Of a stretch of DNA of 37,047 nt, positions 1-37,047 are shown one piece after another. The notes below the pieces were generated by a model that had not been told where the DNA came from, did no database searches, and saw only the letters and a list, made by a program, of their open reading frames with translations. Numbering within the stretch: the first letter of the stretch is position 1; every line of letters starts with the position of its first letter. The DNA is from Candidatus Stahliibacteriota bacterium (lineage in GTDB: Bacteria; Hydrothermota; Tepidihabitantia; SM23-42), in NCBI GenBank assembly GCA_030609135.1, contig JAUWCU010000008.1:1-37047 (forward strand), in the 5' to 3' direction. Both the position numbers and the translations under genes were made by a program.

Positions 1-150
1 TTATTACACAGGGTGAATCCTCTCCTCAGAGAGGAGAGGAAAGTAACCAAATTAATACACCCTCTCCCTTTTTAAGGGAGAGGGATGGGTGAGGGTTTCC
101 TAAAATGTCTATTAAACAATGTGTCCAAGTTTCTGAGAATCAATGAGAAA
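1..150. repeat. Right part of palindromic repeat element (family A)
   Basis: This stretch holds two hairpins, CCTCTCCTC-AGA-GAGGAGAGG (19-39) and CCCTCTCCCTT..AGGGAGAGGG (about 60-83). It then runs through a segment ending in TGTGTCCAAGTTTCTGA. The same order of modules recurs at about 15024-15140, where the element is complete with terminal inverted repeats. The left end of this copy lies outside the window. No gene is seen in 1-283. Confidence 0.75.
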
Positions 151-250
151 AAGAATGGGGTCAAATCTCGACCCCGATGAAATACTTGCAGATTTCACTA
201 CGATGTAATGCATTGAGTAAATTGTCGGCAAAATAATTAAAAAGGATATA

Positions 251-278
251 TTGACAACTATTAGTTAATTTATATACT
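251..278 (+). promoter_or_regulatory. Sigma70-like promoter of hicBA
   Basis: TTGACA (251-256), a 16-nt spacer and TATACT (273-278). The predicted +1 is near 285, just ahead of a GAGGA Shine-Dalgarno and ATG 296. Confidence 0.7.
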
Positions 279-295
279 GGTATATGAGGAAAAAT

Positions 296-520
296 ATGAG
301 AATATATAATTATACTGTGATTTTTGAAAAAGAAGAAGATGGTGGGTACCACGTATTTTGTCCAGCACTTCCTGGCTGTCACACACAAGGAGAGACGTTT
401 GACAAGGCAATAAAAAATATTGTAGATGCAATAAAACTTTATATTGAAAGTCTTAAGGCACACCGTGAACCAATACCTGAAGAAGACATAACTATCAAAC
501 CTCTAAGAATAACAGTTTGA
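296..520 (+). CDS. hicB: HicB-family antitoxin
   Basis: The product is a small protein of the HicB antitoxin family, which binds and neutralises HicA and often represses its own promoter. The RNase H-like HicB core is visible: a YTVIFEKEEDGGYHV strand pair, the hallmark PALPGCHTQGET segment, then a helix with the KAI.NI.DAI pattern. No separate C-terminal DNA-binding domain is evident after the proline-rich tail, so autoregulation is uncertain. The ORF track starts at ATG 284, but the predicted transcription start (about 285) and the GAGGA motif favour ATG 296, giving 74 residues. The stop overlaps the TTG start of hicA. The antitoxin comes first here, the reverse of the textbook hicA-hicB order but seen in many genomes. 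Confidence 0.85.
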   Translation: MRIYNYTVIFEKEEDGGYHVFCPALPGCHTQGETFDKAIKNIVDAIKLYIESLKAHREPIPEEDITIKPLRITV

Positions 521-747
521 GTCTTAAACTACCAAGAATAAAAGCAAGAAAGTTAGTAAAAGTTGCTAAGAAGCTAGGATTTGAATTAGACCGTCAGTCT
601 GGAAGTCATGCTATATATTACCGAGAATCTGACAAAAGACGGATCGTTGTTCCAATTCATGCTGGGAAAGACCTGAAACTGAAAACTCTATATGGAATAA
701 TTAAGGATATGGATTTAAATGTTGATGAGTTCAGAAAATTGTTGTGA
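517..747 (+). CDS. hicA: HicA-family toxin (mRNA interferase)
   Basis: A 76-residue protein with the dsRBD-like HicA fold. It shows the N-terminal helix K.R.LVKVAKKLGFEL, the conserved RQSGSHAIYY segment carrying the catalytic histidine, and the R.IVVPIHAGKDLK.KTLYGIIKD tail. HicA toxins cleave mRNAs and are held inactive by HicB. The start is TTG at 517, overlapping the hicB stop as TTGA, so translation is probably coupled. There is no independent Shine-Dalgarno. All expected motifs are intact, so the toxin is probably active. It forms a two-gene operon with hicB. Confidence 0.88.
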   Translation: MSLKLPRIKARKLVKVAKKLGFELDRQSGSHAIYYRESDKRRIVVPIHAGKDLKLKTLYGIIKDMDLNVDEFRKLL

Positions 748-1003
748 AATTTTGGGGAATAATTCTAAAGAGCGGAGAAATGAGGGAATGGGGTTAAACC
801 TTTCCTAATAATCCCCGTACGATTGATATCTTACGGGGCAGGCGGAGAATGAGTGAAACGGAGAAATGACTGCTTCGCAGATGAAAAAAGGTAGTCTTGA
901 CATTTTTTATTGAGCTTGTATAATATTACATAGATTAAAAAACTGGCGGCAAATGGAGTTTTAAGGGTCGAGCGAAGTCTTTGAATTATCCCGGCAAATT
1001 GGG
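748..1003. other. Intergenic, repeat modules plus a promoter
   Basis: The region contains the GGGGTTAAACC module (790), a CCCCGTACGATTG...TTACGGGGCAGG palindrome, a GGAGAAT..GTGAAACGGAGAAATG segment and a TGCTTCGCAGATGAAAAAA module. All recur elsewhere in the window. No gene is seen. Confidence 0.6.
897..924 (+). promoter_or_regulatory. Sigma70-like promoter of the beta-helix gene
   Basis: TTGACA (897-902), 16 nt, TATAAT (919-924): a consensus match. It implies a leader of about 88 nt before ATG 1019. Confidence 0.8.
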
Positions 1004-1018
1004 ATGAAAGGGGAAAAG

Positions 1019-2905
1019 ATGCAGGGTATAAAAGATTGTACGTCTGGACAAAGTATAATGCTGAGAAGTAGTATCAAGGTTGTAGCTATTTTGATACTTT
1101 CTATATGCTCTGCCGTGTCTGTGAGAGCTGCAACCTATTATGTATCGTTATCTGGTAATGATAATTGGCCAGGGACTTCACCTGATTCTGCCTGGCGCCA
1201 TATAGCACATGCTGGGTCATTAGTAGTTGCTGGTGATTCTGCTCTTATTGATACAGGTACTTATGTTGACGAACATGTTACAGTGATTAATTCAGGAAAT
1301 AGTGCCAGTATTATTGTATTTGAAGGATATAATGGGAAACCTGTACTTGATGGTATAGATAGAACAGGTACCGGAATAGATATCGTTTCAAAGAATTATA
1401 TTGTATTAAAAGATCTAAGAATAGTTAATTATAGGAGAGGAATCAATTTCCACTATGCCGAACATGGAGTTGCGGAAAATCTCATTGTAGACGGCATGGG
1501 AGAAGACGATGGAAATTGTATAGCGTTAAGGGGAGCTCGTTTTTGCGAAGCCAGGAATTGTACCCTAACCGATGGAACCCACATGAATTTTTATCTTTGG
1601 TCAGCTAAGAATTGTCTAATTGAGAACTGCATATTAAACTCTATTGATACAGCACATGGAGCGGTAGATTATCATATCTATATGGAGGAGTCGGATAGCA
1701 ATACAATCAGAAACTGCATTGCAAGAAATTTTCATCCCCACATTGATATTCATGCTGGGCATGCCATCGCTTTGAAGTTTGATTGCGACCATAATTTAAT
1801 AATCGGATGCAAGGCATACGATGTGGGTGAGTTTTTTGTTGCTGCTCATTATAGCCACCATAATGAATTCAGAGAGTGTATTGGATTTGATGAAGGTGGA
1901 TATCACAGTCTACATTGGAATTTTGGATTAGTCGCAAGAGATGGGGCTTATGATAATAAGTTCATCAACTGCAGAATGTTCGGAGCCACAAACGGTATTC
2001 TTATTGTTAGGACTAGCGAGAGCCCCGAGACTACCATGACGGTAAATAATACTTTCGAGAATTGCATCATATGTAGTTACGAGTATGGACATCCTTTCGC
2101 TTGGAATGAGGCATACACGATACAGATACATAATGCCAAGTATAATACAATCAAAAACTGTGTTATTGGAGGATCCCACTACCTCATGATACTTGGATCA
2201 CCGACCGTCGACGAAGGTAACGTGATTAAGAATACTATTATTGTAGATCACCCACACTATTTCTACGGCCAATCGCCCAGTTTCACTTTTTCCTACTGTG
2301 ATTTCTGGAATGTCGGTTTTACTCCTCCATCAGGAACAGGAAATATAAATACGGATCCACTGTTTGCAAACCATGACACAACAACACCTGGTGATTATCA
2401 TCTGATGAGCGAATATGGGAGATGGAATGGTTCAGCTTGGGTGAATGATGATACAACGTCTCCGTGTATTGATGCGGGCGACCCAGCAGATGATTACTCA
2501 AATGAACCTGAACCCAATGGCGATAGAATCAACATGGGTGCATATGGAAATACTGAACAGGCATCAAAATCACCAGAGCCTGGCATTGCCGAAACAAATG
2601 AAAATTTATCAGGGGTTTGTGCCCTATATCAAAACATACCTAATCCATTCTCACAGATGACAACTATCAAATTCCAAATCCCAGAAGGAGTAGATAGTAA
2701 ACAGAAGTCAGTAGTCAGTATAAAAATTTATGATGCAAACGGAAGATTAGTACGACAATGGGACTATCCAACTATAAGACTATCTAAACGGATTTCCTGG
2801 GGCGGAAGGGATGATAAAGGCAGGATGCTTCCATCTGGTGCGTATTTTTGCAGGCTCGAGGCAGGTGACTTCAGGGACATAAAAAAGCTCTTAATTTTGA
2901 GGTAG
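1019..2905 (+). CDS. Secreted right-handed beta-helix protein with C-terminal sorting-like domain
   Basis: A large secreted protein. A signal peptide (hydrophobic VVAILILSICSAVSV ending RAA) is followed by a DUF1565-type opening, TYYVSLSGNDNWPGTSPDSAW. Many N.I.NC.I rungs follow (for example ENCILNS, RNCIARN, INCRMFG, KNCVIGG), typical of parallel beta-helix carbohydrate-active or surface proteins. The C-terminal 100 residues carry LYQNIPNPFSQMTTIKF and GRMLPSGAYFCRLEAGDF, the FlgD/T9SS-like Ig tail shared with the 6599 gene. No catalytic residues can be assigned, so the substrate (polysaccharide binding or lysis) is inference. The track gives ATG 1004, but AAGGGG five nt ahead of ATG 1019 supports the later start; a still later ATG at 1058 would give a more compact signal peptide. 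The gene is monocistronic with its own promoter. Confidence 0.82.
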   Translation: MQGIKDCTSGQSIMLRSSIKVVAILILSICSAVSVRAATYYVSLSGNDNWPGTSPDSAWRHIAHAGSLVVAGDSALIDTGTYVDEHVTVINSGNSASIIVFEGYNGKPVLDGIDRTGTGIDIVSKNYIVLKDLRIVNYRRGINFHYAEHGVAENLIVDGMGEDDGNCIALRGARFCEARNCTLTDGTHMNFYLWSAKNCLIENCILNSIDTAHGAVDYHIYMEESDSNTIRNCIARNFHPHIDIHAGHAIALKFDCDHNLIIGCKAYDVGEFFVAAHYSHHNEFRECIGFDEGGYHSLHWNFGLVARDGAYDNKFINCRMFGATNGILIVRTSESPETTMTVNNTFENCIICSYEYGHPFAWNEAYTIQIHNAKYNTIKNCVIGGSHYLMILGSPTVDEGNVIKNTIIVDHPHYFYGQSPSFTFSYCDFWNVGFTPPSGTGNINTDPLFANHDTTTPGDYHLMSEYGRWNGSAWVNDDTTSPCIDAGDPADDYSNEPEPNGDRINMGAYGNTEQASKSPEPGIAETNENLSGVCALYQNIPNPFSQMTTIKFQIPEGVDSKQKSVVSIKIYDANGRLVRQWDYPTIRLSKRISWGGRDDKGRMLPSGAYFCRLEAGDFRDIKKLLILR

Positions 2906-3268
2906 GTCTTATGGAGGCTATATGATTCAAGTGTTTTTAATCGCAAATTGCACATTTCACCCCGTACGCTGACGCTATCCCGTCACCGAGGTAACGAGGA
3001 CAGGCGAGGGCATCTCGAAAACTCGATATCTTCGACAGGTGGAGAATCGGTTGCTTCGCAGGTGAAAAAATTGCAGCTAATACATACTAGGAACCAAAAA
3101 TGAAACTAACAAAAAGAAAATCCCGCTCGGTTTCTGACAGGAACGAGGATACTGAATTTTTCGACCACAGGTATAATCTTGGTTTTACCAAATGTATCTA
3201 GAAATTCAAGGTTGTTTGAGGTGAACACCGCAGAAGTAATCGGGCAAAAGCGAAAAGCTGGAGAGTGT
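2906..3268. other. Intergenic repeat mosaic between convergent genes
   Basis: Modules seen are CCCCGTACGCTGACGC..., CATCTCGAAAACTCGATATCTTCGACAGG, and GGAGAATCGGTTGCTTCGCAGGTGAAAAAATTGCAGC, all shared with other spacers. From 3240 down to 3106 on the minus strand there is a 44-codon start-less open stretch directly behind the serpin stop; it looks like repeat or relic DNA rather than a gene. No terminator hairpin with a T-run was found. Confidence 0.5.
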
Positions 3269-4531
3269 TTATTTAGTAGGATCACTTACTCTTCCTAAGA
3301 ATAATACAATACCTGTATCTTTTTGTTGAATAATAAATATAAATGGATGATCTGCACGGAAAATAGGGGTTATTTGCACTGACTCGATTCCTACAATAAC
3401 AGCAGTTGCCGCAGCTGCTTCAGTTCCCTCTTCGTTCACTTCAACAAATGCCTGATGAATTACATTCTTAATCTCAAGAGCTTTTGTGCCATCCATTCCT
3501 GAAAAGTCAGCCGCATTAAATGCAGAAGGCATGCCCATTTTCTTTAAAGTATTAACCATGAAATATTTTGTTTCAAACTTGAACTTCGGAATGTAAATAT
3601 CTACTCTTCGCTTAGTAAGCATACTCTTCCATTCTGACAATTTTTCAGGAGTGATAGATTTCTCTAAATTATCCAACTCATCTTCTTTCGGAAGAATTAT
3701 TAACATGGATAAATCCTCACCCTCATAAGGCATATCAAGTATTTGAATTTCATCAGTCTCAGCATAATTAAATTCTGCATCGTCACCAGTTAATCTCATC
3801 ATAGGGACCTTTACAGTTTGTCCAGAACCTGTTGTAAAATCTTCATCTCGAGTATCCTTTTTATCAAATTGTTTAACCCACATTCCTTTGAAATAGATAG
3901 CATTCGTTAAAACTAATCTGGTATAGGCATCAAGAGCTCCTTTTGGAATCAAATCTTTGATTTTCTTATTGGTCTGTTCTTCTACCCAATTATTAATTAA
4001 TAACCTTGATTTTTCTCGCTCCTGAGAATCTATGAAATTAACATTAGTTACTTTCCCGCCGTAATATTTTTCAATAGTATTTTTATATTTTTCTAAAAAC
4101 TGATAGTCTCTTTGCGCCCATAAAGCATTTGCCGTCGAAAGTTTATATTTTTTGTCTTTTTTGTTTATTTCATTTATTATTTTTGCAAAATTTGGTCTTC
4201 GTAGATTTGCATAATCGGGGATATGGAGAACTGACTGCATCTCTTTTGCGGTTTGCCCTCTTGCACCCTCATAAGTCATGGTTAAGGCAACCGAGATGCT
4301 ATAAGGAGAAAAGAAAATATTTTCATCTTTATTGTCTTCTTTAAATTGTGAATAAAGATCAAAAGCGAATTGATTATTAGAATTTACAACTGCCTTAACT
4401 CCTTCTGAAGTTGATCCACTATCATCTACTCGAACTCCTTCGGCTCTCAAAGAATCAGTGCAGCCGAGAAGATTAAGGATAAGAAAGGACAAACCGACGA
4501 TGCTTAAAAGGTGGTGATTAAGAGTCTTCAT
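3269..4531 (-). CDS. Serpin-family protease inhibitor, predicted lipoprotein
   Basis: A full-length serpin (420 residues), a suicide-substrate inhibitor of serine or cysteine proteases. The N-terminus is a lipoprotein signal with lipobox LNLLGC, so the protein should be tethered to a membrane, facing the periplasm or outside. Serpin landmarks are present: NIFFSPYSISVALTMTYEGA, NALWAQRDY, LTNAIYFKGMW, a reactive-loop hinge EEGTEAAAATA, and DHPFIFII near the end. The alanine-rich hinge is typical of inhibitory serpins. Aligning the loop on antitrypsin spacing places Glu-Ser at P1-P1', which would suggest a Glu-specific target; this is inference. The track begins 24 codons upstream, but AAAGGAGG five nt before ATG 4531 fixes the start. 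The promoter lies at 4626-4653. The gene is monocistronic. Confidence 0.92.
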   Translation of the reverse strand: MKTLNHHLLSIVGLSFLILNLLGCTDSLRAEGVRVDDSGSTSEGVKAVVNSNNQFAFDLYSQFKEDNKDENIFFSPYSISVALTMTYEGARGQTAKEMQSVLHIPDYANLRRPNFAKIINEINKKDKKYKLSTANALWAQRDYQFLEKYKNTIEKYYGGKVTNVNFIDSQEREKSRLLINNWVEEQTNKKIKDLIPKGALDAYTRLVLTNAIYFKGMWVKQFDKKDTRDEDFTTGSGQTVKVPMMRLTGDDAEFNYAETDEIQILDMPYEGEDLSMLIILPKEDELDNLEKSITPEKLSEWKSMLTKRRVDIYIPKFKFETKYFMVNTLKKMGMPSAFNAADFSGMDGTKALEIKNVIHQAFVEVNEEGTEAAAATAVIVGIESVQITPIFRADHPFIFIIQQKDTGIVLFLGRVSDPTK

Positions 4532-4625
4532 AACAACCTCCTTTACATAATTATACACACAATGATGAATTTTATTCCAAAAAGAAAGAGTCAAAAGTTC
4601 CACATACTATCGTTTAGTATTTCAT

Positions 4626-4653
4626 ATAATAATAAGTTATGTCTCTATGTCAA
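4626..4653 (-). promoter_or_regulatory. Sigma70-like promoter of the serpin gene
   Basis: On the minus strand TTGACA (4653-4648), 16 nt, TATTAT (4631-4626). The predicted leader is about 88 nt and ends in a strong Shine-Dalgarno. Confidence 0.65.
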
Positions 4654-4687
4654 GAAGTATAATGAAAAGATCTATTGATCTGATCTA

Positions 4688-4760
4688 TTGGGGTCAAATC
4701 TCTACATTCTACATATTTGCAGAGCATCACCGATGACCTGCCACCTATCATCATGATTAT
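4688..4760. repeat. GGGGTCAAATC / CATATTTGCAG repeat module
   Basis: TTGGGGTCAAATCTC followed by CTACATTCTACATATTTGCAG and GATGACCTGCCACCTATCA. The pieces recur separately at 5626, 5771-5782 and 5915-5935, so this is a shuffled repeat module, not a gene. Confidence 0.6.
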
Positions 4761-4812
4761 ACAGTGTATAACTCGTTTATAAATCTTTCGTTCTTTTCAA
4801 ATCGACTCCCTC

Positions 4813-4840
4813 TTGATTAATTGATTTTTTCTCTTATAAT
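4813..4840 (+). promoter_or_regulatory. Sigma70-like promoter of the pseudo-receiver gene
   Basis: TTGATT (4813-4818), 16 nt, TATAAT (4835-4840). The predicted leader is only about 14 nt and contains GAGG. Confidence 0.65.
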
Positions 4841-4860
4841 ATAGAAGAGGTATAGGTATC

Positions 4861-5592
4861 ATGATTCTCTTAATAGAGCCAGATAAAGCCATAAGAAAAA
4901 AACTTTGTGATCTTCTCAGCAGAGAAAGGATAATTGGAGTTGATTCTGCCCAGCAAACCCTTGAAATGATATTAAAGTTCAAGAATAACTTAAATGTAAT
5001 AATAGCAAATATTCGTCTGTTTCGTAAAGCCATTTCACGTGATATTATCTCCCAATTGTGCCAGAAACTAGCCATTGAAACACCATCGATAGTGGGATTT
5101 TATAAAAGGAATGATAGAAAGTTCAAGAAAGAATTTGAAAAAAGCCATAAACAATATAAACTCATTGAGTATAATGAGAAAGACCCTAGTTTTCCAGACC
5201 AATATATTCAGTTAATAAAAGAGGTATATCCTGAGTTGAATGCTGATATTGAAAAGGCAAGAGAGGTCTGGTCGAAACAAGAGCAGAATGAAGAGTTGGT
5301 TGATCTACACAAATGGATTGAAGAAGAAGGTCTTTACATAGAAGAAGAAAAGGAGATATTCATAGAAGATCTAAAAGAAAAAGCAAAGAAAGAAAGAAGA
5401 AAAAAGGAGGAGTTAGAAGAAAAGATAGCAGACATAGAGGAATTAGGATTATTAGTAGAAGAATCAGAAAAAGAATCGAAAACAGGACAAAGAAGAGATG
5501 AAGGGGAAGATTATAAAAAGATGTATTTTGAGCTTAAGAAAAAATACGATGAGCTTTTGAAATATATGAAAGAATTGACGGAATTTGTTTAA
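4861..5592 (+). CDS. Degenerate response-regulator receiver fused to a coiled coil
   Basis: A 243-residue cytoplasmic protein. Residues 1-120 follow the CheY-like pattern: MILLIEPDKAIRKKLCDLLS matches the first strand and helix, and NVIIANIRLF sits where receivers have the phospho-acceptor Asp (typically ..LLDI.LP). Here that position reads Asn, and the acidic pair after strand 1 is E-P-D. Phosphorylation is therefore unlikely. Residues 130-240 are very rich in Glu and Lys with heptad character (KAKKERRKKEELEEKIADIEEL, YFELKKKYDELLKYMKEL), a predicted coiled coil. A scaffold or protein-interaction role is plausible, but the function is unknown. It has its own promoter, no partner kinase alongside, and a short Shine-Dalgarno-containing leader. 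Confidence 0.75.
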   Translation: MILLIEPDKAIRKKLCDLLSRERIIGVDSAQQTLEMILKFKNNLNVIIANIRLFRKAISRDIISQLCQKLAIETPSIVGFYKRNDRKFKKEFEKSHKQYKLIEYNEKDPSFPDQYIQLIKEVYPELNADIEKAREVWSKQEQNEELVDLHKWIEEEGLYIEEEKEIFIEDLKEKAKKERRKKEELEEKIADIEELGLLVEESEKESKTGQRRDEGEDYKKMYFELKKKYDELLKYMKELTEFV

Positions 5593-5997
5593 ACCATAAT
5601 GAAAAGGCAAGATATGAGATGGAATGGGGTCAAATCTCAACAGGGTAACCGAGAATAAGGAGTAGGGCGTTTACGCCCGTCAAAAACTGCCGAAATTTCA
5701 TGAAATTTAACGAGCCTAAAGGCTCTACTCCCATAAATTTCGGCATTCTTGGTCAGCCTGTCAACATTCAACATATTTGCAGGGCGTTACCTTTTCTAAG
5801 AAATGGAGAATCGGTTGCTTCGTAGATGATTACAGTGATGAAAAAATCGCAGCGGTTTCTAATTAAAAAAACCAGCCGAGACTTTAGATTATGTTGAATG
5901 TCAAGCTGCAAGGAGATGACCTGCCACCTATCAGAATAAATATCAGGTGATTGAATGTTAAAGAAACACAGAATGGGGAAGGTATCAGGGAATAATT
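5593..5997. other. Intergenic repeat mosaic
   Basis: The stretch contains GGGGTCAAATC (5626), a nested palindromic element (5659-5744), then CATATTTGCAGGGCGTTACC, TTTTCTAAGAAATGGAGAATCGGTT and related modules. A segment ending GACTTTAGATTATGTTGAATGTCAAG recurs in diverged form at about 13570-13630. No gene is seen. Confidence 0.6.
5659..5744. repeat. Branched palindromic element (GGAGTAGGGCG family)
   Basis: The element opens with GGAGTAGGGCGTTTACGCCC, itself a hairpin. It contains CGAGCCTAAAGGCTCTACTCCC, another hairpin whose end pairs with the start. An outer GCCGAAATTT...AAATTTCGGC stem partly encloses it. The same two boundary pieces bracket the large insertion inside folC (23287-23519), with different DNA between them. 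This is a mobile or expandable palindromic repeat without coding capacity. Confidence 0.75.
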
Positions 5998-6378
5998 GTG
6001 GATATAATTGATATAATCGGCCTATTGCTTCTGCTGGCATCAATTGTTCTTTTATTTATATCCGTTATTCATTTATTCAAGAAGAGATTTAGAAACGCTG
6101 GCAAATATTTTTTATACTTCCTATTGTGCCTGATCTATAGGATGATGATATGTAGTGATATTCGTATACTGTTTATATTGAAATGGGCACTATTTGTTTT
6201 GAGTGTAGTATTAACTCTCGTTCTTGTGGTAATAGCTTTTAAAAAGAGAAATGAAAAAGTGTGTGGCGAGCTATTTATTTTTAAAATATGTTTGCCTTAT
6301 CCATTAATGATTGGGGTAGTTGTTGCAGGTATTATTTGTTTGATTATTTTTTTTATATTCTTTGAAGTGGTGGATTAG
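5998..6378 (+). CDS. Small integral membrane protein, unknown function
   Basis: A 126-residue, strongly hydrophobic protein with about four predicted transmembrane helices: residues 5-27, 38-55, 58-80 and 100-123. Short basic linkers (KKRFRNAGK, KKRNEKV) separate them. The start is GTG 5998 with AGGGA about seven nt upstream. No family is recognised. It lies alone between repeat-rich spacers, in the same direction as its neighbours, with no clear promoter of its own. The consistent hydrophobic blocks and charge placement argue that it is real. Confidence 0.6.
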   Translation: MDIIDIIGLLLLLASIVLLFISVIHLFKKRFRNAGKYFLYFLLCLIYRMMICSDIRILFILKWALFVLSVVLTLVLVVIAFKKRNEKVCGELFIFKICLPYPLMIGVVVAGIICLIIFFIFFEVVD

Positions 6379-6552
6379 AAACAAAGATTTGGGGTCAAAT
6401 CCCCATTATACATGATAACGGGGCAGGCGGAGACTTGGTGAAACGGAGATGGGGAGAAATGACTGCTTCGCAGGTGATTACGGAGCATCTGCCAAACAAG
6501 ATGAGGGGTACTCAATTTTACAGCCAAATCAAAGATTTAGATAATATTGGTA

Positions 6553-6580
6553 TTGACATCAGTACAAAATTCTGGATAAT
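6553..6580 (+). promoter_or_regulatory. Sigma70-like promoter of the propeller gene
   Basis: TTGACA (6553-6558), 16 nt, GATAAT (6575-6580). The leader is about 12 nt and contains AAAGGCGGG before ATG 6599. The spacer 6379-6552 upstream is repeat mosaic (GGGGTCAAATCCCC at 6391, ACGGGGCAGGCGGAGA, ATGACTGCTTCGCAGG). Confidence 0.7.
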
Positions 6581-6598
6581 TAATACAAAGGCGGGAAT

Positions 6599-7918
6599 AT
6601 GACTAAGTTCATTCAAAAAATGATTTGCCACACTTTTCTTATAGGTACAATGCTACTTGCCAGTTTTCTCTGGGCGCAGGAGATACCCCTTACCAGTGAT
6701 TTCTATGATCATTATGATCCAGAGTGGTCACCTGATGGAGGTGAAATTGCTTATGACAAGCAGGATGGAACTGGCTTTCGGCAGATCTATAAAGTGGCAT
6801 CAGGTGGAGGAGCTGAAATACCCCTGACCAGTGATAGCTATCACCATGTCACTGCGGAGTGGGCATTTAGCGGCAGTGAAATTGCATATACAAAATGGAA
6901 TGCAACGGGATTTTCCCAGGTTTACAAAATTCAATCAAGTGGCGGAGCAGAGACACCTCTGACCAGTGATTCATATGATCACTTTGATCCCCAATGGTCA
7001 CCTGATGATGTTGAAATTGTATATATGAAATTGTTTGCTGGTTTCAGACAGATTTATACTGTGCCCTCGGCAGGAGGTTCTGAATTTGTTCTGACCAGTG
7101 ATAGTTATGATCATTGGTATCCAGAGTGGTCACCTGATGGAAGTGATATTGTTTATGACAAGCAGGATGGAACTGGCTTTCGACAAATCTATAAGATTTC
7201 ATCGAGCGGAGGAACTGAATTGCCACTCACCAATGATACATATGATCACCGGTATGCTCAGTGGTCACCTAATGGAAACGAAATCGCATATCAGAAAGAC
7301 ATAGCGGGTTTCTGGCAGATTTACAAAATTGCATCAACCGGAGGGACAGAGACACCTTTGACCAATGACACATATGATCATAGGTATGCTCAGTGGTCAC
7401 CTGACGGCAGTGAAATCGTTTATCAAAAGCAGGATATAACGGGTTTTGACCAGATTTACAAGGTGTCATCAGGAGGTGGAACAGAAATACCTCTAACAAG
7501 TGATTTCTATGATCACATATACCCTCAGTGGTCACCTGATGGTAGTGAAATTGTTTATATGAAATACGACGGTACAACATTCTGGCAGATTTACAAAGTT
7601 TCTTCCACCGGTATTACTGAAACATTATCCTCTTTACCTGAGTTCTTCAGATTTACTATTAAACCATCCATAAACCTATCAGGAAAAGTGAACATCAATT
7701 ACGTTGTAACCAGAAAAACGCGAATCTCTTTATATATCTACGACATTACTGGTAGTGTAGTAAGAGAACTGGTAAAGAACAAAGTAGAACCAGGTAGTTA
7801 TTGTATTACATGGAACGGCACAGATGCCTATGGTAGAAGAGCCCCCGAAGGAATCTATTTTTGTCGGCTGAATGGAGACAACTTTTCTGCTACAAAGAAG
7901 ATGGTATTGCTAAAATAG
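6599..7918 (+). CDS. Secreted seven-bladed TolB/PD40-like beta-propeller with C-terminal sorting-like domain
   Basis: A 439-residue secreted protein. A signal peptide ends around WAQ (residue 26). Seven repeats of 42-43 residues follow, each with the pattern PLTSDSYDH..P.WSPDGSEIVY.K...F.QIYKV.S.GG. These are PD40/TolB-type blades, and seven copies would close a propeller. After residue 345 comes the FlgD/T9SS-like tail: ISLYIYDITGSVVRELV, GTDAYGRRAPEGIYFCRL, KKMVLLK. Such propellers bind proteins or glycans; no catalytic site is apparent. Blades 1 and 4 are nearly identical at DNA level, pointing to recent internal duplication. The gene is monocistronic. Confidence 0.85.
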   Translation: MTKFIQKMICHTFLIGTMLLASFLWAQEIPLTSDFYDHYDPEWSPDGGEIAYDKQDGTGFRQIYKVASGGGAEIPLTSDSYHHVTAEWAFSGSEIAYTKWNATGFSQVYKIQSSGGAETPLTSDSYDHFDPQWSPDDVEIVYMKLFAGFRQIYTVPSAGGSEFVLTSDSYDHWYPEWSPDGSDIVYDKQDGTGFRQIYKISSSGGTELPLTNDTYDHRYAQWSPNGNEIAYQKDIAGFWQIYKIASTGGTETPLTNDTYDHRYAQWSPDGSEIVYQKQDITGFDQIYKVSSGGGTEIPLTSDFYDHIYPQWSPDGSEIVYMKYDGTTFWQIYKVSSTGITETLSSLPEFFRFTIKPSINLSGKVNINYVVTRKTRISLYIYDITGSVVRELVKNKVEPGSYCITWNGTDAYGRRAPEGIYFCRLNGDNFSATKKMVLLK

Positions 7919-8000
7919 AAATCTGTTATTATTGAAAGATATGGGGTCACCTTTCTAAGAAAGGGAGAAACGGAGACACGAGGATACAGAAAGAGGAAAG

Positions 8001-8459
8001 ATGGGTAGTCATATACTGAAATTGACAATCGATCTTATCCCTAAATCTTGTTGGAATGCTAATATTCGTGAGCACATGGCTAAGTCCAATTGGAATAAGC
8101 TACAGAAAGAAGTTCTAAAAAAAGCGAATAACACCTGCGAAATTTGTGGTAGCAATAAAAAAGTCGGTTGCCATGAAGTTTGGCAATACGATGATAAACA
8201 ACGTACTCAGAAACTTAAAGGATTTAAAGCAATTTGTCGTATGTGCCGCTATGTCGAGCACTTTGAAATGTCGCAGGTTCTTGCTCTGAAGGGATATCTT
8301 AATTTGAATGAAATAATAAAGCATTTTTGTGAGGTTAATAGTGTTTCGTGGGATGAATTTAATAAGCATAAAGAAAAAGTATTTGCTAAATGGAAAGAGC
8401 GATCTGGGGATAAATGGAAAACTGACTTCGGCAAGTGGAGTGAATTTATTACTGAATGA
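8001..8459 (+). CDS. HNH-like zinc-binding protein, possibly inactive nuclease
   Basis: A 152-residue protein with paired cysteines, CEICG (about residues 46-50) and CRMCR (about 77-81), around GCHEVWQYDD and LKGFKAIC. This is the layout of small HNH-type proteins with zinc-binding CxxC pairs and a conserved CHE-W-Y segment. In HNH relatives the second pair is usually followed by His (C..CH..KH); here it is C..CR..EH, so one expected histidine is missing and nuclease activity is doubtful. The C-terminus is Trp/Lys-rich (KWKERSGDKWKTDFGKW). The start is ATG 8001 behind AGAGG. No operon partner and no clear promoter are seen. The family assignment is tentative. Confidence 0.6.
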   Translation: MGSHILKLTIDLIPKSCWNANIREHMAKSNWNKLQKEVLKKANNTCEICGSNKKVGCHEVWQYDDKQRTQKLKGFKAICRMCRYVEHFEMSQVLALKGYLNLNEIIKHFCEVNSVSWDEFNKHKEKVFAKWKERSGDKWKTDFGKWSEFITE

Positions 8460-8901
8460 ACAAGTGGGGTCAAATCCCCATTATACACGATAACGAGGGC
8501 AGGCAATAACGACAGATGATAGTCCGTTATATCGTAAATAACGAGACCAGGGATACTGGATACTAGTGGAAAAAATGGCATCACTTATGAAAAAATTATC
8601 TCACGATGTGAGATCGATGACAGTGATATAAGACCAGATTACGGTGATATATATCATTGACAGATGTTAGGCAAAAGATAAAACTATACCGTAGAAAAGA
8701 TAAAATTAGACTTGATTTTCGGTATAATTAGGCTCTAAAATGGACTATATTGATAACTTGAAAGATTCGGGTTAAATCTCGACCCTCCACAAATTATTGT
8801 AATGTCCTTAGGGATGTTTGTGAACACTTTCATACCTGCCACCGAAGTGTTCGGATTTGATACAATATCTTTCCCTGGACACAAGTATCTGGCATCTGTT
8901 C
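8460..8901. other. Intergenic repeats between convergent genes
   Basis: The region holds a family-B repeat copy (8466-8584), a GATGTGAGATCGATGACAG segment, and AT-rich DNA with a weak promoter-like TTGACA-16-TAAAAC (8657-8684) that leads to no gene. A GGGTTAAATCTCGACCC hairpin lies at about 8770. The ORFs at 8115, 8249 and 8802 are shadows or repeat-derived. Confidence 0.5.
8466..8584 (+). repeat. Family-B dispersed repeat, copy 1
   Basis: It begins GGGGTCAAATCCCC and continues through AGGCAATAACGACAGATGAT to GGGATACTGGATACTAGTGG. The core is identical in the copy at 13171 and nearly so at 19027 and 20315. The centre has CGTTAT..ATAACG inverted arms. Confidence 0.85.
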
Positions 8902-9174
8902 TTATGCTCTTAGCGGCATCTCTATTCGTAACAAATCGTTTCCATAAACTGCTATTGCCTTGTTTGCCACAACAGGAAAATGGAACGAAAGGTATTTTGC
9001 ATAATGAACGTCACCAGCTACTGCGAACAAAATTAAACACCTTGAACTAACCCGGAGTTTTATATTCTGCTGTGAAACACCTGGCAGAACAATTTCCACG
9101 GTTAAATTGTTCATCTGTTCATCAAAATAGGTGCACATATCAGGTTCTATTTTGTGCCTAATTCTTGTTTTTAT
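8902..9174 (-). CDS. HSP20/alpha-crystallin-like protein, copy 1, apparent ATA start
   Basis: A 90-residue protein resembling an HSP20/CS domain: MNNLTVEIVLPGVSQQNIKL, SSRCLILFAVAG, FHFPVVANKAIAVYGNDLL and RIEMPLR match the strands and the terminal I-x-I/V element. It differs from the copy at 18170-18442 at only 11 of 88 aligned positions. Copy 2 starts at ATG; the aligned codon here is ATA (9174-9172), six nt behind a clean GGAGG. An in-frame ATG at 9216 has no Shine-Dalgarno and lies in a repeat-like TACTAGATGC string. The gene may therefore use ATA, use the weak upstream ATG, or have just lost its start. Unlike copy 2 it has no DUF6982-like partner. A chaperone-like role is inferred from the fold only. 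Confidence 0.65.
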   Translation of the reverse strand: MKTRIRHKIEPDMCTYFDEQMNNLTVEIVLPGVSQQNIKLRVSSRCLILFAVAGDVHYAKYLSFHFPVVANKAIAVYGNDLLRIEMPLRA

Positions 9175-9216
9175 AAAACACCTCCACGGATCTATTCTCC
9201 GTTCAAATACTAGCAT

Positions 9217-9453
9217 CTAATATCTCGAACCTAGTATCTATTTTATTCTTACGCAAATTTCATACCAGTGCAAAAGTTACGATTTTTCAACATATTGATG
9301 TGATATCGTAACGACAATCGTATGACTGATGATACGCCCTTAATCACAATTGATACACCTATGCTATATAGTTTGACGCATTAAACGTTTAAACGGATTA
9401 CCCTTACTTTGGAAAATCTGGAGGAGCCGTCTATTCTCCGGTTCCCAGACCAA
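9217..9453. other. Intergenic region between divergent HSP20-like and ABC genes
   Basis: AT-rich, with a perfect TTAAACGTTTAA palindrome at 9381-9392. The 13-mer TAAACGTTTAAAC (9382-9394) recurs at 18124-18136 beside HSP20 copy 2. A convincing promoter for the HSP20 gene was not found. Confidence 0.5.
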
Positions 9454-9481
9454 TTGACAATCAATCATATATATAGATAAT
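9454..9481 (+). promoter_or_regulatory. Sigma70-like promoter of the ABC exporter operon
   Basis: TTGACA (9454-9459), 16 nt, GATAAT (9476-9481). The expected +1 is about 9488, one base before ATG 9489, so the transcript would be leaderless. No Shine-Dalgarno is present. Confidence 0.75.
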
Positions 9482-9488
9482 ACATCCT

Positions 9489-11273
9489 ATGCATTGGCAT
9501 GACGATGAATTGATAAGCGAGGAAGAGACCAAGCCATCCAGGAAGAATTGGCGGATCATCAATAAGCTATTACCCTATTTTAGAAAATATAAAATAAAGA
9601 TCATTATTGCTTCAATCCTGCTTCTTTTCTCGACGCTATTGACCCTGGTCGGACCGATATTAATAAAGCGCGTTATTGATATCGAGATTCCTCAAAAAGA
9701 TATGCAAGGGTTATTGATAATTGCATCGATATACTTGGCAGTTCAGTTATTTATCATCCTGGTCAGATATTTCCAGGAGATCGAGATTCAAAAAGTCGGG
9801 GAAAAAGCAATCGCGGATCTTAAATCCGATCTTTTCGGACAATTACTTCATATTCCGGTTGCGCATTATGACCAGAACCCGGTCGGCAGGTTGATTTCCA
9901 GAGTCGATAGTGATACAGAAACGCTTAAGTACCTTTTTTCGCAGACTGCGGTCGTATTGATCCAGAACCTCGCGCTCATAATAGGGATGTCAATCGTGAT
10001 GATGATTGTAAATCTGCGGCTTTACCTATTGATCCTGATTATACTACCACCATTCTTATACATTTTCTGGTGGTTTGAACGGAGTGTCAGACCGGTTTAT
10101 CTGGCGGTGAGAAAGAAAGTCGCAGAAATAAACGGCTATATTATTGAGGTCCTGCACGGCTTGCCTATTGTGCAGGTATTCCAGCAAGAAGCGAATTTCA
10201 TCAAGAAAATCAATGAACTGGGCAAAGAAAAATATGAAGTAGAGCTTAAAGCGCTGTCTTACTGGTATCGGATCTGGTTCTTTGTTGATCTCGGTGAAGT
10301 CATCGGCGTCATCCTTGTTCTTGGTGTTGGCGGCATGTGGGCTTTAAAAGGAGTCATCACCATTGGCACGATATTTTTATTCGTCAGTTATATTACACGT
10401 CTTTTTAGCCCGCTGCGCCGATTATCTGATCAGATCAATGTTATTGAACGAGCTTTTGCATCAGCCGAGCGCGTATTTGAGATACTGGCCCAAAAACGTG
10501 AAGGAAAAAAACAGGAAAAAGAACTGGTTAAAACCTTAAAAACGCATATCGAGTTTAAAAACCTCAGTTTTTATTACGAAAACAAAAATTGGGTTCTCGA
10601 AGATCTGAATTTCAAGATAAGAAAGGGAGAGCGTATTGCCTTTGTCGGTGAAACTGGAGGTGGCAAGACTTCTATTGTTGCCCTTCTGCTAAAATTTTAT
10701 GATCCGCAGAAAGGAACGATTTTAATAGACAATACGTGCATTTCGAAGATTAACAGAAACTCGCTGCGTGCAATAATCGGATTCGTGCCCCAGGACGTAA
10801 TACTTTTCCCCGGTTCAATACTGGAAAACCTCCGCCTATTTGATGAGCAAATCCTGCCTCAAAGAGTAATCGACGCTGCAAACCGGGCGAATATACATGA
10901 TCGGATATGTCGCTTACCAAAAAGCTATGATACAAATATCATTGAGCAGGGCGTAAACCTGTCCTTTGGTGAAAGACAGCTATTATCCTATGCACGCGCA
11001 CTCGTATTTGATCCGGATATCCTCATCCTTGACGAAGCTACATCATCGGTCGATCCTGAAAGCGAGCGCTTAATACAGCAGGGGATGAAAGAACTTTTAA
11101 AAGGCCGGACCGCAATCATCATTGCGCATCGGCTCACAACTACAAGATTAGCTGATCGGGTTCTGGTAATCCACAAAGGTCAATTAATCGAGCAGGGAAC
11201 CCATGCAGATCTGCTTGGCAAAAAAGGTTATTACCACAAGCTTTACAAGTTACAGTACCTGAGTATAAAATGA
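9489..11273 (+). CDS. Heterodimeric ABC exporter subunit, catalytic Walker B
   Basis: A 594-residue fused transmembrane-ATPase half-transporter of the multidrug/lipid (type IV) exporter class. Six TM helices occupy about residues 35-320. The ATPase has Walker A GETGGGKTS (about 386-394), Q-loop VPQDV, signature NLSFGERQ (about 490; a Phe where LSGGQ has Gly), Walker B ILILDEATSS with catalytic Glu, and H-loop AHRLTT. Its stop overlaps the next gene by ATGA, so both are made together. With the partner's Asp-containing Walker B this fits the asymmetric heterodimer plan of BmrCD or TM287/288. The start MHWHDDE is typical of the family, and the promoter places it at about +1. The substrate is unknown. 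Confidence 0.93.
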   Translation: MHWHDDELISEEETKPSRKNWRIINKLLPYFRKYKIKIIIASILLLFSTLLTLVGPILIKRVIDIEIPQKDMQGLLIIASIYLAVQLFIILVRYFQEIEIQKVGEKAIADLKSDLFGQLLHIPVAHYDQNPVGRLISRVDSDTETLKYLFSQTAVVLIQNLALIIGMSIVMMIVNLRLYLLILIILPPFLYIFWWFERSVRPVYLAVRKKVAEINGYIIEVLHGLPIVQVFQQEANFIKKINELGKEKYEVELKALSYWYRIWFFVDLGEVIGVILVLGVGGMWALKGVITIGTIFLFVSYITRLFSPLRRLSDQINVIERAFASAERVFEILAQKREGKKQEKELVKTLKTHIEFKNLSFYYENKNWVLEDLNFKIRKGERIAFVGETGGGKTSIVALLLKFYDPQKGTILIDNTCISKINRNSLRAIIGFVPQDVILFPGSILENLRLFDEQILPQRVIDAANRANIHDRICRLPKSYDTNIIEQGVNLSFGERQLLSYARALVFDPDILILDEATSSVDPESERLIQQGMKELLKGRTAIIIAHRLTTTRLADRVLVIHKGQLIEQGTHADLLGKKGYYHKLYKLQYLSIK

Positions 11274-12991
11274 TGCAATCAATAAGTGACTATTGGAAAA
11301 AGAAAAAATCCTGGTTAGTATTTTTGATTTGCTTCACCCTGGTTAAAATTATTACTGTACTACTATTTCCTTATATCCTAAAAGACATAATCGACGGCAT
11401 AAAAACAGGTTTCAATGTACAGAACCTACTCCATTATGTATTGCTCCTTGGCGTGCTCGGTGTATTCCGCGCCCTTTTCAGTACCTTTCTTCCGTATTCG
11501 CGCGGCAGGATGAATGAAACATACCTGGTCGAAGAAAGAACCAGTCTTTTTTCAAGAATTCTCAAGAAAGGACATTCATTTACCAACCGCTTTCCAGGGG
11601 GCGATGTATTACAGCGGTTTGATCATGATTTGAGCGAATTATCCTGGTTTGCCTGTTCAGGGATCTTCCGTCCTATAGTAGCATCGATCACCGTGCTCGT
11701 GGCTCTTGTTTTTATGATACAGATAGATCTGTGGCTCACCATACTTGCGGCCATGCCGACAACCCTGGCGATCTTTGGCTGGCTGAAATTGAGCCCATAT
11801 GAATATAAATACTACCATATCTGGCGGGATAAAATGGCAAAGGTGAATAACCACCTCCAATCAAGTTTTTCCGGCATCAAACTGGTGAAATCCTATACAA
11901 TGGAAGAGAAAAACCATAAGCAATTCAAAACAATCCTGGCAAATAGAATCAAAGCCGCCGTCAAAGTAATAAGGATCGAGACCCTCATCCATACCCTGTT
12001 CACGGCAATTGAAGAAATCGGTATTATTTTTGTATTAATCTTTGGCGGCATCTTTATCATAAAAGGCAATATAACGATCGGTGAATTCATCGCCTTCAAT
12101 GCATATATCATTATTCTCCTTGACCCGATGATTACGATCGGCCATTTTTTTGTTTCAAAGAAAAGAGCCGAGGTCCAGAACGAACGCCTTGAGGAGGTGA
12201 AAAACTATCCGGTTGATGTAGTTGACAAGGGAGACTTAAAGAATATCACGTACGAAGAAATAAGTATGAAGGATGTTTCTTTCAAATACTCGAAGGATGC
12301 ATTAAAGACTCTCGATAAGATCAATTTAGCTATCCGGATCAGCAAGAAAATCGGTCTGGCCGGAACAGTTGGTTCAGGCAAAACCACGCTCATTAAATTG
12401 ATAATGAGAATAATAGATCCTACCGAAGGTAAAGTGAGCATGGGCAGGTTCGATATAAGAGATATCCCGCTTGCTGATTTGAGGTCTTTATATAGTTATG
12501 TTCCGCAAGAGCCGTCACTGTTTTCTGATACAATCGGGAATAATATAGGTTTTGGCAGAGAATGCAGTACAGATGAGTTGTCCCGTGCTATAAAACTTGC
12601 CCAGCTGACCAGTTTTGTTAAAAAACAAGCCGGAGGATTGGATGAATTGATCGGCGAAAAAGGACTGAAACTATCCGGCGGTGAAAAACAAAGGATGGCG
12701 ATTGCCCGGGCAATTCTAAAAAAACCAAAGATTCTTATCCTTGATGATGCTACTTCGAACCTTGATGCCGAGACCGAGCGAGAATTGGTTAATCAATTAT
12801 CCAGAGGCGCGGATACCACGCTGATCATTATCTCACACCGGCTTTCTATTCTTTCGGTCTGCGATTATATTTATACGATAGATCATGGTGTGATCATAGA
12901 ACAGGGCACACATGATGAGCTGCTTGGAAAAAAAGGGCTTTACTGCAAACTATATCAACATCAACTCATCGAAGAAGAACTCAGGAAATAA
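11270..12991 (+). CDS. Heterodimeric ABC exporter subunit, degenerate Walker B
   Basis: A 573-residue half-transporter. Six TM helices are followed by an ATPase with Walker A GTVGSGKTT (about 365), signature LSGGEKQR (about 468), Walker B ILILDDATSN (about 490) and H-loop SHRLS. The catalytic Glu after Walker B is Asp, and the partner's signature is LSFGE. Both changes fall on the same composite ATP site, as expected of a heterodimer with one degenerate site. It begins ATGA-overlapped with the upstream gene, and the pair forms a two-gene operon. A GGGGTCAAACC module follows 28 nt after the stop. Confidence 0.93.
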   Translation: MMQSISDYWKKKKSWLVFLICFTLVKIITVLLFPYILKDIIDGIKTGFNVQNLLHYVLLLGVLGVFRALFSTFLPYSRGRMNETYLVEERTSLFSRILKKGHSFTNRFPGGDVLQRFDHDLSELSWFACSGIFRPIVASITVLVALVFMIQIDLWLTILAAMPTTLAIFGWLKLSPYEYKYYHIWRDKMAKVNNHLQSSFSGIKLVKSYTMEEKNHKQFKTILANRIKAAVKVIRIETLIHTLFTAIEEIGIIFVLIFGGIFIIKGNITIGEFIAFNAYIIILLDPMITIGHFFVSKKRAEVQNERLEEVKNYPVDVVDKGDLKNITYEEISMKDVSFKYSKDALKTLDKINLAIRISKKIGLAGTVGSGKTTLIKLIMRIIDPTEGKVSMGRFDIRDIPLADLRSLYSYVPQEPSLFSDTIGNNIGFGRECSTDELSRAIKLAQLTSFVKKQAGGLDELIGEKGLKLSGGEKQRMAIARAILKKPKILILDDATSNLDAETERELVNQLSRGADTTLIIISHRLSILSVCDYIYTIDHGVIIEQGTHDELLGKKGLYCKLYQHQLIEEELRK

Positions 12992-13170
12992 AGCACCCGA
13001 GCACCGAGGGGAAGATATGGGGTCAAACCTTTTTCCGAGTAACGGCGACAGAGAGTTTCGGAGTAATGGTGTCCAGCCAGTAGAAATCGCGGCGGGATAA
13101 ATAGTGTATAAGGCGCAAAATACAAAAAACTGGATCGTCCGATCAAGTCGGACGATGACAGAGGGACAAT

Positions 13171-13288
13171 GGGGTCAAATCCACATTATACACGATAACG
13201 AGGGCAGGCAATAACGACAGATGATAGTCCGTTATATCGTAAATAACGAGACCAGGGATACTGGATACTAGTGGAAAATATGGCATTA
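13171..13288 (+). repeat. Family-B dispersed repeat, copy 2
   Basis: The same order as copy 1 (8466-8584), from GGGGTCAAATCC through AATAACGACAGATGATAG to GGATACTAGTGG. The 70-bp core appears identical to copy 1. Confidence 0.85.
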
Positions 13289-13301
13289 CCTTTTCTAAGA
13301 A

Positions 13302-13520
13302 ATGGAGAAAGGGAGAAAGGGAGAAACGGAGAATGGGAGAAAGGGAGACACGGGGAAAGGGAGATACGGAGAAAGGGAGATACGGGGAAAGGGAGACACG
13401 GAGGAAAGGGAGAAACGGAGAATGGGAGATACGGAGAAAGGGAGATACGGGGAATGGGAGACACGGAGAATGGGAGACACGGAGATACGGGGAAAGGGAG
13501 ACACGGGGAAAGGGAGATAA
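13302..13520. repeat. Degenerate 16-bp tandem array
   Basis: About 13 units of GGGAGAtACGGaGAAa with variation at three or four positions (A/T/C after GAGA; GAAT, GAAA or GGAAA). One unit carries an extra 8 bp, so the basic step is 8+8. The array is purine-only on one strand apart from C and T in ACGG/ATACGG. Single units occur in other spacers (for example 7963). Confidence 0.9.
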
Positions 13521-13635
13521 AAGCGTAAAGCGTAGGGCGTTGAGCGTAGGGCGTTTTTAATTATAAATTGCAGCAAATTCTAATTTACAAAACCATTCGA
13601 GATTTTAGATTTTGTAGAATGTCAAGTTGTAAATA

Positions 13636-13673
13636 TCGCTATAGTCTCGAGTCTAACGAAGTTAGAGAGAGGA
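13636..13673 (-). repeat. 38-bp repeat, inverted copy
   Basis: The reverse complement of the segment at 15553-15590 and 17941-17978. It carries a CTAAC-TTC-GTTAG hairpin and CTCGAG. All three copies match over 38 bases. Confidence 0.85.
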
Positions 13674-13835
13674 AGTATTGAAATGCCGAAAGTCTCGTAG
13701 AGACCGAAGGTCTTGTAGAGGTCGTAGATCCTGTCGCAGATACCGAAGTACTGAGGGGAAGAATTGAAGGGACCTGCTATCTATTTTCTCATCCTATTTC
13801 ATTTCTCAGCTCTACACGAATATTCTTCTCAATGT

Positions 13836-14666
13836 CTAACGAATAATGATAAGTGATTTTGTGAATTGTTCTTTTTTTGTTTTAAGAACAATTTGATAGA
13901 CCCCAGAATCGAGTTCTTGCGGTGGGTGGTATGCAAAACCATGGATTGGTGTTATCTCTGAGTAGATAGTCTCAATATATCTTCCCAGATTGTCATAAAG
14001 AGAAAGTTCCACGTATTCATTTACTACATAACGATTTGAGAAAATCATCGTTGAATTCCTGCATGGATTTGGGGATGTTATTATCGCGTGAACTCTGTAG
14101 TTATTTGTATCGGATTGGGTTTCTTCGATATCTAATGTCCCCAAAGAAATTATCGTGAAATCAGTATCTGTACCCCACCCTACACTTGTACATGCAGCAT
14201 AGAGTGTAGTGGCATTATCATAAGTTAGATCACTAAGATGATCATTTGCATTAGATGGTCCATTATAATGATATACCCAATTAGTATCACCGTCAGCAGT
14301 TAGACTGATAATAATGCAATCATTCATAGAATTATAACTGCCATGACCAGCTGCGTATATATTGCCATCAGTAGCGACAATGATTGAGTTGGCAACATCG
14401 TTTAAATGATCGATAGCGTCATATGTGAAATCCCAGAGTAATACACCACTTTGACTGTATTTTAACACTGTGAAATCACGACCTGTTCCAATTCCTGTAC
14501 TATAACCGGCTGTATAAATATTTCCGTCTCCTCCATATGTGACCGAAATAGCCCCGTCTTCTGAATTTGCAGGTCCATTATATCTATAGATCCAATTTTC
14601 GGTTTGACATAACAGTATCACCGGCATAAATAAGAAAAGAATAGCGTAGAAATAGTTTGATCTCAT
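13836..14666 (-). CDS. Secreted SBBP-type beta-propeller-like protein with C-terminal sorting tail
   Basis: A 276-residue protein with signal peptide (FYAILFLFMPVILLCQ). Repeats of the SBBP type follow: W.YRYNGPAN..D, GGDGNIYTAGYS, GRDFTVLKYS..G, DGNIYAAGHG, and again YNGPSNANDHLSDL. Only about three units are present, too few for a full propeller, so it may be shortened or may assemble with partners. The last 80 residues form a T9SS/FlgD-like tail: SPNPCRNSTMIFS, VELSLYDNLGRYIETI, LDSGVYQIVL, KSLIIIR. ATG 14666 follows GGGGAGG closely. Its promoter abuts the 28-bp inverted repeat of the element at 14713-15140. A surface or extracellular role is inferred. Confidence 0.78.
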   Translation of the reverse strand: MRSNYFYAILFLFMPVILLCQTENWIYRYNGPANSEDGAISVTYGGDGNIYTAGYSTGIGTGRDFTVLKYSQSGVLLWDFTYDAIDHLNDVANSIIVATDGNIYAAGHGSYNSMNDCIIISLTADGDTNWVYHYNGPSNANDHLSDLTYDNATTLYAACTSVGWGTDTDFTIISLGTLDIEETQSDTNNYRVHAIITSPNPCRNSTMIFSNRYVVNEYVELSLYDNLGRYIETIYSEITPIHGFAYHPPQELDSGVYQIVLKTKKEQFTKSLIIIR

Positions 14667-14683
14667 GATCCTCCCCTAATTTC

Positions 14684-14712
14684 ATTATAGTATTGCTGAT
14701 GTCTTATGTCAA
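14684..14712 (-). promoter_or_regulatory. Sigma70-like promoter of the SBBP-type gene
   Basis: TTGACA (14712-14707), 17 nt, TATAAT (14689-14684), the only clear promoter in the window with a 17-nt spacer. The leader is about 11 nt and contains GGGGAGG. The -35 box directly abuts the repeat element's end. Confidence 0.75.
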
Positions 14713-15140
14713 GGTATAATCATCAGAAACTTGGACACATCTTTATCCCTTGATTTTGAATTTATCAAATGAACTCCTCACCTCTGAAACAATACTGAAA
14801 TGATATTCAGCACAAGGTTCAGGGTAGGCTCTTGTCCTCTCCTCAGAGAGGAGAGGGAAGTGATCAATTAATACGCCCTCTTCCTTTGTAGGAATGATTC
14901 AATCAATTGTAGTTGCCCGATTTACCCCGTTAGATACATGGTGGTTTTAATAGTGCGGAGTTTCGACGAAGACAGTTATCTAACGGGGTGAATCGGGTAG
15001 TCCAATGAATTGGACAACTACAGTGCAGAGAGGAAAGTAACCAAATTAATACACCCTCTCCCTTTTCAAGGGAGAGGGATGGGTGAGGGTTTCCTAAAAT
15101 GTCTATTAAACAATGTGTCCAAGTTTCTGATAATCATACC
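14713..15140. repeat. MITE-like element with 28-bp terminal inverted repeats, nested palindrome inside
   Basis: The ends (14713-14740 and 15113-15140) are inverted repeats matching at 26 of 28 bases, including a perfect 19-base block (ATCAGAAACTTGGACACAT and complement). Inside are the CCTCTCCTC-AGA-GAGGAGAGG hairpin (14836-14856), a separate long palindrome (14907-15023), and CCCTCTCCCTT..AAGGGAGAGGG. Compared with the copy at 1-150, the middle palindrome appears to be a later insertion. The element has no coding capacity. The track ORF at 15099 starts inside it and is not supported. Confidence 0.75.
14907..15023. repeat. Nested palindrome inside the MITE-like element
   Basis: CCCGATTTACCCCGTTAGATA (14916-14936) pairs with TATCTAACGGGGTGAATCGGG (14977-14997), with one mismatch in 21. 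Outer TTGTAGTTG/CAACTACAG arms are offset by a TAGTCCAATGAATTGGA insertion that is itself partly palindromic. Confidence 0.8.
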
Positions 15141-15246
15141 TTGTATCGACGGCGAATTATTTGTGAAAAAGGTATAGATCTTGATATTCTACAAGATAAG
15201 TTTTGCACTGACGAACGAGGCGCAGAAATGAAACTAGGGGACGGGG

Positions 15247-15274
15247 TTGACTTTGTGGCAAAATTTTGGATAAT
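15247..15274 (+). promoter_or_regulatory. Sigma70-like promoter of the tiny membrane ORF
   Basis: TTGACT (15247-15252), 16 nt, GATAAT (15269-15274). The predicted +1 falls on the A of ATG 15281. Its presence argues that the overlapping track ORF 15099-15284 is not the gene. Confidence 0.55.
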
Positions 15275-15280
15275 GTACAA

Positions 15281-15379
15281 ATGAGAAGGAAAATGAAGCG
15301 TAGAGAAATAATGAGCTGGGGTATAATTATTATTATCCTTGTAATAATTGCATGGATTGTTTGCGAAGTGGTTCGATAA
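15281..15379 (+). CDS. Tiny single-pass membrane protein, 32 residues
   Basis: Too short for the ORF track. The peptide starts with a very basic stretch (MRRKMKRREIMS), followed by one hydrophobic helix (WGIIIIILVIIAWIV) and a short tail. ATG 15281 sits exactly at the +1 predicted from the promoter just upstream, implying a leaderless message. ATG 15293, four codons later, is preceded by AAGGA and is an alternative. The function is unknown; such peptides often act as membrane-bound regulators. The promoter plus the basic-then-hydrophobic layout make it more likely than chance, but there is no homology support. Confidence 0.45.
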   Translation: MRRKMKRREIMSWGIIIIILVIIAWIVCEVVR

Positions 15380-15676
15380 AAGACAAGATGAAGTGTGGAA
15401 TATGGCATCACCTTTTCTGAGAAATGGAGAAACGGTTGTTTCGCAGATGAAAAAATTATTCCTTACGGAATTCGATTACATTGATAGACAAGAAGATTGC
15501 AGTGATAATACAGACACATGGGGTTACATATTGAAAATTGCCTCTCATTACTTCCTCTCTCTAACTTCGTTAGACTCGAGACTATAGCGAGATCTACGAT
15601 GAGATCTTCGACAGGCAGTGATATTTCATATCGTCGATTACACAGATATTTGAATGGCGATGCCAAGGAGTATTAG
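15380..15676. other. Intergenic repeat mosaic
   Basis: It contains ATGGCATCACCTTTTCTGAGAAATGG...GTTTCGCAGATGAAAAAATT (shared with about 5785-5850), the 38-bp repeat (15553-15590), and GATCTACGATGAGATCTTCGACAGGC. No gene is seen. Confidence 0.6.
15553..15590 (+). repeat. 38-bp repeat, direct copy
   Basis: Identical over 38 bases to 17941-17978 and inverted relative to 13636-13673. It is followed by a TTCGACAGGC end module. Confidence 0.85.
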
Positions 15677-16051
15677 GTGTTTTGTCCAAAATGTAAAGCT
15701 GAATATGTAGAAGGTATTAAGGTGTGTGCTGATTGTGATGTGCCGCTTGTTGATAAATTACCTGAAGAGAGAAAAGAAAAGACGAGATTAAAACAAACTC
15801 ATAAAGATGCGAAATTTGAAGAAGTTATTATTACATTCAATCAAGGTGAAATTGCGTTCATTAAATCTCTTCTGGATGATGCAGGTATTGAATATTATTT
15901 CAAAGGTGACTATTCTAATGTAGTACGTCCTTGGGCAGACCCGGTGAGATTGATGGTTAAAGATGACCAAGTGGAAGAGGCAATAAAGATTCTCAAAGAA
16001 TTAGATTTTGGTTCCGCTGGATGGCGCAGCGAACAAAACGAAGCAGAGTAA
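15677..16051 (+). CDS. Zinc-ribbon plus DUF2007 protein
   Basis: A 124-residue cytoplasmic protein. The N-terminal zinc ribbon MFCPKCKAEYVEGIKVCADC has two CxxC pairs about 14 residues apart. After a charged linker comes a DUF2007-like ferredoxin-fold domain (ITFNQGEIAFIKSLLDDAGIEYYF...VRLMVKDDQVEEAIKIL). DUF2007 is described as a putative prokaryotic signal-transducing domain, and zinc-ribbon fusions are common. The start is GTG 15677 with AAGGAG six nt upstream. It stands alone, and its ligand and partner are unknown. Confidence 0.78.
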   Translation: MFCPKCKAEYVEGIKVCADCDVPLVDKLPEERKEKTRLKQTHKDAKFEEVIITFNQGEIAFIKSLLDDAGIEYYFKGDYSNVVRPWADPVRLMVKDDQVEEAIKILKELDFGSAGWRSEQNEAE

Positions 16052-16487
16052 CAAGACATGTGGAGATAATTCACGGGGGCAGGCGTTCAGGTGTTTATTG
16101 CGATGGGCATCCTTAACATGGTGTCTCTGTTCCGCACGGCATCGAAGATTTAGCAGCGAATAACTCTGATGCAGTCAGCAAACCTGCTCTGATTATCAGA
16201 GCAGCTGGAATTATTTCGTATACTGTGCCGTCGAGTTCGAGTGTGTTGTATTCCTTTGTTTCTCCGTCAGCACTCGGGTACGAAGCACACTGACGTTTAA
16301 CCAACTTACCGCCTAACAAATTTTCGAGAGCTTTGCCATTGATCAAAATATGGATAATCAAATCATTAATGGCTGCGGAGAAAAAAATTCAGTTACTCAG
16401 GCAAGCTAAGTTTAAGGATGAAGAAGCTGTCAAAAAAATCGAAGCACTACTCAAGCTTCTAGATTAAATACCAGCGCACTGAAATAT
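16052..16487. other. Region with weak ORFs only
   Basis: Base composition is less repeat-like here. A minus-strand ORF (16113-16361, 82 residues: KEYNTLELDGTVYEIIPAALIIRAG...) has no Shine-Dalgarno or recognised family. A 32-residue plus ORF lies at 16369-16467. Both could be remnants of decayed genes. Confidence 0.4.
16369..16467 (+). CDS. Possible 32-residue helical peptide or gene remnant
   Basis: The ORF encodes MAAEKKIQLLRQAKFKDEEA followed by VKKIEALLKLLD, an amphipathic Lys/Glu/Leu-rich helix that looks like the C-terminal tail of a larger protein. There is no Shine-Dalgarno. The frame is open upstream but without protein-like sequence. It is more likely a remnant than a functional gene. 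Confidence 0.25.
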   Translation: MAAEKKIQLLRQAKFKDEEAVKKIEALLKLLD

Positions 16488-17873
16488 CTACTTTTTCTTG
16501 CTTTGCTTATGCCGGTACATTGACTGGTCAGCAGTCAATAACAATTTATAAATAGTCTGAGGTTTATCAGGGTCATAGTATGCCCAGCCAATGCTCAGCT
16601 CAAGGATAAGCGGCAGTTTTGTTTTTTTATTGAATGAATCAAGGCTTTTTTGCAACCGAATATAAAGATCTTTGGCGCGGGTTGCGCCGGCTTCTGATGT
16701 CAATACCACAAATTCATCACCACCGATCCGGGCGATTATATCAGATCTGCGAAACGTAGTTTTAAGAATATTCGTTGTTTCGACCAGGGCCCGGTCACCG
16801 ATCGAATGACCGAATTCATCATTGATTTTTTTCAAATTATCGAGATCCGTAAATAGCAGGATGACGCCTTTTTTCTTACGACTGGCGATTTTTAGTTGAT
16901 GTTCAGCTAAGGTCATAAACCCACGCCGATTATATAATCCAGTAAGATCGTCAATCAGGGATAGGGCACGCAGCTGTTCTTCCTTATGCTTGCGTTCAGT
17001 GATATCTTCGATCACTCCGTCGATCCATTTCACCCTACCTTTGTCGTCACACTGGGCTTTTGCATAGATCGATACCCATATCGGCGTGCCGTCTTTTTTC
17101 TGCATTAATATTTCCCGGTTTCTAACGAAGTTTTTACGCCTTAATTCTTTGATAAGCCCGCGACGGTCTTTGCGATTATGATACAGGTCCAGGACCTGAA
17201 TTTTCAGTAATGATTTTACCGACCTGTATCCGAACATCTTCACCAATGCAGGGTTTACCTGAATGAAATGTCCTCCAGTATCGCCAGTTGTTCGAAATAC
17301 ACTGACATTTAGGTTCTCGACGATCGTTCGGAATCTGATATCGCTTTCACGCAGCGCTGTTTCCGCGGTTTTATGTTCGGTTATGTTCTGGGTAAGGATT
17401 ACTATTTGCTCAACCTTTTTATGTTTATCCTGGATCGCATAATAATATTGGGATATCCACATAGTGGCGCCGGTTTTTGGATGTTTTACCCTGAGCTCGG
17501 GGAGGAATAATTCACCGCCGTGGTCAAAAACCTTTTTGAATTTCGAGATGACATTTTTTAGATACGGATATCTTTTGACTAAAGGCCAATGCCTGGTTTT
17601 CTTATCATTTTCCTTGATCTGTCGGGTTGTGAGCCGCCAGATTTTTTTCCACGCTTTATTGACAAAAAACAGGTCACCTGCGCTATTTCGAATCGAAATA
17701 CCGACCGGTGAGTGTTCGAATAAAGCACGGTTCAAAACTTTACTGTGCCGCAGTTCTTCTTTGAGTTGTTCGTTCATGGTTTCAAGCTTGTCTATACGGC
17801 CGTCTAACCTATTAGATATTTTCTTGTGTCGCAATTTCGTACGGGATGATCGGTTACTGATTGTATTTTCCAT
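16488..17873 (-). CDS. PAS-PAS-GGDEF diguanylate cyclase
   Basis: A soluble 461-residue sensor enzyme predicted to make cyclic di-GMP. Residues 25-50 form a coiled coil (DKLETMNEQLKEELRH). PAS 1 (about 50-170) has ALFEHSPVGISIRNSAG; PAS 2 (about 175-295) has RFRTIVENLNVSVFRTTG and closes with IEDITERK. The GGDEF domain follows (DDLTGLYNRRGF), with an intact active-site loop IARIGGDEF (384-388). An RRSD I-site lies five residues before it, so product inhibition is expected. No transmembrane segment is seen, so the signal is cytoplasmic or bound by the PAS domains. It has its own minus-strand promoter and a 13-nt leader lacking a strong Shine-Dalgarno. No c-di-GMP effector (PilZ or EAL) was identified in the window. 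Confidence 0.93.
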   Translation of the reverse strand: MENTISNRSSRTKLRHKKISNRLDGRIDKLETMNEQLKEELRHSKVLNRALFEHSPVGISIRNSAGDLFFVNKAWKKIWRLTTRQIKENDKKTRHWPLVKRYPYLKNVISKFKKVFDHGGELFLPELRVKHPKTGATMWISQYYYAIQDKHKKVEQIVILTQNITEHKTAETALRESDIRFRTIVENLNVSVFRTTGDTGGHFIQVNPALVKMFGYRSVKSLLKIQVLDLYHNRKDRRGLIKELRRKNFVRNREILMQKKDGTPIWVSIYAKAQCDDKGRVKWIDGVIEDITERKHKEEQLRALSLIDDLTGLYNRRGFMTLAEHQLKIASRKKKGVILLFTDLDNLKKINDEFGHSIGDRALVETTNILKTTFRRSDIIARIGGDEFVVLTSEAGATRAKDLYIRLQKSLDSFNKKTKLPLILELSIGWAYYDPDKPQTIYKLLLTADQSMYRHKQSKKK

Positions 17874-17892
17874 TCTACACTTTGGCTTTTGA

Positions 17893-17920
17893 ATAATACA
17901 CCTTTTCTAATAAAAGTCAA
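17893..17920 (-). promoter_or_regulatory. Sigma70-like promoter of the GGDEF gene
   Basis: TTGACT (17920-17915), 16 nt, TATTAT (17898-17893), with a predicted +1 near 17886. Confidence 0.6.
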
Positions 17921-17940
17921 TACTTTCCGCCTCATTATAC

Positions 17941-17978
17941 TCCTCTCTCTAACTTCGTTAGACTCGAGACTATAGCGA
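17941..17978 (+). repeat. 38-bp repeat, direct copy
   Basis: The same 38 bases as 15553-15590, followed by the TTCGACAGGCG end module also seen at about 3026. Confidence 0.85.
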
Positions 17979-18169
17979 TATTTTCGACAGGCGTAATGAC
18001 ATTTTAGGATTCCACATCTCTGGATTATCCAGTCAAGCTGGATAATGACACGTGAACTAATGATGCTCATTACACCCTACGCTTTATTCCTTACGTCTTT
18101 AAGCCTGCCCGTTTTGAAATAAATAAACGTTTAAACCCATTACAACTCAAGATCTAAAAAGTGATCACC

Positions 18170-18442
18170 CTACGTTCTTAATGGCATTTCTATTCGGAGC
18201 AAACCGTTTCCATATACTGCTATTGCCTGGTTGGCAACAACAGGAAAATGGAGTGAGAGGTACTTAGTATAGTGAACATCACCGGCTACTGCAAATAGAA
18301 TTAGACATCTTGAGTTTACCCTGAGTTTTATATTCTGCTGTGAAACACGTGGCAGAGCAATCTCCACGGTTAGATTGTTCATCTGCTTATCAAAATAGGT
18401 GCACACATCAGGTTCTATTTTGTGCCGGATTGTTGTCATCAT
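18170..18442 (-). CDS. HSP20/alpha-crystallin-like protein, copy 2
   Basis: A 90-residue HSP20/CS-fold protein, a close paralogue of the 8902-9174 gene (11 differences in 88 residues). Strand motifs are MNNLTVEIALPRVSQQNIKL, SRCLILFAVAGDVHY and YGNGLLRIEMPLR. In the sequence LP-G-VSQ the conserved Gly is Arg here, unlike copy 1. It starts at ATG 18442, overlapping the stop of the upstream gene as ATGA, so the two are co-translated. It is short for a small heat-shock protein, lacking a long N-terminal arm, so oligomerisation may differ. Holdase function is inferred. Confidence 0.75.
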   Translation of the reverse strand: MMTTIRHKIEPDVCTYFDKQMNNLTVEIALPRVSQQNIKLRVNSRCLILFAVAGDVHYTKYLSLHFPVVANQAIAVYGNGLLRIEMPLRT

Positions 18443-18843
18443 AAAAATGTGATCTCCTTTAATGCGTTTAAAACAGCAAAAATTCTTTCATTATTGCTTG
18501 CTTTATCAATCGGGCTGAAGAAAAAGCCCTGGCGCTGCACCGAGTACCCATTGGTGATTCCATATAGAATTTCACCGTCAAAAAATTCCACTTTTACTTT
18601 CTTACCATAAACCTTGATGCCTTTTAGATCATCGAATGATTTCTTCAATGCCGAATGACCATTACCATTCAGGTCTTTTACGAAAAAGACCGCCTTGAGT
18701 GTATTAGTTCGCACAATAACCGGTTTTTCTCCATCCCTGTTTTTAACCATAAGGTGAAACACCTCCTTATTCGGGTTAAAATCGGTTGTATAACCCCGGT
18801 CAATTGTTCCATCTAAATAGCGTACGACAACTTTGTTTAACAT
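18439..18843 (-). CDS. Small conserved protein resembling DUF6982
   Basis: A 134-residue soluble protein with two similar halves. Each opens with a small-barrel-like strand pattern: VVVRYLDGTIDRGYTTDFNP near the N-terminus and KVKVEFFDGEILYGITNGYS in the second half. A FNPNKEVFHLMV segment and an AVFFVKDLNGNG linker are also present. The pattern resembles proteins labelled DUF6982; this is from memory and moderate in certainty. The biochemical role is unknown. ATG 18843 follows AAGGAA. A TTGAAT box with a TATATA 18 nt downstream lies ahead, a weaker promoter than others here. It is coupled through ATGA to the HSP20-like gene. Confidence 0.6.
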   Translation of the reverse strand: MLNKVVVRYLDGTIDRGYTTDFNPNKEVFHLMVKNRDGEKPVIVRTNTLKAVFFVKDLNGNGHSALKKSFDDLKGIKVYGKKVKVEFFDGEILYGITNGYSVQRQGFFFSPIDKASNNERIFAVLNALKEITFL

Positions 18844-19026
18844 AATTCATTCCTTTCTTTCTTTATATACACTGAAAGACAGTTTTTATTCAACGCGATC
18901 CATGGACCAAAGACATACCATATATTTGTTATCATACTTTAGTTATATGCAAATCTTATGCCAGTATTTTCTGCTTAAATTTCAAGGGTTTTTATAAATA
19001 CTGCACAAAAATTGTGCAAAATGCCG

Positions 19027-19121
19027 CGAGGACAGGCAATAACGACAGATGATAGTCCGTTATATCTTAAATAACGAGACCAGGGATACTAGATGCTGGA
19101 TACTAGATGCTTGTGGAAAAA
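19027..19121 (+). repeat. Family-B dispersed repeat, copy 3
   Basis: Runs from GAGGACAGGCAATAACGACA to ACTAGATGCTTGTGGAAAAA. It lacks the GGGGTCAAATC head and has a duplicated TACTAGATGCTGG tail relative to copies 1 and 2. Confidence 0.8.
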
Positions 19122-19148
19122 TTCGCAAAGGCGTAGGGCAACAGGCTA

Positions 19149-19176
19149 TTGACTCCGGGCCTGTAAAACATATAAT
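19149..19176 (+). promoter_or_regulatory. Sigma70-like promoter of the AbfB lipoprotein
   Basis: TTGACT (19149-19154), 16 nt, TATAAT (19171-19176). The short leader contains GAGGAGG before ATG 19199. Confidence 0.7.
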
Positions 19177-19198
19177 GATAGAAAAAGAGGAGGAAATT

Positions 19199-19744
19199 AT
19201 GGAGCAAAGATATATCAAAGTAGTCCTTATAGGACTACTAATAGCCATGTTTGTTGGTTGCGGTACTAAAGATACAAAGACAGAAGTAAAGCCCCCGGAG
19301 ACGCAGGTAAAAGGGGAAACCATTTCTTTACAATCATACAATTATCCTGACCATTTCATTCGGCACAGAGATTTTCTCGGCGAAATTACGATCATAAGTT
19401 CGGATTTAGATAAAAAGGACGCTACCTTTAAGATCGTACCAGGATTAGCTGACAGTAAACTTATTTCCTTTGAATCGGTTAATCATCCAGGGTATTATTT
19501 AAGGCATCAGAATTTCCGAATAAAGCTACACAAATATAGTGACGAACAATTATTCAAAGAGGACGTAACATTTAGAAAAGTACCGGGTCCAGCAGATAAG
19601 TCATGGTCATCATTTGAATCCTACAATTATCCAGGACACTATATAAGACACAGAGATTACCATCTATATATTGAGGAAGGCAGCGATGATCTGTTTAAAA
19701 AAGATGTGACCTTTAAAATAGCTGCTCCAAAATGGTCAAAGTAA
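19199..19744 (+). CDS. AbfB-domain (CBM42-like) lipoprotein
   Basis: A 181-residue predicted lipoprotein: signal peptide with lipobox AMFVGC, a short TKDTKTEVKPPETQ linker, then one AbfB domain. Its three trefoil-like repeats are visible as LQSYNYPDHFIRHRDF, FESVNHPGYYLRHQNF and FESYNYPGHYIRHRDY, each followed by a DVTF-type strand. AbfB/CBM42 domains bind arabinofuranose side chains, and in fungi they are fused to arabinofuranosidases. No catalytic domain is attached here, so the protein is probably a surface glycan-binding lipoprotein. The start at ATG 19199 is set by GAGGAGG; the track's start at 19049 reads through a repeat. It ends in tandem stops TAA TAA. Confidence 0.85.
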   Translation: MEQRYIKVVLIGLLIAMFVGCGTKDTKTEVKPPETQVKGETISLQSYNYPDHFIRHRDFLGEITIISSDLDKKDATFKIVPGLADSKLISFESVNHPGYYLRHQNFRIKLHKYSDEQLFKEDVTFRKVPGPADKSWSSFESYNYPGHYIRHRDYHLYIEEGSDDLFKKDVTFKIAAPKWSK

Positions 19745-19747
19745 TAA

Positions 19748-19945
19748 GATGATGCCGCCTGCGGCGCTATAGAAAAACGTCTGTTCTTCAAAATTGAAAA
19801 ATGCAAGGATTTCCGCTTTGGAGAGAAGTTCATTAAAGCTATTGAGAAAGATAATATTAAATACCACATTTATCCCAAAGATTTTCAATGGGAAGATGTG
19901 GATTCCCGGGATATAGAACACCACTTGACACTATACTATATTTGA
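19748..19945 (+). pseudogene. Start-less open frame, probable gene remnant
   Basis: Directly after the tandem TAA TAA of the AbfB gene and in the same frame, 65 codons stay open. They read like ordinary protein: EKRLFFKIEKCKDFRFGE, then KAIEKDNIKYHIYPKDF and WEDVDSRDIEHH. There is no ATG, GTG or TTG with a Shine-Dalgarno. The end runs into the promoter of the RRM gene, and a GCCGCCTGCGGCG palindrome lies at the start. This is most simply a decayed gene fragment. Stop-codon read-through would be an alternative, with no support. Confidence 0.4.
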
Positions 19946-19952
19946 ATATACT
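19925..19952 (+). promoter_or_regulatory. Sigma70-like promoter of the RRM gene
   Basis: TTGACA (19925-19930), 16 nt, TATACT (19947-19952). The predicted leader is about 16 nt and contains AAAGGAGG. Confidence 0.75.
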
Positions 19953-19974
19953 CATTTTAGATAAAGGAGGTTCT

Positions 19975-20274
19975 GTGAATATATACGTAGGTAATTTGTC
20001 GCATGATGCTAGTGATAGCGATTTACAAAAGGCTTTTGAAGCCTTTGGACAGGTTGCATCTGTAAATATTATAAAGGATAAGTTCAGTGGTCAGTCAAGG
20101 GGATTCGGATTTGTGGATATGCCCAGTAAAGATGAAGCCCAGGCTGCAATCACTGGAATGAGCGGCAAGGAGTTTATGGGACGAGAGCTTAGTGTTAACG
20201 AGGCGCGTCCCCGTACAGATCGTTCAGACCGTCGAGGTGGCGGAAAAGGAGGTGGTGGGCGTCGCTCCTGGTAG
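19975..20274 (+). CDS. RRM-type RNA-binding protein, glycine-rich tail
   Basis: A 99-residue single-RRM protein of the bacterial Rbp/cold-inducible type. RNP2 is IYVGNL at the start and RNP1 is SRGFGFVDM (about residues 39-47), with the aromatic residues needed for RNA stacking present. After residue 82 the tail is RTDRSDRRGGGKGGGGRRSW, an Arg/Gly-rich extension that commonly aids RNA binding. The start is GTG 19975 behind a perfect AAAGGAGG, so the track's start at 19888 is 29 codons too early. It has its own strong promoter. The likely role is RNA chaperoning or post-transcriptional regulation. The family-B repeat begins 41 nt after the stop. Confidence 0.93.
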   Translation: MNIYVGNLSHDASDSDLQKAFEAFGQVASVNIIKDKFSGQSRGFGFVDMPSKDEAQAAITGMSGKEFMGRELSVNEARPRTDRSDRRGGGKGGGGRRSW

Positions 20275-20314
20275 AAAAAATACTCAAAAGTAGCACGTGG
20301 TATCAAGTGGAAGT

Positions 20315-20454
20315 GGGTTAAACCCCTATTATACACGATAACGAGGACAGGCAATAACGACAGACGATAGTCCGTTATATCGTAAATAACGAGACCAGGG
20401 ATACTAGATACTGGTGCAAAAGCTTCACCTATGAAAAAATTGCAGCCGATTTCG
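20315..20454 (+). repeat. Family-B dispersed repeat, copy 4, with extra tail module
   Basis: GGGTTAAACCCC head, then AATAACGACAGACGATAGTC core (two changes from copy 1), CTAGATACTGGTG, and the TCACCTATGAAAAAATTGCAGCCG tail shared with other spacers. It fills most of the 20275-20511 gap. Confidence 0.8.
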
Positions 20455-20511
20455 TAAAATAGATGCCTTAATTTCCATAAAATTTAGTTACAATTGTTCA
20501 AAGGAGGTATT

Positions 20512-20856
20512 ATGCATGGATTTTGCCATATTGAAATTCCAACAACCGATCCAAGCAAATCCAGTAAGTTTTACAGCAGTATTTTTGGTTGGAAGGTAAA
20601 CGAGAGCAACCCGGATTATTTTGAGTTCTCAACACCTGATGATGATGATGGTGGTTTTACGACCGCGGCGAAACCGGTTCAAGATGGCGTAGTTTTGTAC
20701 ATTAAGGTCGCGGATATTGAAACAAAACTCAAGGAAATTGAAGCGGCTGGAGGAAAAATAGTTAAGGGTAAGACAGGTATCTCTCCAGAATATGGGTTTT
20801 ATGGTTTGTTTACTGATCCCTGCGAAAATATAATGGGGTTGTGGGCGAAAGAATAA
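20512..20856 (+). CDS. VOC (glyoxalase/dioxygenase fold) superfamily protein
   Basis: A 114-residue protein with one full VOC module pair: HIEIPTTDPSKSSKFYSSIF followed by GWKV at the N-terminus, then VVLYIKVADIETKLKEIEAA, GGKIVKGKT, and GFYGLFTDPCENIMGLW. This matches short glyoxalase/bleomycin-resistance-like proteins related to the CFP-30/YP-type family. The substrate cannot be deduced. Candidate metal ligands are the His in CHIEI and the acidic residues of later strands, and these are uncertain. ATG 20512 follows AAAGGAGG; the track start (20494) lies within the Shine-Dalgarno region. No clear promoter is seen. Confidence 0.85.
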   Translation: MHGFCHIEIPTTDPSKSSKFYSSIFGWKVNESNPDYFEFSTPDDDDGGFTTAAKPVQDGVVLYIKVADIETKLKEIEAAGGKIVKGKTGISPEYGFYGLFTDPCENIMGLWAKE

Positions 20857-20961
20857 CGAGGAGACAAGGAGAAGAAGAGCAGAGGAGAAAAGATAAATAC
20901 CTGAAATTCCCCGTAAAAGAGGATTCTCGCTACGCGGAACAAAATACCTAATTATAATGAT

Positions 20962-22323
20962 ATGAAATTTACCATGGGTAAGATGAAAGACAGGGAAACC
21001 AAAGATCTACAAGAGATTATTGATGGACTAGCCAGAGTAGCCAACAATGATTTCTCTACCAAGATCAAATTATCAGGTAGCAATGCTGATTTAGCTGCTA
21101 TTGCAAAAAGCTTCAATGAGATGATAAGTGAGATCAGGAATGCTGCAGATGACACAAGAGACTCGCTTAATGAACTGGAACGAGTGACAAAGAAACTGAA
21201 GAGGATATTCGAAGCCAGTAATGACATCATTCTCCAGGTTAATAAGTATGGTACGCTCGTCGATATCAATAAGAGTGTCGAGGATATCCTTGGGTTCAAA
21301 GCCGATGACCTCATAGGAAAACATTTTGCTAAGTCTGGTGCAATTCCAGCAAAGGAAATCCCCAAATTAACAAAGAGTTTTAGGGATGCAATTGCCACGG
21401 GTAAAGTGACCGATGTTACCGAACTTGAACTGAAGGCCAAGGACGGCAACATCGTATATAGCGAAGCAAGCACAAAGCTTATTAAGAATGATGATGAAAT
21501 AGAAGGTGCAGTCGTGGTGCTGCGAGATATCACCAGGCGCAGTCGAGCAGAAGAAGCCGTGCGGGAACAGGAGGCGAGGTTGCGTTCGATTATCACCTCG
21601 ATGGAAGATTTTATCTTTATCCTCGATATGGATTTACGTTTCGTGGAATACTATCAATCATCCGAACACCCGGATCCAGATATTTATGCAAAGACTGAGG
21701 AGTATATAGGCAAATCGCTCAGAGATGTCTTCCCGCGTCGGGTGGCTCAGGATTTTGAAAAAGTTATCCGTGCCTGTATAAAGACGAATAATAGTCAGCA
21801 GCTTGATTATCCATGGGAACTACCTGGTACAACACTCTGGTTTAGTGCCAGGATATCACCTCTTTTAGATATTAACGGAAACACTACCGGCGTGACCGTA
21901 GTAGCGCGTGACATTACACTTCGAATGAAAATGGGAAAAGCTCTGGAAGAGAGCGAGAAGAAATACAGAAAGATATTTGAAAACTCTCCGCAAGGTTTTA
22001 TACTTCTGGATACTGAAGGGCATATCATAGATGTGAATAAGAAAATATGTGATTGGCTCGGATATGAACCTGATGAAATGATTGGAAAAAATCATATTCT
22101 GTATCCGTTTCTTACAAAATCAGGTAAGGTTATGGCAATGAAGAAATTTTTTCAGAGACTGCTGGGAAAAGTTCTACCGGCATATGAGCTTGAGTTTGTT
22201 ACAAAAAATGGAGAAAAATTTCTTGGTGAAGTCCTGGCAATGCAGATATGGGATGAACAGGGTAAAATAGTACAAATTCTGGTAATGATATCTGATATCA
22301 CCAATCGTAAAAGCGGGAACTAA
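20962..22323 (+). CDS. HAMP-like plus triple-PAS sensory protein without output domain
   Basis: A 453-residue soluble protein. Residues 1-75 resemble a HAMP-type helix pair (IIDGLARVANNDFSTKI, AIAKSFNEMISEIRNAADD) but no transmembrane helix precedes it. Three PAS units follow: RIFEASNDIILQVNKYGT with VVVLRDITRRSRAE, RSIITSMEDFIFILDMDL with VVARDITLRMKM, and YRKIFENSPQGFILLDTEG with ISDITNRKSGN at the very end. The protein stops where a histidine kinase or GGDEF domain usually begins. It may be a stand-alone sensor partner or a truncated kinase; the next frame continues for about 20 codons before a repeat module. ATG 20962 has no clear Shine-Dalgarno; ATG 20983 is an alternative. Confidence 0.8.
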   Translation: MKFTMGKMKDRETKDLQEIIDGLARVANNDFSTKIKLSGSNADLAAIAKSFNEMISEIRNAADDTRDSLNELERVTKKLKRIFEASNDIILQVNKYGTLVDINKSVEDILGFKADDLIGKHFAKSGAIPAKEIPKLTKSFRDAIATGKVTDVTELELKAKDGNIVYSEASTKLIKNDDEIEGAVVVLRDITRRSRAEEAVREQEARLRSIITSMEDFIFILDMDLRFVEYYQSSEHPDPDIYAKTEEYIGKSLRDVFPRRVAQDFEKVIRACIKTNNSQQLDYPWELPGTTLWFSARISPLLDINGNTTGVTVVARDITLRMKMGKALEESEKKYRKIFENSPQGFILLDTEGHIIDVNKKICDWLGYEPDEMIGKNHILYPFLTKSGKVMAMKKFFQRLLGKVLPAYELEFVTKNGEKFLGEVLAMQIWDEQGKIVQILVMISDITNRKSGN

Positions 22324-22484
22324 GAACCAGGAAGGATGATGTGAAAGAAGTACAGGAAATCCTCCAGCAATTGACAAAATGACTGCTTCGTAGGTGATTA
22401 TACAGTTAATATGAAACCAAGAATAACATAACCACAACTTACATTTATTTCACATATTTTGTTGAAATTTATAATTGATATAGA
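22324..22484. other. Short convergent spacer
   Basis: It holds a 13-codon GTG-initiated stub (VKEVQEILQQLTK) that ends exactly in the ATGACTGCTTCGTAGGTGATTA repeat module, so a coding end may have been cut by the repeat. No terminator hairpin was recognised. Confidence 0.4.
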
Positions 22485-24206
22485 TTAATCAGGTGTTTCA
22501 GACCACAAATAGAAAGAACCAGTGATAATGATAACGGAGTTATTGCCTGCCTTGGTTTTTAAATACTCGATTCCATTTTTCACTGATGATACAATTGTAA
22601 GGTTTTTTTGATATTTTTTCGCTCTTTTGTATAAATCGATTGGCTCCATTGCCCTTGGGTTATTTGCCTTAACAAGTAGAACTTCTTTTGCTTTTGGAAA
22701 AATGTATTTCAGGCAATATCTAATATCCTTATCTTTGTTAGTGCCAAATATTAAATAGAGATCTTTGGTATTTATAAGATTTAGATTTTTTTCCAGGGCT
22801 TCAAATGAATCCTGATTATGGGCACAGTCAAAGATTATCAAGGGTCTTTTTGTCCGTTCTCGAAGAGTCCCGCTTTGCGTGGATTCTCGGAAATACGGAA
22901 CGAGACTCTTCGGAGATATAATTTCAAATCTGCCGCGCAGGTCTATTTGTCTAATACCCTTTTGTATGGCTGGGATAGGAATTTTGAAGCCCATTTTTCC
23001 AAGTTCATTTATTACCGCAAGAGCTATGAGTAAGTTTTCAACCTGATGTTTTCCTGGCAAAGGTAAAAAGGTATCGTATTTACCGGTTTCTCCTTTAATT
23101 TTTAAATAACTGCCTTTGATTGTTTGTCTTACGATTTTAATATCATGTTGACTTTCGCCGAAAGTGATTTTATTGCGTTGTTTTTTGGCTACTCTTTTTA
23201 TTATTTGTTCTACACTCGATCGCTGGTGAATGGTAATCAATTGACTATACATAGTTTTATCCCTCTTTCTAGGTTGTCGATTTTCTGGAGTAGGGTCTGT
23301 CTGCGTGCGACGCACAGGCAGGCGTTTACGCCCGTATTTTGGGAGTGCAATGTCTTCTGACATTGCATGCAACGAGGGGACTCCCTGTATGTTTATAAAC
23401 TGACGGGGCAGGCGTTGCACTCCATATTTAACGAGCCCTGTTAAATAACAACACCAGGAATGCTTAAACTTTCTTCTACATATTGTATTTAACAGGGCGA
23501 GCCTAAAGGCTCTACTCCCAGGAAAATGGGAGTTTTTCAAAATGTCCACTTGTGGGGGAGGGAAGGGTGGGGGTTTAATAATCCCTGCTTTTTCTCGTGT
23601 GATCTGGGATAATTTATTACCTAATAGATTTGTATGGTCATAGCCGATTTTTGTTATTACTGATATTATCGGGTGTGTAACATTTGTTGAGTCGAGTCTG
23701 CCGCCCAGTCCAACTTCAAGAATTGTGAAATCGGTTTTTTCCTTTAAAAAATGCAAAAATGCAATTGTAGTAAGTACTTCAAAGTAAGTACGTGCCCCGT
23801 GAAATTCATGTTGTTTAATAGGGCTTGCCCCAGATGATTTTCTATATTTCACAGGGCGTGCGCCAACTGGTGTTTTCATATTTATGTAAGGTTTAATTTC
23901 TTTGATGTATTTATTTAATTGATGATTTGAAATTTCAATATTATTGATTTTTATTCTTTCATTTATTCTTTTAAGGTGGGGTGAGGTAAATAGTCCTACC
24001 CTGTACCCACTGGTTTCTAAACATGAACTAATCATTGCGGCAGTGGAACCTTTTCCCTTTGTTCCCGCGATATGTATGACATTATTCAGTCTTTTTTGCG
24101 GTGAGTCAAATTGTGTTAAAAATTCTATGAAGTCTTCAAGTTTGTAATCGTAACCAGGTATTTTTTCGTAATCAACCAGGGAGTTAAAAAATTCTTCAGG
24201 GTTCAC
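22485..24206 (-). CDS. folC: Folylpolyglutamate/dihydrofolate synthase with three repeat-derived insertions
   Basis: FolC adds glutamate to folates in the cytoplasm, often after making dihydrofolate. The core is intact: NVIHIAGTKGKGSTAAM (P-loop, 43-58), GLFTSPHL, TILEVGLGGRLDSTNV, ITKIGYDHTNLLG, REKAGIIK, LPLPGKHQVENLLIA, IIFDCAHN and FGTNKDKD. The predicted protein has 573 residues against about 420-440 normally. The excess falls in three blocks made of palindromic repeat DNA: about 23791-23862, 23245-23572 and 22855-22915. All stay in frame without stops. If translated they add roughly 25, 109 and 21 residues at loop-like positions. The start is GTG 24206 with TTAGGA upstream, overlapping nadC by 11 nt. 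It is the last gene of the operon. It is either functional with inserts or a recent pseudogene with an unbroken frame. Confidence 0.88.
   Translation of the reverse strand: MNPEEFFNSLVDYEKIPGYDYKLEDFIEFLTQFDSPQKRLNNVIHIAGTKGKGSTAAMISSCLETSGYRVGLFTSPHLKRINERIKINNIEISNHQLNKYIKEIKPYINMKTPVGARPVKYRKSSGASPIKQHEFHGARTYFEVLTTIAFLHFLKEKTDFTILEVGLGGRLDSTNVTHPIISVITKIGYDHTNLLGNKLSQITREKAGIIKPPPFPPPQVDILKNSHFPGSRAFRLALLNTICRRKFKHSWCCYLTGLVKYGVQRLPRQFINIQGVPSLHAMSEDIALPKYGRKRLPVRRTQTDPTPENRQPRKRDKTMYSQLITIHQRSSVEQIIKRVAKKQRNKITFGESQHDIKIVRQTIKGSYLKIKGETGKYDTFLPLPGKHQVENLLIALAVINELGKMGFKIPIPAIQKGIRQIDLRGRFEIISPKSLVPYFRESTQSGTLRERTKRPLIIFDCAHNQDSFEALEKNLNLINTKDLYLIFGTNKDKDIRYCLKYIFPKAKEVLLVKANNPRAMEPIDLYKRAKKYQKNLTIVSSVKNGIEYLKTKAGNNSVIIITGSFYLWSETPD
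22855..22915. repeat. Palindromic element inside folC (insert 3)
   Basis: CGAAGAGTCCCGCT (22861-22874) and AACGAGACTCTTCG (22899-22912) pair at 12 of 14 positions. On the coding strand it gives residues such as PYFRESTQSGTLRER between RFEIIS and RPLIIFDCAHN. Its loop GGATTCTCG..ACGGAAC resembles the spacer at about 20922-20940. Confidence 0.75.
23245..23572. repeat. Nested palindromic repeat block inside folC (insert 2)
   Basis: About 328 bp. Boundary pieces GGAGTAGGG..GGCGTTTACGCCCG (23287-23334) and CGAGCCTAAAGGCTCTACTCCC (23498-23519) match the intergenic element at 5659-5744. Within it are a CTGTCTGCGTGCGACGCACAGGCAG hairpin, a TGCAATGTC-TTCT-GACATTGCA hairpin, and a GCCCTGTTAAAT...ATTTAACAGGGC palindrome. 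The coding-strand translation is proline/arginine-rich and unlike FolC. Confidence 0.85.
23791..23862. repeat. Palindromic element inside folC (insert 1)
   Basis: GCCCCGTGAAAT near 23794 pairs with ATTTCACAGGGC near 23846. The stem and the AACAACATG-type interior resemble the GCCCTGTTAAAT palindrome within insert 2, so both may belong to one family. It adds about 25 residues between PYINMK and RTYFEVLTTIAF. Confidence 0.75.
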
Positions 24207-25032
24207 ATTGTCCTAACGGCTTTAATTTCATTGCAATGTCAATAGCCGGGGCTGAATGGGTGAGTGCACCGATGGAGATAAAGTCCACGCCACAGTCTTT
24301 ATAAGCAGCGATATTGTATAGGTCGATTCCGCCACTTGCCTCGATTTCTGTATCCCCTTCTGAGGCGCGTACAATTTCAACGGCTTTGCTTAATTGATCA
24401 GGGGTCATATTATCGAGCATGATCCGGTTAACCTTAACTGATAGGGCTTCGTTCAATTCTTCAAAGGTCTTGACCTCAACTTCCACAAAAGCTCTTTTTC
24501 TTTTCTTGCGTGCCGCGCGTACCGCATCAGTTATACTACCGGCAATCTCAATGTGATTGTCTTTGATCAACACCATATCGTATAGACCAAATCGGTGGTT
24601 ATGACCGCCACCGGTACGGACGGCATATTTCTCCATTACTCTCAAACCAGGGGAGGTTTTTCTCGTATCGAGAATTTTCAATCGTCCCTCAGTAACATCC
24701 ACGAAGTTCCTGGTGAACGTGGCAATGCCGCTTAGGTGTTGTAAGAAATTGAGTGCAGTCCGTTCACCTTTCAAACATAAGGCGGCTGAACCAATGAGCG
24801 TGGCAATGGTCATACCGGGTGAAAAACTAGCACCGTCAGGCATTTTGCATTGGAAATCAATACGTTCATCAAGTACCGCAAAAACCATCCGGGCAATCGT
24901 GACGCCGCATAAGATGCCGTCTTGTTTTGCGAATATTATACCGAGTGCTTGTTGTTGTTCATCAACTATCGGATCAGTTGTGATGTCACCCCTGCCGATA
25001 TCCTCTTTGAGCGCATTTTTGATGATCCTCAA
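24196..25032 (-). CDS. nadC: Nicotinate-nucleotide pyrophosphorylase (quinolinate phosphoribosyltransferase)
   Basis: The product converts quinolinate and PRPP to nicotinate mononucleotide in de novo NAD synthesis. Family motifs are clear: LKEDIGRGDITTD at the start, ERTALNFLQHLSGIAT, LDTRKTSPGLR, RTGGGHNHRFGLYDMVLIKDNHI, VEVEVKTFEE, IMLDNMTPDQ, IEASGGI and ISIGALTHSAPAIDI. At 278 residues it has the usual length. The nominal start is TTG 25032; the frame is open further upstream without ATG or GTG, and no good Shine-Dalgarno is seen, so the start is uncertain. It lies 16 nt after uvrB and its 3' end overlaps folC by 11 nt. Confidence 0.95.
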   Translation of the reverse strand: MRIIKNALKEDIGRGDITTDPIVDEQQQALGIIFAKQDGILCGVTIARMVFAVLDERIDFQCKMPDGASFSPGMTIATLIGSAALCLKGERTALNFLQHLSGIATFTRNFVDVTEGRLKILDTRKTSPGLRVMEKYAVRTGGGHNHRFGLYDMVLIKDNHIEIAGSITDAVRAARKKRKRAFVEVEVKTFEELNEALSVKVNRIMLDNMTPDQLSKAVEIVRASEGDTEIEASGGIDLYNIAAYKDCGVDFISIGALTHSAPAIDIAMKLKPLGQCEP

Positions 25033-25048
25033 GAATTGCTTATTGTCT

Positions 25049-27046
25049 TTATCGCTTTGAACCGACTTCCCTTTGATATCTCCTCCCTTCGTTGTTTTCC
25101 AATCGTTGCTTTATTAATTTTATCCGATCCCTTATTTCTGCGGCACGTTCAAATTCCATCAAGGCGACCGCTTCTTTCATTTCTTTGTACAGCTTTGCCA
25201 GTTCTTCAACCTTTATTTGTTCTTTGTTGCTTTTGTTTATGCGGTCAGCGACTGAGGTTGCCTTAATTATCTCTTCCTCGGTTTTGACAATGGACCGTGG
25301 TGTGATATTGTGTTTTCTATTATAGGTAAATTGCTTATTGCGCCTTCTTGCCATTTCGGCAATCGCTCTTTTCATTGAGTCTGTATTTTCATCAGCATAC
25401 ATGATGACTTCGCTGCGCACATTGCGTGCGGCACGACCGGCCGTTTGAATCAGGGAGCGTTCACTTCTTAAAAAGCCTTCACGGTCGGCGTCGAGGATTG
25501 CCACCAAGGTGACTTCGGGCAGGTCAAGACCTTCCCTCAGAAGGTTGATACCAACAAGCACGTCAAATTCGCCCAACCTCAATGCTCTTAGGATTTCTAT
25601 TCTCTGGATAGCATTTATTTCTGAGTGCATATACCTTACCCGTATGCCGATTTCATTGAGATACTGCGCAAGGTCTTCAGCCATTCTTTTTGTCAAGGTT
25701 GTAACCAATACCCGCTCTTTATGCTGTACCCTTTGCCGTATTTCCGCGATCAGGTCATCGACCTGATTTTTCGCTGGTTTTACTGTAACCTTGGGGTCAA
25801 CAATGCCGGTGGGGCGGACGATCTGCTCGACCATGCGGTGTCCTGATTTTTCAATTTCCCATTGTCCTGGTGTTGCGGAGATGCATATTGCCTGCTTAAT
25901 CAATTGTTCAATTTCATCGAACTTCAAAGGTCTGTTTTCCAGTGCCGAAGGTAACCTGAAACCGTGCTCAACGAGCATTGTTTTACGCGCACGGTCACCT
26001 TCGTACATGGCGTGCAGCTGAGGTATTGTTACATGTGATTCGTCGATGACCATGATGTAGTCATCACCAAAGTAGTCGATCAGGCAATATGGTCGCTGGC
26101 CGGGTTTACGCCCGGACAGATGCATAGAATAGTTTTCAATACCCGAACAATAACCTAACTCAAGAAGCATCTCGATATCAAATTTTGTGCGCTGCGCCAA
26201 GCGTTGGGCTTCGAGGAGCTTGCCTCTTGCCTCAAAATACTTTAGCCGGTCAGCCAATTCGTCCTTTATTGCCTCAACCGCTTGCTCAATCTTGGATTGG
26301 GTGGTAATGAAATGTTTTGCCGGGAAGATTGTGATATAATCGAGGTTCTTTACGGTATGTCCGGAGATCGGGTCAAACAATTGGATTCTTTCAACTGTAT
26401 CACCGAACAATTCGACACGGATGCCGTATTTTTCATCGGCTGGGTGGATATCGACTGTGTCACCGCGTACGCGGAATGTGCCGCGTGCAAATTCAAGGTC
26501 ATTCCTCGCATATTGAATGGCAACGAGTGACTTTAATAGGGTGTCTCGATCCCGGGTATCGCCTTTGTTCAGGTAAACAACAAGCTCCTGGACTTCTTCA
26601 GGTGACCCTATGTTAAAAATGCAGGATACTGAGGCGACGATTATTACATCACGGCGCGTGAGCAGCGCCGCGGTTGCTCGCAACCTGAGCCTTTCTATTT
26701 CTTCATTTATTGACGCATCTTTTTCAATATATAGATCGGTTGCTGGAAGATATGCTTCCGGCTGGTAATAATCATAGTATGAGATAAAGTACTCAACGGC
26801 ATTATCTGGAAAGAACTGTTTGAATTCACCGAATAACTGCGCGGCAAGTGTTTTATTGTGCGAAATGATGAGCATTGGCTTCTGGACGCGTTCGACAACA
26901 TTAGCAATTGTAAATGTCTTACCTGAGCCAGTGACGCCCAACAAGGTTTGAAACCGTTTACTCTGTTCAATACCTTTAACTAAGTTCTGTATGGCTTCAG
27001 GTTGGTCTCCTTTGGGGGTAAAAGGAGCGTGGAGTCTAAAGGTCAC
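25049..27046 (-). CDS. uvrB: Excinuclease ABC subunit B
   Basis: The damage-verification helicase of nucleotide excision repair, which loads UvrC after UvrA hand-over. At 665 residues it is the normal length. Walker A is GVTGSGKTFT (about 38-47). The beta-hairpin and DNA-contact region is YYDYYQPEAYLPATDLYIEK. Also present are the Walker B-type VIDESHVT, helicase motifs QTAGRAARN and SATPGQWE, and a C-terminal UVR domain (LYKEMKEAVALMEFERAAEIRDRI) for UvrC contact. The start is GTG 27046, lying inside the last codons of the amylase-like gene (11-nt overlap), so it is probably translationally coupled. It is the second gene of the operon. No LexA-like box was looked for in detail. Confidence 0.97.
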   Translation of the reverse strand: MTFRLHAPFTPKGDQPEAIQNLVKGIEQSKRFQTLLGVTGSGKTFTIANVVERVQKPMLIISHNKTLAAQLFGEFKQFFPDNAVEYFISYYDYYQPEAYLPATDLYIEKDASINEEIERLRLRATAALLTRRDVIIVASVSCIFNIGSPEEVQELVVYLNKGDTRDRDTLLKSLVAIQYARNDLEFARGTFRVRGDTVDIHPADEKYGIRVELFGDTVERIQLFDPISGHTVKNLDYITIFPAKHFITTQSKIEQAVEAIKDELADRLKYFEARGKLLEAQRLAQRTKFDIEMLLELGYCSGIENYSMHLSGRKPGQRPYCLIDYFGDDYIMVIDESHVTIPQLHAMYEGDRARKTMLVEHGFRLPSALENRPLKFDEIEQLIKQAICISATPGQWEIEKSGHRMVEQIVRPTGIVDPKVTVKPAKNQVDDLIAEIRQRVQHKERVLVTTLTKRMAEDLAQYLNEIGIRVRYMHSEINAIQRIEILRALRLGEFDVLVGINLLREGLDLPEVTLVAILDADREGFLRSERSLIQTAGRAARNVRSEVIMYADENTDSMKRAIAEMARRRNKQFTYNRKHNITPRSIVKTEEEIIKATSVADRINKSNKEQIKVEELAKLYKEMKEAVALMEFERAAEIRDRIKLIKQRLENNEGRRYQREVGSKR

Positions 27047-28715
27047 GTTTCAGTATTCGATATGATTTAGAGTCAATAGAGAACCTCAGTTTCTGTGAGA
27101 AGGCAGTGAGTTGCTCGCCGTTCACCAGGTCAGTATAAGTACCATCCCATGCCGGCAAGGAAACAAATGACTGTTTATCTCCTGAATTGAGGACGACGAT
27201 AAGACCACCTCGGTCATATGCATAGATTCCTGTAATGTCATTGACATACAGAGTGAAAAATGTGTTGCTCGATAGAAGAGGATTTGATTTACGGATTCTG
27301 ATGAGTTTTTTTATTTCTGCAAGAAACATGCGATTCTGGTTCACAATATCCCAGGGAAAACTACCCATGTTAAGCGGTGCATAATCAGACATCGCTATTT
27401 CTTCGCCGTATAGAATGACTGGTGATCCTACACAGGTGAAAATAAATGCATAGAGATTCCTGACAGATTTCTTATCGGGGACAACTCGCATGTCATGACT
27501 TGAGAGGTTAATTAAGTTTACACTATTGCTCTGGGCAGGGCTAAAAAGGAGTATCTGCTGGAGTTTTCTATTAAATTCACTGGTCAGTATGTTATTTTTC
27601 ACAAAGTAGTTGACAAGCAAATCGGTCAGTGCTTTGTTCGAACTGCCATCAAAGGTTTCACCGGTAAGAAGGCGTATGTCACTGCCTAAGAGCAGAATAT
27701 TTGGATATCTCGATTTCAAATGGGTACGCAAGGTCCGTATAAACTTTGCATTAAGATGCTCGTCTTCACCAATATAAAAACCGTCAAAGCCAAAGCGCTT
27801 CCAGTATCCCAAATAACCGATTAGATAATTCATGACCTGGGGGTTGTTTAGATTGAACTTAGGAAAACGATAATCAGCGCGCCAACACTCATAGTTGGGC
27901 GGCGATTTTTTTATGGGTAGTGTATTGATCAGATACCAGTCAACGTATTTCGAACCTGCACCGTTCGTTTCAACGTCTGTGAAAGTTGGAAAATCAACCC
28001 CGGTGTGGCTGAAGGTAACCGAGAGAATTATCTTCATATTTTTTTCGTGCACTTGGTCGATAAGCTTTCTCAGAGCCATAGTATCCCCGAAACATGAATC
28101 GATCTTTGCGAAATCGCTTGCATTGAACTTGTGATTTGACGATGCTGAAAAAATCGGCTGCAGCAATATGATATCCGGTCCCAGTGAATCAATATATGCT
28201 AACTTATCAATAATACCTTTGAGGTCGCCACCATAAGGCTCCCAGTTTTTTGGTGCTTTACCCCAAGCCCTTTTTTCCTTGGGGTCATTGACACTGTCGG
28301 CATTGTAAAAACCATCCGTAAAAATCGAATAGTAGATTTTTCCAACGGCCCAGGATGGAGGTGTAAACAACGGCACCTTGGGAGTGAATTCATCAGTTTC
28401 CGGCAATAACAGAGAATCCTCGCCGTGTTTGACGACGAAATGGTAGGTTACTGTAGTATCAAATGCATTTAGGGTTGCTGCGAGATAGTCGTAGTTTGCA
28501 TCGCTATAAACTGATTTCATCGGGTGGCGTATGTCGTTCATAAGGACCAGAACTTCCGCGACCGCACCCCGTTTTGCCCTCAGTTTCACTTCACCCGCCG
28601 AAGGATTAACATAGAAGATACTGTTTGGGTTATGCGTTATATCACTTAGGCTGAGTGCATTGCTCAGTTGAGGTAGCAATAGCAATAATAAGGAACCCAG
28701 AAATAGTCCTCTCAT
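27036..28715 (-). CDS. Secreted GH13 alpha-amylase-like protein lacking catalytic residues
   Basis: A 559-residue protein with signal peptide (FLGSLLLLLLPQLSNA, cleavage near 20), an N-terminal beta-sandwich (about 25-115, CBM34/isoamylase-N-like), a GH13 barrel (about 125-480) and a C-terminal beta domain. It resembles neopullulanase/cyclomaltodextrinase types (YYSIFTDGFYN, YGGDLKGIIDKLAYIDSLG). Catalytic sites are lost. Region II reads GFDGFYIGEDE, with Gly316 where the nucleophile Asp should be and Tyr for Arg. Region III reads LLGSDI, with Ser345 for the acid Glu. Region I SVTFSHTG lacks its Asp. The SHD of region IV remains. It is thus a probable pseudoenzyme or glycan-binding protein. 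ATG 28715 lies at the predicted +1, so the transcript is leaderless. It heads the uvrB-nadC-folC operon. Confidence 0.88.
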   Translation of the reverse strand: MRGLFLGSLLLLLLPQLSNALSLSDITHNPNSIFYVNPSAGEVKLRAKRGAVAEVLVLMNDIRHPMKSVYSDANYDYLAATLNAFDTTVTYHFVVKHGEDSLLLPETDEFTPKVPLFTPPSWAVGKIYYSIFTDGFYNADSVNDPKEKRAWGKAPKNWEPYGGDLKGIIDKLAYIDSLGPDIILLQPIFSASSNHKFNASDFAKIDSCFGDTMALRKLIDQVHEKNMKIILSVTFSHTGVDFPTFTDVETNGAGSKYVDWYLINTLPIKKSPPNYECWRADYRFPKFNLNNPQVMNYLIGYLGYWKRFGFDGFYIGEDEHLNAKFIRTLRTHLKSRYPNILLLGSDIRLLTGETFDGSSNKALTDLLVNYFVKNNILTSEFNRKLQQILLFSPAQSNSVNLINLSSHDMRVVPDKKSVRNLYAFIFTCVGSPVILYGEEIAMSDYAPLNMGSFPWDIVNQNRMFLAEIKKLIRIRKSNPLLSSNTFFTLYVNDITGIYAYDRGGLIVVLNSGDKQSFVSLPAWDGTYTDLVNGEQLTAFSQKLRFSIDSKSYRILKRDL

Positions 28716-28720
28716 ATAAA

Positions 28721-28748
28721 ATGATACTTAAATTAGATATGTTGTCAA
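28721..28748 (-). promoter_or_regulatory. Sigma70-like promoter of the amylase-uvrB-nadC-folC operon
   Basis: TTGACA (28748-28743), 16 nt, TATCAT (28726-28721). The predicted +1 is 28714-28715, at the A of the start codon. There is no room for a Shine-Dalgarno. Confidence 0.7.
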
Positions 28749-28787
28749 GTTATTAATGCACCTTTACATAAGACTTAAGTATTTTAC

Positions 28788-28815
28788 TTGACAATTTCCA
28801 ATAACTTTGTATACT
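28788..28815 (+). promoter_or_regulatory. Sigma70-like promoter of the hslU operon
   Basis: TTGACA (28788-28793), 16 nt, TATACT (28810-28815). The predicted +1 is 28822, which is the A of an in-frame ATG. It is divergent from, and close to, the amylase promoter. Confidence 0.75.
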
Positions 28816-28851
28816 TTCATGATGGAGGACAAAGCGTTAAAAGGTGACGTG

Positions 28852-30204
28852 ATGTCTAATAGTTTTGCCACGCCCGGTGAGATCGTTGCCCAACTCGATA
28901 AATATGTCATTGGGCAGTCCGAAGCAAAAAAGGCCGTTGCCATAGCTTTGCGTAACCGGTGGCGTAGACAGCGCGTTACTGATAAAATCAAGGATGACAT
29001 ATATCCAAACAACATAATTTTAATCGGTCCTACTGGTGTTGGAAAGACCGAAATTGCACGTCGCCTAGCCAGCATAGCACGATCCCCGTTCATTAAAGTT
29101 GAGGCATCTCGGTTTACTGAAATCGGTTACGTAGGTAAGGATGTCGAATCAATGATCCGCGACCTCGTTGAGATTTCGGTCAATATGGTGCGCCACGAAA
29201 AGATGAAATTGGTGCAGGAAAAAGCACGCCAGTTCGCGGAGGAACGCATACTCGACATTCTCCTTCCGGTTCCTCCAACCGTCAAGAAAAGCGAATTGGT
29301 TACCAATGAAATAACCAGAACACCTGGCTCCACGCGTGAGAAAATGAGGGATTTATTGAATGAGGGGAAGTTTGATGATCGGGTAATCGAGTTGGAGATA
29401 TTCCACCAGCAGATGCCTTTTGTTGAAATCTTTAGCCATGCAGGCATCGGTGACCTCAGCGGAGTTTTGGAAGATGCTTTTGGTAGGAACTTACCCAAGA
29501 AGAAAAAAAAGAGGAAGATGCCGGTCAAGGAAGCACTCAAGTATATCCAGAATGAAGAAGCTGATAAGCTCATTGATATGGACGAAGTGATTAATGAGGC
29601 ACGGCAGCGTACTGAGAACTCAGGGATTGTTTTCATCGACGAGATCGACAAGATAGCCGGGGGTACTGCTACACACGGGCCTGATGTTTCCAGAGAAGGT
29701 GTGCAGCGGGACCTTTTGCCGGTTATTGAAGGTTCCAATGTTATGACTAAACACGGTATGATAAAGACAAACCACATTCTATTCATCGCAGCCGGTGCTT
29801 TCCATAATAAGAAACCATCAGATCTAATCCCCGAGATGCAAGGACGATTTCCAATCCGGGTGGAGCTTTCCGCTCTAACAACCGAGGATTTTCAGAGAAT
29901 ACTCGTCGAACCGGAGAATTGTTTGATTAAACAATACAGTTTGTTATTGGCGACTGAGGGCATTAGCCTTGAATTTACAGATAGTGCTATTAAAAAGATC
30001 GCCGTGATAGCATCAGAGGTCAATACATCGACTGAGAACATCGGCGCCCGCCGGTTGCATACGGTAATGACGAAAATCCTTGAAGAGATACTTTTCGCAG
30101 CGCCGCAGGTAAGTGAGAAGCAAATAAAGATAACCGACGAGTATGTGAACACAAAACTCAAGGATATTGTGAGTGATGTTGATATGTCGCGGTACATATT
30201 ATAA
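28852..30204 (+). CDS. hslU: ATP-dependent protease ATPase subunit HslU
   Basis: The AAA+ unfoldase that feeds substrates to the HslV peptidase. The N-terminus ATPGEIVAQLDKYVIGQSEA is diagnostic. Walker A is GPTGVGKTEIARRLA (about 59-73), the pore loop is GYVGKDVESMIRDLVE, Walker B is IVFIDEIDKIAGG, followed by the conserved DVSREGVQRDLLP and the C-terminal GARRLHTVMTKILEE. It ends in MSRYIL, the tail that docks into HslV. The start is either ATG 28852 (AAGGTG upstream) or the leaderless ATG 28822, ten codons earlier. HslV is usually encoded directly upstream, but here that place is taken by a divergent promoter, so hslV must lie elsewhere or be absent. It is the first gene of a long plus-strand cluster. 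Confidence 0.96.
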   Translation: MSNSFATPGEIVAQLDKYVIGQSEAKKAVAIALRNRWRRQRVTDKIKDDIYPNNIILIGPTGVGKTEIARRLASIARSPFIKVEASRFTEIGYVGKDVESMIRDLVEISVNMVRHEKMKLVQEKARQFAEERILDILLPVPPTVKKSELVTNEITRTPGSTREKMRDLLNEGKFDDRVIELEIFHQQMPFVEIFSHAGIGDLSGVLEDAFGRNLPKKKKKRKMPVKEALKYIQNEEADKLIDMDEVINEARQRTENSGIVFIDEIDKIAGGTATHGPDVSREGVQRDLLPVIEGSNVMTKHGMIKTNHILFIAAGAFHNKKPSDLIPEMQGRFPIRVELSALTTEDFQRILVEPENCLIKQYSLLLATEGISLEFTDSAIKKIAVIASEVNTSTENIGARRLHTVMTKILEEILFAAPQVSEKQIKITDEYVNTKLKDIVSDVDMSRYIL

Positions 30205-30237
30205 GAGGGCTAAAAGAGGGCAGCAGCGTTTTTTAAG

Positions 30238-30633
30238 ATGAAATTAAAGAAAGCAATTTTTGTTTTAACTGACTCTAATGATCAGCATGTTGCTGAGTCA
30301 GTAATTCAGCTGTGCAAGAAATTCAAGAGCAAGCTTTTTGTGTTGTTTATTATCGAGACAGGTAGGATATCTCGGCTTGCGCGCTTGACTCAGAAGAAAA
30401 GCGACATGTTGCGCAAAAAGATTGAAGATGAAGGATGGCAGTTACTCTACCTAATCGAAGATGAGGCGGACAAAACAGGTGTTTCGACTTCACTTCATCT
30501 CGAGAACGGCATTGCGACGACCATTGTTAAGAAGTATGTTGACGCATACAATATCGATACTTTATTAGTAAAGCGAAAGAATGAAACCAAAAAGTTGTTT
30601 GTTTCATCGATGGTTCCAGTGGTAGGACTGTGA
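30238..30633 (+). CDS. Universal-stress-protein-like protein
   Basis: A 131-residue protein with a UspA-like alpha/beta order: KKAIFVLTDSNDQHVAESVIQLC (strand 1 and helix 1), KLFVLFIIE (strand 2), a long charged helix, then GIATTIVKKYVDAYNIDTLLVKRK (helix and strand 4). The G-2x-G-9x-G(S/T) ATP-binding motif at the end is absent; instead it ends KLFVSSMVPVVGL. It therefore belongs to the non-ATP-binding type or is only distantly related. It follows hslU by 33 nt, probably in the same transcript, without a strong Shine-Dalgarno. Confidence 0.65.
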   Translation: MKLKKAIFVLTDSNDQHVAESVIQLCKKFKSKLFVLFIIETGRISRLARLTQKKSDMLRKKIEDEGWQLLYLIEDEADKTGVSTSLHLENGIATTIVKKYVDAYNIDTLLVKRKNETKKLFVSSMVPVVGL

Positions 30634-30862
30634 TTATAGTAATCGTAGAGCGGTTTGCGGTTTCGAGAGGCGATACGGTTGCGTATATGGGTTTTGTTAA
30701 ACGACAGACGACGTTCAATGACGAATCGCTTTTCGTTCCGTCCCCGAGAATCCTCGTTCCCGGCGGGACAACCGATAAACGTCAAACGAAACCTAATATA
30801 TTTAAACATTTAGGTATTTAGATATTTAGGCATTTAGATGTTTGTACTTACAAGGGGGTGTA
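30634..30862. other. Repeat-bearing spacer within the plus-strand cluster
   Basis: It has CGAATCGCTTTTCG (also at about 36210), a CCCCGAGAATCCTCGTTCCCGGCGGG block, and an octamer array at 30808-30840. The track ORFs here are not supported. It separates the Usp-like gene from the EIIA gene. Confidence 0.55.
30808..30840. repeat. Octanucleotide tandem repeat
   Basis: Four units of ATTTAGRY (ATTTAGGT, ATTTAGAT, ATTTAGGC, ATTTAGAT) directly upstream of the EIIA gene's Shine-Dalgarno. Confidence 0.85.
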
Positions 30863-31324
30863 ATGATATTGAAGATATCAGAGGTCCTTAAGCCTGAAGC
30901 GATTATCATGAAGATGAAATCCAAGGAGAAGATCGCGGTGCTAAAGGAACTGGTTGATCATATGGTTGATAATGAATTAGTCGAAGATGGTGAGGAATTT
31001 CAGAAAGCTCTGGCAAAGCGCGAGAACCTTGAATCTACGGGTATTGGTGATGGTATTGCTATACCGCATGCGCGTACTGATGCGGTCAAGGGTCTCATCC
31101 TTGCCTTTGCGCGGTCTGAACAAGGTGTCGATTTTTCGGCAATTGACGGCAAACCGTCCCATCTTATTTTTCTCATTGCTTCACCAGTGGATAAGAAAAG
31201 TGAGTATATCATGGCTTTGGCAAAAATCTCCAGGTTATTGCGCAAGCAGGAGGTGCGTCGCCTCTTAAAAGATGCCGATAACCCGAATGAAATACTAAAC
31301 ATTATTAAGAAAAACGAAGAGTGA
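30863..31324 (+). CDS. PTS EIIA-2 (PtsN/fructose type) domain protein
   Basis: A 153-residue single EIIA type-2 domain. The phosphorylatable histidine lies in GIGDGIAIPHARTDAV (about residue 68). Flanking family signatures are KEKIAVLKELVDHMVD, ENLESTGIG, FARSEQGVDFSAIDG, KPSHLIFLIASPVDKKSEYI and LAKISRLLR. Without EIIB/EIIC partners nearby it is probably regulatory (PtsN-like) rather than a sugar porter. ATG 30863 is fixed by AAGGGGGTG; the track start (30842) lies before that Shine-Dalgarno. Its stop overlaps the next frame's GTG (GTGA). Confidence 0.9.
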   Translation: MILKISEVLKPEAIIMKMKSKEKIAVLKELVDHMVDNELVEDGEEFQKALAKRENLESTGIGDGIAIPHARTDAVKGLILAFARSEQGVDFSAIDGKPSHLIFLIASPVDKKSEYIMALAKISRLLRKQEVRRLLKDADNPNEILNIIKKNEE

Positions 31325-32601
31325 AAAGCGTAGGGCGTAGAATGTATATCGTAGGGCGATTTTACGCAATGGGTATGCTCATTTTAATTCCTGTATTCAT
31401 CTTTGCTGACAAAATTCTTGTTCCAATGGACTTAACACAGATTGATCATCTTAAGGCATACGGCGTTGCTTTCCATGCTCTGGAAATGGGCGTAAACGTT
31501 GAATGGTTACTAAACTACCAAGGTGGTTCTTTTCTCACGGATTATGAGCCCAGGATCGAAAAAGACTGTGCCCTGAACAGTGTAGTGTGGGAAGTCATCC
31601 CTTCAGGGGATATACTTGAGATCTACCAGACGATCGAGGAGAATAATATGGATGTTATTCTCCTCGAAAAAGCGCCTAAAATAGCAGTTTATATCCCGGA
31701 TAATTTTGAGCCTTGGGATGATGCTGTAACACTCGCTCTCGAGTATGCAGATATCCCATATGATAATGTGTGGGACGAGGATGTGTTGCGTGGCAAGCTA
31801 ATGCAATATGACTGGCTTCATCTCCACCATGAAGATTTTACTGGTCAGTACGGCAAATTCTACGGCAGCTATGCAAATACTGATTGGTACAAGGAAGAAG
31901 TCAGGATAAATGAAGAGCTGGCAAAAAAACTCGGTTTTGCAAAAGTTTCCAAAATGAAACTTGCTGTTGCATTGGTCATAAAAGATTATGTTGAAAAGGG
32001 TGGCTTTTTGTTTTCCATGTGTTCAGCATGTGATACATACGATATAGGTTTGGCTGCTCAGAATATCGATATCTGCCACAATGTTTATGACCACGATCCT
32101 TTTGACCCGGCGGCAAACAGCAAATTGGATTTTTCTCAATGTCTGGCTTTTGAAAACTTCGAGTTGATTCTCAACCCGTATATCTATGAGCATTCCACGA
32201 TCGATGTTACCAACGAAGCTCATGCACGTGGTCCCAAGACATACATCTCATTGTTTGATTTCTCGGCAAAATTCGATCCAGTGCCATGCATGCTCGTCCA
32301 GAACCACACGGCATTGGTCAAGGAATTCCTTGGTCAGTGTTCAGGGTTTAGAAAGAGTACGATCATGACGTCGGTGTTGGTTTTGGCTGAGGTTAGCGGT
32401 ACTGAGGAGGTAAAATACCTGCACGGTAATTATGGCAAAGGCACTTTTACATATCTTGCCGGTCACGATCCAGAAGATTATAAACATTTTGTCAATGATC
32501 CGCCAACAGATTTGAGAAAACACAGAAATTCGCCCGGCTACCGATTGATCCTAAACAATATTCTGTTCCCCGCGGCTAAGAAAAAGGAGCAGAAGACATA
32601 G
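31321..32601 (+). CDS. Conserved secreted protein of the so-called asparagine synthetase B family
   Basis: A protein of up to 426 residues, matching a family frequent in Bacteroidota and labelled asparagine synthetase B in databases although it lacks AsnB domains. Recognisable stretches are ILVPMDLTQIDHLKAYG, EWLLNYQGGSFLTDYE, YDWLHLHHEDFTGQYGKFYG and GHDPEDYKHF, plus NSPGYRLILNNILFPAAKKK at the end. A signal peptide (MLILIPVFIFA) precedes it. FSMCSACDTYD may be a nucleophile-like elbow; the function is unknown. The start is uncertain among GTG 31321, ATG 31342 and ATG 31369. The DNA before 31369 contains two GTAGGGCG units of a dispersed repeat, so the native start may be 31369. It is coupled to the EIIA gene. 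Confidence 0.75.
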   Translation: MKSVGRRMYIVGRFYAMGMLILIPVFIFADKILVPMDLTQIDHLKAYGVAFHALEMGVNVEWLLNYQGGSFLTDYEPRIEKDCALNSVVWEVIPSGDILEIYQTIEENNMDVILLEKAPKIAVYIPDNFEPWDDAVTLALEYADIPYDNVWDEDVLRGKLMQYDWLHLHHEDFTGQYGKFYGSYANTDWYKEEVRINEELAKKLGFAKVSKMKLAVALVIKDYVEKGGFLFSMCSACDTYDIGLAAQNIDICHNVYDHDPFDPAANSKLDFSQCLAFENFELILNPYIYEHSTIDVTNEAHARGPKTYISLFDFSAKFDPVPCMLVQNHTALVKEFLGQCSGFRKSTIMTSVLVLAEVSGTEEVKYLHGNYGKGTFTYLAGHDPEDYKHFVNDPPTDLRKHRNSPGYRLILNNILFPAAKKKEQKT

Positions 32602-33155
32602 CGGCTTCGAAGTTTTTAATTGGGATCAACGAAATAAAGGAAGAGACTATTTTTACCTTTGATAGTCTCCGGGCAGGTGAGTTTGACCTTAAGATAAAAG
32701 CGGTTGAAAAATTCGGTTCGATCAGCGCGCGTATCAAACTCAATAATTCAGCAATAGGCATTATCGCGGATTTCAAAGTCGCTTTTAAAGTTTATTTAAT
32801 ATGCACACGTTGTTTGGACACCTTTACCAGGGACTTTCAAGCCAGCTTGTATCTAAATTATATTCAGGGTAAAGATCCGAATAAAGATATTGAGAAAGTT
32901 GATTTGAAAAACTCTGAGGTTGAGCGCGTATACGTTTCAGGGAACAACATTGATCTAAGTGTTGGTATAAGGGAAGCTATTGTTCTTTCGCTACCGATTA
33001 CTTTTCTTTGCCGTGAGCAATGCCGTGGATTATGTCCGGTTTGCGGGATTAACAGGAATAAAACAAAGTGCAAATGCAAAGTCGAAAAAGTCGGTCTTTT
33101 TGCACCGGTGTTTATGAAAAGGAAGACTGAGGGAAAAAAGAGTAAGAAAAAATGA
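32598..33155 (+). CDS. DUF177/YceD-family protein, apparent ATA start
   Basis: A DUF177 (YceD) protein, in E. coli linked to 23S rRNA accumulation. The zinc/Cys signature is complete: CTRCLDTF, then ITFLCREQCRGLCPVCGIN and KCKC. The track begins at TTG 32814, but clear DUF177 sequence continues in frame upstream (FLIGINEIKEETIFTFD, EFDLKIKAVEKFGSI). Between the in-frame TAA at 32577 and residue 73 there is no ATG, GTG or TTG. The only codon well placed behind a Shine-Dalgarno (AAGGAG, 8-nt gap) is ATA at 32598, overlapping the previous stop as ATAG. That gives 185 residues. The stop overlaps the next gene as ATGA. Confidence 0.85.
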   Translation: MAASKFLIGINEIKEETIFTFDSLRAGEFDLKIKAVEKFGSISARIKLNNSAIGIIADFKVAFKVYLICTRCLDTFTRDFQASLYLNYIQGKDPNKDIEKVDLKNSEVERVYVSGNNIDLSVGIREAIVLSLPITFLCREQCRGLCPVCGINRNKTKCKCKVEKVGLFAPVFMKRKTEGKKSKKK

Positions 33156-34573
33156 TATTACTCTTTATCATCCACATTTTATCCATAGATAGCTTTTTGA
33201 ATCAACCCGAGCTGAAGACTGCACAATACGGTCTCTATGTTTTGAACTTGACTAATGATAGCCTGGTTTATGCGCGCAACAGCCAGAAGCTTCTTATACC
33301 CGCTTCTAATATGAAGTTGATTACGACCGGTGCCAGCATGTGTTATCTGGGTACTGAGTACCGTTACACAACGCGCCTCGCCTTGCGTGGAAAAGTGAAA
33401 AATAACCGTCTGGTCGGTGATATTATTGTCCTTGGTGGTGGTGATCCTACATTCAGTTTTGCTGACCTGGAGCGCTTTGTGGCAAAAATTAAAAGCCAGG
33501 ATATTAGAGAAGTAACCGGTAATATCGTGGTCAACGAAAGTTATTTTAAGGACATGAGCCTCCACGGCAATACTTTCACGAGTGAGCGGTTGCCTACGGG
33601 CTGGGCATGGCACTATCTTGATGCACGGTACGCCGCCGAGATTTCTGCATTGTCCATGAACAAAAACTATATAAATGTTAATATCAAATCAACCAAGCTC
33701 GGGGAATATGCCGAGGTCATCCTCAAACCCAATACTCAGTACGTGACGCTGGTGAATCAAATGAAGACCAAAAAAGGTGAGGACAGTATTATTATTTATC
33801 GAAGACCAGAGGAAAATATTATCCACGTAGATGGTGGTATTGGTGAGGGGCATGAAAAAAATATTCCAGTTGCGGTAAGGGATCCGGCACTTTTCGTGGG
33901 CAGTTATTTCAAAGAAAGGTTGAATGCTGAGGGTATTAGTGTGCACGGTGGCGTTGTGAAGGAAAATAATACACTATTGTACAAAACAATGAACCCCCGT
34001 CCATTGACATTCGTCGATTCGGTGGCTTCGCCGTCCCTGAATGACATTTTGAGCGAAACCAATATCGAAAGCGTGAACCTTTATGCTGAGATTCTGCTGA
34101 AGACACTTGGTGCCCGGTTTTATGGCGAGGGGACATTTTACCATGGGATAATCATGCTCAAGAGATTCCTGAATTTATGTGGTGCTGATACGAATGCAGT
34201 ATCGCTCTGGGATGGTTCGGGTCTGTCCCGCCACAATTTGGTTTCACCTTACCAGATCGCACTTGTTTTGCGCTATATGCATTGGTCTCGATATGCACAA
34301 ACTTTTTATGAATTTCTGCCCCAGGTTGGTCAGGGTACCTTAGAGAACAGGTTTAAAGATTTCAAAGGCGAGATGCACGCCAAAACCGGGTCCCTGCATG
34401 CGGTTTCAAGTCTATCTGGTTATCTCAACATCGATGAGACTATTTATTGTTTTTCAATGATATTCAATAATTTTACCTGTTCCAGGAAAAAAATCAGGAA
34501 AATCGAAGAGGGTATTATCATGACGCTCCAGAAACAGCTGAGTAAACCCGGTAACAAACCCCTCGATGAATAG
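33152..34573 (+). CDS. dacB: D-alanyl-D-alanine carboxypeptidase/endopeptidase, PBP4 type (peptidase S13)
   Basis: A 473-residue periplasmic enzyme that trims peptidoglycan cross-links and stem peptides. The three penicillin-binding motifs are visible: SxxK in IPASNMKLITTG (about residues 52-55), SxN-type in WDGSGLSRHNLVSPYQ, and KTG in MHAKTGSLHAVSSLSGY. Between the first and second lies the long insert domain (KVKNNRLVGDIIVLGGGDPTF and onwards) typical of class C low-molecular-weight PBPs. A short hydrophobic N-terminus (MILLFIIHILSI) serves as signal or anchor. ATG 33152 overlaps the DUF177 stop. Length and motifs are normal. Confidence 0.93.
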   Translation: MILLFIIHILSIDSFLNQPELKTAQYGLYVLNLTNDSLVYARNSQKLLIPASNMKLITTGASMCYLGTEYRYTTRLALRGKVKNNRLVGDIIVLGGGDPTFSFADLERFVAKIKSQDIREVTGNIVVNESYFKDMSLHGNTFTSERLPTGWAWHYLDARYAAEISALSMNKNYINVNIKSTKLGEYAEVILKPNTQYVTLVNQMKTKKGEDSIIIYRRPEENIIHVDGGIGEGHEKNIPVAVRDPALFVGSYFKERLNAEGISVHGGVVKENNTLLYKTMNPRPLTFVDSVASPSLNDILSETNIESVNLYAEILLKTLGARFYGEGTFYHGIIMLKRFLNLCGADTNAVSLWDGSGLSRHNLVSPYQIALVLRYMHWSRYAQTFYEFLPQVGQGTLENRFKDFKGEMHAKTGSLHAVSSLSGYLNIDETIYCFSMIFNNFTCSRKKIRKIEEGIIMTLQKQLSKPGNKPLDE

Positions 34574-34591
34574 CAAATAGGGTAGCGTCTG

Positions 34592-34750
34592 ATGCCTATA
34601 AAGAAACGATTCTTTACGCGCGAATACCGTTTTATGAAGCGGAAAAAACAATGGAAGCCGTTTCGTTTTGTCGGCTTGGGGCTTATCTTGATGATCGTAA
34701 TAATCTTTTGTTTCTGCAAATTCATATTGGGGATAGATTTTGGTTTTTGA
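34592..34750 (+). CDS. Small single-pass membrane protein, 52 residues
   Basis: Too short for the track. A very basic N-terminus (MPIKKRFFTREYRFMKRKKQW) precedes one TM helix (VGLGLILMIVIIFCFCKFI). ATG 34592 is preceded by AGGG. The ORF fills the gap between dacB and the dipeptidase and overlaps the latter by 11 nt, the same overlap length as in the uvrB operon. The function is unknown. Position and topology suggest a real operon member linked to envelope genes, without homology proof. Confidence 0.55.
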   Translation: MPIKKRFFTREYRFMKRKKQWKPFRFVGLGLILMIVIIFCFCKFILGIDFGF

Positions 34751-35609
34751 TCTGCACTGCGATACACCGCATAACATCATCAAAGGTAAGTTCAATCACG
34801 TAAAACCTGATACATTACACCGCGACAACTACCTTGGTGCAGTTTTTGCTCATTTCATAGAACCTAAGATAAAGCACCCGTTTGTTGACGCGGTTAAGCT
34901 GCTGTCATCGACTATCGCTTATACAGAGAAGAAAAAAGCGATTCAGATTATCCGTTCTTATAAGAATCTAAACACCAAAAAGCTCAACCTTTTGCTCGGG
35001 GTTGAGGGCGGTCATATTTTTGATAATACATTCAAGCAATTTGAGGTATTCTATGATACGGGCGTACGTGTCTTCACTTTGACCTGGAACAACTCAAATA
35101 AACTTGCCCATGCTGCCTTAGAAGCAGATAAGAAAGGTCTGACTAAGAAGGGTAAGCAGTTTATTAAAGAGATGGCTAATTATGATATAATAATTGATCT
35201 CTCGCACGCCTCAACCAAGACAGTACTTGATGTATGTGGGTTGTGCGAGAATCAGGTTATTGCCTCGCATTCATGTGTTCGGGCATTGAACAAAACTTTT
35301 TTTAGAAACATAGCGGATATGGCGATCAAAGCGATTATTGAAAAGAATGGTCTTGTCGGTATTAATTTTTCAAATTACCATCTTGGGAATCACAGCATTA
35401 TTGACCACATTGATTATTTGACTGAAAATTTCGGTATTGACTCAGTCGCGATTGGCAGTGATTTTGACGGCATAAACGATGCAGTGATCAAGAGCCCAGC
35501 AGGTTTACAAGATCTGGAAAAAGAACTTTTGGAAAAAGGCTATAAGAAGTCAGACGTAGAAAAAATATTCAGCGGGAATTTTTTGCGCCTCTTTAAAAAG
35601 ATGGAGTAG
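34740..35609 (+). CDS. Membrane dipeptidase family protein (peptidase M19)
   Basis: A zinc-dependent dipeptidase of the renal-dipeptidase family, 289 residues. Metal and active-site motifs are present: FDLHCDTP (HxD) at the start, LLLGVEGG with the bridging Glu, IIDLSHAS, VIASHSCVRAL, AIGSDFDG and FSGNFLR. The family cleaves dipeptides, including D-amino-acid-containing ones, so peptide recycling beside dacB is plausible. No signal peptide is seen. The start is TTG 34740 with GGGGAT upstream, overlapping the small TM gene. It is the last gene of the plus-strand cluster. Confidence 0.93.
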   Translation: MVFDLHCDTPHNIIKGKFNHVKPDTLHRDNYLGAVFAHFIEPKIKHPFVDAVKLLSSTIAYTEKKKAIQIIRSYKNLNTKKLNLLLGVEGGHIFDNTFKQFEVFYDTGVRVFTLTWNNSNKLAHAALEADKKGLTKKGKQFIKEMANYDIIIDLSHASTKTVLDVCGLCENQVIASHSCVRALNKTFFRNIADMAIKAIIEKNGLVGINFSNYHLGNHSIIDHIDYLTENFGIDSVAIGSDFDGINDAVIKSPAGLQDLEKELLEKGYKKSDVEKIFSGNFLRLFKKME

Positions 35610-35771
35610 TGGCTTGATTTATCAAGAGAGTAGATGGAGTGCAACGGCTTGCCGTTGCATGCAGTAGCCCCGATAGAACGGGATTTTCGTTACACTCCAA
35701 CAAGCTACTGCACTCCGTAGCCATAGGTCTGATCCTTCAACTGTGTTCCCCTCGATATACTCGGGAGAGGC
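35610..35771. repeat. Palindromic repeat region after the dipeptidase gene
   Basis: It contains the perfect GCAACGGC-TT-GCCGTTGC hairpin within GGAGTGCAACGG...TTACACTCC (about 35636-35700), and CTACTGCACTCCGTAG. It resembles the GGAGTGCAATG...TTGCACTCC parts in folC insert 2. No T-run follows, so it is not a typical terminator. Confidence 0.65.
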
Positions 35772-35848
35772 AGGAAGTAAGAAGCAGGAAGCAGGAAGTA
35801 AGAAGCAAGAAGTAGGAAGTAGGAAGCAGGAAGTAAGAAGTAAGAAGC
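35772..35848. repeat. Heptanucleotide tandem array
   Basis: Eleven 7-bp units of ARGAAGY (AGGAAGT, AAGAAGC, AGGAAGC, and so on), entirely in register. Translated on the minus strand it gives the meaningless SCFLLPTSCFLLPA pattern of the track ORF at 35622. Confidence 0.9.
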
Positions 35849-35977
35849 AAAACCCAAGATTCAAGAAGCAGGTATTCTGTTTAGGATTTTGTATATTTGA
35901 TATTATTTTGGAATTTGGTGCTTGGAATTTGCAAATGGTCATATCCGTTTACATCTGCATTCATCTATCTTCATCTA

Positions 35978-35994
35978 TTTCTCCGAAGGAGAAA
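35978..35994 (-). terminator. Hairpin directly behind tRNA-Ala
   Basis: TTTCTCC-GAA-GGAGAAA: a perfect 7-bp stem two bases past the tRNA 3' end. There is no clear U-tract after it on the minus strand, so it may act in processing or termination. Confidence 0.5.
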
Positions 35995-35995
35995 A

Positions 35996-36068
35996 TGGAG
36001 GTGAGCGGACTCGAACCGCTGACCTGTGCGTTGCAAACGCACTGCTCTCCCGCCTGAGCTACACCCCC
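35996..36068 (-). tRNA. tRNA-Ala, anticodon TGC
   Basis: A complete 73-nt cloverleaf on the minus strand. The acceptor GGGGGTG pairs with CACCTCC and contains the G3-U70 pair that defines alanine identity. The D-arm starts GCTC. The anticodon stem GTGCG/CGCAC encloses TTTGCAA (anticodon TGC). The T-arm carries GGTTCGAGTCC, and the discriminator is A. CCA is not encoded. It stands alone between the dipeptidase gene and the beta-barrel gene. Confidence 0.97.
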
Positions 36069-36246
36069 GTACAGATCGGTTGCGTTGATGGGTTACGAAA
36101 CCCGAAAAACCTTTAAGACAGAATTTTAATACCAAACAGATCGGTTGCGTTTGTCGGTTTCGCGTTGTAATCGATATTTTACAGAAATCGAAAAACGATT
36201 ATCGATAACGAATCGCTTTTCGCAACCGAGAACCACAAACGTTCCG
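36069..36246. other. Spacer with short direct repeats
   Basis: ACAGATCGGTTGCGTT occurs twice (36071-36086 and 36136-36151). CGAATCGCTTTTCG matches the spacer at about 30722. Several GAAACCG/CGGTTTC inversions suggest more palindromic repeat DNA. No gene is seen. Confidence 0.5.
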
Positions 36247-37047
36247 TCAAAATCTTCCGAAGTTCAGTTCAAGACCGAATGAATTAAGAATGGTTACGTC
36301 TTTGTCAAAGAGGCGTTCCTGGTTCAAATGGAAATCAAGTCTGAACTCCCTGATTCTTATACTTATACCAGGTTCCACAATCCACTCGGGTGATTCAAAC
36401 CCGTCGACAAAGTCCTCTTTAACACCGAAAACTAATGCTACCTTTCTACTTATCGGCAGATCTAATCCCGCATGGATATGGGTATAATCATTCGCAATAT
36501 CACCACGGCTAAAGTCGTATTCAGCAATAAGGAAAATAAATCCTTCATTGAAAATAAGACGCTGCAGCATTAACCCGATTCTATGCCGGTAATACTCATA
36601 AGGTTCGCTCCACGAGGCCACTGAATATTTGGGCGTGATGATATAGTCGCCTCTTCTTTTTGCCAAACGTGCGTTGAACGTGAACCATTCTTCATTGGTC
36701 GCATCGTGGATCAAAAAAGAGATGTCAAAGCGGCGGTTGAAAAAAAATCTACCCATACCGATTCCAAAGGTCGACTGGTCTTCTGCCGGTGAACCGCATA
36801 TGCCGATTTCGAATTTCTTCAGACTGATTGCGTAACCAAGGTTGAATCCACGGTTTCCTACAGGGTTCTGCCAGACACCGAATGTACCGAATTTGGGCAA
36901 TGGAGCCATTACCACTCCGTAATCATCAATTCCAGATCTGATATCGCCATAGATATTGTTTTGGTACATTACTAATTGGTGTGGATACACGCCGATGTTC
37001 ACTATATCATCAATATAGTCACCAGCCATTAATATATCCATCCTGGT
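36247..37047 (-). CDS. Beta-barrel-like outer membrane protein, N-terminus outside window
   Basis: 267 codons, open to the window edge, so 5' partial. The sequence alternates short aromatic-rich amphipathic strands (GRFFFNRRFDISFLIHD, WFTFNARLAKRR, HRIGLMLQRLIF, GFIFLIAEYDFSRG, HIHAGLDLPISRKVALVFGVKED). It ends in LELNFGRF, with the terminal Phe typical of barrel-insertion signals. The first visible part, DDIVNIGVYPHQLVMYQNN, resembles the opening of outer-membrane proteins in related uncultured bacteria. ATG 37041 is probably internal, because no signal peptide follows. The specific role is unknown. Confidence 0.65.
   Translation of the reverse strand, partial: TRMDILMAGDYIDDIVNIGVYPHQLVMYQNNIYGDIRSGIDDYGVVMAPLPKFGTFGVWQNPVGNRGFNLGYAISLKKFEIGICGSPAEDQSTFGIGMGRFFFNRRFDISFLIHDATNEEWFTFNARLAKRRGDYIITPKYSVASWSEPYEYYRHRIGLMLQRLIFNEGFIFLIAEYDFSRGDIANDYTHIHAGLDLPISRKVALVFGVKEDFVDGFESPEWIVEPGISIRIREFRLDFHLNQERLFDKDVTILNSFGLELNFGRF

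What the first reader, a model, noticed from the sequence alone, without database searches (positions are those of the whole stretch)
9160..9220. HSP20 copy 1 has ATA where its paralogue has ATG
The two paralogues align from their first residues. Copy 2 begins ATG ATG ACA; copy 1 has ATA AAA ACA at the same place, six nt behind GGAGG. The body of copy 1 is free of stops and frameshifts, so either ATA is used or the loss is very recent.
Basis: partly seen in the sequence, partly recalled or inferred. Interest (0 to 1): 0.58.

Follow-up and report, generated by a model that had tools for sequence, protein, structure and literature searches.

The report
Heat-shock gene copy with ATA start
One of two near-twin small heat-shock genes in an uncultured bacterium (Ca. 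Stahlbacteria) has lost the usual ATG start codon (now ATA) but keeps a strong ribosome-binding site and an intact, selectively maintained body, so it is most likely still translated weakly from ATA, as a few other bacterial genes are.

Summary
Copy 1 (window 9174-8902, - strand) has ATA AAA ACA exactly where copy 2 (18442-18170, -) has ATG ATG ACA, six nt behind GGAGG, with no stop or frameshift. Copy 1 is not a recent duplicate: it branches outside the clade of copy 2 and its orthologues in two sister species (support 90-94%). Its branch evolved under strong purifying selection (omega 0.05; neutrality rejected, 2dlnL 13.4). Relatives have ATG (one probably GTG) at or near this site, and a sister gene reads ATG AAG ACA, so ATG changed to ATA. 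The SD before ATA is among the strongest 4% of a genome sample (-13.2 kcal/mol), against -3.8 for the in-frame ATG 9216. The same genome starts infC at ATC behind a similar SD, and relatives use ATT/ATC there, so near-cognate AUH starts are used in this lineage; ATA is not used generally. Best reading: weak AUA initiation driven by an extended SD, as shown for S. aureus infC, ccpN and citZ. Very recent silencing, use of ATG 9216 or a consensus error remain possible. New member of a known kind; modest interest.

The parts
8902..9174 (-). HSP20-like copy 1 body, ATA (9174-9172) to TAA; 90 codons
   Evidence: intact frame, 88% aa identity to copy 2, omega 0.05 on its branch
9172..9174 (-). ATA at the site of the ancestral ATG start codon
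   Evidence: relatives have ATG (G008a probably GTG) here or within a few codons; G001a has ATG AAG ACA
9181..9187 (-). Shine-Dalgarno sequence GTGGAGG (core GGAGG 9185-9181, pairing continues into TG of the six-nt spacer)
   Evidence: -13.2 kcal/mol with the 16S tail GAUCACCUCCUUU found in this genome; stronger than 96% of first-ATG sites
9214..9216 (-). alternative in-frame ATG, 14 codons upstream, directly after TAG
   Evidence: SD -3.8 kcal/mol; expected by chance 23% of the time
9253..9267 (-). sigma-54-type -24/-12 promoter-like site TGGTATGAAATTTGC of copy 1
   Evidence: one of only two matches in the window, the other being before copy 2's operon; sigma-54 factor encoded in the genome
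9188..9244 (-). leader of copy 1 with two predicted hairpins, the second ending just before the SD
   Evidence: z-score -3.45 against dinucleotide shuffles; SD and ATA predicted mostly unpaired
18170..18442 (-). HSP20-like copy 2, ATG ATG ACA start
   Evidence: orthologues in G001, G002, G003
18439..18843 (-). DUF6982 gene that overlaps copy 2 by 4 nt (ATGA)
   Evidence: PF22478, E 4e-26
18949..18963 (-). sigma-54-type promoter-like site TGGCATAAGATTTGC of the DUF6982-copy 2 operon

Best explanation
Copy 1 is a real, long-standing paralogue of a minimal small-heat-shock protein, probably transcribed from its own sigma-54-type promoter. Its start codon mutated from ATG to ATA, and ribosomes most likely still initiate there with fMet at reduced efficiency because a strong extended SD (GGAGGUG, spacing 6) positions AUA in the P site, as on infC mRNA of the same genome. 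Shown: the ATG-to-ATA change relative to relatives, the intact and constrained body, the strong SD, the near-cognate infC start site. Inferred: transcription from the sigma-54 site, actual initiation at AUA, and the lowered yield.
For: Homology of ATA to the ATG of relatives; the RBS CGTGGAGGTGTTTTATA lines up without gaps on CGTGGAGGTGATTTATG of the paralogue G001b. Copy 1 branches before the copy 2/G002/G003 split, yet omega on its branch is 0.05 and omega = 1 is rejected with 2dlnL 13.4. SD energy -13.2 kcal/mol, top 4% of 450 long-ORF first-ATG sites, while ATG 9216 has -3.8 and ATG 9138 has -1.6. infC starts at ATC in G000 and G002 and at ATT in other relatives with similar SDs; in G028 and G030 a TAG directly precedes the ATT, so no upstream NTG can be used there. 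AUA starts with extended SDs were mapped in S. aureus (infC, ccpN, citZ); ccpN and citZ reporters gave about 10-30% of AUG yield (PMC13009471).
Against: No expression data. ATA after an SD is not enriched in 0.98 Mb of this genome (0.72-fold, against 5.4-fold for ATG), so this would be a gene-specific exception. No orthologue of copy 1 was found that could show the ATA conserved: the one sister genome with the flanking ABC genes and readable upstream DNA (G001) lacks the copy, and G002 and G003 show no such copy. One consensus base of a draft metagenome assembly carries the whole claim.
Confidence: 0.58

Rival explanations
1. Copy 1 lost its start codon very recently and is a nascent pseudogene, not translated in any useful amount; copy 2 carries the function.
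For: An almost redundant second copy exists with normal ATG; ATA is a poor start; the copy is absent at this locus in G001 and not found in G002 or G003, so it is dispensable in relatives.
Against: omega on the copy-1 branch is 0.05, no higher than the background 0.19, and no other lesion exists, so loss would have to fall in the last small fraction of the branch.
Confidence: 0.2
2. Translation starts at the in-frame ATG 9216 and adds 14 residues (MLVFERRIDPWRCF) to the N terminus.
For: It is the only canonical start upstream of the body, it is in frame, and its second and third bases are predicted unpaired.
Against: SD only -3.8 kcal/mol (59% of sampled genes do as well or better); the ATG sits at the edge of a stable hairpin; such an in-frame ATG is expected by chance in 23% of shuffled leaders; no relative has an N-terminal extension of this length; in the partly alignable leader of G016 the equivalent ATG opens a 10-codon frame that ends before the gene.
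Confidence: 0.14
3. The A at the third start position is a consensus or assembly error, or a minority allele, and the gene begins with ATG.
For: The genome is a 170-contig draft, no reads are available, and a single base decides.
Against: The surrounding leader and body differ from every other copy, so the locus is not a chimera of known copies; single-base errors are rare in well-covered assemblies (general knowledge).
Confidence: 0.08

Closest known systems
AUA start codons of infC, ccpN and citZ in Staphylococcus aureus (PMC13009471)
   Same: AUA start with a strong SD (extended SDs reported for infC and ccpN); citZ's AUA is confined to one strain lineage, as copy 1's is seen in one genome here
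   Different: There initiation was mapped by Ribo-Ret and tested with reporters; here it is inferred from sequence, and the gene is a small-heat-shock paralogue
infC near-cognate start (AUU in E. coli; ATT/ATC in this lineage)
   Same: AUH codon behind a GGAGGTG-type SD in the same genome
   Different: infC's near-cognate start is conserved across relatives and is known in E. coli to serve autoregulation by IF3; copy 1's ATA is seen in one genome only
Minimal archaeal-type small heat shock protein, S. solfataricus Hsp20.1 (PDB 4rzk)
   Same: Alpha-crystallin domain of about 90 residues, TM-score 0.86, profile E 8e-11
   Different: About 25% identity, from an archaeon; no chaperone test here

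Membership tests
HSP20 / small heat shock proteins (PF00011) | alpha-crystallin domain by sequence profile | tested here: met
   Copies 1 and 2 alone give no Pfam match; 11 of 16 aligned family members match PF00011, best E 1.4e-9; family profile hits sHsp structures, best E 8e-11
HSP20 / small heat shock proteins (PF00011) | alpha-crystallin fold | tested here: met
   Model of copy 2, pLDDT 93; best PDB match S. solfataricus Hsp20.1 ACD, TM 0.86
HSP20 / small heat shock proteins (PF00011) | holdase activity and oligomer formation | not testable with these tools
   needs protein
Genes with near-cognate AUH start codon and strong SD | near-cognate codon at the homologous start site, with no NTG at that site | tested here: met
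Genes with near-cognate AUH start codon and strong SD | strong SD at normal spacing | tested here: met
   -13.2 kcal/mol; spacings of 4-6 nt are the most frequent for ATG, here 6
Genes with near-cognate AUH start codon and strong SD | near-cognate start conserved among orthologues | tested here: inconclusive
   no orthologue of copy 1 found in three sister species
Genes with near-cognate AUH start codon and strong SD | initiation shown at that codon | not testable with these tools
   needs ribosome profiling or N-terminomics
Pseudogene | relaxed selection or further lesions | tested here: not met
   omega 0.05 on the branch, omega = 1 rejected; no stop or frameshift; a loss in the last few percent of the branch would not show
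sigma-54-dependent promoters | TGGYAY-N5-TTGC upstream, and a sigma-54 factor in the genome | tested here: met
   two matches in the window, both before HSP20 copies; Sigma54_DBD E 7e-48. The motif alone is not enriched genome-wide over control spacings
sigma-54-dependent promoters | transcription dependent on sigma-54 and an enhancer-binding activator | not testable with these tools
   needs RNA data

The most novel reading that the evidence does not exclude
The ATA is a selected throttle: the two small-heat-shock copies share sigma-54-type control, but copy 1's yield is set by IF3-sensitive AUA initiation, tying one chaperone paralogue to the state of the initiation machinery as infC itself is tied.
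Probability: 0.1. Interest if true: 0.55.

Novelty: new member of a known kind. Interest (0 to 1): 0.3.

Why it matters
If AUA is used, gene callers that accept only NTG starts either miss this protein or give it a false 14-residue N terminus. It would add a small-heat-shock gene from an uncultured phylum to the short list of likely AUA-initiated bacterial genes, with a built-in ATG-started paralogue as control. It also records that the AUU/AUC start of infC extends to this lineage.

Tried and rejected
General ATA start usage in this genome: rejected, no enrichment of ATA after SD in 0.98 Mb. RNA thermometer at the copy-1 RBS: no support, GGAGG stays about 80% unpaired from 20 to 65 C in the model. 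Leader of copy 1 as an interspersed repeat: only short, weak further matches in the genome, and CCGGAGAATRGACRG occurs only at 9441-9427. Start at in-frame ATG 9138 (codon 13): SD -1.6 kcal/mol, and it would remove the near-invariant E10 and invariant P11. Shared leader between copy 1 and copy 2: none detectable. Leader homology with G016 is suggestive only (p about 0.001 by 2-mer block shuffling). Structure from the single sequence was useless (pLDDT 38); the 16-sequence alignment gave a good model. Hecht et al. 2017 on all 64 start codons is not held in the library.

Full report
What was checked. The sequence at 9160-9220 is as described. On the minus strand it reads TAG ATG CTA GTA TTT GAA CGG AGA ATA GAT CCG TGG AGG TGT TTT ATA AAA ACA AGA ATT AGG CAC; ATA is 9174-9172 and GGAGG is 9185-9181, six nt before it. 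Copy 2 reads ATG ATG ACA ACA ATC CGG CAC. The two bodies align without gaps over all 90 codons, 88% identical as protein, with dN about 0.06-0.07 and dS about 0.5-0.7.

What the gene is. The window belongs to a 2.56-Mb draft genome whose nearest named records are MAGs of Candidatus Stahlbacteria. Neither copy matches Pfam alone, but 11 of 16 family members match PF00011 HSP20, the family profile finds small heat shock proteins in the PDB (best 4rzk, E 8e-11), and the modelled fold (pLDDT 93) matches the S. solfataricus Hsp20.1 alpha-crystallin domain at TM 0.86.

Where the two copies come from. Copy 2 lies behind a DUF6982 gene (4-nt overlap) and has orthologues in three sister species, 72-93% identical. 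Copy 1 lies before an ABC-transporter pair; in G001 the same ABC genes have no HSP20 copy upstream, in G003 the contig ends there, and G002 gave no match to those ABC genes. In the tree copy 1 falls outside the clade of copy 2, G002 and G003a (support 0.94 by FastTree, 90 by IQ-TREE), so the copies parted before those species did, or copy 1 came from a related lineage.

Selection. A branch codon model on copy 1, copy 2, G002, G003a and G001a gave omega 0.05 on the copy-1 branch against 0.19 elsewhere; omega = 1 on that branch is rejected (2dlnL 13.4) and the profile limit at 3.84 lies between 0.15 and 0.2. The first two codons were left out. Copy 1 was a working protein gene for nearly all of its separate history. 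The test cannot see an event in the last few percent of the branch.

The start codon. Almost all relatives in the alignment have ATG at the homologous place or one codon later. Two need comment: G025 begins a few codons further upstream, with ATG, and G008a most likely begins at a GTG at the homologous place (GGAGGTGAAGCA GTG GCT GCG ATG), read. The closest informative sister gene, G001a, begins ATG AAG ACA ACA ATC. Copy 1's ATA AAA ACA AGA ATT is therefore ATG-to-ATA by one base change. Its RBS also lines up without gaps on that of the paralogue G001b: CGTGGAGGTGATTTATG against CGTGGAGGTGTTTTATA.

Which start is used. With the 16S tail of this genome (GGATCACCTCCTTT in the DNA) the SD before ATA scores -13.2 kcal/mol, as strong as the best 4% of 450 first-ATG sites; ATG 9216 scores -3.8, ATG 9138 -1.6, copy 2 -9.1, infC -16.0. 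The leader folds better than its shuffles (z -3.45), leaving SD and ATA mostly open. An in-frame ATG before the first upstream stop is expected in 23% of shuffled leaders.

Precedent in the lineage. infC of this genome reads GGGAGGTGACG ATC AAA CAA ATT CCA; the other relatives whose start could be read have ATT (ATC in G002) at the same place, and in G028 and G030 a TAG stands directly before the ATT. A GTG in frame two codons before the ATC in G000 overlaps the SD and is absent in G001 and G003, so it is unlikely to be the start. So ribosomes of this lineage very probably start at AUU/AUC behind a strong SD, as is known for infC elsewhere. By contrast ATA is not enriched behind SDs in 0.98 Mb of the genome (0.72-fold; ATG 5.4-fold), so no general use of ATA is claimed. 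In S. aureus, AUA starts of infC, ccpN and citZ were mapped, and reporters of ccpN and citZ gave about 10-30% of the AUG yield (PMC13009471).

Transcription. TGGYAY-N5-TTGC, the core of a sigma-54 promoter, occurs twice in the window, before copy 1 (9267-9253) and before the copy-2 operon (18963-18949). Similar sites precede several relatives (G001a, G002, G004, G008b, G016), and the genome encodes sigma-54. The chance of such a site in a given 100 nt is below 0.001 from its genome rate, although the motif as such is not enriched genome-wide over control spacings. That it is used is inferred.

Verdict. Copy 1 is a constrained paralogue with a derived ATA start. Weak AUA initiation is the best reading (0.58), followed by very recent silencing (0.20), use of ATG 9216 (0.14) and a consensus error (0.08). 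It is an instance of a known but rare kind of start codon.

Noticed in passing
L153 (G000:C82 near 74,900) and L155-L175: infC starts at ATC in G000 and G002 and at ATT in the other relatives that could be read, behind a strong SD; a TAG directly precedes the ATT in G028 and G030.
   Followed up: yes
L043 8549-8577 (G002:C21): In G002 the DUF6982 gene is cleanly missing, so the sigma-54-type -12 box ends 13 nt before ATG ATG: a predicted nearly leaderless mRNA for the copy-2 orthologue.
   Followed up: partly
L046, L047, L052 upstream of the HSP20-like genes: The second group of these genes (G003b, G001b, G016) has long leaders with inverted repeats ending just before an extended SD, as copy 1 does.
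   Followed up: partly
window 22485-24206 (-): A folylpolyglutamate-synthase-like Mur ligase gene carries an unusual in-frame stretch of roughly 110 residues between its N-terminal and middle parts.
   Followed up: no
window 13186-13576, both strands: Short tandem-like repeats give long overlapping open frames on both strands, probably an intergenic repeat array rather than genes.
   Followed up: no
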